Shown piece by piece: positions 1 through 64,000 of a stretch of 64,000 nt of DNA. Source of the stretch: Methylomarinum vadi. Its GTDB lineage: Bacteria; Pseudomonadota; Gammaproteobacteria; Methylococcales; Methylomonadaceae. The stretch lies in contig NZ_JPON01000001.1 in assembly GCF_000733935.1 (NCBI RefSeq), positions 3,608,623 through 3,672,622 on the forward strand, written 5' to 3'. Position 1 is the stretch's first letter. Each line of letters opens with the position of its first letter. The notes below the pieces were generated by a model that was given only the letters and a program-made list of their open reading frames with translations, was not told where the DNA came from and did not search any database. The position numbers and the translations under genes were made by a program.

Positions 1-27
1 ACCTCTACCTCACATAGCGCTGGAGCT

Positions 28-1665
28 ATGACACAGGCTGAAGAAATCACCATCCTAGTGGGTTCCCAGACCGGCAATTCCGAGGCGTTGGCCGAACAAA
101 CCCAGGCCTTGGCCAGGGAACGTGGATTGCGGGCCGTGATCAAAGACATGGGCGATTACAAGGCGCCGCAACTGAAGACCGAAAAATTTCTGCTGGTGAT
201 CGTCAGCACATACGGGGAAGGGGAACCGCCAGACAACGCCCGCGAGCTGTATGAATTTTTGTTCAGCAAGCGCGCGCCATCGCTGAAAAACACCCAGTTT
301 GCCGTGTTGGCCCTGGGCGATTCCAGTTACGAATTCTTTTGCAAGACCGGTGCCGATTTCGACCGAAGATTGGAAGAACTGGGCGCGGCGCGGCTGCATG
401 AACGGGTCGATTGCGACGTCGATTACGAGACGGCGGCGGAAGGCTGGATCAACGCCGTGCTGGAGGATTTGAGCCAACGCACGCAAAGCGCGCCATCGGC
501 AACCGCTCAGCCAGCATCACCGCTCTCCAGCGCCGGGACATCCCCTTATTCGCGCAAGCACCCGTTTCCGGCCGTCTTATTGGAAGATATCGTGTTGAAC
601 GGGCGCGGTTCGCAGAAAGAAACCCATCATTACGAATTGTCGCTGGAAGGCTCCGGCCTGCATTACGAGCCGGGCGATGCGCTGGGCGTTTATCCCTGTA
701 ATGCACCGGAAATGGTCGACGAACTGCTCAAGAAGCTACATTTCAATGGCGAAGAAAAAATCGACAATGACGGCAAGGACAGCACATTATCTGAAGCCCT
801 GTTGCGAAACTATGAGATCACGACACCGACTCGGCCGATGCTGCAAAAATACGCGGCATTGATCAACAATGCCGAGCTGGCGCGCTTGTTGGACGAGGCG
901 CATAAGCAAGCGCTGGCGGACTATTTATACGGCCGAGAAATCATCGATGTCGTCACCGATTTTCCGGGGGGCGAACTGAATCCGCAAGACTTCATAGGCT
1001 GCCTGCGCAAGCTGCCGCCGCGCCTTTATTCGATCGCCTCCAGCCTGAAACAGCATCCGGACGAAGTGCATCTGACCGTCGCGGCGGTCAGGTATCAAAG
1101 CCACGGACGCAGGCGTCACGGCGTTTGTTCGACCTTCCTGGCCGACCGCTTGGGGCCTGATAGTACGATTCCGGTTTATGTCGATCACAACAAAAACTTC
1201 AAATTGCCGACAGACCCCGACACCCCGATCATCATGATCGGCCCCGGCACCGGCATCGCGCCGTTCCGCGCCTTTGTCGAGGAGCGGGAGGCGATCGGGG
1301 CGTCCGGCAAGAATTGGTTGTTTTTCGGCGATCAACATTTCATGACCGATTATCTTTATCAAAGCGAATGGTTGCGCTATCTGAAAAGCGGCCTGCTGAC
1401 GCGGATGAACGTCGCCTTTTCTCGCGACCAGGCAGAGAAAGTCTATGTGCAACAGCGCATGCGGGAAAACGGACGCGATTTGTACGCCTGGCTGCAGGAA
1501 GGCGCCTATCTTTATGTCTGCGGCGACGAGAAGCACATGGCGCGCGACGTGCACGAGACCTTGCTCGGCCTGGTCGAACGGGAAGGCGGCATGAGCCGCG
1601 AGGCGGCCGAGCAGTATGTCAAAACCCTACAGAAAGAAAAACGCTATCAGCGTGATGTTTATTAA
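28..1665 (+). CDS. cysJ: Sulfite reductase [NADPH] flavoprotein alpha subunit
   Basis: Electron-donating subunit of assimilatory sulfite reductase: it passes electrons from NADPH through FAD and FMN to the siroheme subunit for reduction of sulfite to sulfide in the cytoplasm. The N-terminal flavodoxin domain opens with the FMN phosphate-loop signature GSQTGNSE (about residues 12-19). It is followed by a ferredoxin-reductase-like FAD module (RLYSIASS, about residue 335) and an NADP-binding end with GPGTGIAPFRAF and the closing YQRDVY typical of CysJ. At 545 residues it is somewhat shorter than the 599-residue E. coli protein, mainly in the linkers. The ATG has a GGAG just upstream. cysI begins 12 bases after its stop, so the two form one operon. 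Family membership is secure; nothing upstream of base 28 can be judged. Confidence 0.97.
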   Translation: MTQAEEITILVGSQTGNSEALAEQTQALARERGLRAVIKDMGDYKAPQLKTEKFLLVIVSTYGEGEPPDNARELYEFLFSKRAPSLKNTQFAVLALGDSSYEFFCKTGADFDRRLEELGAARLHERVDCDVDYETAAEGWINAVLEDLSQRTQSAPSATAQPASPLSSAGTSPYSRKHPFPAVLLEDIVLNGRGSQKETHHYELSLEGSGLHYEPGDALGVYPCNAPEMVDELLKKLHFNGEEKIDNDGKDSTLSEALLRNYEITTPTRPMLQKYAALINNAELARLLDEAHKQALADYLYGREIIDVVTDFPGGELNPQDFIGCLRKLPPRLYSIASSLKQHPDEVHLTVAAVRYQSHGRRRHGVCSTFLADRLGPDSTIPVYVDHNKNFKLPTDPDTPIIMIGPGTGIAPFRAFVEEREAIGASGKNWLFFGDQHFMTDYLYQSEWLRYLKSGLLTRMNVAFSRDQAEKVYVQQRMRENGRDLYAWLQEGAYLYVCGDEKHMARDVHETLLGLVEREGGMSREAAEQYVKTLQKEKRYQRDVY

Positions 1666-1677
1666 GAGGATGAAGCG

Positions 1678-3387
1678 ATGACCGATGTGTCTGCGGAAGA
1701 ACTGAACAAACGAGTGGAAGTGGAGCGCATCAAGGACGCCAGCAATTATCTGCGCGGCACCTTGGTGGAAAGCCTGAACGACCCGTTGACCGGCGCGCTG
1801 GCCGACAGCGACACCCAGCTGTCCAAGTTTCACGGCATTTACCAGCAAGACGACCGCGAACTGCGCGACGAGCGGCGCAAGCAGAAACTGGAGCCGCATT
1901 ACCAGTTCATGGTTCGGGTCCGGGTCGCCGGCGGCATTTGCACGCCGGCGCAATGGCTGGAAATGGACCGCATCGCCAACACTTGGTGCAATGGTAGCAT
2001 CCGCCTGACCACGCGCCAGGCGTTGCAGTTTCACGGCATCCTGAAACGCGACTTGAAGCGCAGCATCGCCGAAATCAATGCCTCCTTGCTCGACACCATC
2101 GCCGCCTGCGGCGACGTCAACCGCAACGTCATGTGCAGCCCGCTGCCGGAACAATCACGCTTGCACGAAGAAGCTTATGAATACGCGCGCCGCATCAACG
2201 ACCATCTGACGCCGCGAACCACCGCTTACCACGAAATCTGGCTGGACGAAAAACTGATCGATTCCAGCCGCCAGGACGAGGAGCCGATCTACGGCAAGCA
2301 TTATTTGCCGCGCAAATTCAAGACCGCGGTCGCGGTGCCGCCCACCAATGACGTCGACATCTTCGCCAACGACCTCGGTTTCATCGCGATCGCCGAGAAC
2401 GGCCATTTGGTCGGCTTCAATGTTACGGTCGGCGGCGGCATGAGCCTGACCCACGGGGAGCCGAACACATACCCGCGTCTGGCCGACCTGATCGGCTACT
2501 GCCCCAAACACAAGACCTTGCAGGTGGCCGAAGAGATCGTTAAGATCCAGCGCGATTTCGGCGACCGGACCAACCGCAAGCACGCGCGCCTGAAATACAC
2601 GATCGACGACCGCGGCGTCGACTGGTTCAAATTCGAACTGAACCGGCGCCTGGGCTGGCAATTGGAGGCGCCGAGAGGCTACACGTTCGACTATTCCGGC
2701 GACCGTTACGGCTGGATCAAAGATAGCAACGATCTTTGGTATTACACCGTGTTCATTCAGAACGGCCGCATCGCCGACAGCGATGCGGCGCCCATCATGA
2801 CCGGAATGCGCGAGATCGCCAAGGCGCATGACGGCGACTTCCGCATTTCGCCGAACCAGAACCTGATCATCGGCAAGGTCAGCGACAAGAACAAGCCAGT
2901 CATCGAGTCGCTGCTGCAACAATACCGCTTCCACGAGCCCGAACGGCAAAGCGCGCTGCGCCTGAATGCGATGGCCTGTGTCGCGTTGCCGACCTGCGGC
3001 CTGGCGATGGCCGAGAGCGAGCGCTATCTGCCGGCCTTCCTCGACAAGCTGGAGCCGATTCTGCACCGCTACGGACTGCAAAACGAGCCGATCCTATTGC
3101 GCATGACCGGCTGTCCGAACGGCTGCGCCCGACCCTTTCTCGGCGAGATCGGCCTGGTCGGCAAGGCGCCGGGAAAATACAACCTCTACTTGGGCGCCGG
3201 TTTTCAAGGCCAACGTTTGAACAGGCTGTACCGGGAAAACATCAACGAGGAGCAAATCCTGGACGCCTTGACGCCCCTGCTGCAACAGTATGCCGACGAG
3301 CGCAAAGAAGGCGAGCATTTCGGCGATTTCGCGGTCCGCGCCGGCCATATCGAACCGGTGACGGCGGGACGGGATTTTCAGCGGTGA
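1678..3387 (+). CDS. cysI: Sulfite reductase [NADPH] hemoprotein beta subunit
   Basis: Catalytic siroheme/[4Fe-4S] subunit that carries out the six-electron reduction of sulfite to sulfide with CysJ. The cluster ligands are plainly present as C-x5-C (CVALPTC, Cys434 and Cys440) and C-x3-C (CPNGC, Cys479 and Cys483); these match the E. coli CysI numbering as I remember it. Length (569 aa) is standard. The start follows an AGAGGATGAAGCG ribosome-binding region, 12 bases after cysJ. No cysH follows, so the rest of sulfate assimilation must lie elsewhere. Confidence 0.97.
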
Positions 3388-3414
3388 AACGTTCTTTTTG
3401 AGCCGCTTTACCGC

Positions 3415-4290
3415 TCAATGCAAACGACGCTGTCCGGAACGATACACCGACATGCGTTCTTTCCTGCTAAGAGCCTCCCGTTTTTTCGGCAGCCCCTTGA
3501 CGAAGAAAGCAATGTCGCCCGGTCGCGCATTTTCACTGAGCACCGGCACGACGTAGGCGGCGTTGCGGACTCTATCCAGCTGGGGCTGATTAAAACCGCG
3601 CAACCAGGAAAGCACGTGATCGATTTTACCGTTTTTGACCAGGCCCAGTACCGCGAGATCGGAAGCCAGAATGTCGGCCTGCTGGTCTTTCGAACAGCGT
3701 TGAATCATCGCCAGCAGCGACGGTTTTTCGGACGCATCGAGATTATCGACCAAGCCGTAAACGACATGGCTGGCGCTTAACACTATGGCTTGTTGCGAGG
3801 TATCGGAGAAACCCCGGATCAATGACAGGGTCTTGGCCGTGTTGCCGTATTTGGCCATGCCGAAGACCGCGTAAGGGATGCGGCAAATCGATAAACGCTG
3901 TTGCGTTTGCGGAAATTCCTGCAGCAAACGTCTGACGGCATCGGCCTTGCCGTTTTTGGCCAAAATAAAAACCACTTCCGGCGCTTTCAAAACGGCGAGT
4001 CGTCTCTCCAGCGAAGATAGCCGCGAGATCATGGACCACACCGCCTCAGTCTTGCCGGCCTGCGCCAGCTCGAACACGACATCGGGTTGGCACAACGCTT
4101 CGACCAAACATTCTTGCCATTCACCCGGCCCGTCGGCCAATGCGCTTAAAAACGCGACGGCGCGCTCGTTTTCCTTCAGAAAGCGGGACAAGGCTTGCGA
4201 ATCGTTCAACATCTCTCGAAAGCGGGCGACGGTTTCATGCGTCAGCGCAAGGTCGTCGGATAATTCGAACATCTTTTGATCGTAACTCAT
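3415..4290 (-). CDS. Protein of six tandem ~35-residue helical repeats, function unknown
   Basis: I do not recognise this 291-residue protein. Residues about 71-275 are built from six tandem units of 35-36 residues, each starting with a pattern like VVFxLAxxGKxxxVxxxL: units begin VVFELAQAGK, VVFILAKNGK, AVFGMAKYGN, VVYGLVDNLD, LAVLGLVKNGK and VVPVLSENAR. The pattern suggests two amphipathic helices per unit, that is an alpha-solenoid resembling pentatricopeptide or ankyrin-like scaffolds, usually used for protein or RNA binding. No signal peptide or membrane segment is visible. It faces cysI tail to tail with a gap of 27 bases. The start has an AGAGGTG ribosome-binding site. Confidence 0.7.
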   Translation of the reverse strand: MSYDQKMFELSDDLALTHETVARFREMLNDSQALSRFLKENERAVAFLSALADGPGEWQECLVEALCQPDVVFELAQAGKTEAVWSMISRLSSLERRLAVLKAPEVVFILAKNGKADAVRRLLQEFPQTQQRLSICRIPYAVFGMAKYGNTAKTLSLIRGFSDTSQQAIVLSASHVVYGLVDNLDASEKPSLLAMIQRCSKDQQADILASDLAVLGLVKNGKIDHVLSWLRGFNQPQLDRVRNAAYVVPVLSENARPGDIAFFVKGLPKKREALSRKERMSVYRSGQRRLH

Positions 4291-4551
4291 TACGCACCTC
4301 TTTTTTCAATCGATGACCAGCCGCAAGTACGGATTCGGAAAAGGGCTCGTTTCAAGGGGTTGGTAGAATAGATTACCGAACCATTAAGTTTCTAGACTTC
4401 AATCCAGGAAAAGAGTTTAGAATTCAGCATAACTTAACAATCGGTCCAGCTAGCGCAAAAAATTGAGTTGTAACGAGGAGTTAACAATCAGGACGTCATG
4501 GAACTTATCCAGTCGGGCGAGCATTACCCGTCAGGGAAACGCCGGCCCAAA

Positions 4552-6342
4552 TTACTCCGAAAAACCGACCTTGCTGAAGCCGAGCAAGGTGCCGGTGGCG
4601 TAAGTAAGGTCGATCAGGGAGACCTGATAATTGGCGATCGCGTTGACTTCCCGCACTTGCGCCTCGCCCAGCTTGGTCAGCATTTCCAGCACTTCGGTCA
4701 TGGTCCGCAGGCCCTGGCGGAACTGTTTCAACTCGGCCTGATAATTCAAACCGGCCAGGATCACGTTCTGCCGCGTCACGACGATGCGTTGCCAGTCCTG
4801 GTCGACTCGGTCCAGCGCATCGAAAATCTCCCGGCGTATGCTCAGCTCGCGCAGGCGCTTCGTCGTCAGGCGCTGCAAGCGCTGCTGCACGGCGCGCTGC
4901 AGACGCGATTCGCGCAAGGCGTTGCTGACCGGCAATTCGAACTTCAAGCCGATCGACCAATCCTGAAAATCGCCGCTAACTGCATCGCCATAAGCGTCGC
5001 CAAAAGCCGTGTCGCGGCCCAGCGCGCCGTATTGATAATCGAGCATGAACAGCGGCAGGGTCTGATTGCGCAGATAGTCGATCTTGCTGGTGTCGGCGGC
5101 CAGTTTCAATTCCAGTTCCAGCAGTTCCAGGCGGCCCTGCAACGCTTGCCGCGCCAGCCGTTCCCGGTCGAAACTGAAGCCGGTCAGCAGCGGCGGGGTC
5201 TGCGGCGCCAGCCATTGCTGGGAATCCAGGTCCAGCCGCCGGTCGTTCAGCAACAACTTCAGCTTGCGCTGGCTCAATTTCAGTTTGGTTTGGGCGACGA
5301 CCAGTTTTTCCATGCGCTCGGCGACCCCGATTTCAGCGCGATTCAGCTCCACCGCCGCGGTCAGCCCCTCGTCGACCCGACGCCTGACCATGGACAGGTT
5401 GTCGGCGGCGTTTTGATATTGCTGGCGCCGCACGTCCAGCTCGCCCCAGGCCGCGTACAGGGCCCAATAGGCGCGGTCGATCGCCGCCAGCACACGGATG
5501 CTTTGCAGCCGCAGACCGACATCGGCGGCCCGTTTTTGATAGGCGGCGATGCGAATGCCGGCGACGTTGTTAGCGATGCCGGCGCCGCGCAACAACGGCT
5601 GGCTGATGCTGAAGCGCAGTGCGCTGCGGAATTCGTCGCTGGTCACGCCCTTATAGGTGCGTTTGTGCACGAGAGGAGACGAAAGCGTGACCTTGCCGCC
5701 GGTCAGCAGCGGCACGCTGATGCCGGCTTCGATACCGTAGCTCTTGGTCTCCTGCGGTAACGCACTGAGTTTTGCTTCCGCGCCGTATAGCGGCGAGTTC
5801 TTGTCCAGCGTGCTGAACTTGACCAGATCGCCGTCGTAGAGCGGTGTGTCCTTGCGCCCGTATTTGGCGTTGACGAAAATCAGCTGATCGAACTTGGCTT
5901 CTTCCTCGCTGACGCGGGTCGCAGCGATATCCGGCTCCAGCACGGCAATTTTGAGATCCAGGTTGTTTGCCAGCGCCATCGCCCTGGCATCGGCGATGGT
6001 CAATGGCCAGCGGTTGTCTTTGCCTTGCCGTTCGCGCTTTCGGGGACGGATTTCTTCCTCGTCGCCTTCCATGTCGGGCCGAAGCGACGGCAAGGTCGGC
6101 GGCAACGACAGATCCAGAGGCTTGCGTTTACGTTCGGCCAACGACTGTTCCAGCGTCCGCGACTGGCCTTGCGCCCATTTTTGCAGCGAGACGCCTTCCT
6201 GCCGTTGCAGACGCTGCTCGACCTTAGACTCGATAGCCGGCTCCGGCGACGCGACGTCCAGAATTTTGCAGCCGCCGAGCAGGCCTAGGGCGACCAGAAC
6301 CAGCAATCGTTCATTAATAACGCGCATGCCATTCGACTCCAT
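4552..6342 (-). CDS. TolC-like outer-membrane efflux lipoprotein
   Basis: Probable outer-membrane channel of a type I secretion or efflux system. The start chosen at 6342 gives a short leader followed by VLVALGLLGGC, a type II signal peptide with a lipobox cysteine; a second ATG at 6327 is also possible. The body has the long coiled-coil helices and repeated LxxAxxxY-type segments of outer-membrane efflux proteins (for example around AYWALYAAWGELDVRRQQYQ). An Arg/Lys-rich region after the lipobox is unusual. It lies 16 bases downstream of the HlyD-like adaptor gene and two genes downstream of an ABC exporter, giving the order ABC-HlyD-TolC of a complete type I system. The substrate is unknown. 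Gene start is less certain than family. Confidence 0.85.
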   Translation of the reverse strand: MESNGMRVINERLLVLVALGLLGGCKILDVASPEPAIESKVEQRLQRQEGVSLQKWAQGQSRTLEQSLAERKRKPLDLSLPPTLPSLRPDMEGDEEEIRPRKRERQGKDNRWPLTIADARAMALANNLDLKIAVLEPDIAATRVSEEEAKFDQLIFVNAKYGRKDTPLYDGDLVKFSTLDKNSPLYGAEAKLSALPQETKSYGIEAGISVPLLTGGKVTLSSPLVHKRTYKGVTSDEFRSALRFSISQPLLRGAGIANNVAGIRIAAYQKRAADVGLRLQSIRVLAAIDRAYWALYAAWGELDVRRQQYQNAADNLSMVRRRVDEGLTAAVELNRAEIGVAERMEKLVVAQTKLKLSQRKLKLLLNDRRLDLDSQQWLAPQTPPLLTGFSFDRERLARQALQGRLELLELELKLAADTSKIDYLRNQTLPLFMLDYQYGALGRDTAFGDAYGDAVSGDFQDWSIGLKFELPVSNALRESRLQRAVQQRLQRLTTKRLRELSIRREIFDALDRVDQDWQRIVVTRQNVILAGLNYQAELKQFRQGLRTMTEVLEMLTKLGEAQVREVNAIANYQVSLIDLTYATGTLLGFSKVGFSE

Positions 6343-6358
6343 CGCTAATCCCGCAGTT

Positions 6359-7672
6359 TTACAGACGCTTACGCGCGACATCCGACAATGGCGATTCCGG
6401 TGTCAGCATCGGCGGGAAGCCGTTCAATTGCCGCCAAATCTCGTAACCCAGCGAGACCCGGCTGAGCAGCACCCAACCGCGCACGCGAACGCCCTGGCGC
6501 AAAAAACGATTCGACGGCCAGACGCGGTCCTGTTCGTCGGGCACGACCATAACCCTGAATTCGCCCTTGCCGTTGTCGGTCGAGTCGACGAAGGCGACGC
6601 GGCCGCCGAAGGTGCCGACCGCGACTTCCGGCCAACCGACGAACTGCACGGCGGGCCAGCCTTCGAATTGCAGGCGGACATGATGGCCGGGCAGGGTCAA
6701 GGGCGCGTCGTTGCCGTCCAACCACAGCTCAACAGCGTATTGATCGGTGGTCGGAATCAGGATAGCCAACGGATCGCCCTGTTTCAGCACCTGTGCCTCC
6801 GGATTGCTGAGCAAGCGCAGGATCGCGCCGTCGCGCGGCGCCTCGATCACCTGGGACTGTTGCCGGGCCAACGCCACCTCGATCTTGGCCAGACTGGCGC
6901 GGCTTTCCTCCAGTTCGCTCAGCGTCTTGTTCAGATAAGCGGTGACCGCGCTGATCTTGGCGTCGGCATCGGCGCGTATTCTTTCGATGTCGGCCATGGC
7001 CGCCTGCTCCGCTGCATTGGCCGACTGCAACGAGGCCTGCGCGCTGTTGCGGCCGCGCAGTGCGACGCTCAGATCGCGCTCGGCCAATTCGAATTCGCGC
7101 CGCGACACCAGGCCGTCGCTCAACAAATTATGCAGACGCTGACGTTGCAGGCGCGCGGTCTCCAGCGTCGCCTTGGCCGCCGCCAGCGACTCGCCGGCGG
7201 CCCGCGCTTTCTGGCGGGCCATCTCCAGCTTGTATTGCGCGGTGGCGATCTTGATGTCCCGCGCCGCGCCGAGATTGTCGCTTTGCAGCCTGTAGGCCTG
7301 CAATTCCTGTTCTTTCGCCGCGACCTTGGCGCTGGCCGCCGCCAGTTGTTGTTGCAGGCGGTCTGTGTAGCGGGGATCGATGTCGCTGATTTCGACCAGT
7401 TTGTCGCCCTGTCTGACGCGGTCGCCTTCCTTGACATGCCATTTGACGATACGGCCGGAAACGGTGGCGTCGACGGTCTGTTGCCGCTCGATCGGCGCGT
7501 AGGCGACGACGCGGCCTATGCCGGTGACATTTTGTTGCCAGGGCAGAAACAGCATCGCCAACGGGATCGTCAGGAACAACCAGGCGAACAGGCGCGCCAG
7601 CCGCGACACCAGGTGCGGCGTCTGCGCCGCGCTCAGCGCGCTCAGGGAGTTCTGGGTACGCACTCTTCTCAT
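6359..7672 (-). CDS. HlyD-family membrane fusion (periplasmic adaptor) protein
   Basis: Adaptor that links an inner-membrane ABC exporter to an outer-membrane channel. The ATG at 7672 shares its ATGA with the stop of the upstream ABC gene, which decides the start (437 aa). One membrane segment (residues about 26-46, LFAWLFLTIPLAMLFLPW) is followed by a barrel-sandwich/lipoyl half motif (ATVSGRIVKWHVKEGDRV), a long alpha-helical hairpin rich in Ala, Gln and Arg, the second lipoyl half (QVIEAPRDGAILRLL) and a beta-barrel domain. Translational coupling to the ABC gene and the following TolC-like gene indicates one transport complex. Confidence 0.88.
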   Translation of the reverse strand: MRRVRTQNSLSALSAAQTPHLVSRLARLFAWLFLTIPLAMLFLPWQQNVTGIGRVVAYAPIERQQTVDATVSGRIVKWHVKEGDRVRQGDKLVEISDIDPRYTDRLQQQLAAASAKVAAKEQELQAYRLQSDNLGAARDIKIATAQYKLEMARQKARAAGESLAAAKATLETARLQRQRLHNLLSDGLVSRREFELAERDLSVALRGRNSAQASLQSANAAEQAAMADIERIRADADAKISAVTAYLNKTLSELEESRASLAKIEVALARQQSQVIEAPRDGAILRLLSNPEAQVLKQGDPLAILIPTTDQYAVELWLDGNDAPLTLPGHHVRLQFEGWPAVQFVGWPEVAVGTFGGRVAFVDSTDNGKGEFRVMVVPDEQDRVWPSNRFLRQGVRVRGWVLLSRVSLGYEIWRQLNGFPPMLTPESPLSDVARKRL

Positions 7673-9734
7673 GGTCTTGCCTCCATCGGCCAAACCATCG
7701 TCCGCCGGCAATGCTCAGCGACATCGCGCAAACGGGTCAGCACCAACAAGGAAAAGTTGTGCTCCGCTCGGAATAACACGCGATAAATCTGTTCGCGCGT
7801 CATCTCGTCGAGATCGTCCAGTATGCCGTCGATCACCAGCAAGTTGGGCCGGCCGACCAGCGCCCGGGCGATCAACAGCCGGCTTAACTGGGAAGAGGCC
7901 AACGGCGTGCCGGCGGCGGTAATTTCGCTGTGCAGACCTTCGGGCAGGCACTTCAACTCGTGCAGCAGCCCCAATTGCTCCAGCACCTGGCGGATCTCGG
8001 TGTTGTCGATCTCGCCGCGTCCCAAGCGCACGTTTTCGAGGACGCTGTCCTCGATGACTTCGCGGCGGTTGACGATGGCGACCTGGCGGCGCAGGGTCTG
8101 CAGGCTCAAATCGCACAGATCGACGCCGTTCAGCTCGATGCGCCCGCCGCTGGGCAGTCGCAGACCGCCAAGCAAATCGGCCAGGGTGGTCTTGCCGCCG
8201 CCGGATGGACACAACAGCGCCAGGTTTTCTCCGGCAGGCAAGCTGAAACTGAGCCCGTCGATCAAGGCATGTTTGCTATGGTAGGCGAAGCTCAGGTCGG
8301 TCACCTTCAGTTCGGCGGCCATGTCGCGATCGATTTTTTCCCCGCCTTGTCGTTCCAGAGGCAAATCGAGCAAATGACCGAGTTTGTCGACCCCGGCCAT
8401 CAGGTCGTAGAACCCCTCCAGTTGTTTGCCGAACTTGGCGAACGAAGACAACACCCCGGACACGATCAATTCGGCGGCGACCAATTGCCCTAGCGTCAAC
8501 TGCCCTTCGATGACCAGCAAACCGCCGATCGCCAGCAGACTGGTGCCGGCCACGGCATGCAGCGCGACCGCGCCGATCGTTTGCCGCAGCACGACGCGGT
8601 AATGGCGTTTGCGGTTGGCCAGATAGGTGTGAGCCAATTCATCGCTGCGTTGTCGGGCGAACTCCGGGCCGCCGGCGGACTTGAAGGTCAGCATGTTGCG
8701 GGCCACCGTTTCCAGCCAGGCGGCCAACGCATATTTGGCCTTCGATTCTTCGACCGCGGTATCGATGGCGTTGCGTCCCAGCACGAACAATACGAATGCG
8801 ATCAGACCGCTCAGTACGACATCGAACACCAGCAACAGCGGATGGTAGGCCGCCAACACCAGCAAGCCGACCAGGGCCTGCAACACCGTCGCCAAACCGG
8901 ACAGCAACAGCGTTGCGCCGGCCTTTTGTATCGTGACGACATCGAAAAAGCGGTTCACCAGTTCCGCGCCGTTGTGGCGATCGTACACTTCGCTATCGAC
9001 GCGCGGCAGACGCTGGGCCAGGTCGGTCGAAACGCCGATGAAGATGCGCCGTTGTATCAATTCGACCAGATAGGTCTGGAGTACGTAGATGACGCCCCGA
9101 AGGCCAGGAATACGAACAGGATGAAGGCGAGCACGATCAACGGCTGCAGCATGCCGCCGAGCGCCACGGTGTTGACCAGCGCCTGCACCGCGATCGGCGT
9201 CGCCAGATAGAGCAGTCCCGTGCCCAAGGAAAACAACAACACCAGCAACAAATCATGGCGTTCGCCGCGCAACAGGCCGAGCAAACGCCGCAGCGGCGGC
9301 AGCGCATCGTCGTGAGCGTGGCTCTTGGCCGCCGCCAACGGTTCCGCCGCTTCCAGCAGCAGCCAAAGACGCCCCTGCTTCGGATCGGCTGGCAGCAAAG
9401 CGGCGATGTCTCCGGCGCGATCACGCCGGTCGTCGATCTGGCCGTCCTCGATCAATACGGCGTCGACACGGCCTCGGCTGAAGCCGGCCAATACCAGCCA
9501 TCGCCCCGGTTCCAGCCGGGTCAGCAGCGGCATTGCATGGCCGCAGACCGCCAGCGCATCGTCCAAGGTCAATACCGCTTCGGTCGCGCGCAGACCTAAT
9601 TGTTCGGCGGCGGCCGTTAACGCAACCGGGCTGTCATCGCCGGCGAGCTGTATGCGGCTCAAATCGGTTTCTTTGTCGCCGATCTCCAATTCGTCCAGCA
9701 AATAATGCAAAACCGTTCTGAGGCTTGTGTTCAT
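7669..9734 (-). pseudogene. HlyB-like ABC exporter with C39-like N-terminus; frameshifted and with a degenerate ATPase domain
   Basis: Two frames, 9734-9057 and 9060-7669, form one exporter if a single base is restored in the GGGG run near 9099: the first frame reads FLAFG and the second continues GVIYVLQTYLVELIQRR through the membrane domain. The N-terminus resembles a C39-like domain without the catalytic Cys/His, then a six-helix membrane domain, then an ABC ATPase. The ATPase is strongly degenerate: the Walker A is CPSGGGKTT, the signature LSGGQ is replaced by LASSQ, the Walker B Glu is Gly (LLVIDGILDDLD) and the switch-His position reads LVLTRL. The ATPase half is 463 aa and overlaps the HlyD start by ATGA. 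The frameshift may be real, programmed or a sequencing error. The degeneracy is a separate feature and suggests a non-hydrolysing or half-active NBD. Confidence 0.75.
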
Positions 9735-9783
9735 CTACTATCAGCAAGTGCGGATTATGAATCCTATTTTCGTAAGTCTAGCT

Positions 9784-9808
9784 GGCGGAATGCCTGTCGG
9801 CTTCCGCC
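9784..9808. repeat. Short palindrome upstream of the IS200-type copies
   Basis: Seven-base inverted repeat (GGCGGAA / TTCCGCC) around an 11-base loop, between the ABC exporter start and the first IS200-type element. It could be a REP-like unit or part of a regulatory leader; IS200-type elements often insert near such hairpins. No U-run follows, so it is not a clear terminator. Confidence 0.35.
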
Positions 9809-9822
9809 CTACCTAATTTAAT

Positions 9823-10408
9823 TATCCATCATAAGGTTTAAACCACCGGCTTTAGCCGGTCAGCTTTAGCTGCGATAATTTGCCCAAGGAGGTGGCGATG
9901 GACTATAGATACGGCAGCCATACGGTTTACCAAATTGAGTATCATTTTGTTTGGGTTACGAAGTATCGTTATAAAGTGCTGAAGGATGAAATAGCCGAAC
10001 GAGTGAGAGACTTGGTGCGGCAGACATGCGAAGCCTTTGAGATACGGATTATCAAAGGTGTCGTGAGCAAAGATCATGTGCACATTTTGGTGAGTGCGCC
10101 GCCGACTATGGCCCCAAGCGAAATCATGAGGCGAATCAAGGGACGAACTTCGAGCTATCTGTTCGAAGAGTTCCCGCACTTGAAAAAGCGATATTGGGGT
10201 CGACATTTTTGAGCCCGCGGTTATTTTTGCGCCACAGTGGGGCAAATGACTGATGAGATGATAAAGCAATATTTGGAGCATCACTTTGAACCTAATCCAA
10301 ACGATAATTTCAAGATGGAGCCCGACTAAGACGCGTCGTTTAGTCGACGCGTATCCGGACTTTCAGTCCGTTATTGGAACCCACCCGCTTGAGCGGGTGG
10401 TTGTTTAG
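9823..10408 (+). mobile_element. IS200/IS605-type insertion sequence, copy 1 of 4
   Basis: Element of 586 bp defined by comparing four identical copies in the window; each end is uncertain by one base because a T/A occurs at both junctions. It has no terminal inverted repeats and leaves no target duplication. It carries subterminal hairpins: left ACCGGC-TTTA-GCCGGT (9845-9860), right CCACCCGC-TTGA-GCGGGTGG (10381-10400), plus ACGCGTCG / CGACGCGT (10331-10352) after the transposase. These are the recognition structures expected of single-strand transposition. Copies 1, 3 and 4 follow left flanks ending in ATT. Copy 2 begins at the next base. Confidence 0.9.
9898..10329 (+). pseudogene. tnpA: IS200-type TnpA with in-frame TGA (copy 1)
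   Basis: Y1-type HUH transposase. The ATG at 9898 has a strong AAGGAGG site five bases upstream. The HUH motif is present as DHVHILVS (His-Val-His). The frame stops at TGA 10210-10212, where relatives have Trp (RYWGRHF-W-ARGYF), giving a 104-residue product; without the stop it would run 38 more codons to TAA at 10327, totalling 143 residues, the usual length. The catalytic Tyr of this family lies in the last helix, here probably the Tyr of IKQYLEHH, which is beyond the stop. The truncated product should therefore be inactive unless the TGA is read through. All four copies carry the same TGA. Confidence 0.85.
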
Positions 10409-10994
10409 TATCCATCATAAGGTTTAAACCACCGGCTTTAGCCGGTCAGCTTTAGCTGCGATAATTTGCCCAAGGAGGTGGCGATGGACTATAGATACGG
10501 CAGCCATACGGTTTACCAAATTGAGTATCATTTTGTTTGGGTTACGAAGTATCGTTATAAAGTGCTGAAGGATGAAATAGCCGAACGAGTGAGAGACTTG
10601 GTGCGGCAGACATGCGAAGCCTTTGAGATACGGATTATCAAAGGTGTCGTGAGCAAAGATCATGTGCACATTTTGGTGAGTGCGCCGCCGACTATGGCCC
10701 CAAGCGAAATCATGAGGCGAATCAAGGGACGAACTTCGAGCTATCTGTTCGAAGAGTTCCCGCACTTGAAAAAGCGATATTGGGGTCGACATTTTTGAGC
10801 CCGCGGTTATTTTTGCGCCACAGTGGGGCAAATGACTGATGAGATGATAAAGCAATATTTGGAGCATCACTTTGAACCTAATCCAAACGATAATTTCAAG
10901 ATGGAGCCCGACTAAGACGCGTCGTTTAGTCGACGCGTATCCGGACTTTCAGTCCGTTATTGGAACCCACCCGCTTGAGCGGGTGGTTGTTTAG
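10409..10994 (+). mobile_element. IS200/IS605-type insertion sequence, copy 2 of 4, abutting copy 1
   Basis: Identical 586-bp element starting at the base after copy 1, with no spacer, so the pair forms a perfect head-to-tail tandem of period 586. The left flank is therefore the right end of copy 1 (TTGTTTAG). Its right edge lies a few bases downstream of the ppc stop codon. The arrangement could arise by insertion at the end of copy 1 or by replication or recombination of a circular intermediate. Confidence 0.9.
10484..10915 (+). pseudogene. tnpA: IS200-type TnpA with in-frame TGA (copy 2)
   Basis: Sequence identical to copy 1, including the AAGGAGG ribosome-binding site, the HVH motif and the premature TGA at 10796-10798. 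Reading resumes for 38 codons to TAA. The probable catalytic Tyr is downstream of the stop. Confidence 0.85.
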
Positions 10995-10999
10995 TTATT

Positions 11000-13792
11000 C
11001 TATCCGGTATTGCGCATGCCGGCGGCGATCGCGTTGATCGTGCGCAGCAGCGGCTGCAACCAGCGGCTGTCCTGGCTATTGTCGCCATCCGTCCGCAACC
11101 GTCGCAGTAAGTTTACCTGAATATAGTTCAAGGGGCCCAGATAGGCATTGCGGCGATGCAGCGACGACGCCAGCGAGGGGTTATCGGCCAACAGGCGGTC
11201 CTTCTCGGCGACCTGCAGTACCCACTCGACGCAGCGATGATATTCCTTCGCGATCAGGCCGTGGACGCGCTGACCGGTGTCGGGATCGAGACACAAGCTG
11301 GCATACTGTTTGGAAATGCGCATGTCCGATTTGCTTAACGCCATTTGCGCGTTACTCAGCAGGTTGCGGAAGAACGGCCAGTCGCGGTACATCGCGCGCA
11401 GTTTCTCCAGTCGTTCCGGCTTGCCCGCACACCAGGTCGACAGGCTCCAGCCGATGCCGTACCAGGCGGGGAAGGTCTGTCTCGACTGCGCCCAGGCGAA
11501 CACCCAGGCGATCGCCCGCACCGAATTCTTCGACCGGTCCTGCTTTTTGCGATGCGACGGCCGCGACCCAATGTTGAGTTGGCCGATCTCGCCGACCGGG
11601 GTCGCCTCGTAGAAATAATCGAGGAAGCCGGGCGTGCGTTCGGTCAATTCGCGATAGCTTTGCTCGCCGAGCTGGGCCAGCTCGTCCATGACCGCGAGAC
11701 TTTCCGGGCAATCGGCCTGGGCCGGCTGCACCAGGCTGACGCTGGCCTTCATCAAGCCGGTGACACCCATCGTCAATTCATAGATCGCCGTTTCCATGTT
11801 GTTGTAACGGTAGAACAGCACTTCACCCTGCTCGGTGAACTTGATCTGGCCGCGCACGGTATCGGGCGGCTGGGCCAGAATCGCCTCGTGGGTCGGGCCT
11901 CCGCCGCGGCCCACCGTGCCGCCCCGGCCGTGGAACAAGCGACATTTGATGCCGCGTTGCTCGGCCAGATCGATCACTCGCCGTTGCGCCTGGAACAGGT
12001 TCCAGGCCGAAGCCAGGATGCCGCCGTCCTTGCAGGAGTCGGAATAGCCTAGCATGATTTCCTGGCGACCGGCCGAAGCCTTCAGCAGTTCCCGATAGGT
12101 CGGCGTATCGAACAAACGGGTCAGCACGGTTTCGATATGTTTGAGGTCTTCCACCGTTTCGAACAACGGACTGACCTCGATATGGCAATGCCAGTGGCCG
12201 CCGATACAGCCGACCAGGCCGCTTTGTGCCGCCAGCAGCATCACCTCCATGATATGACTGGCCGAATGCGTCATCGAAATAACGTATTTGCCGAAACATT
12301 CCGGGCCGATTTCACGCTTCATGCCGGCCATGATGTCGAACAATTCCAAGGTCTGCTGGGTCGGTGCCGACAACGTGGAACGGTCGAACATCAAGCCGCC
12401 CGGCGTCGCCAGCGCCTCGCTCAACAACGCCAAGCGCTGTTCCTCGTCCAGCGCGGAATAATTTAGATCCAGCGCCGCCGCCAGGATCTCGGCGACCGCT
12501 TCACTGTGGCGGGACGATTCCTGACGCACATCCAGTTCCATTAAATGAAAGCCGAAGGTCTCGACCAGGCGGATCAGATCGCTCAGTTCCAGGTCGGCGA
12601 TATCGCCGTCGCCATGACCCCGCAGGGATGTGTCGATCAGTTGCAAATCGCGCAGGAATTCCGCCGCGCTGCTATAGGCATGGCTGTCGCTGAGTTCGGG
12701 CTCGTCGTTGATGCGTCGGGATACCGTCAGCAGACTGCGTTCCATGCGGAATTTCATCAGGACCAGTTTATGCCGGTAAGGCTCCTGGGTGTAACGGTTT
12801 TCCAGCGCAGCAACCGAGGGACCCAGCATGGCGCGGTCGGCCTCCAGACTGTCGACGAACGCCTGGGTCAGGTCACAAAAGCCGTAAGATAAGGACAGTT
12901 GTCCGATCAATTCATCGAGACGCCGCACATATTCCTGCATGACCGTCTCGGCCTGCCGGCGCAACGCCAGCACCGTGATTTCAGGGGTTACGTTCGGGTT
13001 ACCGTCGCGGTCGCCGCCAATCCAGGAACCGAAGCGAAGGAAACTGGGCACGCGAATTGCCTGGGCCGCCTCCTCGCCATAGACATCGGCCAGCGATAGC
13101 TGGAACTTGCGATAAACCTCGGCCGTGGCCTGGAACAGCGACAGCGAGAAATAGAATAAACCGGCGTCGATTTCGTCCGCTACGCTTAACTTGCGCGAGC
13201 GCACCTCGTCGGTTTTCCACAATAGTTGAATATAACTCTGCAGGCGGTTTAGCATCTGCTTGCGCGGGTTTCCCTGCAGGCGCTGGCCGCTCAAGGCCTC
13301 CTGCGCCTGAAAGATATTGCGCAACACGCCCTTGACGGTACGGCGCTTGGCTTCGGTCGGGTGCGCCGTCATCACCGGCATGTACAGCAGTTCGTCCAGC
13401 AAGGTCTGCAATTTGTCGGCGCCGACACCCGATTCCTTTAGCGTAATCAGCGTATCGTGGAAGGAACCGGGCCAGTAATGGCCGACCAATTGTTTGTTGC
13501 GGTTCTTTAGGTTGTAGGATTCCTCGGCGATGTTGAGCAGACTGAAATAATGGCTGAACACCCGCACTACCTCGTTCATCGCTTCTTCATCCAGATTTTC
13601 CACTGTTTCCAACAGGTGGCGGCGATGCGATTCGCTGGTTTCATCGCGCAACAGCCCCGCGAACTGCTTCTGCAATTGTTCGACTGCCTTATAAACCTCC
13701 GGGCGCGCCTGGGTCTTCAATACTTTGGTCAATAACGAGCCCAGCACTTTGGATGAATGACTCAGTTTGTTGTCGTCTATTGAAATATCCAC
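11000..13792 (-). CDS. ppc: Phosphoenolpyruvate carboxylase
   Basis: Converts PEP and bicarbonate to oxaloacetate and phosphate; anaplerotic supply of the TCA cycle. At 930 aa it covers the full family length. Catalytic signatures are visible: MTAHPTEAKRRTV (N-terminal His), GGDRDGNPNVT, GYSDSCKDGG, the FHGRGGTVGRGGGPT glycine loop, and the C-terminal MRNTG. The start is a GTG at 13792, preceded by GAGGATAA at the right distance. Two IS200-type elements lie directly beyond its 3' end and an IS903-type element about 180 bases upstream of its start, so its promoter lies in 13793-13973 or must be supplied from the element. Confidence 0.97.
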   Translation of the reverse strand: MDISIDDNKLSHSSKVLGSLLTKVLKTQARPEVYKAVEQLQKQFAGLLRDETSESHRRHLLETVENLDEEAMNEVVRVFSHYFSLLNIAEESYNLKNRNKQLVGHYWPGSFHDTLITLKESGVGADKLQTLLDELLYMPVMTAHPTEAKRRTVKGVLRNIFQAQEALSGQRLQGNPRKQMLNRLQSYIQLLWKTDEVRSRKLSVADEIDAGLFYFSLSLFQATAEVYRKFQLSLADVYGEEAAQAIRVPSFLRFGSWIGGDRDGNPNVTPEITVLALRRQAETVMQEYVRRLDELIGQLSLSYGFCDLTQAFVDSLEADRAMLGPSVAALENRYTQEPYRHKLVLMKFRMERSLLTVSRRINDEPELSDSHAYSSAAEFLRDLQLIDTSLRGHGDGDIADLELSDLIRLVETFGFHLMELDVRQESSRHSEAVAEILAAALDLNYSALDEEQRLALLSEALATPGGLMFDRSTLSAPTQQTLELFDIMAGMKREIGPECFGKYVISMTHSASHIMEVMLLAAQSGLVGCIGGHWHCHIEVSPLFETVEDLKHIETVLTRLFDTPTYRELLKASAGRQEIMLGYSDSCKDGGILASAWNLFQAQRRVIDLAEQRGIKCRLFHGRGGTVGRGGGPTHEAILAQPPDTVRGQIKFTEQGEVLFYRYNNMETAIYELTMGVTGLMKASVSLVQPAQADCPESLAVMDELAQLGEQSYRELTERTPGFLDYFYEATPVGEIGQLNIGSRPSHRKKQDRSKNSVRAIAWVFAWAQSRQTFPAWYGIGWSLSTWCAGKPERLEKLRAMYRDWPFFRNLLSNAQMALSKSDMRISKQYASLCLDPDTGQRVHGLIAKEYHRCVEWVLQVAEKDRLLADNPSLASSLHRRNAYLGPLNYIQVNLLRRLRTDGDNSQDSRWLQPLLRTINAIAAGMRNTG

Positions 13793-13973
13793 TGCTTATC
13801 CTCTCATCGTAATAAATTGTTGTCGTCGACCTTTCGAAACCGGAGCGAGCGAGATGGTAGAAGCGCGCTTCGTGTTGGCCGAACGAACGATGGCAATAGC
13901 GTAAATATTTCAATATTCATTGTAAAATAGAATATTCATGAAAAATATATAGAAAATATCTATAAAAATGCTT

Positions 13974-15019
13974 GGCTTTGTTGCATAAATCGGCATAGCC
14001 CCCATATTCGAGGACATGGAGAAGAAAGGAAAGCAACGGTATAAGCTTAAAAACTGGTCGGCCTACAACCAAGCGCTGATCAATCGAGGTTCGCTCACGT
14101 TATGGTTTGATGAATCAGTCGTTCAGCATTGGCATCAGCCGGAAAAAACGGGGTATAGAGGCAGTCCAATGACCTATTCTGAGATGGCGATTCAATGTGC
14201 GCTGACTCTCAGAGAAGTGTTTAAACTGACCTTGCGAGCGACGCAAGGATTTTTGCTATCGCTGATTCAGCTATTAAAGATCGATGTCCAAGTGCCTCAT
14301 TACAGTACGTTAAGCCGGCGTCAACAAGCCTTATCGGTACGCCTGCCAAGATCGGCAAGCCAAGCGCCTCGCCATCTGGTGGTGGATTCAACGGGATTAA
14401 AGGTCTATGGCGAAGGAGAATGGAAAGTTCGCAAACATGGCGTGGGCAAGCGTCGAACATGGCGAAAACTCCATGTAATGGTGGATGCACAGACCCAAGA
14501 AGTCGTTGCGGCTGAGTTGACGGCCAATTTTGTCGGCGACCCTGAAGTACTGCCGGATTTATTGGGCCAAGTGGATGACCAAGATAAGATTACCGCCGTG
14601 GCAGGTGATGGCGCCTATGATACCGTTACTTGTCATCAAGCCATTCGCAATAAAGGGGCTCGCGCTTTGATTCCACCGCGCGAAGGCGCTGTCGAATGGC
14701 CTGATGACGAAGAGGGGGCGGTTCATCCCAGAACCGCCATTATACGGCGCTGTGCTGAAGTCGGTGAAGCGGAATGGAAACGGCAAAGTGGTTACCATCG
14801 CCGGAGTCTGGCGGAAACCTCGATGTTTCGAGTCAAAGGATTATTCAGCGATAAATTGAAAAATAGGACCTTTGCCGCCCAACAGGTCGAGGCTTACCTG
14901 CGCATTGGGGCGATGAATAAAATGACAGGCCTTGGTATGCCTGAAAGTTACCCAGTCTCATGAAAAAGTTAAGGGGAAACAGGAATGGACTGTCTCTCGT
15001 TTATTTATGCAACAAAGCC
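13974..15019 (+). mobile_element. IS5-family (IS903-group) insertion sequence with 9-bp target duplication
   Basis: The ends are near-perfect inverted repeats starting GGCTTTGTTGCATAAAT (left at 13974, right end reverse complement at 15019). The element is flanked by a 9-bp direct repeat, AAAATGCTT, at 13965-13973 and 15020-15028. Length is 1,046 bp. The intact transposase plus perfect duplication indicates a recent insertion. It separates ppc from the LysR-type gene. Confidence 0.95.
14016..14963 (+). CDS. IS903-group DDE transposase
   Basis: Full-length 315-residue transposase of the IS5 family. The DDE catalytic residues can be placed at LVVDSTGLKVYG (first Asp), AVAGDGAYDT (second Asp) and the Y-x2-RSLAETSMFR motif (Glu). 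The N-terminus (KLKNWSAYNQALINRGSLT) is typical of the IS903 group. Nothing suggests inactivation. Confidence 0.95.
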   Translation: MEKKGKQRYKLKNWSAYNQALINRGSLTLWFDESVVQHWHQPEKTGYRGSPMTYSEMAIQCALTLREVFKLTLRATQGFLLSLIQLLKIDVQVPHYSTLSRRQQALSVRLPRSASQAPRHLVVDSTGLKVYGEGEWKVRKHGVGKRRTWRKLHVMVDAQTQEVVAAELTANFVGDPEVLPDLLGQVDDQDKITAVAGDGAYDTVTCHQAIRNKGARALIPPREGAVEWPDDEEGAVHPRTAIIRRCAEVGEAEWKRQSGYHRRSLAETSMFRVKGLFSDKLKNRTFAAQQVEAYLRIGAMNKMTGLGMPESYPVS

Positions 15020-15180
15020 AAAATGCTTTATAAAATTATCAGACGAGTGAGAGAATATCGATTTTGTCCGTGGCAACGCCGGAAATATGGGCCTGCGCTA
15101 CGGGCTTGCGGTTTTTTCATCATTACCAGTACCCCTGGCAATTTCGATTACCGTGGGATTTTGCAACACCAACGCCGGCT

Positions 15181-16077
15181 ATGAAACGTATTAACTATCA
15201 ACATTTGTTTTATTTTTGGAACGTCGTGCGCGAAGAAAGCGTGACCCGGGCCAGCGAGAAACTGCATTTGGCCCAACCGACCATTAGCGCACAATTGGCG
15301 GTGTTCGAGCAGGCGGTGGGCGAAAAACTGTTCTACAAACAAGGGCGTAAGTTGGTGTTAACGGAAACCGGCCGCATCGTTTTTCATTACGCCGACGAGA
15401 TTTTTTCGCTGGGACGCGAGCTTGGCAATGCTTTGGAAGGTAAAGCAAGCGGCCGTGCCCTGCGCTTGAGTGTCGGTGTCGCCGACGCTCTGCCGAAAAT
15501 GCTGGTTTACCGTTTGATCGAGCCGGCCCGCCATTTGCCCGAACCGGTACAGGTTTTTTGCTATGAAGACAAGGCGGAGCGCCTCTTGTCGGAAATGTCG
15601 CTGCAAGGCATCGATCTGGTGCTGTCGGATGTCCCGTTGACGCCGACCAGCGATAACAAGGCCTTCAATCATTTTCTCGGCGCTTGTTCGGTCTCCGTAT
15701 TCGGAACCCGCCCATTAGCCGAACGTTATCGCGCGGATTTTCCCCGTTCCCTGAACGGCGCGCCGTTTCTGCTGCCGACCGGCAATACCGCATTGCGGCG
15801 TTCGTTGGATCAATGGTTCGATGAACAAAGCATCAGTCCAAAAATCGAAGCGGAGATCGAGGACAGCGCCTTGGTTAAAACATTCGGTAGCGGCGGCGCC
15901 GGGTTATTTGTCGCGCCGACCACGGTTGCCGAGGAAATCGAACGGCAATACAACGTCACCGCCATCGGCCATATCGACGTTGTCGAGGAACGCTTTTATG
16001 CCGTCACCATGCACAAAAGACTGAAGCATCCCGCCGTCACCGCCATTCTGGACTATGCGCGGGCCGAGTTGTTCTAG
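15181..16077 (+). CDS. nhaR: LysR-family regulator, NhaR-like
   Basis: Transcriptional regulator of 298 aa. The N-terminal winged HTH (residues about 1-60) contains NYQHLFYFWNVVREESVTRA and LAQPTISAQLAVFEQAVGEKL; the rest is a periplasmic-binding-like effector domain with a GxGLFVAPT segment, closest to NhaR, the activator of the Na+/H+ antiporter gene nhaA in E. coli. No nhaA is present here, so the target is unknown. I chose ATG 15181 because the HTH begins there; a longer in-frame reading into the IS flank carries no homologous sequence. The IS903-type insertion 160 bases upstream may have changed its promoter. Confidence 0.85.
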   Translation: MKRINYQHLFYFWNVVREESVTRASEKLHLAQPTISAQLAVFEQAVGEKLFYKQGRKLVLTETGRIVFHYADEIFSLGRELGNALEGKASGRALRLSVGVADALPKMLVYRLIEPARHLPEPVQVFCYEDKAERLLSEMSLQGIDLVLSDVPLTPTSDNKAFNHFLGACSVSVFGTRPLAERYRADFPRSLNGAPFLLPTGNTALRRSLDQWFDEQSISPKIEAEIEDSALVKTFGSGGAGLFVAPTTVAEEIERQYNVTAIGHIDVVEERFYAVTMHKRLKHPAVTAILDYARAELF

Positions 16078-16110
16078 CCGGTTGTCATGGCGTCTCCAGT
16101 GACCATGGGA

Positions 16111-17742
16111 TCAATCGATCAAGCCTTGCGCCGCCTTGCGATAGCCGCGCTTGAAAGCCTCGCGGGTTGATTGCCATTTATTGTATTTGGGGTAGGTTTT
16201 GCGCAGGATGTCGCGTACGTCCTTGCCGCCGCGCGCCAGCCGGCCGATATTGGCACCGGCCATGAAGGCGTCTTTATCGCTGGGCTGCTGGTCCTTGCCT
16301 TGGCCGCTGCCGATCACATAAGCGGTATAAAGCCGCTGTTGCCGCCAATAGCCGGGTTGGGAACTCTTACGCAAATTGACTAGCGCCTCGAACATATCGT
16401 TCTTGGTGTCGATATCGATAGTGCCGCGGAAAGCCTGCACCGATTCGGTTTCGTACCAGGAATAAAATTCCAGTTGGCGGCGGTGAACATCTTCGATGAA
16501 GATGACTTTTTCGCTCTTGCCGGCCGGAATGTCGGCGGCGATTTTCTGGTAGGCTTCCCGCCATTTGGCCTTGCGCGCCTGTCCATAGACATAATCGGTC
16601 GCCCCTTGGGTAAATTCGATCAACAGAAAGCCGATCGCGCTGAACATCTGGGCTCTTTTAGCCCGGTTAGGGGAGACCAATTTTTCGGCGATCAGGCTGT
16701 TTTCGGCCCGGTTATAGATATCGCCGAAGGCTTTTTCCAATTGATTTTGCTGACTCAGTTGTTGGTTTAGTTGTTTGACGACATGGCGGATATGACTTTT
16801 TTCGGCGCGGCTCAGTTTTTCGTAGCCGCCGTACAGGAATAAACGTTGTATTTCTTTCGGCACGCCCCGCCTCAACTCGGCGGGTAGTTTTTTAATTTCC
16901 TGGATTTCGACCTGGGCGATTTGTTCCGCCGTCGCCTGGGCTCCGTACACATCCTGATAACTGATGTCGACCGTGGAACCCGAGGCGGGAGCGGAAATGA
17001 GAGTAGTCGATTGCGCGGTGCCGGGCGATGTTTGGGCGCCGCTATCGGTATGCTGCGGTGTAGTGCCGACACCGCTGGTTTTGCCGAGTTTGATGACTGG
17101 CTCCTTGCCTTGGGCGATCTTTACCGCGCGGGCATTACGCTCCAGTTCCATCGCCTTGCTCCAAGCATCCGGATCGCCTTGTTGCATGCCTTGGCGTAAT
17201 TGCGCCCAATAGTCCTGAATTTCCTTGGAATGGCGAATGGCTTCCTGTAATTCCTGCTCCCGCGCGAAAAACTTATCCGGATGTTCGCGCAGCGCCATTT
17301 CCTCGCTCAAGTCGGCCTTGGCGATCAGGTAGTCGCGCAATACCTTGCCGGAACGATCGACCAGGCCGCGCAGTTTTTCCAACTTTCCCAGAGGATCGCG
17401 GTATGTCGGTAGGGCGGAACGGGGGACCTTGCGCTGCGTCACCAACAATTGTTCGTATTGCTGTAAGGCGGATTGCGACTGGTAATGCTTAGCCTGCGCC
17501 GAGTTTATGCCGCGTTCGGCTTCCTGCAGTTTTTTCCTGACCTGGGCCGTGTCCAGATTCTTGAACTGATAAGGGTCGTCCAGGACCCCATATTCGGACA
17601 GATAGGGTTCGGCGCTGATCACGCGCCGGGCGGCTTCGGTGCGATCGTTATGGCGCGTATCGTCGGCCAGGCAGGCGGCGGCCAACAGAGCCCCGCAAAG
17701 CGCTACGACTGGCCGAGGCTTGGCGGTAAAACATTTGGTCAT
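16111..17742 (-). CDS. Exported protein of unknown function (third gene of a three-gene operon)
   Basis: No family recognised. The 543-residue protein starts with a signal sequence (VVALCGALLAAACLADD; possible but poor lipobox) followed by a long, charged, Gln-rich, largely helical protein with coiled-coil-like stretches (residues about 60-210), a Ser/Thr/Gly-rich linker near residues 225-255, and a C-terminal helical region. Its ATG overlaps the stop of the PPC-repeat gene upstream as ATGA, indicating translational coupling and probably physical association. No catalytic motif is evident. Confidence 0.6.
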   Translation of the reverse strand: MTKCFTAKPRPVVALCGALLAAACLADDTRHNDRTEAARRVISAEPYLSEYGVLDDPYQFKNLDTAQVRKKLQEAERGINSAQAKHYQSQSALQQYEQLLVTQRKVPRSALPTYRDPLGKLEKLRGLVDRSGKVLRDYLIAKADLSEEMALREHPDKFFAREQELQEAIRHSKEIQDYWAQLRQGMQQGDPDAWSKAMELERNARAVKIAQGKEPVIKLGKTSGVGTTPQHTDSGAQTSPGTAQSTTLISAPASGSTVDISYQDVYGAQATAEQIAQVEIQEIKKLPAELRRGVPKEIQRLFLYGGYEKLSRAEKSHIRHVVKQLNQQLSQQNQLEKAFGDIYNRAENSLIAEKLVSPNRAKRAQMFSAIGFLLIEFTQGATDYVYGQARKAKWREAYQKIAADIPAGKSEKVIFIEDVHRRQLEFYSWYETESVQAFRGTIDIDTKNDMFEALVNLRKSSQPGYWRQQRLYTAYVIGSGQGKDQQPSDKDAFMAGANIGRLARGGKDVRDILRKTYPKYNKWQSTREAFKRGYRKAAQGLID

Positions 17743-19193
17743 TGCAATGTCGCCGTGATGCGATAAGGCGATACCGAACGGGCGTCATCGCGGCCGTCAT
17801 GGACTTCGATGTAATAGCTGCCGGGTTCGGGCAAGCTGACCTTGCCCATGACGTCGCCTCCCTTGCTCAGCGGTGCCATCCAGTTGGAAATGGTATTTTT
17901 TTCGCCGTTCCAGAGCCTGAATACCATATCCAAATCTTGCGGCGATTGCGTGATTTCCACCGTTAATTCGCCTTGTTTATCGACATCGACACGGTACCAG
18001 TCGGCGTCTCGCTTCGGTAGGATAGTGGCTGTCACCGTTTCTCCCAGCGGCAAGGGCTTGGCCTGGGCAAAGCTGTTATTGGGCTCGGCCCGGTCGCCGC
18101 TGGCTTTGAATTCGAAGGTCAAGGTAAACGGTTGCACCGAGCGTTGATCGTCGCGGTCGTCATGCACTTCCAAATAATAGCTGCCGGGCTCCGGCAAATC
18201 GAGGACCGCCTCGGTAGGCCCGCCCTTGCTCAACGGCGCGAACCAATTGGTTATCGTCTCCTTGTTGGCGTTCCAGAGACGAAAAACGATGGCCAGGTTT
18301 TCCGCGACTTGTTCGGCGACGATTTTCAACTCGCCTTGTTCGGCTATCTCGAAGCGATACCAGTCGACGTCGCGCTGCGGTAATATCGTTGCTTGGAGCG
18401 ATGATTCCAGGTCGATCGGCGCCGCTTTGCCGAAACTGTCGTTCGGTTCGAAGCGATCGCCGCTGGGCGTGAATTGCAATTCCAATCGATAGCCGTCGCT
18501 GGCATGACTGTCGTCGCGGCCGTCGTGCACTTCCAAAAAGTAGTCGCCGGGACTTTTCAGGTCGATCGACGCGTTCAGCTCGCCTCCCTTGCGCAGCGGC
18601 GAATACCAGTTGCTGATGGTCTCTTTGTTGCCGTTCCAAACCCGCAGCACCAGATCGATGTTGTCCGGCACCTGTTTGCTGGCGATGACCAGTTGGCCTT
18701 GTTCGGGGACGGCCAGACGGTACCAGTCGGCGTCCCGGCGGGGTTGAATCGTGCCGCTGATCTCGCCGTTCAACGCGATCGGATCGGCTTTGCCGAAACT
18801 GTTGTTGGATTCGCTTTCGACACTGTCGGCGGTTATGGCTTCCGCCGTCTCGGCCGTATCATCGGGTCGTGTCGTTGTCGCTTCGGCTGCCGGCGAACCT
18901 TCTCCAGCTTCAAGTTCTTGCGCGGTGTTTTCCAAGTCCTGCAGGTTTCGGTCGATTTCGTCCAAGGCCTTGACCAGCTCGTCGAAACCCTCCGGCTTGG
19001 TCGCCGGGTCGAGCTGATCGTCGGCAATGTCGTCGATTTCCATGTCGATATCGGTCAACGTCATGATCTGTTCTTCGCTCAACGTGTCATCGCTGAGGGT
19101 TTCGGCCCAGGCCAAGTAAGGAAGCGCCGTGCAAGCCAGCCAGGCGCCGAAGCCAAGCATCATGGTTTGTCTCACTCTATTTTTCTTCATCAT
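17739..19193 (-). CDS. Secreted protein with three tandem PPC (pre-peptidase C-terminal) domains
   Basis: A signal peptide (MMLGFGAWLACTALPYLAWA) is followed by an acidic Asp/Glu-rich helical stretch (about residues 35-125) and three tandem copies of about 105 residues. Each copy has the pattern EPNxSFGxAxPI, xRDxDWYR, LxxxxxNxxxTIxNWxxPLxKGG and GxYxxEVHDxRDD. These are PPC-type beta-sandwich domains, usually found behind secreted peptidases; here no peptidase domain is attached. The repeated VHDGRDD could bind calcium. It is the middle gene of the operon, coupled by ATGA to the gene after it and 52 bases downstream of the first gene. Role unknown; a periplasmic or surface assembly is an inference. 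Confidence 0.75.
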   Translation of the reverse strand: MMKKNRVRQTMMLGFGAWLACTALPYLAWAETLSDDTLSEEQIMTLTDIDMEIDDIADDQLDPATKPEGFDELVKALDEIDRNLQDLENTAQELEAGEGSPAAEATTTRPDDTAETAEAITADSVESESNNSFGKADPIALNGEISGTIQPRRDADWYRLAVPEQGQLVIASKQVPDNIDLVLRVWNGNKETISNWYSPLRKGGELNASIDLKSPGDYFLEVHDGRDDSHASDGYRLELQFTPSGDRFEPNDSFGKAAPIDLESSLQATILPQRDVDWYRFEIAEQGELKIVAEQVAENLAIVFRLWNANKETITNWFAPLSKGGPTEAVLDLPEPGSYYLEVHDDRDDQRSVQPFTLTFEFKASGDRAEPNNSFAQAKPLPLGETVTATILPKRDADWYRVDVDKQGELTVEITQSPQDLDMVFRLWNGEKNTISNWMAPLSKGGDVMGKVSLPEPGSYYIEVHDGRDDARSVSPYRITATLQ

Positions 19194-19245
19194 AAGCCAT
19201 CTCTTCCCGTGTCAATGTGGCAATAACGATTAGTTCGCGGCATGG

Positions 19246-20307
19246 TTACTGCGGCGCGATTGCGATTTTGATGTGTCCCGTGCCTTCGTCGAGGCGGGTC
19301 AGTGGATTGCCGTGGGTCTTATAGGTGGTTTTCCATTTGGCCTTGCCGGAGACGTCGATGCTGTAACTCATCGCTCTGGGTCCGTATAGCACCAGCACAT
19401 CGTCTTCGACATTCAAATGTTCGCCGTTGTCGATCTCCCACTTGCCGTCGGTCTTGCTCGGCCTGACTCGCCAAGTGTAGCGTTCATCATCGATTTCCCA
19501 ACTGGTTTCGCCGATTCCGCCTCCCGGCAGTTGCACCTTGTAATTTAAAAAATGATTGGTTCGGTCGATTTCGATGATGTTGCCTTTCCGTTTGAGTCCC
19601 AGTCCGTATTTGCGCTGTTTGCCCATCAACAAAGCCTGCAATTTGATTTTTTTACTGGCCGGCAGCGGAAAACGGTAACCGATCGCATGCACTTCTTCGC
19701 CGTTGACGAAGAACTTCATGTCGCCGGACAACTCGGCGACATAGATCTCCAGCGGCGTCTTGACCGGCTCGCTTACCACTGCATCTTGAGCCGCGCCGGC
19801 AGCGGCCGCTTTTATGCCTTGTTTCTTCTGTTCTTCCTTTAGTTTTTTATCGTATTCTTCGATATCGCTGGCCAGTTTGATCAGTTTCCTGGCATGCGGC
19901 TTGAGCAATTGGCTTTTATATTTCATCATGTTGACGATGGTTTGCAGAAAGCCTTGCCGTTGCGGCATTTGCCTTTTGATTAGCGCGAACTGGCGTTTCA
20001 TGTCGCGCATTTTCTGCGCTTCCTTATCGCGGCCTAGGGCCTGAAAACCTTCCTCGATTTTATCGATACGGCGGTAAGCCTCTTGAATGCGCTCCTTATG
20101 CTTGTCGAACCAACGCATGCTGTAGCGCGATTCCCGGTATTGGTCGAATAATTTGGTCGGACTGGTGGTATCGACGACGTCGTGGCGGTTGGCGAGCGGA
20201 TTGTTTTTCGTGGGATTCAGACTGCCGCCGACGTCGGCCGGCAATGAAGCGCTGAACCAGAAGATCAGAAAAAAAATGCCTAATGTCGCCCACTTGAATC
20301 GTTTCAT
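19246..20307 (-). CDS. Exported protein of unknown function (first gene of a three-gene operon)
   Basis: Unrecognised 353-residue protein. The N-terminal signal segment (WATLGIFFLIFWFSASLPA) precedes a Lys/Arg-rich helical region with coiled-coil character (about residues 55-175), an Ala-rich linker and a beta-rich C-terminal domain (residues about 185-353, with YTWRVRPSKTDGKWEI). No lipobox or catalytic motif is visible. It heads the operon that continues with the PPC-repeat protein and the 543-residue exported protein; all three are exported, and two have charged helical modules. Confidence 0.6.
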   Translation of the reverse strand: MKRFKWATLGIFFLIFWFSASLPADVGGSLNPTKNNPLANRHDVVDTTSPTKLFDQYRESRYSMRWFDKHKERIQEAYRRIDKIEEGFQALGRDKEAQKMRDMKRQFALIKRQMPQRQGFLQTIVNMMKYKSQLLKPHARKLIKLASDIEEYDKKLKEEQKKQGIKAAAAGAAQDAVVSEPVKTPLEIYVAELSGDMKFFVNGEEVHAIGYRFPLPASKKIKLQALLMGKQRKYGLGLKRKGNIIEIDRTNHFLNYKVQLPGGGIGETSWEIDDERYTWRVRPSKTDGKWEIDNGEHLNVEDDVLVLYGPRAMSYSIDVSGKAKWKTTYKTHGNPLTRLDEGTGHIKIAIAPQ

Positions 20308-20460
20308 TACCTTCCCTCGACTTGGCTGCTTAAAAATTCACAATATGAAGAGCATTATGGCGCCGATTGAAAATCAATTACAACCAAGCAAAATGCTCTG
20401 AAAAGTCAAAGCATTTTCTCATTTAGTTGACGACAGAAAGGAAAAAATTTGATTGGGAGC

Positions 20461-20492
20461 TTGACCTATGAGTAGGACACAGGTTTTACACT
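20461..20492 (+). promoter_or_regulatory. MerR-type promoter/operator with 20-bp spacer
   Basis: A -35 box TTGACC (20461-20466) and a -10-like TACACT (20487-20492) are separated by 20 bp, the overlong spacing that MerR-family activators correct by DNA distortion. Between them lies an imperfect dyad ACCTATG-N7-CACAGGT (20464-20470 and 20478-20484). The merR gene starts 18 bases downstream, so this is most likely its own promoter, also driving the SmbP-like gene. Confidence 0.7.
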
Positions 20493-20510
20493 GAATGCGC
20501 GGGAGGAAAA

Positions 20511-20963
20511 ATGTTGTATCGAGTTAAAGAGCTAGCAAATCTGTGTCAGGTACCTCCGGACACCATTCGCCACTATACCCGTATCGGTTTATTAATACCG
20601 CAACGCGATCCGGTCAACGGTTATCGCCAATACACGGTCAATGACGCGAAGCGGTTGGATTTTATCCGTAAAGCGAAGAGCCTGGGGTTTAGCCTAAAGG
20701 AAATCGAACACATTTTAGCCGAAAGCCGTAAAGGGAAATCACCGTGTCCAATGGTGCGCGATTTGATTAGCCATCGCATTCGGGTAAACAGAGCGCGATT
20801 AGAGCATTTAATGGAGTTGCAAGTCCGCATGGAACAGACCTTGGAAGGCTGGAAGAAAATGCCCGATGGCATTCCCGATGGCGACAGCATCTGTTATCTG
20901 ATTGAATCGGTGGGGATCGGCAGGGAATCAACTTCCGCTGTAGCAAAGAAAAAATCAAGTTGA
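20511..20963 (+). CDS. MerR-family metal-responsive transcriptional regulator
   Basis: A 150-residue regulator with an N-terminal winged HTH (YRVKELANLCQVPPDTIRHY and YRQYTVNDAKRLDFIRKAKS), a long dimerisation helix and Cys79 (SPCPMVRDLI) and Cys128 (DSICYLIE). The positions fit the metal-sensing cysteines of CadR/PbrR/ZntR-type members, though the exact metal cannot be read from the sequence. A GGGAGGA ribosome-binding site precedes the ATG. It is co-directional with an SmbP-like metal-binding protein 29 bases downstream and preceded by its own overlong-spacer promoter. Confidence 0.88.
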   Translation: MLYRVKELANLCQVPPDTIRHYTRIGLLIPQRDPVNGYRQYTVNDAKRLDFIRKAKSLGFSLKEIEHILAESRKGKSPCPMVRDLISHRIRVNRARLEHLMELQVRMEQTLEGWKKMPDGIPDGDSICYLIESVGIGRESTSAVAKKKSS

Positions 20964-20992
20964 TTAAGTATCCAACATGAGGGGATCGAACA

Positions 20993-21481
20993 ATGAACAA
21001 CGCTCTACAAATTATTAGAATGTTTATTGCTACTTCGGTATTGGGATTGTTGCTAACCGGTGTTGTATACGCTGAAGCGCCGCATTCCATACAAGCGCTC
21101 GAACATGCCGTGGCTGCCGAAACGCACGGTAAAATGGGCCATTCTAAGGAGTTCCATCACCATGCCAAGGAAGCCATAAAGCATACGACGGCCAGTGAAA
21201 AAGCGCATACCGACGCGCATATGCATGTGACGGAAGCGATCAAACATCTGAAGGAAACCGTCAAACATGGCGAAATGGGGCATTCCTTAATCGCTATCCA
21301 TGCGAAAGAAGCGCTCAAACACGCGGAAATTTCCGAAAAGGCCCACGCCGATGCGCATCATCACATGACCGAGGCGGCCAAACATTTACATGAATCTGTG
21401 AAACACAACGAAGCCGGACATAGGGACTTGGTTGCCGATCATACCCAGCAGGCGATAGAGCATATTAAAAGTACCTTTTAG
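20993..21481 (+). CDS. SmbP-like His-rich small metal-binding protein, periplasmic
   Basis: The 162-residue protein has an N-terminal signal peptide (cleavage probably after VVYA) and a mature part dominated by His, Lys, Glu and Ala in amphipathic helices. Two tandem units of about 50 residues align, each with GHSxxxxxHAKEAxKH, SEKAHxDAHxHxTEAxKHL and xSVKHxExGH. This is the hallmark of SmbP, the four-helix periplasmic copper-binding protein described in Nitrosomonas. It follows a MerR-type regulator in one operon, implying metal-induced expression. A strong hairpin follows. Confidence 0.85.
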   Translation: MNNALQIIRMFIATSVLGLLLTGVVYAEAPHSIQALEHAVAAETHGKMGHSKEFHHHAKEAIKHTTASEKAHTDAHMHVTEAIKHLKETVKHGEMGHSLIAIHAKEALKHAEISEKAHADAHHHMTEAAKHLHESVKHNEAGHRDLVADHTQQAIEHIKSTF

Positions 21482-21490
21482 GTTTGGTAA

Positions 21491-21522
21491 CGCTGAGAAA
21501 TCCTTTTCCGGATTTCTCAGCG
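21491..21522 (+). terminator. Strong hairpin after the SmbP-like gene
   Basis: Perfect 13-bp stem CGCTGAGAAATCC / GGATTTCTCAGCG with a six-base loop TTTTCC, 10 bases after the stop codon. No U-run follows, so it may act as a 3' stabiliser or a bidirectional terminator. Confidence 0.6.
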
Positions 21523-21658
21523 AACCAGCATCCCAACGCGTCTAAAGTGCTGTTTTTTCTGCATATCTATCTATTTGTTTCTGTCGGGCCGTTGCCGGTT
21601 AAGGACTTACGGCAATTTAAGCTTTTTCGCTGCAATTGGCTCAATTTGAGACGTTCGC

Positions 21659-22039
21659 TTACTCAAAAGCAAAGCCCGCTTTTCTCCAGGCATTGGTTCC
21701 GCCTTCGAGATTGTAGAGATTGCGGTAACCCAGCTCGTGCAGCGTACGCGCCGCGGCATTGCCCATCGGTCCGCCTTCGCAATAGACATAAATGGGGGTA
21801 TTTTTATCGGCCGGCAATTTATCCTTGTTTTCCTCGATTTCGTTATAGGGAATAAAGAGGTCCGTGCCCTTGATATGCCGTTGTTTGGGGGTATGAACGT
21901 CCACCAGGAAAATATCCTTCTTTTGCATGAGGTTGTTCAATTCCGGAGCGGTTATCATGGTCAAATAATCCGGTTGTTGAAACATGCAGCCGCTCAGCGT
22001 CACGATAAAAAAAGCAATAATCAGATGAAGTTTTTTCAT
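21659..22039 (-). CDS. Rhodanese-domain lipoprotein
   Basis: A 126-residue protein starting at ATG 22039 with a type II signal peptide (IIAFFIVTLSGC, lipobox LSGC) and a single rhodanese domain. The domain shows VDVHTPKQR-type first motif, the loop Cys in YVYCEGGPMGNAA, and the typical LHELGYRNLYNLEGGTNAWRKAG end. The Cys suggests a sulfur- or metal-related activity (sulfurtransferase-like); the loop lacks the classical CRxGxR. It sits within a metal-handling island next to the SmbP-like and SafE-like genes, on the opposite strand to the former. Confidence 0.8.
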   Translation of the reverse strand: MKKLHLIIAFFIVTLSGCMFQQPDYLTMITAPELNNLMQKKDIFLVDVHTPKQRHIKGTDLFIPYNEIEENKDKLPADKNTPIYVYCEGGPMGNAAARTLHELGYRNLYNLEGGTNAWRKAGFAFE

Positions 22040-22289
22040 AGGAAAAAGATGCACGGTAAATAAAAGAGCATCCTACCATTGACGGCGTGGAAAGCGAAAA
22101 ACCGATAGCCAGAATTACGCGAAAACAGGGAATGAAAGATTCTGAACAAACACACAGAGAAATTAGGTTTTTTGTTGGTTTGTAAACAATAGTCATTCGC
22201 CGAAGCAGCGCAAAAATAAAGAACTCAAGGATGGTATGACAAATGCATTGGGCTGGTTGTTTTTCCATTCTTTTTGTAAGGAATTTATT

Positions 22290-22604
22290 ATGTTAGAAGT
22301 CGCCGAATTGTTTTTAGTCATGATCATCGTGGCCGCTACCGCTTTTTTTCCATTGGGCTATTCCATTTTTAACGAGACGGTTAACAAGGAAGTACCGCAA
22401 ATCGTCAGGGCCGAGGAAAGTATACAGCAGAGCAAACGAAGCGAAATACCCGAAGATTCCACCTTGAGACGCCATTTTCTAACGCAATTGCGCGCCGAGG
22501 TCGAGGCGGAGTTCGCTCCCCGGCCAACCGATTCCACCTTAAAGCGTCATCATGACGCGTTAATTGCCGCGGAGTTGGAAAAACGGTTGGAGGAGTTGGC
22601 CTAG
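22290..22604 (+). CDS. Small single-pass membrane protein with an internal repeat, unknown
   Basis: The ATG at 22290 follows a GTAAGGA ribosome-binding site and gives 104 residues. It has one membrane segment (ELFLVMIIVAATAFFPLGY) and a cytoplasmic or periplasmic tail containing two similar units: EDSTLRRHFLTQLRAEVEAE and TDSTLKRHHDALIAAELE. No family recognised. It converges on the SafE-type gene across a hairpin. Confidence 0.6.
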   Translation: MLEVAELFLVMIIVAATAFFPLGYSIFNETVNKEVPQIVRAEESIQQSKRSEIPEDSTLRRHFLTQLRAEVEAEFAPRPTDSTLKRHHDALIAAELEKRLEELA

Positions 22605-22657
22605 GCGATGCGCTGGATCAGCTCAAATACCGTCAGGTAAAGTTGTGTACGCCCCCT

Positions 22658-22683
22658 GTTCAGTCGCTTCAGTGCGGCTGAAC
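22658..22683. terminator. Hairpin between convergent genes
   Basis: Ten-base stem GTTCAGTCGC / GCGGCTGAAC (one T-G pair) with a six-base loop, just after the small membrane-protein gene and abutting the stop of the SafE-type gene. Position fits a bidirectional terminator although no clear U-run is seen. Confidence 0.45.
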
Positions 22684-23960
22684 TAGGCTTGCGTGATATT
22701 TTTCAGGAACTTATCCCACCATTGCCTGAATTCGCGAATGAGACGTTCGTACTCGCTTTCTCCATCGGACTTGGTGGAGGCAGTCTCGTTTGTATCGCTG
22801 ACGGGAGCTTGCGTTTCGTCGACGATGATGAAACTGCCGGGGATCATACCCATCCAGCAACTCCAGGAGACCACGCCGGTTTCACTGGGGGTAAACTCGA
22901 TGACTTGCTCGCCCGGCCGGACCTCGATTCTTAGGTCATAATCTGGGACGACAATGACTTTATTGCATTGATTGAGCTCCTTACCGCTGATCACCCATTT
23001 TACCGGGATGCCGTTGCGAAGCGTGAACTGGTTGGGCGTAAACCCGTTTCCATCGACGTCCATGCGGATGATTTGTTCCGACTCGCAATAAGGCGTTTCC
23101 GCGTTAGCGGGGGATAGGTGTTGTGAAAATCGCGCGAGCAGGGTATTGAAGTCCATGCTGGTACCCGTTACCGCCAAGCCCCGATTGAGCATGATGGCGC
23201 CCAACGCCATCACGATGATGCCCGAGGCTTTCAGTAATTTAGGCGTCAGGCTGTTGGACAGCAAGCTGGTCATGAAACCGAAACCCAGCAGTAACGGCAG
23301 AGTGCCAATGCCGAAAAAAAACAAAATGGCGGCCCCCTCATACCAACTGCCGGTACCGGCGGCCATGACATACATGGCTTGTAAGGGGCCGCATATAATC
23401 ATCAGCCCGTTCAATAAGCCGATTATGAAGGGGTTACTATGTTTGCGGTATTCCTTGCCGATAAAACGCATGACAAATGCCGGCGTTTTGAATTGAAAAT
23501 GATGCAAGGCCGGAAACACTTCCAGCATGTGCAGGCCGAACAATAATAGAAAAACGCCGGCGGCGATACCGACCGCGCCCTGGGTATAAGGCGTAAAAGA
23601 TACGATGGCGCCAAAAGCGCCGAACAGGGCGCCGATCGTCGAATAGGACAGGGTTTTACCGAGGCCGTAAAGCAGGTGAGCCGGATACGATTTATGTCCA
23701 GTGGCCGCGTTTTTAGCGGTATAGCCGAGGATCAACGGCCCGCACATGCCGACGCAATGAAAACTGGAGAGAAAACCGATCAGGATCAATAAACCATAAC
23801 TCATGTCGCGGCTGAGGCTGGGCATGTCGGTATGGTTCATGAACCAGCTATCCAACCACAGAATACAGCCGATTCCCGCCAGAGCCAGCGAGACGGTAAA
23901 TATCTTGCGGATGGCCGTCGTTAGGGGATGGGGAGAGCCGGTTTTATTGTGTTCGTTCAT
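22683..23960 (-). CDS. SafE/DsbD-type membrane protein fused to a cupredoxin-like domain
   Basis: 425 residues. A first membrane helix (residues about 17-35) precedes a six-helix domain of the sulfite-exporter TauE/SafE or DsbD_2 type, with the thiol/metal signature SSFHCVGMCGPLI (about residues 62-74) in its first helix. The C-terminal ~130 residues form a cupredoxin-like domain (MDVDGNGFTPNQFTLRNG and VVSWSCWMGMIPGSFIIVDE) with a Cys/Met cluster suited to copper. The domain order membrane transporter plus copper-site suggests copper export or delivery. It lies near an SmbP-like protein and a copper-type P-ATPase. Substrate direction is inferred, not shown. Confidence 0.78.
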   Translation of the reverse strand: MNEHNKTGSPHPLTTAIRKIFTVSLALAGIGCILWLDSWFMNHTDMPSLSRDMSYGLLILIGFLSSFHCVGMCGPLILGYTAKNAATGHKSYPAHLLYGLGKTLSYSTIGALFGAFGAIVSFTPYTQGAVGIAAGVFLLLFGLHMLEVFPALHHFQFKTPAFVMRFIGKEYRKHSNPFIIGLLNGLMIICGPLQAMYVMAAGTGSWYEGAAILFFFGIGTLPLLLGFGFMTSLLSNSLTPKLLKASGIIVMALGAIMLNRGLAVTGTSMDFNTLLARFSQHLSPANAETPYCESEQIIRMDVDGNGFTPNQFTLRNGIPVKWVISGKELNQCNKVIVVPDYDLRIEVRPGEQVIEFTPSETGVVSWSCWMGMIPGSFIIVDETQAPVSDTNETASTKSDGESEYERLIREFRQWWDKFLKNITQA

Positions 23961-24565
23961 GACGATGATAGTGTTTTGTCATTGAGGCGTAGGCTTTGGA
24001 AGGCGCCATATCTCGAGGGAGAAGCTAGGCTGCGCATGTATGGTATAGCGATAAACCTAATATGCAAAATTTTCCAGGCTTGCTTGGAAAGCATGCGGAT
24101 TTATGTCGGCGGCATTAACCTCCCGAATTTATTTACCGCACCCCTTGTCACATGCTATTAACGGGAGATAGGAAGCAAAAAGGCCAGCCCTTAAAATGCG
24201 CGTTTGCCGATAGCTAGCAGTTTGTTGTCGGCCTTGGCTTGTTTTTTCTCCTCAAACATGGATGCGTCAGCCTTTGTGATGAGGTCGTCGATGCGTTCAC
24301 CGTCATCCGGAAAAATGGCGACACCGATGCTTGCCGTCACGCAAAGCGTGTGGCAAGCAAATGCAATTTCGGTAGCGATGGCTTTGTGAATGTCGTGGAT
24401 GGAACGTTGGGTATCCTCGATATCGTGTATGTCGGTTAGTAACACGACGAACTCGTCGCCGCCAAGGCGGGCCGCCATGTCGGATTCACGGATGACCGAT
24501 GCGATGGCGTTGGCGACATGAATTAATATCGCATCGCCGGCCTTGTGACCGTAATTGTCATTAAT

Positions 24566-25151
24566 TATCCATCATAAGGTTTAAACCACCGGCTTTAGCC
24601 GGTCAGCTTTAGCTGCGATAATTTGCCCAAGGAGGTGGCGATGGACTATAGATACGGCAGCCATACGGTTTACCAAATTGAGTATCATTTTGTTTGGGTT
24701 ACGAAGTATCGTTATAAAGTGCTGAAGGATGAAATAGCCGAACGAGTGAGAGACTTGGTGCGGCAGACATGCGAAGCCTTTGAGATACGGATTATCAAAG
24801 GTGTCGTGAGCAAAGATCATGTGCACATTTTGGTGAGTGCGCCGCCGACTATGGCCCCAAGCGAAATCATGAGGCGAATCAAGGGACGAACTTCGAGCTA
24901 TCTGTTCGAAGAGTTCCCGCACTTGAAAAAGCGATATTGGGGTCGACATTTTTGAGCCCGCGGTTATTTTTGCGCCACAGTGGGGCAAATGACTGATGAG
25001 ATGATAAAGCAATATTTGGAGCATCACTTTGAACCTAATCCAAACGATAATTTCAAGATGGAGCCCGACTAAGACGCGTCGTTTAGTCGACGCGTATCCG
25101 GACTTTCAGTCCGTTATTGGAACCCACCCGCTTGAGCGGGTGGTTGTTTAG
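24566..25151 (+). mobile_element. IS200/IS605-type insertion sequence, copy 3 of 4, inside the GGDEF gene
   Basis: Same 586-bp element, inserted opposite to the host gene between the codons for Glu and Ile of RFKE-INDN. No target duplication; left flank ends in AATT. Clean excision would restore the reading frame exactly. Confidence 0.9.
24641..25072 (+). pseudogene. tnpA: IS200-type TnpA with in-frame TGA (copy 3)
   Basis: Identical to the other copies: AAGGAGG site, HVH motif, TGA at 24953-24955, then 38 further codons with the probable catalytic Tyr to TAA. Confidence 0.85.
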
Positions 25152-25849
25152 TTCCTTGAAGCGGTTCAAGTCGATAAAGCAAAAGGCCAGCTTTTGTCTA
25201 TTTCTAAGGGCCGAATGTATTTGTTTGTTCGCATAAGGCATAAAACTGTTGCGATTCGGTATTGCCGTCAAAGGATCATAATAGGCGAGCTGTTTCACTT
25301 GTGCCTCGGCAATCCTACGTAAGGCGACTTCGTGTTTCAGGCGAGCCCAGCCACAGAGCATGCAAACCGCGACCAATAAAGCCGCTCCGCTGACGATAAC
25401 GAAAAAAATGAGTATTTTTTGCAATTTTTTAATCTGGAGGGTTGGATGCGGTTGATAAATAAAGTCGTCCAACGAAAAATTCTCGCTCCCTATGCCGAGG
25501 TCGATAAACGCTTGTGCCATGCGTTCCCAGCGTTCACGGTTCATGTGTCCGATTTCGATTAAGTCGGGTTCGATTAATGGCTGCATTGCTTCGGCCTCGT
25601 ACTGTAAATGTTCTCTTGATTTCGGCACCTTGTACTTAGTTTGCAACAAGTCTATCATTTCGCCGGGATGATCCAAGGCATATCGCCACCCTTTCAAACT
25701 GGCTCGCAGCATGGCTTGCACCCTTAAAGGATGTTCCTTGACTTCTTGTTCCGAGGTAAACAGGATGTCGCTATAGAAATCGATACCGTAGTCGGCCGGA
25801 TTAAGCACGCTATAGTCGATGCCGCGCCGCTTTAGAATGAAGGTTTCAT

Positions 25850-26435
25850 TATCCATCATAAGGTTTAAACCACCGGCTTTAGCCGGTCAGCTTTAGCTGC
25901 GATAATTTGCCCAAGGAGGTGGCGATGGACTATAGATACGGCAGCCATACGGTTTACCAAATTGAGTATCATTTTGTTTGGGTTACGAAGTATCGTTATA
26001 AAGTGCTGAAGGATGAAATAGCCGAACGAGTGAGAGACTTGGTGCGGCAGACATGCGAAGCCTTTGAGATACGGATTATCAAAGGTGTCGTGAGCAAAGA
26101 TCATGTGCACATTTTGGTGAGTGCGCCGCCGACTATGGCCCCAAGCGAAATCATGAGGCGAATCAAGGGACGAACTTCGAGCTATCTGTTCGAAGAGTTC
26201 CCGCACTTGAAAAAGCGATATTGGGGTCGACATTTTTGAGCCCGCGGTTATTTTTGCGCCACAGTGGGGCAAATGACTGATGAGATGATAAAGCAATATT
26301 TGGAGCATCACTTTGAACCTAATCCAAACGATAATTTCAAGATGGAGCCCGACTAAGACGCGTCGTTTAGTCGACGCGTATCCGGACTTTCAGTCCGTTA
26401 TTGGAACCCACCCGCTTGAGCGGGTGGTTGTTTAG
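25850..26435 (+). mobile_element. IS200/IS605-type insertion sequence, copy 4 of 4, inside the NMT1 domain
   Basis: Same 586-bp element, inserted opposite to the host gene in the sensor domain between SYIT and NETF. No target duplication; left flank ends in CATT. Excision would restore the frame exactly. Confidence 0.9.
25925..26356 (+). pseudogene. tnpA: IS200-type TnpA with in-frame TGA (copy 4)
   Basis: Identical to the other three copies, with the same nonsense codon at 26237-26239 and the same 38-codon tail. Confidence 0.85.
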
Positions 26436-26787
26436 TGGTGATATAGGAATTGAACGCGGAGACCTTGCCGGTAATCAGATCCTCGATGTCGAAACTGCTT
26501 GTGACAATGTCCACTTCCTGCGCCTTAATGCCGGCATTCCTTAGCATTGCGTGAAAATAAGCATCCGTCCGAGGATTCAGCAGCATGACTTTTTTGCCGA
26601 TCAAGTCGCGCGGCGTTTCGATGCCGCTATTTTTTCGGGTCAGAAGCACTAGCGGCGAATGTTGAAAAATGGCGGCCAAGGCCACTACCGGTTTCCCGTG
26701 CAATCTGGCATAAAGAAGGTCGCTGTTCGATTGCGCGTACAGTGCGCGGCCACTCAGGACTTCCTCGACCGGTTTAACCCGGATATT

Positions 26788-28350
26788 TCATCAGTCCCTT
26801 GAAACCCTATCGAAACCCTCGTTTGTTTTAAAACATGCGATCGTAAGGAGAAATTGAGCGGTCAAAAAGGGAATTAAGCATTGATTTCCGTTTTTCAGGC
26901 GCAACTTCCCCTTACCCCATTGTTTATCAGCGTGCCGGGCACAGCACTCTGTTTGTACTAATCAGGGCACAGGCGCTGACAAACGGATTTAAACAGGGAT
27001 TGAAACGGATACTGACTGCTGAACAGCAGTCGAATACGACGGGTGTTACGAATGATGACGGCACCGATTTTAAACAATTTCAGGCGAATGGTGGCGCAAG
27101 TGGCTGTCGCTAGTTCGGTGTTGTTGAGGGCGATTCGGCGAATCGCCTGGATCAGGGTATAGGCCAAGGTGGATAACAGCAAACGAAACTGATTCGGCCA
27201 CCACAGGCTGCAACTGGTGCGGTCGGCAAACAGATCCAATTGTTGCTCTTTAATCCGGTTTTCCATGTCGCCTCGCGCACAGTAAACGGTTTCATAGAGT
27301 GTTTGTGCATCGCCGTCCAGATTGGTTACGACATAGCGGGGATTACTCCCTTGGCTCATGTGTTCGGCCTTAAGAATGACACGGCGTCGGCGTTTCCAGG
27401 TGCCGGCTTTATAGTGGAAATCGGTAAAGAGACGCTGTTTCTGCTGTTCGCTTTGGAACTGTTGCCGGGCTTGTTCAATCCAGGGTTGGCTTAAGCGCGT
27501 TAAGCGTTTATTTTTGGCCAACCCGACAATATAGTGAACGCGATGCCGCTCGCACCAACTCAGCATCTTATGGCGACAAAAACCGCCATCGCCGCGAAAC
27601 GTGATGTCAACGTCCGGCCAAGCCTGACGCAAGCGCCTGACCAGCAACGCCAGAATCGCCCAGCTGTGCTTGGCGCCATCAATATTGCTGGGACGTAGAT
27701 AACTGACCAAGCAATGATGGCCGCAAAAGACATACAACGGCAGGAAACAATAGTGCCGATAGTAGCCATGAAAAAAACGTCCGTCCTGTTCGCCATGAAC
27801 CGGATCGTCGGTGGCGTCGAAGTCCAGGACCAACGATTTCGGCGGTGTCTCATACGAAGCGATAAACTGCGCCACCAGTTCCTCATGAACGCGCCACATC
27901 AAGGCGCGATCCGCCTGCTGCTCAAACCGGCACAAGGTGGATCGGCTGCCCAATGTCTGATCCTTTTCCACCGCCGTCTGAAAGGCGATATCATTTCTGA
28001 GCGTGTCATGATCATTCAAATCCTCATACCCACACGCCAAGCCATAAACCCGTTGACGGAGCAGGTTGATCACAGAGTGTTGCACGCGGTCAGGGGCTCT
28101 GGCGTCAGGAATCTGCGCCGCTATCCGTTCGGTTAATCCTAATTGCTGGTCAATCGCTCTTAACAACAGCACACCGCCATCACTGGTGATCGCTCCACCA
28201 CTGAATTGGGCCTCGATTTTACGGCGTTTTAAGGGAGGAAATTCTATTTGAGCTGGAGTACAATTTGTCATGGGCAAGTTGTTGGTTAAATTCAATCTAA
28301 GTAACTGAATTTTATCAAATATCAACAAACTTGCCCGCCTCTATCATGAA
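26788..28350 (-). mobile_element. IS1380-type insertion sequence with 4-5 bp target duplication
   Basis: About 1,563 bp, bounded by short inverted ends beginning TTCAT (right end TTCATGATAG, left end TTCATCAGTC) and flanked by the direct repeat ATATT at 26783-26787 and 28351-28355. Removing the element and one repeat gives CCG-AAT-ATC-CGG, i.e. Pro-Asn-Ile-Arg, in the frame of the interrupted sensor gene, which confirms the boundaries to within one base. Confidence 0.88.
26958..28271 (-). CDS. IS1380-family DDE transposase
   Basis: Full-length transposase of 437 residues starting at ATG 28271 (MTNCTPAQIEFPPLKRRK). Catalytic residues can be placed at LVLDFDATDDPVHG, ITFRGDGGFCR and MENRIKEQQLDLFADRTSC, the last being characteristic of IS1380-type enzymes. 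No frameshift or stop. It reads in the same direction as the broken host gene. Confidence 0.93.
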   Translation of the reverse strand: MTNCTPAQIEFPPLKRRKIEAQFSGGAITSDGGVLLLRAIDQQLGLTERIAAQIPDARAPDRVQHSVINLLRQRVYGLACGYEDLNDHDTLRNDIAFQTAVEKDQTLGSRSTLCRFEQQADRALMWRVHEELVAQFIASYETPPKSLVLDFDATDDPVHGEQDGRFFHGYYRHYCFLPLYVFCGHHCLVSYLRPSNIDGAKHSWAILALLVRRLRQAWPDVDITFRGDGGFCRHKMLSWCERHRVHYIVGLAKNKRLTRLSQPWIEQARQQFQSEQQKQRLFTDFHYKAGTWKRRRRVILKAEHMSQGSNPRYVVTNLDGDAQTLYETVYCARGDMENRIKEQQLDLFADRTSCSLWWPNQFRLLLSTLAYTLIQAIRRIALNNTELATATCATIRLKLFKIGAVIIRNTRRIRLLFSSQYPFQSLFKSVCQRLCPD

Positions 28351-28752
28351 ATATTCGGGTTAAGGCCCGGTCTGGCTTGGTGCAGCCTAACCTCTAAACC
28401 TTCCGCGCGGTAGAAACCTTTTTCTAACGCTGCATAATAACCGGCGAATTGAAACTGATGATGCCAGCGCAGTTGCAAATCGACTGTTTGAGGCTGTGAA
28501 TCGTCGGCCGGATAGACAATGCCCGGCTTCCAGACAAATAAAACCAACACCAACCAGATTAGGTATATAAGCATCTGTTTCATAAGCTGTAAACTGGGTT
28601 GAGTTGGCAATGTCCATATCCGAGGTATTGTTGTCGTGTTAAATTCGACCTTAATACAATTCGTTGCTGAAAAAATATTGTTTTGTCACATTTTGTACGA
28701 TTGGTGGCGGCTAACAAATAAATCAGGAACTCTACAGCCTGTGAACAGGGTA

Positions 28753-28771
28753 TTTTCCGCTAAGCGGAAAA
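28753..28771. terminator. A/T-tailed palindrome downstream of the copper ATPase
   Basis: Perfect eight-base stem TTTTCCGC / GCGGAAAA with a three-base loop, about 120 bases beyond the stop of the ATPase gene. Because the outer stem is T-rich it could terminate in either direction. Nothing else is recognised in 28611-28891. Confidence 0.35.
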
Positions 28772-28891
28772 CTTAATTTGTCTCGATTATTTCGAAAAAT
28801 TGAGGTTCTGGGTTTCTAACAACGTTCGTTAGTTTTCAGCGTGGCTTGTCCCGCTAAATACTCATAATCTTTATCAATAACGGTTGAGAGG

Positions 28892-31162
28892 TTAGAGCGA
28901 TAGGTTGCGTAATCTCAATGCATTGGCTATGACCGACACTGAGCTAAAGCTCATCGCTGCCGCGGCAATCATCGGCGACAATAGGATGCCGAAAAACGGG
29001 TATAGAATACCAGCCGCGACCGGAACGCCGATCGCATTATAAACAAAGGCAAAAAATAGATTTTGCCGGATGTTCTTCATCGTTGCCTTGCTTAATTGCC
29101 GGGAGCGGGCGATTCCCCGCAGGTCGCCCTTAACCAGCGTGACACCGGCGCTTTCCATCGCCACGTCGGTGCCGCTGCCCATGGCGATGCCGACATGGGC
29201 CTGGGCCAGGGCAGGGGCGTCGTTGATGCCGTCTCCCGCCATGGCGACGATATGGCCATCGTTTTGTAAGCGCTTGACCACCTCCGCTTTTTGCTGCGGC
29301 AATACTTCTGCTTCGACCTGGTCGATGCCTAATTCGCCCGCGACGGCGCTGGCGGTGACTCGATTGTCTCCGGTCAACATGACCACGCTGACGCCCGATC
29401 GATGCAAATCGGCGAGGGCTTCGCGGGAGGAGGCTTTGATCGGGTCGGCCACGCCGATGATGCCTGCGGCTTGCCCATCCACGGCGATGAACATCACCGT
29501 TTGTCCTTGGCGTTGCAGCATCTCTATTTGCGGGCTCAATTCCGAGATGTCGACATTTTCTTCTGATAGCAAGCGCTCGTTACCCAGCACGACGCGGTGT
29601 TCGTCGATTTGTCCGATCACGCCTTTGCCGCTAACGGCTTCGAAGTTTTCCACCGGCAGCAAGGCTATGTTTTTCTCTTTAGCACCCTTGACGATAGCCG
29701 CGGCCAGTGGGTGTTCGCTGCCTTGTTCCAGGCTCGCGGCATAGCGCAAAATGATGTCCGCAGTGAAATTTTCCGCAGGAAGGGTCGAGAGTAGTCTGGG
29801 TTTGCCTTCCGTCAAGGTGCCGGTCTTATCGACGACGAGGGTGTCGACTTTTTCCATGATCTCCAGCATCTCGGCATTCTTGATCAAGACACCATTTTGC
29901 GCGCCCCGGCCGGTGCCGACCATGATCGACATCGGCGTGGCGAGCCCCAGGGCGCAAGGGCAGGCGATGATCAGCACGGCGACGGCATTGACGACGGCAT
30001 GGGCCAGACGCGGCTCCGGGCCCCAAAACCACCAGGCAAGCAAGGTGATCGAGGCAATGAGCATGACGGCAGGCACGAAGTAGGCGGCGACGATGTCGGC
30101 CAGTTTTTGGATAGGGGCCCGGCTGCGCTGTGCTTCGCTGACCATATCGACGATTCTGGCTAGCAGCGTGTCACTGCCGACTTTCTCGGCGCGCATCAAC
30201 AGTGATCCGCTATCGTTGATGGTTGCGCCGATCAATTTGTCGCCGCTGGCTTTTTCCACCGGTATCGGCTCGCCGGTAATCATGGCTTCGTCGACGCTGC
30301 TGTGCCCCTCTTGCACCACGCCATCCACCGGAATTTTTTCGCCCGGCCTGATACGCAGAATATCTCCGACTTGAACCTGCTCCAGGGGAATATCTTCTTC
30401 TTTCCCGTCGCTGACCCGTCGCGCCGTTTTCGGCGCCAGTTGCAGCAGCATCTTGATGGCCTGGCTGGTTTGGCTGCGCGCTTTCAATTCGAGAACCTGG
30501 CCCAATAACACTAATGTAGTGATGACGGCTGCCGCCTCGTAATAAACATCGACCGTGCCGTCCGCATTGCGCACCGTCGGTGGAAAGAGGTCGGCAAAAA
30601 AAGTGGCGGTGACACTATAAATCCAGGCGACTCCGATGCCCATGGCAATCAACGTGAACATGTTAAGGTTGAGATGGCGCAACGATTGCCAACCGCGTTG
30701 AAAAAATGGCCAGCCGCCCCATAGCACCACCGGTGTCGCCAAGGCGAATTCCAGCACACGGATATCCTGCGTGGAAAACCAGGGCGACAGCCAAGTTTCG
30801 ACTAGTCCATGGCCCATGGCGATCACGAAGACGGGAAAAGTCAGAACCAAGCATAGCCAAAACCGTCTTTTCATGTCGCTTAATTCGCCGTTTTCCGTCT
30901 CCTCGGAGGAAACTTGCTGCGGCTCTAAAGCCATGCCGCACTTGGGGCAGTTGCCGGGCGCGTCGCGCACGATCTCGGGATGCATCGGACAGACATATTT
31001 TCGTTGTGATGACTGTTCCGTTCGATTGACCGATTCCAATGCCATTCCGCATTTGGGACAGTTGCCGGGTTCGGAGCGGCGAATTTCAGGATGCATGGGG
31101 CAGGTGAAATAGCCTGATGCCGGGGGAGGCGTCGGAACGTCGCTAGCTTTGGATTCAGTCAT
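28892..31162 (-). CDS. copA: Copper-type heavy-metal P1B-ATPase with two N-terminal HMBD modules
   Basis: Exporter of 756 residues. Instead of the usual ferredoxin-like HMA domains it starts with two zinc-ribbon-like heavy-metal-binding modules (residues about 18-46 and 56-84), each [22 protein letters not shown]. Next come the P-type elements: TGEPIP in the actuator domain, [13 protein letters not shown] (metal-site CPC in the membrane), [10 protein letters not shown] (phosphorylated Asp), HP locus [17 protein letters not shown] and [13 protein letters not shown] with the late N-x6-YN and MxxSS membrane residues is the Cu+ (P1B-1) pattern. It probably exports copper from the cytoplasm. A dyad upstream may be a MerR-type operator. 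Cu versus Ag cannot be separated by sequence. Confidence 0.92.
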
Positions 31163-31193
31163 GGTCTGTTCCTTTTGTTGGTTCGCTTGACTG

Positions 31194-31224
31194 ATACTAA
31201 CACTTCAGTTCTTGCCTTGTGAAG
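31194..31224 (-). promoter_or_regulatory. Possible MerR/CueR-type promoter upstream of the copper ATPase
   Basis: On the minus strand a TTCACA box (31223-31218) and a TAGTAT box (31199-31194) are separated by 18 bp, with a dyad CTTCA-N12-TGAAG (31224-31203) between and over them, resembling the layout of copA promoters controlled by CueR-like regulators. The match is imperfect; the nearest MerR-family gene is at 20511. Confidence 0.35.
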
Positions 31225-31384
31225 ATCGCGCCGAATTGGCAAGATGTGGGTTAATATCCTCCGATCCCCCATGCTTTTTTATCGGCAAGAAATTGATTAC
31301 AAAATACTTTTAGCGATATGCTGCGATGAGCGTACTAACTGAACCCGGTCTGGCGATGGTGCAATGACGACTTAAGCGAGTCGA

Positions 31385-32860
31385 ATGATGAAAATTCTTT
31401 CCAATGCGTTCTGGAACCGATACGGCCGAGATTACGGTCTCATCAATTGGCTGTTTTTGCGCGGACTGGCGGTCGTCTACTTTGCCGCGTTTGCCTCGAT
31501 GGCGGTGCAAATTGACGGCTTGATCGGTGCAAATGGCATTTTGCCACTCTCCGCCAAGCTCGAGTCGATCGCACAAATCTTTCCCGAGCAGAAATTTTGG
31601 CGCATGCCGACCCTGTTCTGGTTCGATGCTTCCGATGCTATGCTCAGGTGGGCTTGTTATGCCGGCATGGCGGCCGCCGTCTTGTTATTGTGCAATCTTT
31701 CTCCGCGCCTGGCGTTGATCGCGTGCTATGTGCTGTATCTGTCGCTGGTGGCGGCCGGTCAGGACTTCATGCTGTTTCAATGGGATGCTTTTCTGCTTGA
31801 AATAGGGGCTTTGGCGCTGTTCCTGACGTGGGGTTCGGGGATCGTAATCCTGTTGTTTCGCTGGCTGCTGGCGCGCTTCATGTTCATGGGCGGCGTCGTC
31901 AAACTGGCCAGCGGCGACCCGACCTGGGCGAATTTCACCGCACTGAATTATCATTATGAAACGCAGCCGTTGCCGACGCCCGTCGCTTACTACGCCTATC
32001 ATCTGCCGGCATGGTTCCATAAACTCTGTGTCGGTGGAGTATTTGTCATCGAACTGATCGTGCCGTTATTCGTTTTTCTGCCCAGGCCGTTTCGTTTGAT
32101 GGCCTTCGCTTCATTCGTCTTGCTGCAGGGCTGCATACTTTTGACCGGTAATTATAATTTCTTCAATTTGTTGGTGATTCTGCTTTGTCTGTTTTTATTG
32201 GAAGATCGCGATATTTCGACGTTGTTGCCGCAACATCTCGTTTCCAGGATACAACGGCGCCAACCGTTTGCGGGAACTGTGGCCAACACCTGCGCCGGAT
32301 TGTGGGGTATCCTGGTTTTATCGGTATGCGCGGGGCATATCTGGTTATATCATGCCAAATCGCCGCTAAAAGAACCCTTTAACACGCTGGTCGGAACGAC
32401 GGCCATTTTATCCCTGGTCAACAATTACGGCCCGTTTGCCGTGATGACGACTCGCCGTGATGAAATTATCGTGCAAGGTTCGAATGATGGCATGCAATGG
32501 CGCGATTACCAATTCAAATACAAGCCAGGTCGGCCAAATAAGGCATTAGGCTGGAACATTCCCCACCAACCCCGGCTGGACTGGCAGATGTGGTTTGCCG
32601 CGTTGGCTCCGCCTCGGGTCGGCTCCTGGTTCGATCGTTTTCTGAAAAAATTACTGCAAGGATCGCCTCAGGTGTTGGCTTTGTTGGCGGAAAATCCCTT
32701 TCCGGAACAGCCGCCCAAATATATCCGGGCCATGCTGTATCGCTATGGATATACTTCGTTACAACAGCGTCGACTGAGCGGAAATATTTGGCAGCGCCGC
32801 TTGGAACGGATTTATTGGCCTGCTCGTAAACTGACGTCTATGCCTTTGATAAACGAATGA
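31385..32860 (+). CDS. Lipase-maturation-factor family membrane protein
   Basis: 491 residues with about eight membrane segments in the first 310 residues and a soluble C-terminal domain. Characteristic stretches are DGLIGANGILP, ASDAMLRWACYAGM, FQWDAFLLEIGALALFL, FMFMGGVVKLASGDPTW and the ...LTALNYHYETQPLPTPVAYYAYHLP-type segment, as in LMF1/DUF1222 proteins. In vertebrates LMF1 assists lipase folding; the bacterial role is unknown. The start is one of two adjacent ATGs (31385 or 31388). It overlaps the MOSC gene by ATGA. Confidence 0.85.
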   Translation: MMKILSNAFWNRYGRDYGLINWLFLRGLAVVYFAAFASMAVQIDGLIGANGILPLSAKLESIAQIFPEQKFWRMPTLFWFDASDAMLRWACYAGMAAAVLLLCNLSPRLALIACYVLYLSLVAAGQDFMLFQWDAFLLEIGALALFLTWGSGIVILLFRWLLARFMFMGGVVKLASGDPTWANFTALNYHYETQPLPTPVAYYAYHLPAWFHKLCVGGVFVIELIVPLFVFLPRPFRLMAFASFVLLQGCILLTGNYNFFNLLVILLCLFLLEDRDISTLLPQHLVSRIQRRQPFAGTVANTCAGLWGILVLSVCAGHIWLYHAKSPLKEPFNTLVGTTAILSLVNNYGPFAVMTTRRDEIIVQGSNDGMQWRDYQFKYKPGRPNKALGWNIPHQPRLDWQMWFAALAPPRVGSWFDRFLKKLLQGSPQVLALLAENPFPEQPPKYIRAMLYRYGYTSLQQRRLSGNIWQRRLERIYWPARKLTSMPLINE

Positions 32861-33342
32861 TGTATCAGCACGATATCCACGCATTGACCGATCAATATCC
32901 GGCTCATGGAGAGTTGCTATGGATAGGGGTAAGGCCGGCGCAAAAACAAGCGGTGATTCCTGTCGAAGCAGTCATGGCCGATAGCGAACAGGGGTTGATG
33001 GGGGATCATTACTCGGGTCGTGGTAAAAAGAGGCAGGTGACATTGATGCAGTGGGAGCATTTGTCGGTACTCGAATCCTTTGTTGGAAAAACCGTCGCGC
33101 CGGATCTGTTGCGCAGGAATTTGCTGGTTCGCGGCGTCAACCTATTAGCGCTGAAGCAACGGTGTTTTCGGATAGGCGATGCCGTTTTCAAGACCACGGG
33201 ACTTTGTCACCCTTGTTCCAGAATGGAGACAGTCCTCGGTCAGGGGGGGTACAATGCCATGCGCGGCCATGGAGGAATCACCGCCCAGGTCATCCAATCC
33301 GGGCGGATTTGTACAGGAGATGCCGTGATTGTCGTGGAATGA
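32857..33342 (+). CDS. MOSC-domain protein
   Basis: 161 residues of the MOSC type, the C-terminal domain shared by molybdenum-cofactor sulfurases and YiiM-like proteins. The core shows GLMGDHYSGRGKKRQVTLMQ, DLLRRNLLVRGVNLLAL, RIGDAVFKTTGLCHPCSRME with two Cys, and MRGHGGITAQVIQSGRICTGD. YiiM-like proteins reduce N-hydroxylated substrates using a molybdenum cofactor; this protein lacks the extra domains, so its activity is uncertain. Its start overlaps the stop of the upstream LMF gene as ATGA. Confidence 0.85.
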   Translation: MMYQHDIHALTDQYPAHGELLWIGVRPAQKQAVIPVEAVMADSEQGLMGDHYSGRGKKRQVTLMQWEHLSVLESFVGKTVAPDLLRRNLLVRGVNLLALKQRCFRIGDAVFKTTGLCHPCSRMETVLGQGGYNAMRGHGGITAQVIQSGRICTGDAVIVVE

Positions 33343-33473
33343 ATTCATGCTTAAGAAATTTGTTTAGGGGGCAGTCAATCTCCTGCTCCGAACCCTGCTA
33401 CAAATGTTTGCTCTCCCTAACAACGCCCATTATGATCCCAGCCAATTAATTTATGAATGAAGTAAGGAGGGGT

Positions 33474-34058
33474 ATGAGCATTCAAGAGGTCAATAGGATA
33501 GTCGAAGTCGGCAAACAGTATGCCCATACTGTTCCATCACGCGGGATATTCTATTCCTGGGGCGGGGATAATCACTTGGGATTGACGCTCGGCGGACGGG
33601 ACGAAGCGCTCTTCTCTCAGCGCTATAACCAGCCGGTTGGAGGAGGGTCGAATGCCGGGCCGGGTTTGTATCTTTCGACCAATTTATACGATTCCTCCGA
33701 TTATTGCCCGGCCAATGGCGGCGTTCTTTTGCAGGTGGATATGCCGGATCAAATACCCTATATCGATGCGACTAACCAGCAGGTGATGAACGCATTGCGA
33801 TCGGGTAACCCGCCGGTTAACGGCCCGATGCTTTACCGCAATGGCGCGGATAAGCCGCCGATACTCATGAAATTCACAAATACTTGGCTCTGCCTTAAAA
33901 CCGTCCGTGGGGTCGGCTTTCGTAAGTTCGACGGTCGCGCCCATACCGTCCCCCAGATTCAGGATGCGCTGAACCAATTGCGGCGGTTGGGCCGGAATGC
34001 CGCGGTTAACGTACTCTTGGGACAGTTACGAACGGATATTCGGGGGCATATACGTTAG
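33474..34058 (+). CDS. Orphan protein with an ADP-ribosyltransferase-like pattern, unknown
   Basis: I chose ATG 33474 because an AAGGAGG ribosome-binding site lies directly upstream; an ATG at 33453 lacks one. The 194-residue product has no signal peptide. Residues about 22-75 (SRGIFYSWGGDN and, further on, GPGLYLSTNLYDSSDYC) resemble the first two sheet motifs of ADP-ribosyltransferases (R/H and Y/S steps, then G-x-G-xY-x-S). No convincing catalytic Glu can be fixed. There is no partner gene that looks like an immunity protein or antitoxin; it is flanked by MOSC and, convergently, a small exported-protein gene. Confidence 0.5.
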   Translation: MSIQEVNRIVEVGKQYAHTVPSRGIFYSWGGDNHLGLTLGGRDEALFSQRYNQPVGGGSNAGPGLYLSTNLYDSSDYCPANGGVLLQVDMPDQIPYIDATNQQVMNALRSGNPPVNGPMLYRNGADKPPILMKFTNTWLCLKTVRGVGFRKFDGRAHTVPQIQDALNQLRRLGRNAAVNVLLGQLRTDIRGHIR

Positions 34059-34130
34059 TTGATGCCGATAATTCGGAGGGCAAGGAGGTCATAGGTAGAG
34101 AGGCCGGAAAGCATTGGTTCCGCTGTTGTT

Positions 34131-34475
34131 CTAAGAACCGGCGCAAAGTTGTCTGGCTTTTTTATTGACGGGGGCCACCAGACCTTGCCGGTCGATGCGC
34201 CAACGGTAGCGAATTTGCCGGCCTTTGTTGACCAATATGGCTCTTTCCACGTCAATATAGTCTTCCTCTATGAATACCCGCCAGCCTAGGTCCCGTTGCG
34301 AATGGCGTTTGATATGGGATTTAATGGCTTCGGCGACGGTTTGTCCATTGCAGTTGGTGTTTTGAACGATTTGTTCGGCTTGTTCCGCGGTAAGTGAGGC
34401 GCTAGCGATTGCGGCCCAGAAAAAACTGGCGGCAAGTAACGAAGGCTTGAGCAATTGTTTCAAAATCGAAAGCAT
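34131..34475 (-). CDS. Small exported protein of unknown function
   Basis: The ATG at 34475 gives a 114-residue protein with a signal peptide (LLAASFFWAAIASA) and a mature Lys/Arg-rich part containing two Cys (QNTNCNG and RQLCAGS), which could form a disulfide in the periplasm. No family recognised. It begins four bases after the amtB stop, so it is probably co-transcribed with amtB. Confidence 0.6.
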   Translation of the reverse strand: MLSILKQLLKPSLLAASFFWAAIASASLTAEQAEQIVQNTNCNGQTVAEAIKSHIKRHSQRDLGWRVFIEEDYIDVERAILVNKGRQIRYRWRIDRQGLVAPVNKKARQLCAGS

Positions 34476-34479
34476 GGCT

Positions 34480-35757
34480 TTACAGGTTGTAACCTTGTTG
34501 GTCATGTTGCGCGATATCCAAACCGTTTACTTCATCCTCATCCGTGGTTCTTAAACCGACGGTTTTGTTGATTAGCTTGAATAATACATAACTGATTGCC
34601 GCGCTCCAGACTAAGACCACGCCTATCCCGAGCAGTTGGATGAGGAATTGCTGAAATATGCCGTCCTCTATCATTAAGCCGTTGCCGCCGAAAGATTCGT
34701 CGGCGAATATCGCGGTCAACAGGGCGCCAAAAATGCCGCTGACTCCATGGACAGGGAAAACGTCGAGCGCATCATCTATTTTTAGAATTTGTTTGATGAG
34801 CTGTATGGAGTAAAAGCAGGCAGTGCCAGCAATAACGCCGATCAGCAAGGCGCCGAATGGCGAAACGTAGCCGGCGCCTGCGGCGATCATGCCGAGACCC
34901 GCCACCATGCCGGTCATGGCTCCAAGGACGCTGGGCTTGCCGAAACGCAGCCAGTCCAGCAAAATCCAGGTGAGCGAAGACGACGAAGCGCAAATATGCG
35001 TCGATAACATTGCCATCCCGGCGGCGCCGTTGGCCATTAAGGCGCTACCGGCGCTAAAGCCGTGCCAACCCACCCACAAAATACCCGCGCCAATCGCCGT
35101 CATCGTCAGGTTATGGGGCATCATCAACTGTTGCGGAAAGCCTTTTCGCGGCCCCAGGATGATGGCGCCCACCAGGGCCGCGATTCCGGCGCTGCCATGG
35201 ACGACTATGCCGCCGGCAAAATCCATCACGCCCAGTTCGGCCAGCCAGCCATTACCCCAAAGCCAATGACAGGTCGGTACATAGACGAGAATTTCCCACA
35301 AGGCGCAAAAAAACAGCAGCGGGAAGAACTTGCAGCGTTCCACCAGGCTACCGACAATCAAGGCGGGGGCAAAAATGGCGAACGTCATGTGATACATCGC
35401 GAAAACGGCTTCCGGCAGATTGCCGACCAGATTTTCCTCGGACATATTGCTCATGAGTATTTGGCTGGTGCCGCCCAGGTAAGGCTGCCAAGTTTCGCTG
35501 TCAGTTAATGCGAGGGAATAGCCGAGCATCGCCCAAATGACCGAAATCAAGGAGGTGACGGAAAAACACGCCATAATGACCGACAATACATTTTTGGTGC
35601 GGACTAACCCGCCGTAAAATAAGGCCAAACCCGGTAGGGTCATGAACAGCACCAGGCCCGCCGAGGTTAATATCCAAGCCGTATCGGCCGAGTTTAATTG
35701 GTCGGCGTGAGCAGGGAAGGCGAGGGTAAACAAAGGCAAAGTCAGAAGTGCTTTCAT
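34480..35757 (-). CDS. amtB: Ammonium transporter AmtB
   Basis: 425 residues: a signal-like N-terminus (LLTLPLFTLAFPAHA), then 11 membrane helices. Family signatures include DTAWILTSAGLVLFMTLPGLALFYGGLVRTKN, the twin-His channel region (MDFAGGIVVHGSAG and ...VFPVHGVSGIFG) and FHDFxGG-like segments. It transports ammonia/ammonium across the inner membrane. No glnK (PII) gene follows. It lies 106 bases downstream of the porin gene and is presumably driven from the sigma-54/NtrC region upstream of that gene, which fits nitrogen control. Confidence 0.95.
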   Translation of the reverse strand: MKALLTLPLFTLAFPAHADQLNSADTAWILTSAGLVLFMTLPGLALFYGGLVRTKNVLSVIMACFSVTSLISVIWAMLGYSLALTDSETWQPYLGGTSQILMSNMSEENLVGNLPEAVFAMYHMTFAIFAPALIVGSLVERCKFFPLLFFCALWEILVYVPTCHWLWGNGWLAELGVMDFAGGIVVHGSAGIAALVGAIILGPRKGFPQQLMMPHNLTMTAIGAGILWVGWHGFSAGSALMANGAAGMAMLSTHICASSSSLTWILLDWLRFGKPSVLGAMTGMVAGLGMIAAGAGYVSPFGALLIGVIAGTACFYSIQLIKQILKIDDALDVFPVHGVSGIFGALLTAIFADESFGGNGLMIEDGIFQQFLIQLLGIGVVLVWSAAISYVLFKLINKTVGLRTTDEDEVNGLDIAQHDQQGYNL

Positions 35758-35863
35758 GATGGTTTATTATTATATTGAATCACTATCAATGATAATCCTT
35801 TCCGGCTTAATAAGCTATCCAAGGCGCGTAGACATCTCAGAACGCGGGATAGTGGCAAAGAAA

Positions 35864-37039
35864 TCAAAGAGTCAGGACGATGTCCATTGAAAACAGCAAT
35901 TGATCGTTTCGGGTCTGATTGTCGAAAGCATGGGTGTCGCCGTCGGCCCAGTCGTAACGGATTTCCGGCCGGATTTTTATCCAGTTGCGCGGTTCCCAGT
36001 TGATGCCGGTGGAAACGGCAAAATAGCTTGCCGAGGAGCCGGCAGTGAGGCGGCTCGCGCCATCGTCGCGGAACCATTCTGCGCGCAGGCCAAAGGAAAG
36101 AGTATCGCTGTAGTCGTAAAAAAGGTATTGATTCAGGCCATACCAATAAGCGTCATTGCCCGACATCGCCGCCTGTTCCTGGAAGCCGAAGTCGTGTTGC
36201 AGCAAGTAATGCAGTTCGTCAGTGAAATGGTGGGTAGCGACCAGACTGTACAACGTCCGGTTTTCGTTGGAGGCAGCGTCAATGTCGCCGGTAATCATGG
36301 ACAAAACGAGCGAAGTGGATTCGTCGTCGTTCGACCACGAAATATTGCCGATAAAATTCCAATTGCTTAAATCTTCGCTAAAGTTGTCCCAACCGTTGAC
36401 GGAGCCTATGTTAATTGAAATATTGCCGTTCAATGGATAATTGAACAAAATGCCGGTATGGCTGAAGGGTTCGCCATACTGCATGGTGTAAGCGTGGGAA
36501 TAGAAGAAATTGTCCGGCGCATTGACGACTTCGTAACCGATGATGGTATAGAAATGACCGATTTTCGCGCTTAAGCCATTTCCCACGGGCGAAAAAACTT
36601 CCAGATAAATTTGCGGCAGGGCCAGATCGTAAAACCGATAATCGGCTTCGCTGATCAGGTTGTCATCCAACCCGGTTGCCTGGGTGAAACGGGCATCGGT
36701 GCCGTAGAGCAGGTCGATACGGCCACCGAATTCGATGTTATCCGACTCCATATCCACGAGTTTTTGGGCATAGAAATTGAGTTGGTTCAACTGGAGTTCG
36801 CCGTTGCGGTCATTGAACGTGACGGGGCCATTGTCGCGATGGTCGGGGTTGTCGGTGGAATAACTGAAGCCCGCGGCAATCCAGCCGCCTACGAGGATGG
36901 AGTTGCGTTGTAGAAATTCCGATTGGTTTAAATTGTGTCCACTGATCGCTTCAATAAGACCGTCTTCCGCAGCGAACGCATAGAAGGGTAAAAATGTCGC
37001 TAGTACAGAGTTAAGGAAAGCTCGTCGAATCAATTGCAT
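35864..37039 (-). CDS. Outer-membrane beta-barrel porin (BBP2/OmpL-like)
   Basis: 391 residues with a signal peptide (LNSVLATFLPFYAFA) and alternating hydrophobic/aromatic strands ending in Leu. Segments such as WIAAGFSYSTDNPDHRDNGP, LNQLNFYAQKLVD, GGRIDLLYGTDARFTQA and GHFYTIIGYEVVNAPDNFFY are typical of the putative beta-barrel porin-2 family. It probably serves passage of small solutes across the outer membrane. Its place upstream of amtB, with an NtrC-type control region, suggests a role in nitrogen acquisition. A GGAGAC ribosome-binding site precedes the ATG. Confidence 0.85.
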   Translation of the reverse strand: MQLIRRAFLNSVLATFLPFYAFAAEDGLIEAISGHNLNQSEFLQRNSILVGGWIAAGFSYSTDNPDHRDNGPVTFNDRNGELQLNQLNFYAQKLVDMESDNIEFGGRIDLLYGTDARFTQATGLDDNLISEADYRFYDLALPQIYLEVFSPVGNGLSAKIGHFYTIIGYEVVNAPDNFFYSHAYTMQYGEPFSHTGILFNYPLNGNISINIGSVNGWDNFSEDLSNWNFIGNISWSNDDESTSLVLSMITGDIDAASNENRTLYSLVATHHFTDELHYLLQHDFGFQEQAAMSGNDAYWYGLNQYLFYDYSDTLSFGLRAEWFRDDGASRLTAGSSASYFAVSTGINWEPRNWIKIRPEIRYDWADGDTHAFDNQTRNDQLLFSMDIVLTL

Positions 37040-37064
37040 TGTCTCCAGTATGGACGCAGATTCA

Positions 37065-37082
37065 AAGCAATTTTCATACCTT
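37065..37082 (-). promoter_or_regulatory. Sigma-54 (-24/-12) promoter of the porin-amtB operon
   Basis: Reading the minus strand, AGGTATGAAAATTGCTT contains GG and GC separated by exactly 10 bases (37080-37067), matching the -24 GG/-12 GC rule and the TTGCT element of sigma-54 promoters. A transcript would start about 37055, with the GGAG site and ATG 37039 following at once. Confidence 0.65.
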
Positions 37083-37260
37083 ATTAAATTTTTTTTGAAG
37101 GTAAGTTTTTGATTGTTAGTGATAAAATCTTATCAAGCAAAAAAGTCTGGAATATTGCTTAGTTACCTTGTTTTCCGGTTTGGTAGCCGATGCGTGATTT
37201 CGGCCGCTTAAATGGGGATGGCTTTTTTTTACGTTCATTTACAAAGAAAACAGTTTATTT

Positions 37261-37277
37261 TGCACTATAAAGGTGCG
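37261..37277. promoter_or_regulatory. NtrC-type binding site 1
   Basis: TGCAC-TATAAAG-GTGCG, matching the NtrC enhancer consensus (TGCAC-N7-GTGCA) at nine of ten half-site positions. It lies about 190 bases upstream of the sigma-54 promoter. Confidence 0.65.
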
Positions 37278-37343
37278 TAAAAATACTATTATTGTGCTAA
37301 ATATTTAAGATACTGATATTTATAAACAAATTATATGTATTTA

Positions 37344-37360
37344 TGAACTATTTTGGTGCA
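37344..37360. promoter_or_regulatory. NtrC-type binding site 2
   Basis: TGAAC-TATTTTG-GTGCA, again N7 between half-sites, one mismatch. Its centre is 83 bases (about eight helical turns) from site 1, as in paired NtrC enhancers. The rest of 37083-37534 is AT-rich with no gene seen. Confidence 0.6.
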
Positions 37361-37534
37361 ACGCAAAAGATTTCTAACAGCCATGCAAATTACTTTTAAG
37401 AACAGCAACGTTTATTGGTAGCTATTCGGTATAAAAATGTTTTTTATCAGTTGCTTGCTTCAGAAGACGCCGTGAATGTGATCGGTTTGCCACGGTTCCG
37501 CCTTTAGCCGAACGAAGTCGTCTTGTATCCTCAT

Positions 37535-38284
37535 ATGTCCATCCTTTATCTACGATTCTACGAAGAACTGAACGATTTTCTTCCGCTTGCGCGACGCAGG
37601 ACTCAGTTTCAATATGCGATCGAACGCAAGGCATCGGTGAAAGATGTGATCGAGGCCTTGGGAGTGCCGCATACGGAAGTGGAATTGATCCTGGTCAATG
37701 GCGAGTCGGTCGATTTCTCCCATGCCGTACAACACAATGACCGCATCAGTGTTTATCCGATATTCGAAAGCATCGACATCAGCCCGTTATTGAAGGTAAG
37801 GGAAAAACCGTTACGAAATTGCCGTTTCGTAGCGGACAGTAATTTGGGGAGGTTGGCGCGATATCTGCGTTTACTGGGCTTCGATTGCTTGTATCGCAAC
37901 GATTATCAGGATGCCGAAATCGCCGAAATCGCTCATGGGCAACATCGCATTGTATTGACCAGGGACCGCATGCTGCTGCGCAGAAAAATCATCACTCACG
38001 GCTATTTCGTTCGCTCCGATCAACCGCGGCAGCAAGTCAAGGAAGTGCTGCGGCGCTTCGACTTGTATCGCTTGGTTGCGCCTCATACCCGTTGTACCCG
38101 CTGTAATGGCCCATTAGTGGCGATCCCCAAGGCGCAAATCGAAGAACGGTTGGCGCCGCTGACGCGCAAGCATTTCGATGATTTTTGGATTTGCCAGAAC
38201 TGTGGGCAGATTTATTGGCAGGGCAGTCACCAGGACGACACCCAGCGGTTGCTGCAAGAATTTATGGATTCAAAAGTTTGGTGA
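37535..38284 (+). CDS. Mut7-C-type RNase-like protein with N-terminal ubiquitin-like domain
   Basis: 249 residues from ATG 37535 (a TTG at 37523 is also possible). Residues about 1-90 form a ubiquitin-fold (Mut7-C ubiquitin) domain. The Mut7-C RNase part follows with FVADSNLGRLARYLRLLGFD and IVLTRDRMLLRR, a PIN-like fold with acidic residues in DSNLGRLA and TRDRML, and a C-terminal zinc ribbon (CTRCNGPL ... CQNCGQIYW). The family is thought to act on RNA; a substrate is not known. No operon partner. Confidence 0.82.
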   Translation: MSILYLRFYEELNDFLPLARRRTQFQYAIERKASVKDVIEALGVPHTEVELILVNGESVDFSHAVQHNDRISVYPIFESIDISPLLKVREKPLRNCRFVADSNLGRLARYLRLLGFDCLYRNDYQDAEIAEIAHGQHRIVLTRDRMLLRRKIITHGYFVRSDQPRQQVKEVLRRFDLYRLVAPHTRCTRCNGPLVAIPKAQIEERLAPLTRKHFDDFWICQNCGQIYWQGSHQDDTQRLLQEFMDSKVW

Positions 38285-38412
38285 AAAAGCAGAAATGATC
38301 GGGAATACTAAAAGTCGGCTGGAGCGATTTTTTACTTGGAGCCAATACCCCATCGAATTAAAGAATCCGATTCCAACAAAAGATTAACTGCTTTAGTTTC
38401 AGGGTATGCAAT

Positions 38413-38449
38413 CCCCCACTGTTTAACGATAGGTGTTAAACAGTGGGGG
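38413..38449. terminator. Long perfect hairpin between convergent genes
   Basis: Perfect 14-bp stem CCCCCACTGTTTAA / TTAAACAGTGGGGG with a nine-base loop. It sits between the Mut7-C gene and the convergent small secreted-protein gene. No U-run on either side, so it may be a bidirectional stop or a REP-like unit. Confidence 0.45.
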
Positions 38450-38474
38450 AGAGGATGGGATCGAAAGAGGGCCG

Positions 38475-38804
38475 TTACAGCGTTTGCATAATAGTCATAG
38501 TCACCGACCTATCGTCGTTAAAGTCGATCGTTACTGAAACGTCACCCTCCAGCATGTCAACGTAAGTCATCAAACTGTCTTCCAACATATTGTCCAATTG
38601 AACCATTGACTCACTCGTAATGGTTGTATCCATCGCATCTTCTCTCTGTTCGAAAGTTAAATCTGCGTGGGGAGTATCGGCAACCATGCTATCGATCATC
38701 GCATAAATATCTTCGTCGACAATATCTTCCGCCGGATGATGCGCCAAAACTGAAGTGCTGAACAGGACGAATAAAATAGCAAAGAAGTTTAATAATTTTT
38801 TCAT
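38475..38804 (-). CDS. Small acidic exported protein, unknown
   Basis: ATG 38804 gives 109 residues: a signal peptide (LLNFFAILFVLFSTSVLA, cleaved before HHPAED) and an acidic, Asp/Met-rich mature part. The HHPAED at the new N-terminus could bind metal (His-His). A short beta-rich end (VTIDFNDDRSVTMTI). No family recognised. Confidence 0.55.
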   Translation of the reverse strand: MKKLLNFFAILFVLFSTSVLAHHPAEDIVDEDIYAMIDSMVADTPHADLTFEQREDAMDTTITSESMVQLDNMLEDSLMTYVDMLEGDVSVTIDFNDDRSVTMTIMQTL

Positions 38805-38951
38805 TAACCAATACCTCAAAAATTTAGTTTTTCAAATTATTATTATTTACTTATATTCTAGCTTGATACGCTTATATTGCATGTGATCAGGTTCACGCAT
38901 TTTAAATCCATAGAAAAATAATGTAATTTTGTTTGTGTCCTCAAGCAGATG

Positions 38952-41897
38952 TCAGTTCACTGTTAAATTTAATGTCGATGTTGCTTCCTCTGCGGAATTC
39001 TTAGTATCGACACTGGCGTCCAACATGAATATTCTGTTCACGGCGATGCCTTTTGCGATCAGATACTTGGCAATCGCCTGGGCGCGGGAATTTGCCAATT
39101 GAGCCAGGCGTTCAGGATCGGGAGGAATGTCCGCTGCCAATTTGCGTTCTGCCACGGCATAAAAGTCACCCATTTTCGGGTCCAGCAAACGCGGCGTGCC
39201 GAAAAAAGAACGTTCGTTTAAGTTCGGATAATTCTTGATGAACAGATCCGCCAGCAAGCGTTGGTAATCTTCTTCGGATAGGCGAATATCCTTCGCCGCC
39301 AGATTTGTCTGGTTTTCCCGGTTCAATTCGTCGGCCCGGCGTTGTTGCAATTGAGTGCGCAACGTTTCCTGCTGCAACGATGGCCAATCTAGGCGGGAAA
39401 AGGCCGCCCCCTTGATTTCCAATTGCAATTTGGGGCGTTTCTTCAAGGCGACGGCCAGTTCATCGAGTTTATGGCGCTGATCCTCTATTAAGGTGGCTTG
39501 TCCTGCAGGAAACGCTATGTTGCTGATGTCTTTACCGCCTTCGATCAAGGAGGCGATCGCATTGAAAGGGGAAGAGACGATCTTGGTGATGACATTTACC
39601 AGCGCGTCGTCCACGATGCTGGCTACGCTGAATTTAGGGTCTTCCAGACTTCCAGTGATCGGCACATCGAGAGCGATTTTTCCGTTGCTGTCTTCCAGCA
39701 GAGCGATGGCGAGATTTAACGGCAAGGACACCGCTTTCGGATTCTCCACTTTATCGCCCAAGACCAGGTGTTCGATCAACAGCTTGTTCGAGGCGGTCAA
39801 TTGCCGGTTTTGAATCTTATAACGCAAACCCAGGGTGAAATTGCCCTTCTCGATCTTGCGACCGGCGAATTGGGCCATGTAAGGGGTAATCAACGGCATG
39901 GGCATGCTGTTAAAATCCAGCGCAAATTCCGAATCTCCCTTATATGGACTGATTTGGCCTTCGATCTTGACCGGCGCCAGGTCGTCGACCTTGCCGGCCA
40001 GTTTGATTCGCGTGATGTCGTTGCGCGCCGTAGAGATGCTATCTATTGAACCTTGTAATCGGTTGAGATAGGCGGAAAAAGGCATTATCAGCGACAAATC
40101 GGCAAAATCCGATTCGCCTCCGCTGATGTCGATGCGGCCGATTTTGAATGTCGGCGCGGGTTGCCGAGGTTTCTCTGCCTCGGTTTGGGCAGCGGCTGTT
40201 TGTTCGGTTGCTGGTTTGGCGACAATCACGTCGTTAACGTTAAGGCTCTTGTCTTGTTTGATCAGAACACGGGCATAAGGCTGTTTTAGCGTAATGTTGT
40301 CGATGCTGTAGCTGTTCCCCGCGATATCGAAATTCATCTGTTGCAGGCTCAACTCCCCCCATTTCAGGAAGTCCTGGTTGGAAATCCGGTCTTTGCTGGC
40401 GAAGTCGCTGATTCGGCTATCGCCTTGCAGGGTGATGGCCAACTCCTGCTTATCTTGTTGAAGCAGGGCGATATGCGTATCGGCACTGAACAGCCCCGAG
40501 AGGATATCGAGTTTGGCGGCCTTATCGGCATAGGGTTGAAAATCTTTTAGCGCGATGGCATCGGCTTTGAACCGTAAGTCGGCTTGGAACGGCTCGAGCG
40601 AGGTTTCGCCGGTGAGCGAGATTTTGCCGCCGTCATTGACGGTCAAGGATAAATTCAGCGGCACAGTGGCGCCTGCTTCACTGCTCAGGTCTTGGCTCTT
40701 GAAGTCGATATTCGACAGAGCAATCGTGGCGGGCCTTGGTAAGGTGTTGTCGACAAAGCGCAGGGCGAAATTCTCCATGGCCAGCCGGTCGATGATGACC
40801 GACCACGGTTGCTCTTTTCCGGCAGTTGGTTTGGTTGCAGCCGTCGTCTGTTTTTGTTCGCCTCCCATTTTGAACAAGGACTGATAATTGATGCTGCCGT
40901 CGGCGTTCAGCCTGGCCTTGAAAGCGGCATCGTTGGCTGAAATGTCGGTTATCTTGACGGTTTTGTCGGCTAGGTTGGCGTTGATGCCGGAGAGTTTGAA
41001 ATCCGGTATGTCGATCAAGACATCCGGCTGAGCTTTTTCCGAGATTTTTACATCGTAGATTTCGACCTGGGCATTGTCGATCAAGAGACGGGGACCGGTC
41101 GTACCGTCGCGCAAGTGGTATTCGGCCTCGATCAGCTCGCTGCCTTTCTGTATTTCGAATTGCACCGCATTTTTCAGGAAAAGTTCCCAAACTCGACGGA
41201 AACTGACCTTTTCGAGCGTTATGTTGCCGTCGGAAAATAAAGGATTTAAACCTAGCGTGCCTTGCCAAGTAAAAGAACCGCCGGAGGCGAACATCAGCGA
41301 GAATCCCAACTGCGATTGCCCATCAAGTCGGGTAGTCAAGTTGTGCAACGTCAGGTCCAGCGGGTAAATATCCTCCCGTTGCGATTGCGGATAAAAATTA
41401 TCCTCCCAGGTCAATTTGCCTTGTGCAATCGTTACCTGTTCAAGGGTGACCGGAAACATTTCGCCATTGTTCGATTGATTTTCTTCATCCGGGCTCTGCT
41501 TTTGGTTAAGCAGGTCGGAAAAATTGAAGTCGCCTTTGCGGTCGCGTTCGACAAAAACATAAGGTTGGCTCAGTTTGATTTGATCGAAGGTCAGGGTCAG
41601 GTCGATGATCGATCGCCACATGTTTAGGTTGACATAAAATTGCCCGAAACTGGCGAAAGGACTTTCATCTCGACTGGTGAGGGTAAATCCATCGACGGAA
41701 AATTCCAACGAGAACGGATTGAAGTGGATGTCGTCGACCGACGCTGAACGGTGCAGTTTTTCCTGCGCCAATTTGGGAATTTGATGGGAGAGAACGGCGG
41801 GAAACACGAGGAAGCCGGCCAGCGCATAAAGCAGTATTACGCCGGTCAACGATAACAAGACTATTTTATTTCTCGACGATAAAGTCAGTTTTCCCAT
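38952..41897 (-). CDS. DUF748 (AsmA-like) family protein
   Basis: 981 residues: one N-terminal membrane anchor (IVLLSLTGVILLYALAGFLVF), then a very long beta-rich periplasmic part with the family phrases VDDIHFNPFSLEFSVDGF, KLSQPYVFVERDRKGDFNF and LALRFVDNTLPRPATIALSNI. A segment near residues 735-770 (LPLNLAIALLEDSNGKIALDVPITGSLEDPKF) is typical of DUF748/AsmA-type proteins. Members are thought to form bridges that carry lipids between membranes; that is family-level knowledge. A C-terminal OmpA-like-style region (RHKLDELAVALKKRPKLQLEIKG) may contact peptidoglycan. Single-gene unit. Confidence 0.82.
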   Translation of the reverse strand: MGKLTLSSRNKIVLLSLTGVILLYALAGFLVFPAVLSHQIPKLAQEKLHRSASVDDIHFNPFSLEFSVDGFTLTSRDESPFASFGQFYVNLNMWRSIIDLTLTFDQIKLSQPYVFVERDRKGDFNFSDLLNQKQSPDEENQSNNGEMFPVTLEQVTIAQGKLTWEDNFYPQSQREDIYPLDLTLHNLTTRLDGQSQLGFSLMFASGGSFTWQGTLGLNPLFSDGNITLEKVSFRRVWELFLKNAVQFEIQKGSELIEAEYHLRDGTTGPRLLIDNAQVEIYDVKISEKAQPDVLIDIPDFKLSGINANLADKTVKITDISANDAAFKARLNADGSINYQSLFKMGGEQKQTTAATKPTAGKEQPWSVIIDRLAMENFALRFVDNTLPRPATIALSNIDFKSQDLSSEAGATVPLNLSLTVNDGGKISLTGETSLEPFQADLRFKADAIALKDFQPYADKAAKLDILSGLFSADTHIALLQQDKQELAITLQGDSRISDFASKDRISNQDFLKWGELSLQQMNFDIAGNSYSIDNITLKQPYARVLIKQDKSLNVNDVIVAKPATEQTAAAQTEAEKPRQPAPTFKIGRIDISGGESDFADLSLIMPFSAYLNRLQGSIDSISTARNDITRIKLAGKVDDLAPVKIEGQISPYKGDSEFALDFNSMPMPLITPYMAQFAGRKIEKGNFTLGLRYKIQNRQLTASNKLLIEHLVLGDKVENPKAVSLPLNLAIALLEDSNGKIALDVPITGSLEDPKFSVASIVDDALVNVITKIVSSPFNAIASLIEGGKDISNIAFPAGQATLIEDQRHKLDELAVALKKRPKLQLEIKGAAFSRLDWPSLQQETLRTQLQQRRADELNRENQTNLAAKDIRLSEEDYQRLLADLFIKNYPNLNERSFFGTPRLLDPKMGDFYAVAERKLAADIPPDPERLAQLANSRAQAIAKYLIAKGIAVNRIFMLDASVDTKNSAEEATSTLNLTVN

Positions 41898-42181
41898 GAT
41901 TCACTCTCGCGATAGGAGTGTAACGGCGTCATTAAACCTATTGTTCGATTGTCTTTCCCCAATGTTCTTAACACGAACGACTAGGGATTGCCAAACGATA
42001 ACATAATTCCAGCAATTCCCAATTAGGATAACAGAGAGGGCTTGGGGGTGTTTGGCGAGGATGTCGGCGGCAGGGATGCCGCCGTCAAGACCCCAAGGAC
42101 GGGTTCACGGCGTTCCTCGACAGACACGCCTCAGGCCCTAAACACCGCTAAAATGCTCAAGCTGAGAATTGCTGGCATAAT

Positions 42182-43285
42182 TCATTGAGTGGAAAGAACC
42201 AGGGCGGTTTGCAACTGGCTACGGCCGAAGCGTGCCATCGCCGGAAAATCCCTTTTCGGCACCGGCACATAGATATTGTCGGTCATGCTCGAATGCTGCC
42301 CTTCCTCCATGTCGGGATCATGGATATAGACGAAATGCGCATCGTGCGCCGTGATCACGACCCAATGCGGCGCCTTGTTGCGGTTGATGCGATAGGTACT
42401 GATCAGAACCAGCGGAATGCGGCCGGCGTCGAGGTGCTCGCACAGTTCGTCCAGCGAGACCCGGCGGTAATGGATCCGGACGGACGTCTTGCGCAATTGG
42501 CGCATGAAGTCTGCCTGCACCAGCGCAATAATTTGGCGTTTCTCCGGGCTGCGCACGCTGTCGATAAACAAAACATCCTCTTCGCTCAGAAACATTTCCA
42601 CCGCGAAACCGCGCCGGTAAGCCGCCAGCGCCAGGCCGTGCGGGCCGCAGCCGCCGTGCCCGGAGGTCATGAAAATCGTGGTCGATTCGCGCCACAATTG
42701 CAGCTCCAGTTCCTGGCTTTGTTCCAGTTCCGGATTTAAGGCGTTCATCGCCATCAACAACGATGCAGGGCCGCAGGTGAATTCGGTGGTTTGCCGGTAA
42801 AACGGTACTTCCAGGCGGGTGACCGGTTGCGGGTAAATGATGCGTTTCTCAAAGCACAACGCCTCGCTATGGTCTTCGTAATAATCCAGCTTGCGGTCGA
42901 ATTGGCGATAACCCAGGCGCCGGTATAAGGCGATGGCGCGTTCGTTGTCCGGGCGTACTTCCAGGCGCAGATAGACGCAATCGTGCTGTCGGGCGCAATT
43001 TTCCAATGCGCCGAGCAGGCTCGCAGCCAGGCCGCTGCCGCGGTGTTCGGGCAGTATCGCCAGCGAATAGAGCCGGGCCAGCGAGGTGCCGCGGCGATAC
43101 AGCAACAAACCGTAGCCGGCCATGATTCCTTCCGCCTCGACGACGATGAGTTCGGCATGGGCCTTTTCCAGCATCCATTGAAAATTGCGTTGCGTCAGTC
43201 GGTCTTCGCTGAAGCAACGGTTTTCGATCGCGACCAGCGCGGGAATGTCGGTTTTGTTGGCCTGGCGAAAGCGCGGTTCAATCAT
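42182..43285 (-). CDS. GNAT acetyltransferase fused to a C39-like peptidase domain
   Basis: ATG 43285 (MIEPRFRQANK) overlaps the stop of the upstream peptidase gene by eight bases, giving 367 residues. Residues about 1-150 are a RimI-like GNAT domain (LYSLAILPEHRGSGLAASLLGALE; acetyl-CoA loop). Residues about 165-367 resemble a C39-like papain-fold peptidase: EFTCGPASLLMAMNAL carries the Cys, and HWVVITAHDAHFVYIHDPD carries the His/Asp. It completes a three-gene cluster with an ATP-grasp ligase and an M14-type peptidase. The likely role is in making or trimming an N-modified peptide or amide; target unknown. Confidence 0.82.
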   Translation of the reverse strand: MIEPRFRQANKTDIPALVAIENRCFSEDRLTQRNFQWMLEKAHAELIVVEAEGIMAGYGLLLYRRGTSLARLYSLAILPEHRGSGLAASLLGALENCARQHDCVYLRLEVRPDNERAIALYRRLGYRQFDRKLDYYEDHSEALCFEKRIIYPQPVTRLEVPFYRQTTEFTCGPASLLMAMNALNPELEQSQELELQLWRESTTIFMTSGHGGCGPHGLALAAYRRGFAVEMFLSEEDVLFIDSVRSPEKRQIIALVQADFMRQLRKTSVRIHYRRVSLDELCEHLDAGRIPLVLISTYRINRNKAPHWVVITAHDAHFVYIHDPDMEEGQHSSMTDNIYVPVPKRDFPAMARFGRSQLQTALVLSTQ

Positions 43286-44351
43286 TTGCCAGCCCTTGCA
43301 TGGCCTGTTCGATGACCTGGGCGCAGCGGAACAGCACCATTTCCTGCCAGTCCCGCTTGGCCGGATAAAAATAGTCGCGCAGGCGTTGCCGCGCCGCGTT
43401 TTGTTCGTCCTGCCCGACGTTTTTGTGCCAGCAAACATTTTCCTGTTGTAACGCGGCAAACATTTCAGCGACGCTGTAGGTGCCGAATTCCAGGGTGACA
43501 TAACATCCCCGATCGCCGATCGCCGGATACCAGGCATAGTCGAGCAAGCCGTACTTGGGGACGGACGTGGAGGTGCCGCGAGCCGGTTCGGTCACACTGT
43601 CGCCGAACCAGCGTTTCGCCAGTCTGGTGCTGTTCGATGCCGGCGGATGGTCGCAGATGATTTCGCCGTAGCCGTAGGGACCCAGCCCGGAATGAATGTC
43701 GATCACCGTCAGGCGCCGCCTTTCGGCCAGGCGATAGTCGGCGATGATCGTTTCGATGACGCGGCGCGACCAACTGGGGCGCTCGCCGCCATAAAACAGG
43801 CCGTCGGCGAACTGGTATTGGCCGCCGCTGATGGCTTGTTCCAATGCGCTTTGTCCGTGTTGCCGGCGGTAAGTTTCCAATATCTGTTTGCCGCTGGCGG
43901 CCGCGCCTGGGCTTTCGGGCAACAGCGCGTCCGCCAGTTGCCGGTAACCGCGGTTGTCGGGAGGCTGGCCGAAATCGACGAAGTTGCGGTTCAAGTCGAC
44001 ATTGTCTTCGTTGACCCGGCGGCAATGGGCAAAACCGAACGGATTCAACGCATGGATCAAGAGAACGGCGCTGTCCGGTTGAACCAGGCTTTCATGGCGC
44101 AGCCATTGCGCCTGGGCCGCCGCACCGCAAAAGCCTTCCACGCCATGCGTGGCGCTGATTACGACCAATACGTTGGCTGCCTGTTCCGGACCCAGCCAAT
44201 AGGCATCGGTGGCCAGAGGCAGGCGCTCGCTGCTCAATGGATGGTTGAAGGTGCGCAGTTTGCCCTCGGGGTGTTTGCAGGCGTGGCGGAATTTCTCCCG
44301 GGCGTGGCGGTAATCGGTGGCGAAGCAATCCAGGTCGAAGGCGTAGGGCAT
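43278..44351 (-). CDS. M14-like (DUF2817) zinc peptidase
   Basis: 357 residues from ATG 44351, five bases after the stop of the ATP-grasp gene. The metal site is visible: ISATHGVEGFCG (H-x2-E) and IDIHSGLGPYGYGE (second His), and VDLNRNFVDFGQ carries the substrate-binding Arg region of M14/aspartoacylase-like enzymes. It is the middle gene of the ATP-grasp/peptidase/GNAT-C39 cluster and would hydrolyse a peptide or N-acyl amide bond. Substrate unknown. Confidence 0.82.
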   Translation of the reverse strand: MPYAFDLDCFATDYRHAREKFRHACKHPEGKLRTFNHPLSSERLPLATDAYWLGPEQAANVLVVISATHGVEGFCGAAAQAQWLRHESLVQPDSAVLLIHALNPFGFAHCRRVNEDNVDLNRNFVDFGQPPDNRGYRQLADALLPESPGAAASGKQILETYRRQHGQSALEQAISGGQYQFADGLFYGGERPSWSRRVIETIIADYRLAERRRLTVIDIHSGLGPYGYGEIICDHPPASNSTRLAKRWFGDSVTEPARGTSTSVPKYGLLDYAWYPAIGDRGCYVTLEFGTYSVAEMFAALQQENVCWHKNVGQDEQNAARQRLRDYFYPAKRDWQEMVLFRCAQVIEQAMQGLAND

Positions 44352-44356
44352 GGTTG

Positions 44357-45832
44357 TCAACGGTAATCGTTATGCAGGCGTTCCAGGCGCCGCAGAAACT
44401 CGGCCATCACGGTGCGGTATAGGTCCTCCCCCAGCCAGGCGTCCTCGATGCCGCTGTCGATGCTGGGGTTGTCATTGATTTCGATGATGACGTTGCGGTC
44501 GGGCAGTTGCTTCATGTCGACGCCGTATAGCCCGTCGCCGATCAGCTTGACCGCGCGGCTGGCGGTTTTGATGACGTCTTTGGGTACCTGATGGACCGGC
44601 AACGTGGTGAAGCCGCCGCTTTTGGTCTTGCCGTCGCTGCCGTGGTTATAGATCTGCCAATGGCCGCGGGCCATGAAATATTGGCAGGCGTAGATCGGTT
44701 TGTTGTTGAGAAAGCCGATGCGCCAGTCGTAATCGGTCACGACATATTCCTGGCACAACAAAATAGCCGAATCCTGGAACAAGGAACGGCACTGCTTTTC
44801 CAGTTCGGCGCGGTTTTGCACCTTGACCACGCCGCGGGAAAAGGAACCGTCCGGTATCTTCAGCACCGCCGGGTAGCCGAATTCCTGTTCCAGTTCCTCG
44901 TAATCGAGCGGTTTGTCCCGCATCAGCAGGCGAGTCCTGGGCGTGGCGATCTTGTGCGCGGCCAGCAGATCGGCCAGGAACACCTTGTTGGTGCATTTCA
45001 GAATCGAATCCGGGTCGTCCAGTACCACCATGCCTTCGCTTTCGGCGCGCTTGGCAAAACGGTAGGTGTGGTGGTCGATCGCCGTCGTCTCGCGTATGAA
45101 CAATGCATCGTATTCCAACAGGCGGGCATAGTCGTGCGGACCTATGACCTCGACATCGAGGCCCAGCTCGTTGCCGGCGCGAATGAAATGCTTGATGGCT
45201 TTTTTATCGCTGGGCGGAAACGCTTCTTTGGCATTGCACAGTATCGCCAGATCGAAGCGGAAGCGTTTGCGGGGACGTGGTTTGCGCCAGATTTTGCGGC
45301 TGTAGCCATCGATGGCGTTGGCGAACAGGGTTTGCTCTTCGTCGTTCAATTCGGTCAATTTGCCGGGGTTGATGGCATCGATTTGCCAATGCCGTTCGCG
45401 GCGACTGAAATCGACCAGCAGGATCGGGCAGGGGTACAGCTCGAACAACCGTCGGCCCAGTTTTTCCAGGCTGGCCTGCGAGGACTGGCCGAAAAAGAAC
45501 TTGACCCGCAGATGGCGCGCGTCGCCGATGTCGCACTTTTCCAGATAGCGGTTCAGGTCGTTATCGTACAAGCGATAATAACGGTGGTTGGCCAGGTCAT
45601 TGATGCTGCGTATCGACGGTATCACGCGTTGGCCGCGTGCTTCCGCCAATAACGAGCAATAATAACCGGTACTGAGGTAGTCGTAATCGCCGCACAGGTT
45701 GATGACGCGGGTCTTGCTCTCGGGACCGGTCACCGGGGCCGACAGGTAGTCCTCGACACTGATGAGCTCGTTACTCGGATAATAGGGCCGCCAGTCATCC
45801 AAATGATCGACGACAATATGAAGGGTTTGCAT
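44357..45832 (-). CDS. RimK-like ATP-grasp ligase with RLAN N-terminal domain
   Basis: 491 residues from ATG 45832 (MQTLHIVVDHLDDWRPYYPS). Residues about 1-190 are an RLAN-type RimK-associated domain; the C-terminal ATP-grasp domain shows YPAVLKIPDGSFSRGVVKV (ATP-binding lysines) and the metal ligands in ...MKQLPDRNVIIEINDNPSIDSG. These enzymes form amide bonds between a carboxylate and an amine with ATP hydrolysis, often adding amino acids to peptides. It starts a three-gene cluster in which an M14-type and a C39-like peptidase and a GNAT follow. The product is not known. Confidence 0.88.
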   Translation of the reverse strand: MQTLHIVVDHLDDWRPYYPSNELISVEDYLSAPVTGPESKTRVINLCGDYDYLSTGYYCSLLAEARGQRVIPSIRSINDLANHRYYRLYDNDLNRYLEKCDIGDARHLRVKFFFGQSSQASLEKLGRRLFELYPCPILLVDFSRRERHWQIDAINPGKLTELNDEEQTLFANAIDGYSRKIWRKPRPRKRFRFDLAILCNAKEAFPPSDKKAIKHFIRAGNELGLDVEVIGPHDYARLLEYDALFIRETTAIDHHTYRFAKRAESEGMVVLDDPDSILKCTNKVFLADLLAAHKIATPRTRLLMRDKPLDYEELEQEFGYPAVLKIPDGSFSRGVVKVQNRAELEKQCRSLFQDSAILLCQEYVVTDYDWRIGFLNNKPIYACQYFMARGHWQIYNHGSDGKTKSGGFTTLPVHQVPKDVIKTASRAVKLIGDGLYGVDMKQLPDRNVIIEINDNPSIDSGIEDAWLGEDLYRTVMAEFLRRLERLHNDYR

Positions 45833-46128
45833 GGTGTTACCTGATGAGTCTATGCAATGCGACGCTAAAGGGGAGGCAGTCATAATTAACGCGATAATAA
45901 GCTTAATCCGGCAAATTACAATAGCTAGCCGAAAATTTAGTCAGCGGCAAAAAGCGCATAAATTGATCTCCCGATGGCGGATTTTCGGGGGCGGTGCGAA
46001 AGGGCGATCATAAGCGGACCGCTATCTATCGCGTTCTCGCCATTTAAATTGTCGGCATTGCTCATGAGCTGGTTCCGTGCTAAAAACGTTTAAGCCTTTT
46101 TAAATCTTCCATTGACGATGGAATCCCG

Positions 46129-46647
46129 ATGAAACGATTGTTTTTTGCCTTATGCCCGAATGATGAAACCCGGGATAAGGTAGTCAAATTGAGTCGAGCG
46201 ATCAAGAAAGACCACTTGAGGAAAGTCAGGGCGGACAATATTCATATCACCCTGGTGTTTTTAGGCGATGTCGACGCCAATCAGGAGCAAACTCTCAGGG
46301 CCCGGGCGGGAAGCATCATTGAGCCCTCCATGGACATCCTGTTCGATCGGTTGGCCCTGTGGCGCAGGCCCGGCATTTTGTCGCTGACCTGTTCGCAACC
46401 TCCGCAGCCGCTGTTGGATCTTGTCGCAGAATTGACCAGAATAACCGTGGGCTGCGATATCGATGTCGATACCAGGCCATACAAGGCTCATGTGACACTG
46501 GCGCGGAAGGCCAGATTCAAACCGGAAATCGAGTTTCAGCCGCTGTCCTGGCCGGCGGATAGGTTTGCGTTGATGGAATCGGTCAGCACCGACCTCGGCG
46601 TTCAATACCGGATAGTACAGAGCTGGCCTTTAACCGTGGAAAACTGA
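46129..46647 (+). CDS. thpR: RNA 2',3'-cyclic phosphodiesterase (ThpR/LigT-type)
   Basis: 172 residues with the two H-x-T-L/V motifs of 2H phosphoesterases: NIHITLVFLGD (about residue 43) and KAHVTLARKA (about residue 125). Family members hydrolyse 2',3'-cyclic phosphates or ligate tRNA halves in vitro. The N-terminus MKRLFFALCPND is typical. The next gene starts two bases after its stop. Confidence 0.92.
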   Translation: MKRLFFALCPNDETRDKVVKLSRAIKKDHLRKVRADNIHITLVFLGDVDANQEQTLRARAGSIIEPSMDILFDRLALWRRPGILSLTCSQPPQPLLDLVAELTRITVGCDIDVDTRPYKAHVTLARKARFKPEIEFQPLSWPADRFALMESVSTDLGVQYRIVQSWPLTVEN

Positions 46648-46648
46648 A

Positions 46649-47164
46649 ATGTTTGTTTACTCGTTACCGATTTTTTTTCATGAAATGAGGGTAGTCGAAC
46701 CTTGGGAACTGCTGTTGGCGACACTGATGTTGGCCGGCTTTTTCTGGATCAGCTCTCCGGAACCGGCAGCCGAGCATGTGTATTTCGAAGGTTATGCCGG
46801 GCTACGCCATTATCTGCTGCGGGCGTGGCTTGGAAAAGCAACGCTATGGCAGGTTTTCTGGCCGTTTTTTCTGTTGCTGAACGGGATTTTGTATGCCGTC
46901 GACACCGTGGCGAAAAGAGGAGAGTTTACCGTATCGAGCTGGGACGAGGTCCATTTCATCTTGTTGACGCCGGTGTTGTTTTGGACGTTGTGCGTTTGGC
47001 GTAATTCGGCGAATTGTCGGTCCAGGTTTTGGTCGGCGTTGGCTCGGTTGACAGTGTTGGCGGTTTATTTTGAATATGTCCTGAAATTAATCATTCGTTT
47101 GGACTATCCGCGCCTATTTTTTAATTGCCACGAATTTTTGTTGGACTATGGCGTGTGTTTCTAG
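46649..47164 (+). CDS. Integral membrane protein of unknown function
   Basis: 171 residues with about four membrane segments (residues about 18-35, 60-85, 100-117, 128-147). Aromatic-rich, no catalytic motif. It begins two bases after thpR stops, so co-transcription is likely; ATG 46682 is a possible alternative start. Family not recognised. Confidence 0.55.
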   Translation: MFVYSLPIFFHEMRVVEPWELLLATLMLAGFFWISSPEPAAEHVYFEGYAGLRHYLLRAWLGKATLWQVFWPFFLLLNGILYAVDTVAKRGEFTVSSWDEVHFILLTPVLFWTLCVWRNSANCRSRFWSALARLTVLAVYFEYVLKLIIRLDYPRLFFNCHEFLLDYGVCF

Positions 47165-47310
47165 ATTATGCAGCGCCTTCGTTGATTTTTTTGTCTTTCT
47201 TCGCAGCTTATCCCACGCGCGGACACGTATTTTACGGTCACTCAAAAACCAAGGGAAGAACAAAAACGTAGCCATTTTTACCACGTCTGATTTATACTGA
47301 TTAAACGATA

Positions 47311-47488
47311 AGGTGCTTCGGTCCGCATTTGTGTACCGAAGTTAAACGGGAAGTCCGGTGAGATAGTTGTCTATCGATTCCGGCGCAGCCCCCGCTGCTG
47401 TAAGCCTGATGAATCGTCCTGATGCCACTGCGCAATTTGTGTGGGAAGGTGGACGACTTCAAATGACGGTAAGCCAGAAGACCGGCCT
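47311..47488 (+). promoter_or_regulatory. Cobalamin (B12) riboswitch
   Basis: The conserved elements appear in order: AGGTGCTTCG start (47311), ACGGGAAGTCCGGTG, CCGGCGCAGCCCCCGCTGCTGTAAGC (in pieces 47380-47405), GCCACTG (47424-47430), GGGAAGGTGGACGAC and the B12-box AAGCCAGAAGACCGGCC (47471-47487). It lies 128 bases upstream of cbtB and should repress the cobalt/corrin operon when adenosylcobalamin is abundant. Confidence 0.93.
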
Positions 47489-47615
47489 GATCGAATGTAT
47501 GGTTGCCGACTCGGTGGGAGAGCGCAAGCAGGAGACCTTCTCGTAATCCGTCTCTGTACGCGTCATTTTCCTATCCAGTCTGCTCCCGAAATCCACTTTG
47601 TTCGAGGAGACTGTC

Positions 47616-47795
47616 ATGTTTTTTCAATCCACGTTTTCCCATTTGGCTACCGCGCTCGATGCGCGCGTGATCGCCGGCCTATCCATGATGTTGTTTGGCG
47701 CAGCAATGGTGCTGGCCGTCGGTTTTACGCCGCTTGCCGAAGTGCACAATACGACCCACGACACCCGTCACGCCACCGGCTTTCCTTGCCACTGA
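47616..47795 (+). CDS. cbtB: Cobalt transporter subunit CbtB
   Basis: 59 residues from ATG 47616, behind GAGGAG. One membrane helix (VIAGLSMMLFGAAMVLAVGF) and a metal-binding His-rich end (HNTTHDTRHATGFPCH), exactly the CbtB layout. It follows the B12 riboswitch and overlaps cbtA (TGATG), so the two form the predicted cobalt import unit. Confidence 0.9.
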   Translation: MFFQSTFSHLATALDARVIAGLSMMLFGAAMVLAVGFTPLAEVHNTTHDTRHATGFPCH

Positions 47796-48529
47796 TGGGC
47801 CTGTTTAAGTCTCTATTGTTGACAGCCGGCATTTCCGGAATTGCCGCGGCGATATTATTGTCCCTGATGCAAATGCTATGGGTCACGCCGTTGATCTTGG
47901 AAGCAGAGACCTTTGAAGTCGGCCTTTCGTTAGCGTCCGATATATCAGCCGACGCCATTGCCGGTCATGAACATCCTGACGAAGCCTGGCAGCCCGAGGA
48001 CGGCTGGCAGCGAACGCTGGCGACCATTAGCAGCAACATCGTCATGGCCATTGGCTTCGCCCTGATGTTGACGGGCGCCTATTGCTTACGCAGGCCTTCG
48101 CGCTGGACCGGCGGCCTGTCTTGGGGCTTGGGCGCTTACGCGGTGTTTTTCGTAGCGCCAAGCTTGGGGCTGCCGCCGGAATTGCCCGGCACCGAGTCCG
48201 CCGAACTGGTCGCTCGCCAATATTGGTGGCTGGCGACAGTTTGCGCGACGGCCGCCGGCTTGGGATTGTTGTTTCTGCAAAACCATCAGGCCTTAAAGCT
48301 GGCCGGCGCCTTGTTGATATGGCTCCCGCATGCGATAGGCGCGCCGCAACCGGTCGTCGCGGCAAGTCTGGCGCCGGCGGCCTTGGAAGCGCAATTCATA
48401 CAGGCGACCGCAGTCAGTAATTTGCTGTTCTGGCTGGTTTTGGGCGGTTTGTCGGCGGCGTTGGCGATTCGTTTTCAGCCGAAAAAGCAAAATCCACTTT
48501 CGCCCGCGAAGGAGAGCGCACATGGCTAA
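47795..48529 (+). CDS. cbtA: Cobalt transporter subunit CbtA
   Basis: 244 residues with five or six membrane helices and the CbtA stretches (SGIAAAILLSLMQMLWVTPLILEAE; SWGLGAYAVFFVAPSLGLPPELPGTES). It starts by sharing bases with the cbtB stop and overlaps cobM by eight bases. It should import cobalt for corrin synthesis. Confidence 0.92.
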   Translation: MGLFKSLLLTAGISGIAAAILLSLMQMLWVTPLILEAETFEVGLSLASDISADAIAGHEHPDEAWQPEDGWQRTLATISSNIVMAIGFALMLTGAYCLRRPSRWTGGLSWGLGAYAVFFVAPSLGLPPELPGTESAELVARQYWWLATVCATAAGLGLLFLQNHQALKLAGALLIWLPHAIGAPQPVVAASLAPAALEAQFIQATAVSNLLFWLVLGGLSAALAIRFQPKKQNPLSPAKESAHG

Positions 48530-49301
48530 GGTCTGGTTTGTCGGCGCCGGCCCGGGCGACCCCGAATTGATGACCGTCAAAGGACAACGCTTATTAGCTC
48601 AAGCCGGCGCGGTGTTGTTTGCCGGTTCTTTGGTGAATGAAGCGGCCACCTTGTACGCCCCGGCCGGCTGCCTGATTCGAGACTCCAAAGACATGACGCT
48701 AGACGACATCACCGCATGGCTGATCGAGCAATCCCGCCAGCATGAAACCGTCGTCCGCTTGCAAACCGGCGATCCCTGCCTTTACGGGGCGTTGACCGAA
48801 ATGGTGAGGCCGCTGGATCAGGCCGGCATCGCCTGGGCGGTAGTACCCGGCGTTTCCTCTGCCTTCGCAGCGGCGGCTGCGGCCGGGGAAACCCTGACCT
48901 TGCCGGAAGTCACTCAAACCGTGATCTTGAGCCGGGTCGCCGGGCGCACGCCAATGCCGTCCGGGGAAGAACTGGAAGCCCTGGCTGCTCATCGCAGCAC
49001 CTTATGTCTTTTCCTGTCGATTACGCTGCTGGACAAGGTGCAAAAAGCCTTATCGGCCGCAGGTTGGCCGGAGCATGCCCCCATATTGGTGGTGCAAAAA
49101 GCCAGTTGGCCCGGTCAGGAAAAAATCGTTCGCGGCACTTTGCAAGACATTCGAGAGCGTTGCCGCGCCGAAAAAATCAACAGCCAGGCTATGATTATCG
49201 CCAGCCCGGCGCTCGGCGCTCGCGATTGGCCCGAGATTCAGCATTCCAAACTCTACGATGCCGGTTTTTCGCATCGCTTTCGCAAAGCCACGAAAACATG
49301 A
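48522..49301 (+). CDS. cobM: (Cobalt-)precorrin-4 C11-methyltransferase
   Basis: 259 residues of the CobM/CbiF type, SAM-dependent C11 methylation of the ring. Features are FVGAGPGDPELMTVKGQRLL at the N-terminus, the LQTGDPCLYGALTEM loop and VVPGVSSAFAAAAAAGETLTLPEVTQTVILSR. The ATG lies within the end of cbtA, and the stop overlaps cbiX by ATGA: strong coupling. In view of cbiD and cbiG nearby, the substrate is probably the cobalt form. Confidence 0.94.
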   Translation: MAKVWFVGAGPGDPELMTVKGQRLLAQAGAVLFAGSLVNEAATLYAPAGCLIRDSKDMTLDDITAWLIEQSRQHETVVRLQTGDPCLYGALTEMVRPLDQAGIAWAVVPGVSSAFAAAAAAGETLTLPEVTQTVILSRVAGRTPMPSGEELEALAAHRSTLCLFLSITLLDKVQKALSAAGWPEHAPILVVQKASWPGQEKIVRGTLQDIRERCRAEKINSQAMIIASPALGARDWPEIQHSKLYDAGFSHRFRKATKT

Positions 49302-50149
49302 ATCCAAACTTACAGAAACAAACCGTTTTATTGGTCGGCCACGGTTCGCGCGAAGCCTCTGGCAATCAGGAAATTCTTGCCTTCGCCGACGCATGGCGAC
49401 AACGCCAACCGCAGCACCATGTCGAAGTCTGCTTCATCGAATTTGCCGACGTGCTGCTGGACGACGGCCTGGATACAGCGGCGCAACGCGGCGGCCAAGT
49501 CGTGGTCGTGCCGTTGATTCTAAACGCCGCCGGCCACGTCAAAATGGAAATCCCCGAGCATATCGAACATGCGCGTTTACGCCATCCAGCGGTCGAGTTC
49601 ATCTATTGCCGGCATCTGAGTGCTTGCGACGAAATCCTGACCGCGATGAAGCGCAATCTCAGCAAAGCGATGCATGCCTTGGATGTGCCGGACCCGCGCA
49701 ATACCGGCGTCATCGTGTTGGGGCGCGGTTCGTCGGACCGGGTCGCTAACGGCGAAGTCGCCAAAATAGCGCGCTGGCTGTACGAAGAAACAGATCATGA
49801 TCTGGTCGATATCGCCTTTACCGGCATCACCCACCCGCGTTTGGAATCGGTGGTGCAGCGCCAGATCAAGCAAGAGATGCGGCAGATTGTGGTGTTGCCG
49901 TTTTATCTGTTCACCGGCACTTTGATCGAACGCATACGCCGCCAAGTGGAGCGGCTGCAAAGCCAGTATCCGCAGGTGAACTTTACGCTCGGTCATTATC
50001 TCGGTTTCGAGAACGAAATCTATGATTTGCTGGAGCAACGCATCGCGGAAGCCACTACCAACACCCAACCAATGATGATGGAATGCGACGGCTGCAAATA
50101 CCGCGAATTCGCCGCCGATCATGGCCACGGTCATCATCACCCTGCTTGA
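49298..50149 (+). CDS. cbiX: Sirohydrochlorin cobaltochelatase CbiX
   Basis: 283 residues: two chelatase halves, beginning TVLLVGHGSREASGNQEILAF (catalytic His) and VIVLGRGSSDRVANGEV in the second half, a long-form CbiX arrangement. The tail HGHGHHHP plus an MECDGCKY segment may store cobalt or carry a metal cluster, as in other CbiX. It inserts Co2+ early, which defines the cobalt-early route. Translationally coupled to cobM. Confidence 0.92.
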   Translation: MNPNLQKQTVLLVGHGSREASGNQEILAFADAWRQRQPQHHVEVCFIEFADVLLDDGLDTAAQRGGQVVVVPLILNAAGHVKMEIPEHIEHARLRHPAVEFIYCRHLSACDEILTAMKRNLSKAMHALDVPDPRNTGVIVLGRGSSDRVANGEVAKIARWLYEETDHDLVDIAFTGITHPRLESVVQRQIKQEMRQIVVLPFYLFTGTLIERIRRQVERLQSQYPQVNFTLGHYLGFENEIYDLLEQRIAEATTNTQPMMMECDGCKYREFAADHGHGHHHPA

Positions 50150-50158
50150 AAACGCCTT

Positions 50159-50821
50159 ATGAACAATATCGTTACCGAACAACTGACCGATGCCGGTCGT
50201 CGAATCGAACACGACTCCTTTGCCATCGTCGATGCCGAAGTCGGTTCGCATGCCTATTCGATTGATGAATGGCAAGTGGTGCGGCGGATGATCCACGCCA
50301 CGGCCGACTTCGAATTCAACGGTTTGACGCAGTTCTCGCCGCAGGCTGTAACCACAGGGGTGCAAGCGCTATTAAGCGGTGCGCCGATTGTGGCAGACGT
50401 GGAAATGATTTGCGTCGGTTTATCCAAGCCGCGCCTGAGTCATTTTAACGTGAGCACCCATCAGTTCATCGCCGACGAAGATATCATCGCTCAGGCCAAA
50501 GCAGAAAACAGCACCCGCGCCGTACAAGCCATGCGCAAGGCGCAAGGCTTGAATTTGCTGGATGGCGGCATCGTCGCGATCGGCAATGCGCCGACCGCGT
50601 TGCTGGAAGTGGTGCGCATGGTGCGGGAGGAAAATCTGCGGCCGGCCCTGGTCATCGGCATGCCGGTCGGTTTCGTGTCGGCCGCCGAATCCAAGGCGCT
50701 GCTCAGTGAAATCGAAACCATACCCTGGATCGTCATCGATGGCCGTAAAGGTGGTTCGACCTTAGTGGTGGCGGCCATCCATGCCTTACTGGCTTTGGCC
50801 GAAGCCCAACAAGCAAGATAG
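50159..50821 (+). CDS. cobH: Precorrin-8X methylmutase (CobH/CbiC)
   Basis: 220 residues; moves the methyl group from C11 to C12 to give (cobalt-)hydrogenobyrinate. Landmarks: RRMIHATADFEFNGLTQFSP with the catalytic His, VADVEMICVGLS, NAPTALLEVVRMV and GMPVGFVSAAESK. Nine bases separate it from cbiX. Confidence 0.94.
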   Translation: MNNIVTEQLTDAGRRIEHDSFAIVDAEVGSHAYSIDEWQVVRRMIHATADFEFNGLTQFSPQAVTTGVQALLSGAPIVADVEMICVGLSKPRLSHFNVSTHQFIADEDIIAQAKAENSTRAVQAMRKAQGLNLLDGGIVAIGNAPTALLEVVRMVREENLRPALVIGMPVGFVSAAESKALLSEIETIPWIVIDGRKGGSTLVVAAIHALLALAEAQQAR

Positions 50822-50834
50822 GCAGAGTCGAAGC

Positions 50835-51935
50835 GTGGAGCGTAAAGCCAAAGGCACCCGCAAAGGCTACACCACCGGCGCATGTTCCGCGGCAGCGGCG
50901 CGGGCCGCGACTTTGGGCCTATTGACCGGCAGCGTGCCGGAAACGGTCGAATGCGAATTGCCGAACGGGCAACGGGTCTGGTTTAGCGTTAGCGATGCCG
51001 TTTGCGACGGCCTATCGGCGCATGCGGTGGTGATCAAGGATGCCGGCGACGACCCGGACGTCACCGACAAGGCCCCGCTGACCGCAGACCTGCGCGTGCT
51101 TCCCGAGGCGACGGGTTCGGTGGTTTTGAAAGGCGGTGACGGCGTCGGCACGGTCACGATGCCGGGCTTGGGTTTGGAAGTCGGCAGTCCGGCGATCAAC
51201 CCGGTGCCGCGCCGTAATATCGAAGCCAACGTCCGCGCCGCCGCGGGACCGTTGCTGCGGCAAAAGGGCTTGGAAGTAACCATTTCGGTGCCGGGCGGTA
51301 AAGAAATGGCGAAAAAAACCCTGAATGGCCGATTGGGCATAGTCGGCGGGATTTCCATTCTGGGCACGACCGGCATCGTGCATCCGTATTCGACGGCCGC
51401 GTTTCGGGCCAGCGTGATTCAAGGCATCGAAGTGGCCGTGAACCAGGGCCAGACTGTCGTGGTATTGACCACCGGCGGCCGCACCGAAAAGTTTACGATG
51501 CGCGAGTTGCCCGAACTGGCCCCGGCCTGCTTCGTGCAAATGGGGGATTTCCTGAAATACGCGCTGGACACCGTGGTCAAGTGCGGCATTCGTCACGTGG
51601 TGATCGGTGGCATGGTCGGCAAGCTGACCAAGATCGCCCAAGGCGAAACCATCACCCATGCCAACCGCAGCGCGGTCGATACCGGTCTGTTGGCGAACAT
51701 CGCCGCAGAAATCGGCGCTCCCCCGGCCGTTTGCCAGGAAATCAGCCAATCGGAAATGGCCCGTTACGCCAGCGAGCGCATGGAAGAGTTGGGCTTGATC
51801 GATCCGTTTTACCGGGCATTGGGCCGGCGCGTCATCGCCACGTTACGCGATCGCTATGCCGGACAATTTCATTTACGCATATTGATGTGCGACTTCGATG
51901 GCAACAAGCTGGCCGAAGTCGCTGGAGAACTTTGA
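50835..51935 (+). CDS. cbiD: Cobalt-precorrin-5B C1-methyltransferase CbiD
   Basis: 366 residues from GTG 50835 (VERKAKGTRKGYTTGACSAAAA), placed there because the family begins with this stretch and it is 13 bases after cobH. GGDGVGTVTMPGLGLEVGSPAINPVPR and GTTGIVHPYSTAAFRASV are typical. CbiD belongs to the cobalt-early pathway and has no aerobic homologue. Confidence 0.93.
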   Translation: MERKAKGTRKGYTTGACSAAAARAATLGLLTGSVPETVECELPNGQRVWFSVSDAVCDGLSAHAVVIKDAGDDPDVTDKAPLTADLRVLPEATGSVVLKGGDGVGTVTMPGLGLEVGSPAINPVPRRNIEANVRAAAGPLLRQKGLEVTISVPGGKEMAKKTLNGRLGIVGGISILGTTGIVHPYSTAAFRASVIQGIEVAVNQGQTVVVLTTGGRTEKFTMRELPELAPACFVQMGDFLKYALDTVVKCGIRHVVIGGMVGKLTKIAQGETITHANRSAVDTGLLANIAAEIGAPPAVCQEISQSEMARYASERMEELGLIDPFYRALGRRVIATLRDRYAGQFHLRILMCDFDGNKLAEVAGEL

Positions 51936-51936
51936 G

Positions 51937-53235
51937 ATGATGGAACCCTGCCGAATCATCGGCGTATTGGATAACGGCAGCCGCAGTTTGACAGCCGACG
52001 CCTTGGCGCACCTACGGCAGGCCGAGGTCGTGATCGGCGGATCAAGATTATTGGCTTTGTTGGCCGATGCGATAGCGCCAAGCGCCGAACGCCGAGACCT
52101 GACCGGGCAATTAAGCCAAGTGCCGGTGTGGATAGACGACGGCCAACAAGCCGGCAAAAAAGTCGTGGTCGTCGCGACCGGCGACCCCTTATGCCACGGC
52201 ATCGCCCATTTTCTGATCGGCAAACTCGGCCGCGAGCGCCTCGACATTCTGCCCAACCTGTCCATGCTGCAACTGGCCTGTGCGCGTTTCGGGCTGGCGT
52301 GGCAGGAAGTGCGCATCGGTTCGGTGCATAGCCGCGATGTCGGCGAATGGCTTTGCGGCGCCGATGCCCGGCATGGTTTGTATCGTCTGTTGCAACTATT
52401 GCGTCAATCGCCGTTGACGGCGGTGTTGACCAGCCCGGACAACACGCCTGACCGCATCGCCCGGATGCTGCAATTGGAAACGCTGTCCGAAGATTACGAC
52501 ATCGCGGTGCTATCCCGGCTGATGCAAGCCCAAGAAGCTAACTCGGGCTGGCTGCCGATCGATGAGGCCGCAGGCCGCCGTTTTGACTATCCTAATATCG
52601 TGTTGATTCGGCGCAAGCCGGTTAAGAAAGAAGCGCTATTCGGCCTGCCAGATCAGCGCTATCAACAACGCAAGCCCGATAAAGGTCTGATCACCAAACG
52701 CGAAGTGCGCGCCGTGTCGTTGGCGCGGATGGCGCTGAAGCCGAACAGCATTGTCTGGGACATCGGCGCCGGTTCCGGCTCGGTCGGTCTGGAAGCCGCG
52801 CGATTGTGCCCGCAAGGTCATGTCTACGCGATCGAGAAAAACGCCGAGGACGCGGCCATCGTGACGGCCAACCGGAGCAGTTTGCGAGTCAGCAACTACA
52901 CGTTGCGCCTCGGCCGCGCGCCGGACGGCCTGGATAGTTGGCCGGATCCCGACGCGGTATTCATCGGCGGCTCCGGCGGGGAATTGCGCGATTTGATCGT
53001 ACTATGTCTAAACCGCATGCGCGACGAAGGCCAGTTGGTGATGAACTTCGCGACGCTGGAAAACCTGGCTGCGGCCACAGAAGTCTTAAAAACGACCGGC
53101 GCCGACTGGGATGTGGTGCAGCTGCAAGCCGCGCGCAGCAAACCGATATTGAATATGAACCGCTTGCAAGCCGAAAATCCGATCTGGATCGTTTGCGCGC
53201 AATGCGGCGCGTCACAGGAAAGCAAGCATGAATGA
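51937..53235 (+). CDS. cobL: Precorrin-6Y C5,15-methyltransferase (CbiE-CbiT fusion, CobL)
   Basis: 432 residues. The N-terminal CbiE part (IIGVLDNGSRSLTADALAHL; VVVATGDPLCHGIAHFLIGKLG) and the C-terminal CbiT methyltransferase part (ITKREVRAVSLARMALKP, IVWDIGAGSGSVGLEAARL) are fused as in CobL. The start ATG follows the cbiD stop by one base. Its 3' end (SKHE-stop) originally overlapped the start of cobI; a short palindromic element now separates the two. Confidence 0.94.
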   Translation: MMEPCRIIGVLDNGSRSLTADALAHLRQAEVVIGGSRLLALLADAIAPSAERRDLTGQLSQVPVWIDDGQQAGKKVVVVATGDPLCHGIAHFLIGKLGRERLDILPNLSMLQLACARFGLAWQEVRIGSVHSRDVGEWLCGADARHGLYRLLQLLRQSPLTAVLTSPDNTPDRIARMLQLETLSEDYDIAVLSRLMQAQEANSGWLPIDEAAGRRFDYPNIVLIRRKPVKKEALFGLPDQRYQQRKPDKGLITKREVRAVSLARMALKPNSIVWDIGAGSGSVGLEAARLCPQGHVYAIEKNAEDAAIVTANRSSLRVSNYTLRLGRAPDGLDSWPDPDAVFIGGSGGELRDLIVLCLNRMRDEGQLVMNFATLENLAAATEVLKTTGADWDVVQLQAARSKPILNMNRLQAENPIWIVCAQCGASQESKHE

Positions 53236-53368
53236 ACATAACGCGATAACGTGCGCACAAATAGGATGTGCCGACGTTAGGAGGCGCATCTGTCGCGATT
53301 ACCGATGCGCTTCACGGTGTTCAGCACATCCTATGAGTGTCTCAGGAAAGCAACCATGAATGAACATA
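53215..53368 (+). repeat. MITE-like palindromic element with duplicated flank between cobL and cobI
   Basis: A 26-base sequence (CAGGAAAGCAA-N-CATGAATGAACATA) containing the end of cobL and the start of cobI occurs at 53215-53240 and again at 53343-53368, with one mismatch. Between the copies is a dyad ATAGGATGTGC (53261-53271) / GCACATCCTAT (53324-53334) with an inner dyad GCGCATC / GATGCGC. The first copy encodes an abortive cobI start that ends after a few codons. Confidence 0.7.
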
Positions 53369-54144
53369 GAACAGGTCGTCTGTTAGGCGTGTCGTTAGGG
53401 CCCGGCGATCCCGGCCTGATCACCCGCCGCGCCTGGGAATTTTTGCAACGACGAGATTGCTGTTGGACTTATCCTGTCCGGCGCAAGGACGCCGACAGCC
53501 ATGCCTTGCAAATCGTCTTGTGCGGCGGTTTAACGCTACCGCCACAACATGCGGCGTTGATCTTTCCGATGACTCACGATACAGATATTTTGGCCGGCTA
53601 CTGGCTGCGCGCAGCCGAGACCGTGTTGGCGCATTTGCACAGCGGCCGGGACGTGCTGTTTCTGGTCGAGGGCGACGCCTCCACTTACTCGACGTTCGGT
53701 CATCTGGCCCGCACCGTGCAGGCTTTAGATGCCGCCGTCGCGATCGAAACCGTGGCCGGCGTGCCGTCTTTCAACGCCGCCGCCGCGCGGGTGGCGATGC
53801 CGCTGGCCGATACCGACGAGACCGTCGCGATCATACCGGCCGGTTATGGCATCGGCATGATCGAACGTTTGCTGGACGATTTCGACACGCTGATATTGCT
53901 GAAGGTCAAACCCTTATTAGACGACATTATCGACTTGTTGCAACGCCGCAATCTGCTAGCACAAGCAGCATTCGTCGAGAAAGCCGGCGCGCCGGAAGAA
54001 CGGGTCGAGCGAGATGTCCAGCGTCTGCAAGGCGCAAAGGTCAATTATCTATCCCTGCTATTGATCCGAAATCCGCACCGGCAGCGCGGCGAATTGATTC
54101 GCGGCTGCCGTAAGAAAACATCAACCACTGAATTGGAGTCATAA
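53356..54144 (+). CDS. cobI: Precorrin-2 C20-methyltransferase (CobI/CbiL)
   Basis: 262 residues from ATG 53356 with AGGAAAG upstream. N-terminal RLLGVSLGPGDPGLITRRAWEFLQ is the SAM-methyltransferase first motif, followed by LVEGDASTYSTFGHLARTV and VAGVPSFNAAAARVAMPLAD. It makes precorrin-3A or its cobalt form. The 5' flank is a duplicate of the original cobL-cobI junction. Confidence 0.92.
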   Translation: MNEHRTGRLLGVSLGPGDPGLITRRAWEFLQRRDCCWTYPVRRKDADSHALQIVLCGGLTLPPQHAALIFPMTHDTDILAGYWLRAAETVLAHLHSGRDVLFLVEGDASTYSTFGHLARTVQALDAAVAIETVAGVPSFNAAAARVAMPLADTDETVAIIPAGYGIGMIERLLDDFDTLILLKVKPLLDDIIDLLQRRNLLAQAAFVEKAGAPEERVERDVQRLQGAKVNYLSLLLIRNPHRQRGELIRGCRKKTSTTELES

Positions 54145-54149
54145 GCACC

Positions 54150-54890
54150 ATGACCGAACCCCGTATCGTGCTGGTCGCGATCACTAAACACGGTTTGTCG
54201 CAAGCGCTAAGGCTTGCAGCACAATTACCCGAAGCGCATTTGGCGGTTTCGGAAAAATTCGCCGCCGATTTGCCCGATATCGCCAATCCCATCGAAATAC
54301 TGTCAGGCGCGTTGCGCGCGAATATCGGTAGGCTGTTTGAAAATTACGATCAGTTAGTGATGTTTATTTCGCTGGGCGCGGTGGTTAGGCTTATTGCACC
54401 GTATCTCAAATCCAAGGATGAAGACCTCGGGGTGGTCGTCATCGATGATGCCGGGAAATTCGTGATTCCGGTGTTATCCGGCCATGTCGGCGGGGCCAAT
54501 GCCTTTGCCGAACGCTTGGCGGCGCTGTTGGATGCGCAAGCGGTATTGACCACGGCTTCCGATGTCGGCAAAACCATCCCGGTGGATATTCTGGGCCGGG
54601 AATTGGGCTGGCGGGTCGAGGCGCCGAAAATCAACATCACCCGCGTATCGGCGCATGTCGTCAACGAAGAGCCGATTGCCCTCGTGCAGGAGGCCGGGGC
54701 CAAGAACTGGTGGTCGCGGCCGACGCCGCTGCCCGGCAATATCCATCTGTTCGAGCGTTTCGAGGAGGTCGATCTCGACCGTTATCGCGCGGTGCTGTGG
54801 GTTACCCGACGCGACATCGAGCCCGGCTGCTGGGACAAGCTCGCCGAACGTCTGGTGGTGTATCGTCCGCCGCTGGGGCAGGATTCATGA
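54150..54890 (+). CDS. cbiG: CbiG N-terminal and central domains (cobalt-precorrin-5A hydrolase)
   Basis: 246 residues. The central motif FISLGAVVRLIAPYLKSKDEDLGVVVIDDAGKFVIPVLSG (in parts) and HVGGANAFAERLAALL match CbiG, which opens the lactone and releases the C2 unit after ring contraction. The usual C-terminal CbiG domain is a separate gene that starts within its stop (ATGA). Confidence 0.9.
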   Translation: MTEPRIVLVAITKHGLSQALRLAAQLPEAHLAVSEKFAADLPDIANPIEILSGALRANIGRLFENYDQLVMFISLGAVVRLIAPYLKSKDEDLGVVVIDDAGKFVIPVLSGHVGGANAFAERLAALLDAQAVLTTASDVGKTIPVDILGRELGWRVEAPKINITRVSAHVVNEEPIALVQEAGAKNWWSRPTPLPGNIHLFERFEEVDLDRYRAVLWVTRRDIEPGCWDKLAERLVVYRPPLGQDS

Positions 54891-55282
54891 AAGTCATACT
54901 GGGTCTGGGCTGCGACCGCGATACCTCGACGGCTACGGTGCAGAGCGCGGTCGAGCAGGCTTTGGCGCTGGCGGGCTTGGACAAGCGCGCCGTCGCCGGC
55001 CTGGCGACCATTGACAAGAAAAGCGACGAGACCGCGATTTTAGAGTTAGCGCAGATGTACGGCTGGCCGTTGCAGTTTTTCAGCGCGCAACAACTGGCGC
55101 GAGTCGACGTTCCGAATCCGTCGGAAACCGTGCGCAAATACATGGGTACGCCCGCGGTGGCCGAAGCCGCCGCGCTGTTGGCGGCCAATGCGACTATGTC
55201 GGCCTTATTGTTGGAAAAACACAAATACCGCGGCGAGGACGGCAAAAACGCCACGGTTTCGATAGTCAACTTGAGAGAGTGA
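54887..55282 (+). CDS. cobE: CobE / CbiG C-terminal-domain protein
   Basis: 131 residues (VILGLGCDRDTSTATVQSAV; LATIDKKSDETAILELAQMYG; AEAAALLAANATMSALLLEKH), the small CobE/CbiG-C fold. Its ATG overlaps the cbiG stop, and its stop overlaps the cobJ start (TGATG). The pair with cbiG represents a split CbiG. Confidence 0.9.
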   Translation: MKVILGLGCDRDTSTATVQSAVEQALALAGLDKRAVAGLATIDKKSDETAILELAQMYGWPLQFFSAQQLARVDVPNPSETVRKYMGTPAVAEAAALLAANATMSALLLEKHKYRGEDGKNATVSIVNLRE

Positions 55283-56622
55283 TGAACAAAGGCAAAATTT
55301 TATTAGTCGGTTTCGGCCCCGGAGCGCCGAAGCACATGAGTCAGCGGGCCCTGGACGCCATCGCCGAGGCGGATGTGGTGATCGGTTATTCCACTTATAT
55401 CAAACTGGTGCAGGACCTGCTCGACGGTAAGGAAGTGATTCGTAAAGGCATGACCGAAGAACTGGACCGCAGCATCGAGGCTTACGAACATGCCCGTCTG
55501 GGTAAAACGGTCGCATTGGTATCGTCGGGCGACATCGGCGTTTACGGCATGGCGGGACCGACTTACGAAGTGCTGTTCCAGGCCGGCTGGACGCCGGATA
55601 GCGGTATCAGCGTGGAAGTGATACCCGGCGCGACGGCCTTGAATGCCTGTGCGGCGCTGGTCGGCGCGCCGCTGACCCACGATTTTTGTTCGATCTCGTT
55701 GTCGGATCTACTGACGCCGTGGCCAACCATCGCCCGTCGTTTGGAGGCCGCGGCCCGAGCCGATTTCGTCGTCGGACTGTACAACCCGAAAAGTGGCTGC
55801 CGCACCCAACAAATTGTCGAGGCGCAACGAATCTTGCTGTTGCATCGCCGGGCGGATACGCCGGTGGCGATCGTCAAATCCGGTTACCGCCGCCGTCAAT
55901 TTATACAAATGACCACACTGGCGCAAATGGCCGATTGCGAGATCGGCATGTTATGCACGGTATTGATCGGCAACAGCAGCACCTTCGTTCGCGAAGGTTT
56001 GATGGTCACGCCGCGCGGTTATGCCAATAAATACGATACATTGACCGGCGAAACCAGAAACGGCGAGCAGGCCGGCCGCTCGCTGAGCATGGGACTGACA
56101 GGCTGGCATGCCTGCGTGCGCCGTCATATCGGCGAGCATCCCGAGGCGAACTTACGCGATATCGCCGGGCATTTCGACGCGCCGTTAGGCGAAATATTGG
56201 CTGCCGTCGCGGATGCCGGAGAGGACGATGAGGCCGGTGTGATGAAAAGCAAGCCGATAGCTGAGGAGCAGTTGGATGAAGTGCTGGCTGCGGCGAGCAA
56301 CTGGGGGCGACTGCGGGCCGTGGTGCGCAGTCATGGCGCCATCGCCGAAATCCTGTTGGAAGCGCAAAATCTGACCCGGAAAAACACATGGTTAAATTTA
56401 ACCAACGAGCATTGCCATTTGCATGTCGATACCGCTCGCATCGCCGGCGCCTGGTTTTTCTGTCAAGGCGACAAACAACAGGGATTGTATTTGACCGATG
56501 CTCACGGAGAAGCGATTTGTTCGTTGCTGCTGGTCAAAGCGGGCGGTCAATTCGACCAGAATGCCCTTGAGTGCTTCCAGCAAGCGATCGGACAATTCGG
56601 TCAAACGCCAAGATTAGACTGA
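55282..56622 (+). CDS. cobJ: Precorrin-3B C17-methyltransferase fused to a HutX/ChuX-like domain
   Basis: 446 residues, about 200 more than the core enzyme. Residues 1-245 are CobJ/CbiH: ILLVGFGPGAPKHMSQRALD, LVSSGDIGVYGMAGPTYEV, VIPGATALNACAALVGAPLTHDF. The rest (about 265-446) aligns by eye with ChuX/HutX heme proteins: NWGRLRAVVRSHGAIAEI, HCHLHVDTARIAGAWFF and LYLTDAHGEAICSLLL correspond to WGN...VHTADVILEF, H-x-L-I-E region and FFNKEGSAMLKIFL of ChuX. The enzyme contracts the ring; the extra domain may bind a tetrapyrrole. Start chosen at ATG 55282, overlapping the cobE stop. Confidence 0.88.
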   Translation: MNKGKILLVGFGPGAPKHMSQRALDAIAEADVVIGYSTYIKLVQDLLDGKEVIRKGMTEELDRSIEAYEHARLGKTVALVSSGDIGVYGMAGPTYEVLFQAGWTPDSGISVEVIPGATALNACAALVGAPLTHDFCSISLSDLLTPWPTIARRLEAAARADFVVGLYNPKSGCRTQQIVEAQRILLLHRRADTPVAIVKSGYRRRQFIQMTTLAQMADCEIGMLCTVLIGNSSTFVREGLMVTPRGYANKYDTLTGETRNGEQAGRSLSMGLTGWHACVRRHIGEHPEANLRDIAGHFDAPLGEILAAVADAGEDDEAGVMKSKPIAEEQLDEVLAAASNWGRLRAVVRSHGAIAEILLEAQNLTRKNTWLNLTNEHCHLHVDTARIAGAWFFCQGDKQQGLYLTDAHGEAICSLLLVKAGGQFDQNALECFQQAIGQFGQTPRLD

Positions 56623-56660
56623 GGCGCTATGGATTTAGCAAAAAATAACTTCACGATCTA

Positions 56661-56754
56661 GTTACCATGCTCTGCGTGGTAACTCAGACAGGGACGCTCC
56701 CGCGTCCCGAACCGCAGAGCGGTTCAGACTGCATTCCCACGCGGAGCGCGGGAA
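56661..56754. repeat. Cluster of four palindromes (REP-like intergenic element)
   Basis: Four hairpins in a row: GTTACCA / TGGTAAC (56661-56683), GGGACGC / GCGTCCC (56691-56708), GAACCGC / GCGGTTC (56709-56725) and TTCCCACGC / GCGCGGGAA (56734-56754, one mismatch). It lies between cobJ and the ferredoxin gene and looks like a dispersed intergenic repeat. Confidence 0.65.
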
Positions 56755-56809
56755 CGAGTGTAAATGCCAAGCTTTGCCGAAGACGCTATTTCAAAACAAG
56801 AGAAGATCG

Positions 56810-57157
56810 ATGAATGACATGACTATTCCCGAAAAACCCAAACTGGGCGATTACAAACGCCACTTGCTGGTCTGCACCGGCCCGCGTTGTACGCAAAACG
56901 GCGAATCGCAAGCCTTGTTCGACAGCCTGGGGGCAAAGTTCAAGGCGGCGGGCCTGGATAAGGGCGCGTTACGGGTCAAACGCACCCGCACGAACTGTTT
57001 CGCCACCTGCAAGGCGGGGCCCATCCTCTGCGTACAGCCGGATGGCGTTTGGTATTACAACGTCACCGAAGCCAATCTCGACCGCATCATAGAACAGCAT
57101 TTGCTCGGCGGCGTACCGGTGGATGAGCTGATTTTTCATCGCGGCCCCGGTTACTGA
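56810..57157 (+). CDS. [2Fe-2S] thioredoxin-like ferredoxin
   Basis: 115 residues from ATG 56810. Four Cys in the pattern of thioredoxin-fold ferredoxins: VCTGPRC near the N-terminus and CFATCKAG followed by GPILCVQPDGVWYYNV. Such proteins are often found in B12 clusters (compare CbiW). It probably supplies electrons to a step of corrin synthesis. The REP-like cluster separates it from cobJ, so transcription together with the operon is not certain. Confidence 0.85.
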   Translation: MNDMTIPEKPKLGDYKRHLLVCTGPRCTQNGESQALFDSLGAKFKAAGLDKGALRVKRTRTNCFATCKAGPILCVQPDGVWYYNVTEANLDRIIEQHLLGGVPVDELIFHRGPGY

Positions 57158-57499
57158 CATGATTGATGGGGAATTTTATTCGGTATTTCCGCTTACTGCG
57201 CTTGCGACTATTTGAAATCGCTTTCTGGATACGGTTTCTTAACCAAGTGTCTCCCTTTTTGACCCGGATTGATGCCATGAACCGGACATTCAGAGACTTG
57301 ATCTTTCGATTTACTGACAGGCGATTTTGGCCGAATTTGTATTTTTAAAATCGAAAATTATCGACAGTAAAATCAATTTCATCTAACTTGATGTTATTCC
57401 GTTTAATACGCAACAAATCCAAACACCGCGACAAATTTTTCCTTAGCCGTGCCCGTTAAATATGTGCAGGTTACGACTGGAATTTGACACAAGGCCAAT
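57158..57499. other. Intergenic region without a recognisable gene
   Basis: Between the ferredoxin gene and a small membrane protein. I see no convincing gene; a 61-codon frame at 57163-57348 has no ribosome-binding site and a composition unlike its neighbours. The second half is AT-rich and may hold the promoter of the next gene. Confidence 0.4.
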
Positions 57500-57895
57500 A
57501 TGACGACAGGACAGAGGAAACTGGTGCGATACTGGGTTATTGGAGGATCAGTTATTCTCGCGATTATACTCACGTCTTTCCTGGAAATCGAACATCAGCA
57601 GCCGGCATTGTTGGGACTAGGGGCTTTGTTTGGAATGTTCTCAGCGTTTCACGACTTTTCCTATTACAAAGGGTACGGAAACGAAAGAAAACGGATGGGC
57701 GATTTCATTGAATCCCATCCTAAACTGAAATTATGGCTGGTTGTTTTCAGCATGGCCGTTTTGCCGTACTTCATTTACAAAATGCAAACCGATGATAGCG
57801 TTTCTGGGAGTTATTACTTCTTGAGTTTTTTGTTACTGATTGGCCCCATTGTTTATGTTTCAGAGAGGGAACGATTTCATTCGCTAGGCGACTAA
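57500..57895 (+). CDS. Small membrane protein of unknown function
   Basis: 131 residues with about four membrane helices (WVIGGSVILAIILTSFL; LLGLGALFGMFSAF; LWLVVFSMAVLPYFIY; YYFLSFLLLIGPIVYV). No family recognised and no motif. It stands alone, with an AT-rich upstream region. Confidence 0.55.
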   Translation: MTTGQRKLVRYWVIGGSVILAIILTSFLEIEHQQPALLGLGALFGMFSAFHDFSYYKGYGNERKRMGDFIESHPKLKLWLVVFSMAVLPYFIYKMQTDDSVSGSYYFLSFLLLIGPIVYVSERERFHSLGD

Positions 57896-58007
57896 CATAC
57901 CAAACCCTAGTATCAATTGTCCCCATGAGGTTTCGTTGTTAATCTTAACCCTTTTGGGTTCAAATTATATTTTCATGAGTTATCTTTAAACTGATGAGGC
58001 AAGTAGC

Positions 58008-58373
58008 ATGATCGAGCTCATCCCGAACGATTCTCCCAAAATTCTGGGTTTCAAGTTGACCGGTACATTGCACGATGAGGACTATCAGGCCTTCATTCCA
58101 GTTGTCGAAAAAACGCTTGCGAAGGCCGAAGGCGAAGTATCTCTCCTCGCGAAATTCGAAGACTTCCATGGTTGGGACCTGAATGCCGCCTGGGACGATC
58201 TAAAGTTTGGCGTCCAACACTACTCCGATTTTGACCGCATCGCGCTGGTCGGCGATAAGCAATGGGAAGAATGGATGGCTCGTTTATGCAAACCGTTTAC
58301 TCAAGCAACCGTAAAATACTTCGATATATCCGACGAAGAGGCCGCTTGGGCTTGGTTACGAGAAAGGCCTTGA
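58008..58373 (+). CDS. SpoIIAA-like (STAS-fold) protein
   Basis: 121 residues. MIELIPNDSPKILGFKLTGTLHDEDYQAF and the closing SDEEAAWAWLRER fit the SpoIIAA-like family of small cytoplasmic proteins, whose founding member binds a kinase. The phosphorylatable Ser of true anti-anti-sigma factors is not obvious. A GAGGCAAG ribosome-binding site precedes ATG. A group II intron lies directly downstream. Confidence 0.8.
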   Translation: MIELIPNDSPKILGFKLTGTLHDEDYQAFIPVVEKTLAKAEGEVSLLAKFEDFHGWDLNAAWDDLKFGVQHYSDFDRIALVGDKQWEEWMARLCKPFTQATVKYFDISDEEAAWAWLRERP

Positions 58374-58396
58374 TCTCCTTCGATAACGGCTACAGA

Positions 58397-60433
58397 GTGG
58401 ACGCAGGCTCCTGATTTTACGTTAGACAACATCCAATCGAGACTGACCGTTCGCAGTAATAGCAATAAATCTAGCGGGTTAAAGTCCCGTCCGGGGAATT
58501 GTCCGTACGCCCCGGTAGTATGAGGAAGCGGCGCTGTGGTAACACGGGGTCGTGAGTTTCCAAACAGCAAGAGAGTAGGCCGTAACGTAAGTGAACCTAT
58601 GAGTAGCCTCGTAAACGAAGTGGAGAAGCTGACCCTGTGGTCAGAAGGGGAAGGCCGTTGGATAGGTGCTGAAATAACGGAAGTGGCATTTATCGACTCC
58701 CGGGGTAGCAGGGTCGGCATGTTCTCGAAGATTTATTGCCCAGTGCTGGAGACCCGTTGCAGTGGTGGGGAGGCCATCGACTGGGGCGTATAAGGAAACG
58801 AAATCGCACCGGACTGTAACGGGAGTCGGAGGGGTTCATAGTATCGTCTAAGGCCGAGGGACAACATAACCCCGGTTGAGAGAAGGAACCCTACTTTGTT
58901 CACGCAACCGAAGAGTGGAAGGACAGGAGATTGCGAAATGCTAGAAACTCCGGAAAATCTCAGGACACTACAGAGGAAGCTCTACATCAAGGCCAAGCAA
59001 GCACCGGCCTATCGCTTCTATGCACTATATGACAAGATGTGGCGGGAAGACATCCTCCTGTTTGCCTACCGTCTTGTCCGGGCCAACAAAGGAAGTCCTG
59101 GAATCGACGGGATGAATTTTGAGGACATAGAGCAGAAGACTGGGATAGATAAGTTCTTGCTGGAACTGGCTCAGGACCTGAAAGACAAGACCTACCGTCC
59201 GAATCCGGTACGGCGCGTCATGATTCCGAAGGCGGATGGCACTATGCGTCCGTTGGGAATTCCGACGATCCGTGATCGTGTGGCCCAAATGGCAGTGAAA
59301 CTGATTATCGAACCTATATTCGAAGCGGACTTTTGCCCGAACTCCTATGGATTTAGGCCGAAGAAATCCGCCCATGATGCGGTGGATGAGATAACGAATG
59401 CACTCCATCAGGGTTATACCTGCGTTATTGATGCAGACCTGTCGAAATACTTCGATAGTATACCTCACGCCAAACTGATGGCTGTGGTAGCCGAACGCAT
59501 CGTTGATGGTGCGGTTCTGCATCTCATTAAGCAATGGCTGAAAACCCCGGTGATTAGTGAGGACAAGGATGGTGTCAAAAGGAACGTAGGTGGTGGCAAA
59601 GGCAATAGCTTGGGAACGCCGCAAGGTGGCGTCATTTCACCTTTGCTGGCGAACTGCTACTTGCATGTACTCGACCGGATATGGGAACGGCATCATTTGT
59701 GCTGGAAATTGCAAGCACGGATTATCCGATATGCAGATGATTTTGTGGTGATGTGTCGGGGCAAAGCAGATATGCCCTTGGCAACGGTAAAGCATGTACT
59801 AGAGCGACTGGATCTCACGTTAAATGAGACCAAGACGCACATTGTCGATGCCAGAAACGAGCCTTTTAACTTACTGGGTTTTAAAATTAGGGTCGGCAAA
59901 AGTTGGAAAACGGGCAAGTCTTATACGCATAGGAGCCCGTCTCCAAAATCGTTGGCGAAAATAAAAGATCGTATAACGCAATTGACCGCGAGAGAACGGA
60001 CACCGATACCACTTGAGCATGTTATAGGCAGTGTGAATAGCGTGCTTCGTGGCTGGGTGAACTACTTTCATTATGGTAACTCCAGTCAAGCGCTGGAGAG
60101 GGTAAAATGGCATACAGAAGAGCGTATGCGAACACACCTGATGAAACGCCACAAGGTAAAGGACCGGGGGGCTGGTTTAGGCCGCTTTCCCAGTCAGCAG
60201 CTTTATACGAAATATGGGCTATACAAAGTTCCGACAACGGCGGGCTGGAAGAAGGTGCATGCCCTGGTGTGAAGAACATCGGAAAGCCGTGTGCGGGAAA
60301 ACCGCACGCACGGTTTGATGAGGGAGGGCAGGAGAAGCTGACTATGGCAAGGCTATTGAGGCACCGCCGGACGAAAGAGGCGGAAACGGATAGGCCAAGC
60401 CTGTGGAAAGCGGAACCCTGTTCTCTACTCTAC
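58397..60433 (+). mobile_element. Group II intron with encoded maturase
   Basis: About 2 kb of structured RNA around a reverse-transcriptase/maturase gene. The 5' region (58397-58937) has the long, GC-rich paired elements expected of domains I-III but I cannot place its first base; GTGGACGC at 58397 is the best guess. Domain V is clear at 60283-60316: AAAGCCGTGTGCGG-GAAA-CCGCACGCACGGTTT-type hairpin. Domain VI follows to about 60433 (CTCTAC). No gene is interrupted: it sits between the SpoIIAA-like gene and the M23 gene. Confidence 0.85.
58938..60272 (+). CDS. ltrA: Group II intron reverse transcriptase/maturase
   Basis: 444 residues from ATG 58938, preceded by ACAGGAGA (a TTG at 58896 would add 14 residues). 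RT motifs: GSPGIDGMNFEDI, PLGIPTIRDRVAQ, NSYGFRPKKSAHDAV, DADLSKYFDSIPH, LGTPQGGVISPLLANCYL and the active-site IRYADDFVVM. A maturase domain (RGWVNYFHYGNSSQALERV) follows. I see no C-terminal HNH endonuclease, so spread may rely on replication-linked retrotransposition. The frame is intact and the host unlikely to have inactivated it. Confidence 0.94.
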   Translation: MLETPENLRTLQRKLYIKAKQAPAYRFYALYDKMWREDILLFAYRLVRANKGSPGIDGMNFEDIEQKTGIDKFLLELAQDLKDKTYRPNPVRRVMIPKADGTMRPLGIPTIRDRVAQMAVKLIIEPIFEADFCPNSYGFRPKKSAHDAVDEITNALHQGYTCVIDADLSKYFDSIPHAKLMAVVAERIVDGAVLHLIKQWLKTPVISEDKDGVKRNVGGGKGNSLGTPQGGVISPLLANCYLHVLDRIWERHHLCWKLQARIIRYADDFVVMCRGKADMPLATVKHVLERLDLTLNETKTHIVDARNEPFNLLGFKIRVGKSWKTGKSYTHRSPSPKSLAKIKDRITQLTARERTPIPLEHVIGSVNSVLRGWVNYFHYGNSSQALERVKWHTEERMRTHLMKRHKVKDRGAGLGRFPSQQLYTKYGLYKVPTTAGWKKVHALV

Positions 60434-60498
60434 CTTTTGATAAGACCGGTTCTTAAATGTTGGGCCGGGCTTTGAGCCAATACTCGGCCGGTGTGCTT

Positions 60499-61344
60499 TT
60501 ATTTCTTGTTTCTCGCATCCAGCCTGACGATATCTTGCGAGATGAATAATGCAGGATCGACCGGGGTATGGTTCAGATAGACGATCCAGTGTAGGTGCGG
60601 GCCGGTGACGCGGCCGGTTTCGCCGACCGTACCCAGTGGGTCGCCTTGTTTAACGACATCGCCGGGTTTGACAGTGATTTCGTTCATATGTAAGTACGCG
60701 CTGAGCAGGCCTTGACCGTGGTCGAGAAAAACGGTATTGCCGTTGAAATAATAATTGCCGGTATTGATTACCTTGCCGGAGGCCGGTGCGAGGATGGGCG
60801 TGCCGGTTGGCGCGGCGATGTCCAGACCGTTGTGCGGATTTTTCGGAATCTCGTTGAAGTAACGTTTCAAGCCGAACAGACTGCTCAAGCGGCCGTCCAC
60901 CGGGGCGACGAAATCGGCATCGATCGGCCCTTCGCTCCATACCGCCTTGGCCTTGGTCATTTCGATCTTATCGGCTTCGATGCGTTTTAGGTCTGCTTCG
61001 GTGAAGCCGGTCACCATGCGTTTTTTGGTGATGGTCAAGTGCTGCGCCGGATATTCTTTGTCGGCGATGTTGAATTTGAGATTCCGTTCCTCGTTATTGC
61101 CGATAACCTGGAGGCTGTGTTGGCCCGGTTTCGCCGATAATGGCACACCGACTAGCGCCAGCCAGCTTTGCTCATCTTTAGTGACCAAGACGCGCTTACC
61201 GTCATAGAAAACCTTGGGGGCGTTCGTATGGCCTTCGCCCACGCCAATCTTGACGATGCCGCCGGGGACGGCCAGTTGCTCCGGCAATTTGCCCGCCCAC
61301 GCAGCGATGGGGAGAAGTAATAGAAACAATATTTTATTCATCAT
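60499..61344 (-). CDS. M23-family (LytM-type) metallopeptidase, exported
   Basis: 281 residues from ATG 61344, with AAGGAG seven bases upstream and an 11-base overlap with the xseA stop. Signal peptide (MNKILFLLLLPIAAWA), an N-terminal beta domain, then the peptidase core with zinc ligands in NPHNGLDIAA (His and Asp), VFLDHGQGLLSAYLHM and GPHLHWIVYLN (HLH). It likely cleaves peptidoglycan peptide cross-bridges in the periplasm. Confidence 0.9.
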   Translation of the reverse strand: MMNKILFLLLLPIAAWAGKLPEQLAVPGGIVKIGVGEGHTNAPKVFYDGKRVLVTKDEQSWLALVGVPLSAKPGQHSLQVIGNNEERNLKFNIADKEYPAQHLTITKKRMVTGFTEADLKRIEADKIEMTKAKAVWSEGPIDADFVAPVDGRLSSLFGLKRYFNEIPKNPHNGLDIAAPTGTPILAPASGKVINTGNYYFNGNTVFLDHGQGLLSAYLHMNEITVKPGDVVKQGDPLGTVGETGRVTGPHLHWIVYLNHTPVDPALFISQDIVRLDARNKK

Positions 61345-62695
61345 GTTTGATCTCCTTGACTCGGCTGGTGAAGCGGCCATGGCTCAAGCGGGTTTCCAAT
61401 ACGGAATCCGAATTAAGCTGATGACTGGATTTGATGATTTCGCCGCTGCCGGAATCGGTGACGATCGCATAGCCGCGTTCCAGTGTCGCCAGCGGACTGA
61501 CGGCATGCAGCGTTTGAGTAAGAGCGGTTTGCTGGCGCTTCAGTTGCTCCAACTTTCCCAACATGGCGCGTTGCAGCTGTTTTTCGAAATAATGTAATTT
61601 TTGCCGATGATAACCGATTTTATCGGCCGGATTGTGCCGATACAATGTCTGGGCTTTCGATTCCAGCCGCACTTTGTTTTGACTGATTCGAACTTGCATG
61701 GCCATGCGCAAGCGATTCTCCAGTTCATCCAGGCGTTGTGCGTTGCGTTGCAATTGTTGACCGGGATGTTGCAGTTGCAATGCGCGCTGCAGCCAATCCA
61801 GCGTTTGCCGCTGTTGCGTCAATTTTCGCCGGATCAATTGTTGCAGTTGTAGCTCGTAGGCGCGAAATGTGTTGATCCATTCTTGTTGATCTGGCACGGC
61901 GTGTTCCGCCGCGGCGGAGGGGGTGGGAGCGCGCAGGTCGGCGACGAAATCGGCGATGGTGAAATCGACTTCGTGACCGACGCCGGAAATGACCGGTATC
62001 TCGCTGGCCGCGATCGCCCGGGCGACGATCTCCTCGTTAAAAGCCCACAGGTCCTCCAGCGATCCGCCGCCGCGGGCGAGGATCAGCACGTCTATCTCTT
62101 GTCGTTGGTTCGCCGTTTCTAGCGCCCGGACGATTTCGTGCCTGGCGCTGTCGCCCTGGACCGCGACCGGGTAGAGAATGACCGGAACGGCCGGAAAGCG
62201 CCGTTTCAACACCGTCAAAATGTCATGAATCGCGGCGCCGGTGGACGACGTGATGAGACCGATCCGGGAGGGCAGGCTCGGAATGGCTTGTTTACGCGAT
62301 GCCTCGAACAGTCCTTCCGCCAGCAATTTGTTCTTTAAACGTTCGAAAGCTTGCTGCAGGGCGCCGGAGCCGGCTTCTTCCATCGCCTCGACGATCAATT
62401 GATAATCGCCGCGCGGTTCGTACAGGCCGACCTGGGCCGTGACGACCACCTGTTTGCCGTTTTCGGGCCGAAAACGCACTCGGCGCAGGTTCATGCGGAA
62501 CATCGCGCAACGCACCTGGGCATTGGCGTCCTTCAGCGTAAAGTAAATATGCCCGGACGATGGCGTGCTGAGGTTGGAAATTTCCCCTTCGACCCGTATC
62601 GTCGCGAAATATTCGGCCAGTAAGCGCTTGGTGGCGCGGTTCAGTTCGGTGACGCTGTAGATTTGTTCCCTGTCGGGCAGCGATGGCTCAAGCAT
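61334..62695 (-). CDS. xseA: Exodeoxyribonuclease VII large subunit
   Basis: 453 residues. N-terminal OB fold (residues about 20-105: EGEISNLSTPSSGHIYFTLKD, RCAMFRMNLR), the central catalytic domain (IGLITSSTGAAIHDILTVL, LILARGGGSLEDLWAFNEE, ISGVGHEVDFTIADFVADLRAPTPSAAAE) and a long C-terminal coiled coil. It degrades single-stranded DNA with XseB, which is not in the window. It overlaps the M23 gene. Confidence 0.96.
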   Translation of the reverse strand: MLEPSLPDREQIYSVTELNRATKRLLAEYFATIRVEGEISNLSTPSSGHIYFTLKDANAQVRCAMFRMNLRRVRFRPENGKQVVVTAQVGLYEPRGDYQLIVEAMEEAGSGALQQAFERLKNKLLAEGLFEASRKQAIPSLPSRIGLITSSTGAAIHDILTVLKRRFPAVPVILYPVAVQGDSARHEIVRALETANQRQEIDVLILARGGGSLEDLWAFNEEIVARAIAASEIPVISGVGHEVDFTIADFVADLRAPTPSAAAEHAVPDQQEWINTFRAYELQLQQLIRRKLTQQRQTLDWLQRALQLQHPGQQLQRNAQRLDELENRLRMAMQVRISQNKVRLESKAQTLYRHNPADKIGYHRQKLHYFEKQLQRAMLGKLEQLKRQQTALTQTLHAVSPLATLERGYAIVTDSGSGEIIKSSHQLNSDSVLETRLSHGRFTSRVKEIKHDE

Positions 62696-62731
62696 AACTC
62701 ATGAAAGATGGGGCGCTGCGCTTTAATCTGC

Positions 62732-63145
62732 CTATTTTTTAGCAAAAAAGCGTTCGGCGAAAAAACCGGCATAAATTCCCGCAACCATGACCAGGCCTTC
62801 CATCGAACCGAAGCCAAGGCTGGTCACTGCCGGTCCCGGACAATAACCGCTCATGCCCCAGCCGATGCCGAAGATGGCGGCGCCGGACAACAATGGCTTG
62901 TCGATCGCGGTTTTATGGGTGACGTGAAAGCCGTCTTCGAACACGGGCTGCCGCCGTTTTTGGATGAAGCGGAACGCTGGAAGCGCGACCGCCAGCGCCC
63001 CCATCATGACGAAGGCCAGACTCGGGTCCCAGTTGCCGCTGATGTCTAAAAAGGCGAGCACCTTGTTCGGATTCACCATTTGCGACAACGACAGGCCCAG
63101 GCCGAAAATAACCCCGCAAAGCAGGGCAATGATGATTTTACTCAT
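62732..63145 (-). CDS. YeeE/YedE-type sulfur transporter, C-terminal half
   Basis: 137 residues from ATG 63145, which overlaps the stop of the first half (ATGA). About five membrane helices. The Cys in [20 protein letters not shown] is the conserved substrate Cys of YeeE/YedE (thiosulfate) channels. The two small genes together represent the usual single YeeE protein. Confidence 0.85.
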
Positions 63146-63570
63146 GTCAGTGAAAATACGTGTCTGATCAAGAAAACAGTGATGAAGCCGGTCGCCATGA
63201 AGGTAAGCGTGGCATAAATCGAGCGTAGCGACAGGTTGGCGATGCCGCAGATGCCATGGCCGCTGGTGCAACCGCTGCCGAGGCGGGTGCCGACGCCGAC
63301 CAGAAAACCGCCGATCGCCACCAACCCTAATGGATACTCTTGGCGGGGTGTGATGAAGCCGGGCGCGATCCACTGAAACAACAAGGCGCCGAGTACCAAA
63401 CCGGCCAGGAATGCCGAACGCCAGCTGACTTCATGCTTGGGCGATTTGAAAACGCCGTTCATGATGCTGCTGATGCCGGCGATGCGGCCGTTGAAAAGTA
63501 AAAGAATAGCGGCGCTGAGGCCGATTAGCGAACCGCCCAACAGGGCGGAATAGGGTGTGAAATTTTCCAA
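63142..63570 (-). CDS. YeeE/YedE-type sulfur transporter, N-terminal half
   Basis: 142 residues, four or five membrane helices, with [18 protein letters not shown] carrying two Cys of the transport site. The first gene of the split pair; likely imports thiosulfate or a related sulfur compound. Confidence 0.85.
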
Positions 63571-63689
63571 TGCTTAATCCCTCGGATAATGACTACTTAG
63601 TGCCATATTCTACTGAGGTTTTATTTTTAGTGCAGACTTTGTCGGAAGGAAAAAGTTGGATAGACAATGTGATTGACGGTTTCGCTAGT

Positions 63690-63965
63690 TCAGCCCTCAA
63701 GCCGGTTTTCGAATCTGTTTTTTTTCAAACCACGCCTGAACAAATAACCGATGACTGCGCCCCAAAACACAATAAACACATCATAAATCATCATTTGCAG
63801 ATTGAAGTTATTGACATCGCGGATGAAATCTACCAGGTAATCTAAGGCCATCAGGATAAGGATGGTATATAAGGCTGTCTTGAATTTAAGCTGGTGCTTG
63901 TACCAAACCCAGGTGCCTAGCAGGAAAAAACCGGCGAAAAAGTGGATGGCATTGTGAATCAACAT
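63690..63965 (-). CDS. Small membrane protein of unknown function
   Basis: 91 residues, two or three membrane helices (NAIHFFAGFFLLGTWVW; ALYTILILMALDYLV; MMIYDVFIVFWGAVIGYLF), basic C-terminus. An opposing frame 63570-63845 is its shadow. No family recognised. Confidence 0.5.
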   Translation of the reverse strand: MLIHNAIHFFAGFFLLGTWVWYKHQLKFKTALYTILILMALDYLVDFIRDVNNFNLQMMIYDVFIVFWGAVIGYLFRRGLKKNRFENRLEG

Positions 63966-64000
63966 TTCAGTATTAAAAAAATTGATATGGAACGCGACCC

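Follow-up and report, generated by a model that had tools for sequence, protein, structure and literature searches.

A complete HutX/ChuX-type unit at the C-terminus of the ring-contraction methyltransferase CbiH/CobJ in Methylomarinum vadi and its relatives

CbiH/CobJ, the ring-contraction methyltransferase of cobalamin (B12) synthesis, is represented by the family TIGR01466 and by the structures of Thermus TT0207 (PDB 2zvb) and CobJ (PDB 3nut). Additions to its C-terminus are known, since Priestia megaterium CbiH60 is said to be a CbiH with a C-terminal accessory Fe-S domain. ChuX/HutX proteins (PF06228; PDB 2ovi, 6u9j, and 5exv), on the other hand, stand alone and belong to heme utilisation operons, while HemS, ChuS, and PhuS (PF05171) are two-domain heme proteins. 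Here, we describe a CobJ from Methylomarinum vadi to which a HutX-type unit of about 170 residues has been added at the C-terminus, such that a fold of heme utilisation is joined to a B12 enzyme within a cbi operon.

In the window, which is the whole stretch of 64,000 nucleotides of M. vadi DNA that was analysed, a single forward-strand frame at 55282..56622 encodes a protein of 446 amino acids. Based on profile matches and a predicted fold, we assign this protein as the cobalt-early ring-contraction methyltransferase CbiH/CobJ with a whole HutX/ChuX-type unit at its C-terminus. The CobJ core (55282..56091, residues 1 to about 270) has the tetrapyrrole methylase fold and matches TIGR01466 over residues 6-248 with 306.6 bits, above the curated cut-off of 246.35. 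Close to the end of the core lies a G-x-SL stretch that also occurs in the Thermus, Manganitrophus, and Leptospira enzymes, which have no HutX tail. The HutX unit (56095..56601, residues about 272-440) consists of an N-terminal helical part (56095..56214, residues 272-311) and a beta lobe (56242..56598, residues 321-439), in which a His379-Leu-His381 motif (56416..56424) lies on a predicted strand. Among the best 80 of 239 relatives, the closest named ones are Methylobacter proteins with 75-76% identity, which makes a methanotroph the probable source of the genome. In database records, precorrin-3B C(17)-methyltransferase is the only name given to the gene, for example on a plasmid of Methylomonas sp. 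LL1.

The fusion gene is part of a forward-strand operon headed by a cobalamin riboswitch (RF00174, 112.3 bits; 47294..47504), as found by a search that covered the M. vadi window. A cbtB gene, recognised by eye, is followed by cbtA, a proposed cobalt transporter (47795..48529, start approximate); cbiF/cobM (48522..49301); the cobaltochelatase gene cbiX (49298..50149); cbiC/cobH (50159..50821), for which related models match but none above its cut-off; cbiD (50844..51935, start approximate); cbiET (51898..53235); cbiL/cobI (53305..54144); and cbiG in two genes, one for the N-terminal and middle part (54150..54890) and one for the C-terminal part (54887..55282), whose stop codon overlaps the start codon of the fusion gene by 1 base. 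Behind the fusion gene lies a gene for a thioredoxin-like [2Fe-2S] ferredoxin (56774..57157, start approximate; PF01257, 25.8 bits against a cut-off of 24.8). The cobalt-early partners of CobJ, namely cbiX, cbiD, and cbiG, are present, and the route of the operon is the cobalt-early one as described in PMC7242693.

The HutX/ChuX assignment is supported by profiles, profile-profile comparison, and the predicted fold. ChuX_HutX (PF06228) matched residues 325-417 with 35.9 bits against a gathering score of 25, and a HemS profile matched residues 322-416 with 31.9 bits against a cut-off of 24, while across the relatives the PF06228 profile matched 29 of 30 tails at E 0.1. Both the predicted fold and profile-profile comparison indicate that the fusion carries the entire unit, down to the three N-terminal helices of ChuX/HutX. 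Since the helices alone compared weakly with HemS-type helices, with a probability of 9 for long tails and 0.6 for the short tails that some relatives carry, we base the helix assignment on the fold and on the alignment of the full unit, which is colinear (probability 93). The short tails are nonetheless homologous to the helical segment of the long ones (profile-profile probability 98.7, E 2e-16). The fusion of CobJ to a HutX/ChuX-like domain, proposed in a preliminary description from the sequence by eye, is thus confirmed by the profile search and structure prediction of the C-terminal region. The same description had set this architecture apart from the Fe-S extension of CbiH60, and the distinction holds, as both proteins bear a C-terminal accessory domain, but Fe-S families gave no match in the fusion protein in our profile search and no cysteine reaches 80% conservation in the tail alignment (61 rows, including the wrong row L128, which is a CobJ-CobK fusion from genome G126).

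A scan of 84,980 species genomes returned 239 relatives, and the best 80 of these plus the M. vadi locus gave 81 loci, which because of this selection are not a random sample. A long tail was present in 31 of the 81 loci and a short tail, consisting of one helical segment, in 49; the last (L036) is cut and cannot be called short because the locus ends at a contig end. Relatives that keep only the tail helices are mostly betaproteobacterial, and largely the same cbi order surrounds the long and short forms as far as the contigs extend. We found no separate HutX gene beside short-tailed cobJ in the loci, which reach at most 6 kb to either side. At two loci (L039 and L062), a single long frame contains both the CbiG and the CobJ match and carries a short tail.

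Within the family of M. vadi, 101 genomes hold 38 cobJ places in 37 genomes, and the tail occurs at 30 of these places in 29 genomes, in one frame with cobJ at all but one. The exception is G016, a genome of the same genus as M. vadi, where the cobJ frame (L187) is split into frames of 209 and 270 residues. The remaining 8 cobJ places are CobJ-CobK fusions with CbiJ matches in the same frames; these likewise have a second C-terminal domain, but it is CobK with no HutX match, and the gene neighbours differ at the two loci read (L184 and L185). In a sample of 369 genomes from the class, cobJ was present in 41 and the full tail in 21 of those 41, with E 7.2e-51 or better and from 14 families. Three weaker tail matches in this sample were set aside on our own reading: two are HemS-like frames (L106 and L107), and the third (L108), which matches the helices only, is a false hit that resembles a zinc-binding protein. 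A phylum sample (378 genomes) added three families outside the class, two with strong matches (f206 and f226) and one with a weaker match (f207). At all 14 outside-class places read, one of them cut (L175), CobJ lies in the same frame; further weak tail matches were seen in f218 and f222, among others. The fusion had been described as a new architecture, and it does seem new, as we found no paper describing a CobJ-HutX fusion in the open-licence literature, judged by titles and the starts of abstracts; it is, however, widespread rather than peculiar to this genome. In M. vadi, the fusion is the sole ChuX_HutX match of the genome. Of the 21 genomes with the fusion in the class sample, one (G010) has further PF06228 matches and the other 20 have none, PF06228 serving here as the sole gauge of heme uptake.

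We built a CobJ tree of 97 rows, in which 11 untailed rows stand apart from a single group (support 96/93) made up of all tailed rows, namely 58 long, 26 short (counting L036), and 2 diverged ones. This tree leaves out some short and near-identical rows, its bootstrap had not settled, and many of its deep forks are open. The short label needs three changes on the tree, and one short group clusters with the M. vadi row at 93/90; because this group is nested, we infer that the lobe was lost in betaproteobacteria. A single capture of the HutX unit with later loss of the beta lobe would be the simplest reading. A branch with modest support (86/49) also separates the 60 tail domains from 12 HemS/HutX domains.

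The tail is 13-14% identical to ChuX/HutX. The histidines H65 and H98 of ChuX, which we take to be heme-pocket residues, correspond by eye to Arg349 and His381 of the tail, respectively, and the tail has an extra histidine, His379. In the tail alignment without the wrong row, 56 of 60 tails have His381 and 55 of 60 have His379 (exceptions among L031, L109, L123, L179, and L180), so that few positions of the lobe are as well conserved as these two. Among 12 aligned HemS/HutX domains, these being the HemS-type pieces out of 29 in the alignment that are long enough to show the positions, a histidine occurs at the 379 position in 0 and at the 381 position in 5. The N-terminal half of the two-domain proteins can carry an arginine there instead: in a HMMER alignment counted by hand, His381 aligns with HemS R102, which PMC11773379 describes as an axial residue that acts via water, H196 lying on the opposite side. 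In two tails (L179 and L180), the lobe is shortened and diverged, lacks both histidines, and has no ChuX_HutX match.

We found that the lobe is under purifying selection, which is looser than in the core: median dN/dS was 0.17 for the lobe and 0.044 for the core, a roughly fourfold difference over 42 pairs that are not independent (28 of the 31 long genes, in pairs within set limits of synonymous divergence). This looser constraint would suit an oligomerisation or docking module, a fold with a vestigial pocket that joins CobJ molecules to each other or to other Cbi enzymes, as would the divergence of the L179 and L180 tails and the short forms that have the helical part alone. Such a module would leave little place for the conservation of His379 and His381, which argues against it, and we regard this explanation as rather unlikely.

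We propose instead that the HutX tail serves the ring-contraction step as a tethered carrier of a tetrapyrrole, a tentative reading to which we give a probability of roughly 45%. The model would be HutX, a carrier in the cytoplasm from which a partner enzyme receives a metal tetrapyrrole; according to PMC12670364, HutX carries heme to HutZ and HutW. By analogy, the tail may bind a cobalt tetrapyrrole and pass it to or from the methyltransferase site. This tetrapyrrole would be either cobalt-factor III, which comes from CbiL, or cobalt-precorrin-4, the product of the step, and His381 would be a likely cobalt ligand, with His379 and conserved arginines nearby. The labile intermediate could in this way be shielded, for example in methanotrophs that run the route in air. 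The complete fold, the single tailed group, the recurring cbi order, the purifying selection, the conserved histidines, and the rarity of a second PF06228 match all favour a carrier, while the arginine at the ChuX H65 position, the higher dN/dS of the lobe, and its frequent absence speak against it. Since relatives, most of them betaproteobacterial, share the operon but have no beta lobe, the lobe would be an aid and not a catalyst, and since it is absent in most of the 81 loci and diverged in L179 and L180, it is not essential everywhere. Tetrapyrrole binding, its handover, and the identity of the ligand are what we infer, and heme itself is a possible ligand of the tail. If the lobe binds cobalt corrinoids, the HutX fold would gain a non-heme ligand and the ring-contraction enzyme a built-in carrier, and intermediate channelling in B12 synthesis would become directly testable.

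A heme-binding tail could also act as a sensor that adjusts CobJ activity and so keeps tetrapyrrole synthesis balanced between its heme and B12 branches. ChuX, ChuS, and HutX bind heme 1:1 (PMC10404700), and a pocket-side histidine is kept in the tails. We nevertheless consider a sensor unlikely, given that the M. vadi operon is already under a cobalamin riboswitch and that the lobe is missing from 49 of 81 loci.

The ferredoxin gene of the M. vadi operon recurs in the relatives. In 24 of the 27 long loci with room, no more than 1.5 kb separates it from cobJ, and L010 is a 25th, which the distance rule missed as its ferredoxin lies 63 bases inside the frame end. Such proximity could point to a redox domain, with a lobe-held heme passing electrons, perhaps from the [2Fe-2S] ferredoxin, for a reductive ring contraction, as the Fe-S centre of CbiH60 is thought to do. 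A ferredoxin gene is also found, however, near 30 of the 43 short-tailed cobJ genes with room, where the lobe is absent, which makes this role improbable; near some cobJ loci, such as several from Accumulibacter, it is absent.

The presence of the tail is closely tied to the lack of a CbiJ/CobK reductase. PF02571 (CbiJ/CobK) had no match in the M. vadi genome at E 0.01, nor in the fusion protein at E 1. Across 80 genomes chosen for having cobJ (80 of 88 candidates, with eight tailed ones left out), CbiJ/CobK was found in all 28 untailed genomes and in 0 of 52 tailed ones (49 long, 2 diverged, and 1 short), with a Fisher p of 3e-22 that does not account for kinship. Untailed here means without a tail match: the C-terminus was read in 11 of the 28, CobK lies in the same frame in 8 family genomes, and G508 was counted without a look-up of its cobJ part. 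Among 50 genomes reached through the loci (10 long, 39 short, and 1 cut), CbiJ/CobK was present in one, the long-tailed Spongiibacter thalassae (L033). Over the 130 entries of the two sets, CbiJ/CobK is found in 1 of 102 tailed genomes (one cut) and 28 of 28 untailed ones, although the two sets may share species, e.g., L008, which is the fusion-bearing Methylotuvimicrobium buryatense 5G, and G010. This exclusion marks a coherent CbiJ-less pathway in need of another reductase. The missing CbiJ reductase has already been noted for archaea and Methylocaldum marinum S8 in PMC10974252; in the open-licence literature, we found no link between this gap and the CobJ tail.

The exclusion raises the prospect that the lobe itself supplies the missing cobalt-precorrin-6A reductase. 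It would then be a corrinoid reductase that has gone unrecognised, dependent on NADH or ferredoxin, and by taking on the CbiJ/CobK step it would make CobJ bifunctional. The lobe would then sit where CobK sits in the CobJ-CobK fusions of related genomes, at the same end of CobJ, and HemS is reported to degrade heme anaerobically with NADH (PMC11773379). However, the short-tailed genomes of the locus-derived set have neither lobe nor CbiJ, and CbiJ was not found in 4 of 7 CobJ-bearing controls (Thermus composti, Haloferax volcanii, Sulfolobus acidocaldarius, and Methanosarcina acetivorans), and the Thermus cobJ that was read has no tail. Because of these genomes, the lobe is probably not a substitute for CbiJ, and we hold the bifunctional enzyme to be very improbable; the absence of CbiJ/CobK seems to characterise the pathway lineage. 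An extra conserved operon gene was also considered as the missing reductase and rejected: clustering of unassigned frames gave four groups, found in 6-9 of the 81 loci, and on our own reading these are genes resembling cbiB, cobD/cobC, and cobQ, together with an antisense frame.

A different C-terminal extension, of about 230 residues and with no Pfam or NCBIfam match, is present in a Leptospira cobJ (L192, 9001-10494); we found no likeness between it and the HutX tail. The operon of this locus includes an FAD-dependent oxidoreductase and a DUF3209 gene. In the M. vadi window, the region downstream of the operon encodes a SpoIIAA-like protein (58008-58373) and holds group II intron parts at 58481-58715 and 60282-60433 (within 58481-60433), between which lies a frame that we read as reverse-transcriptase-like (58896-60272).
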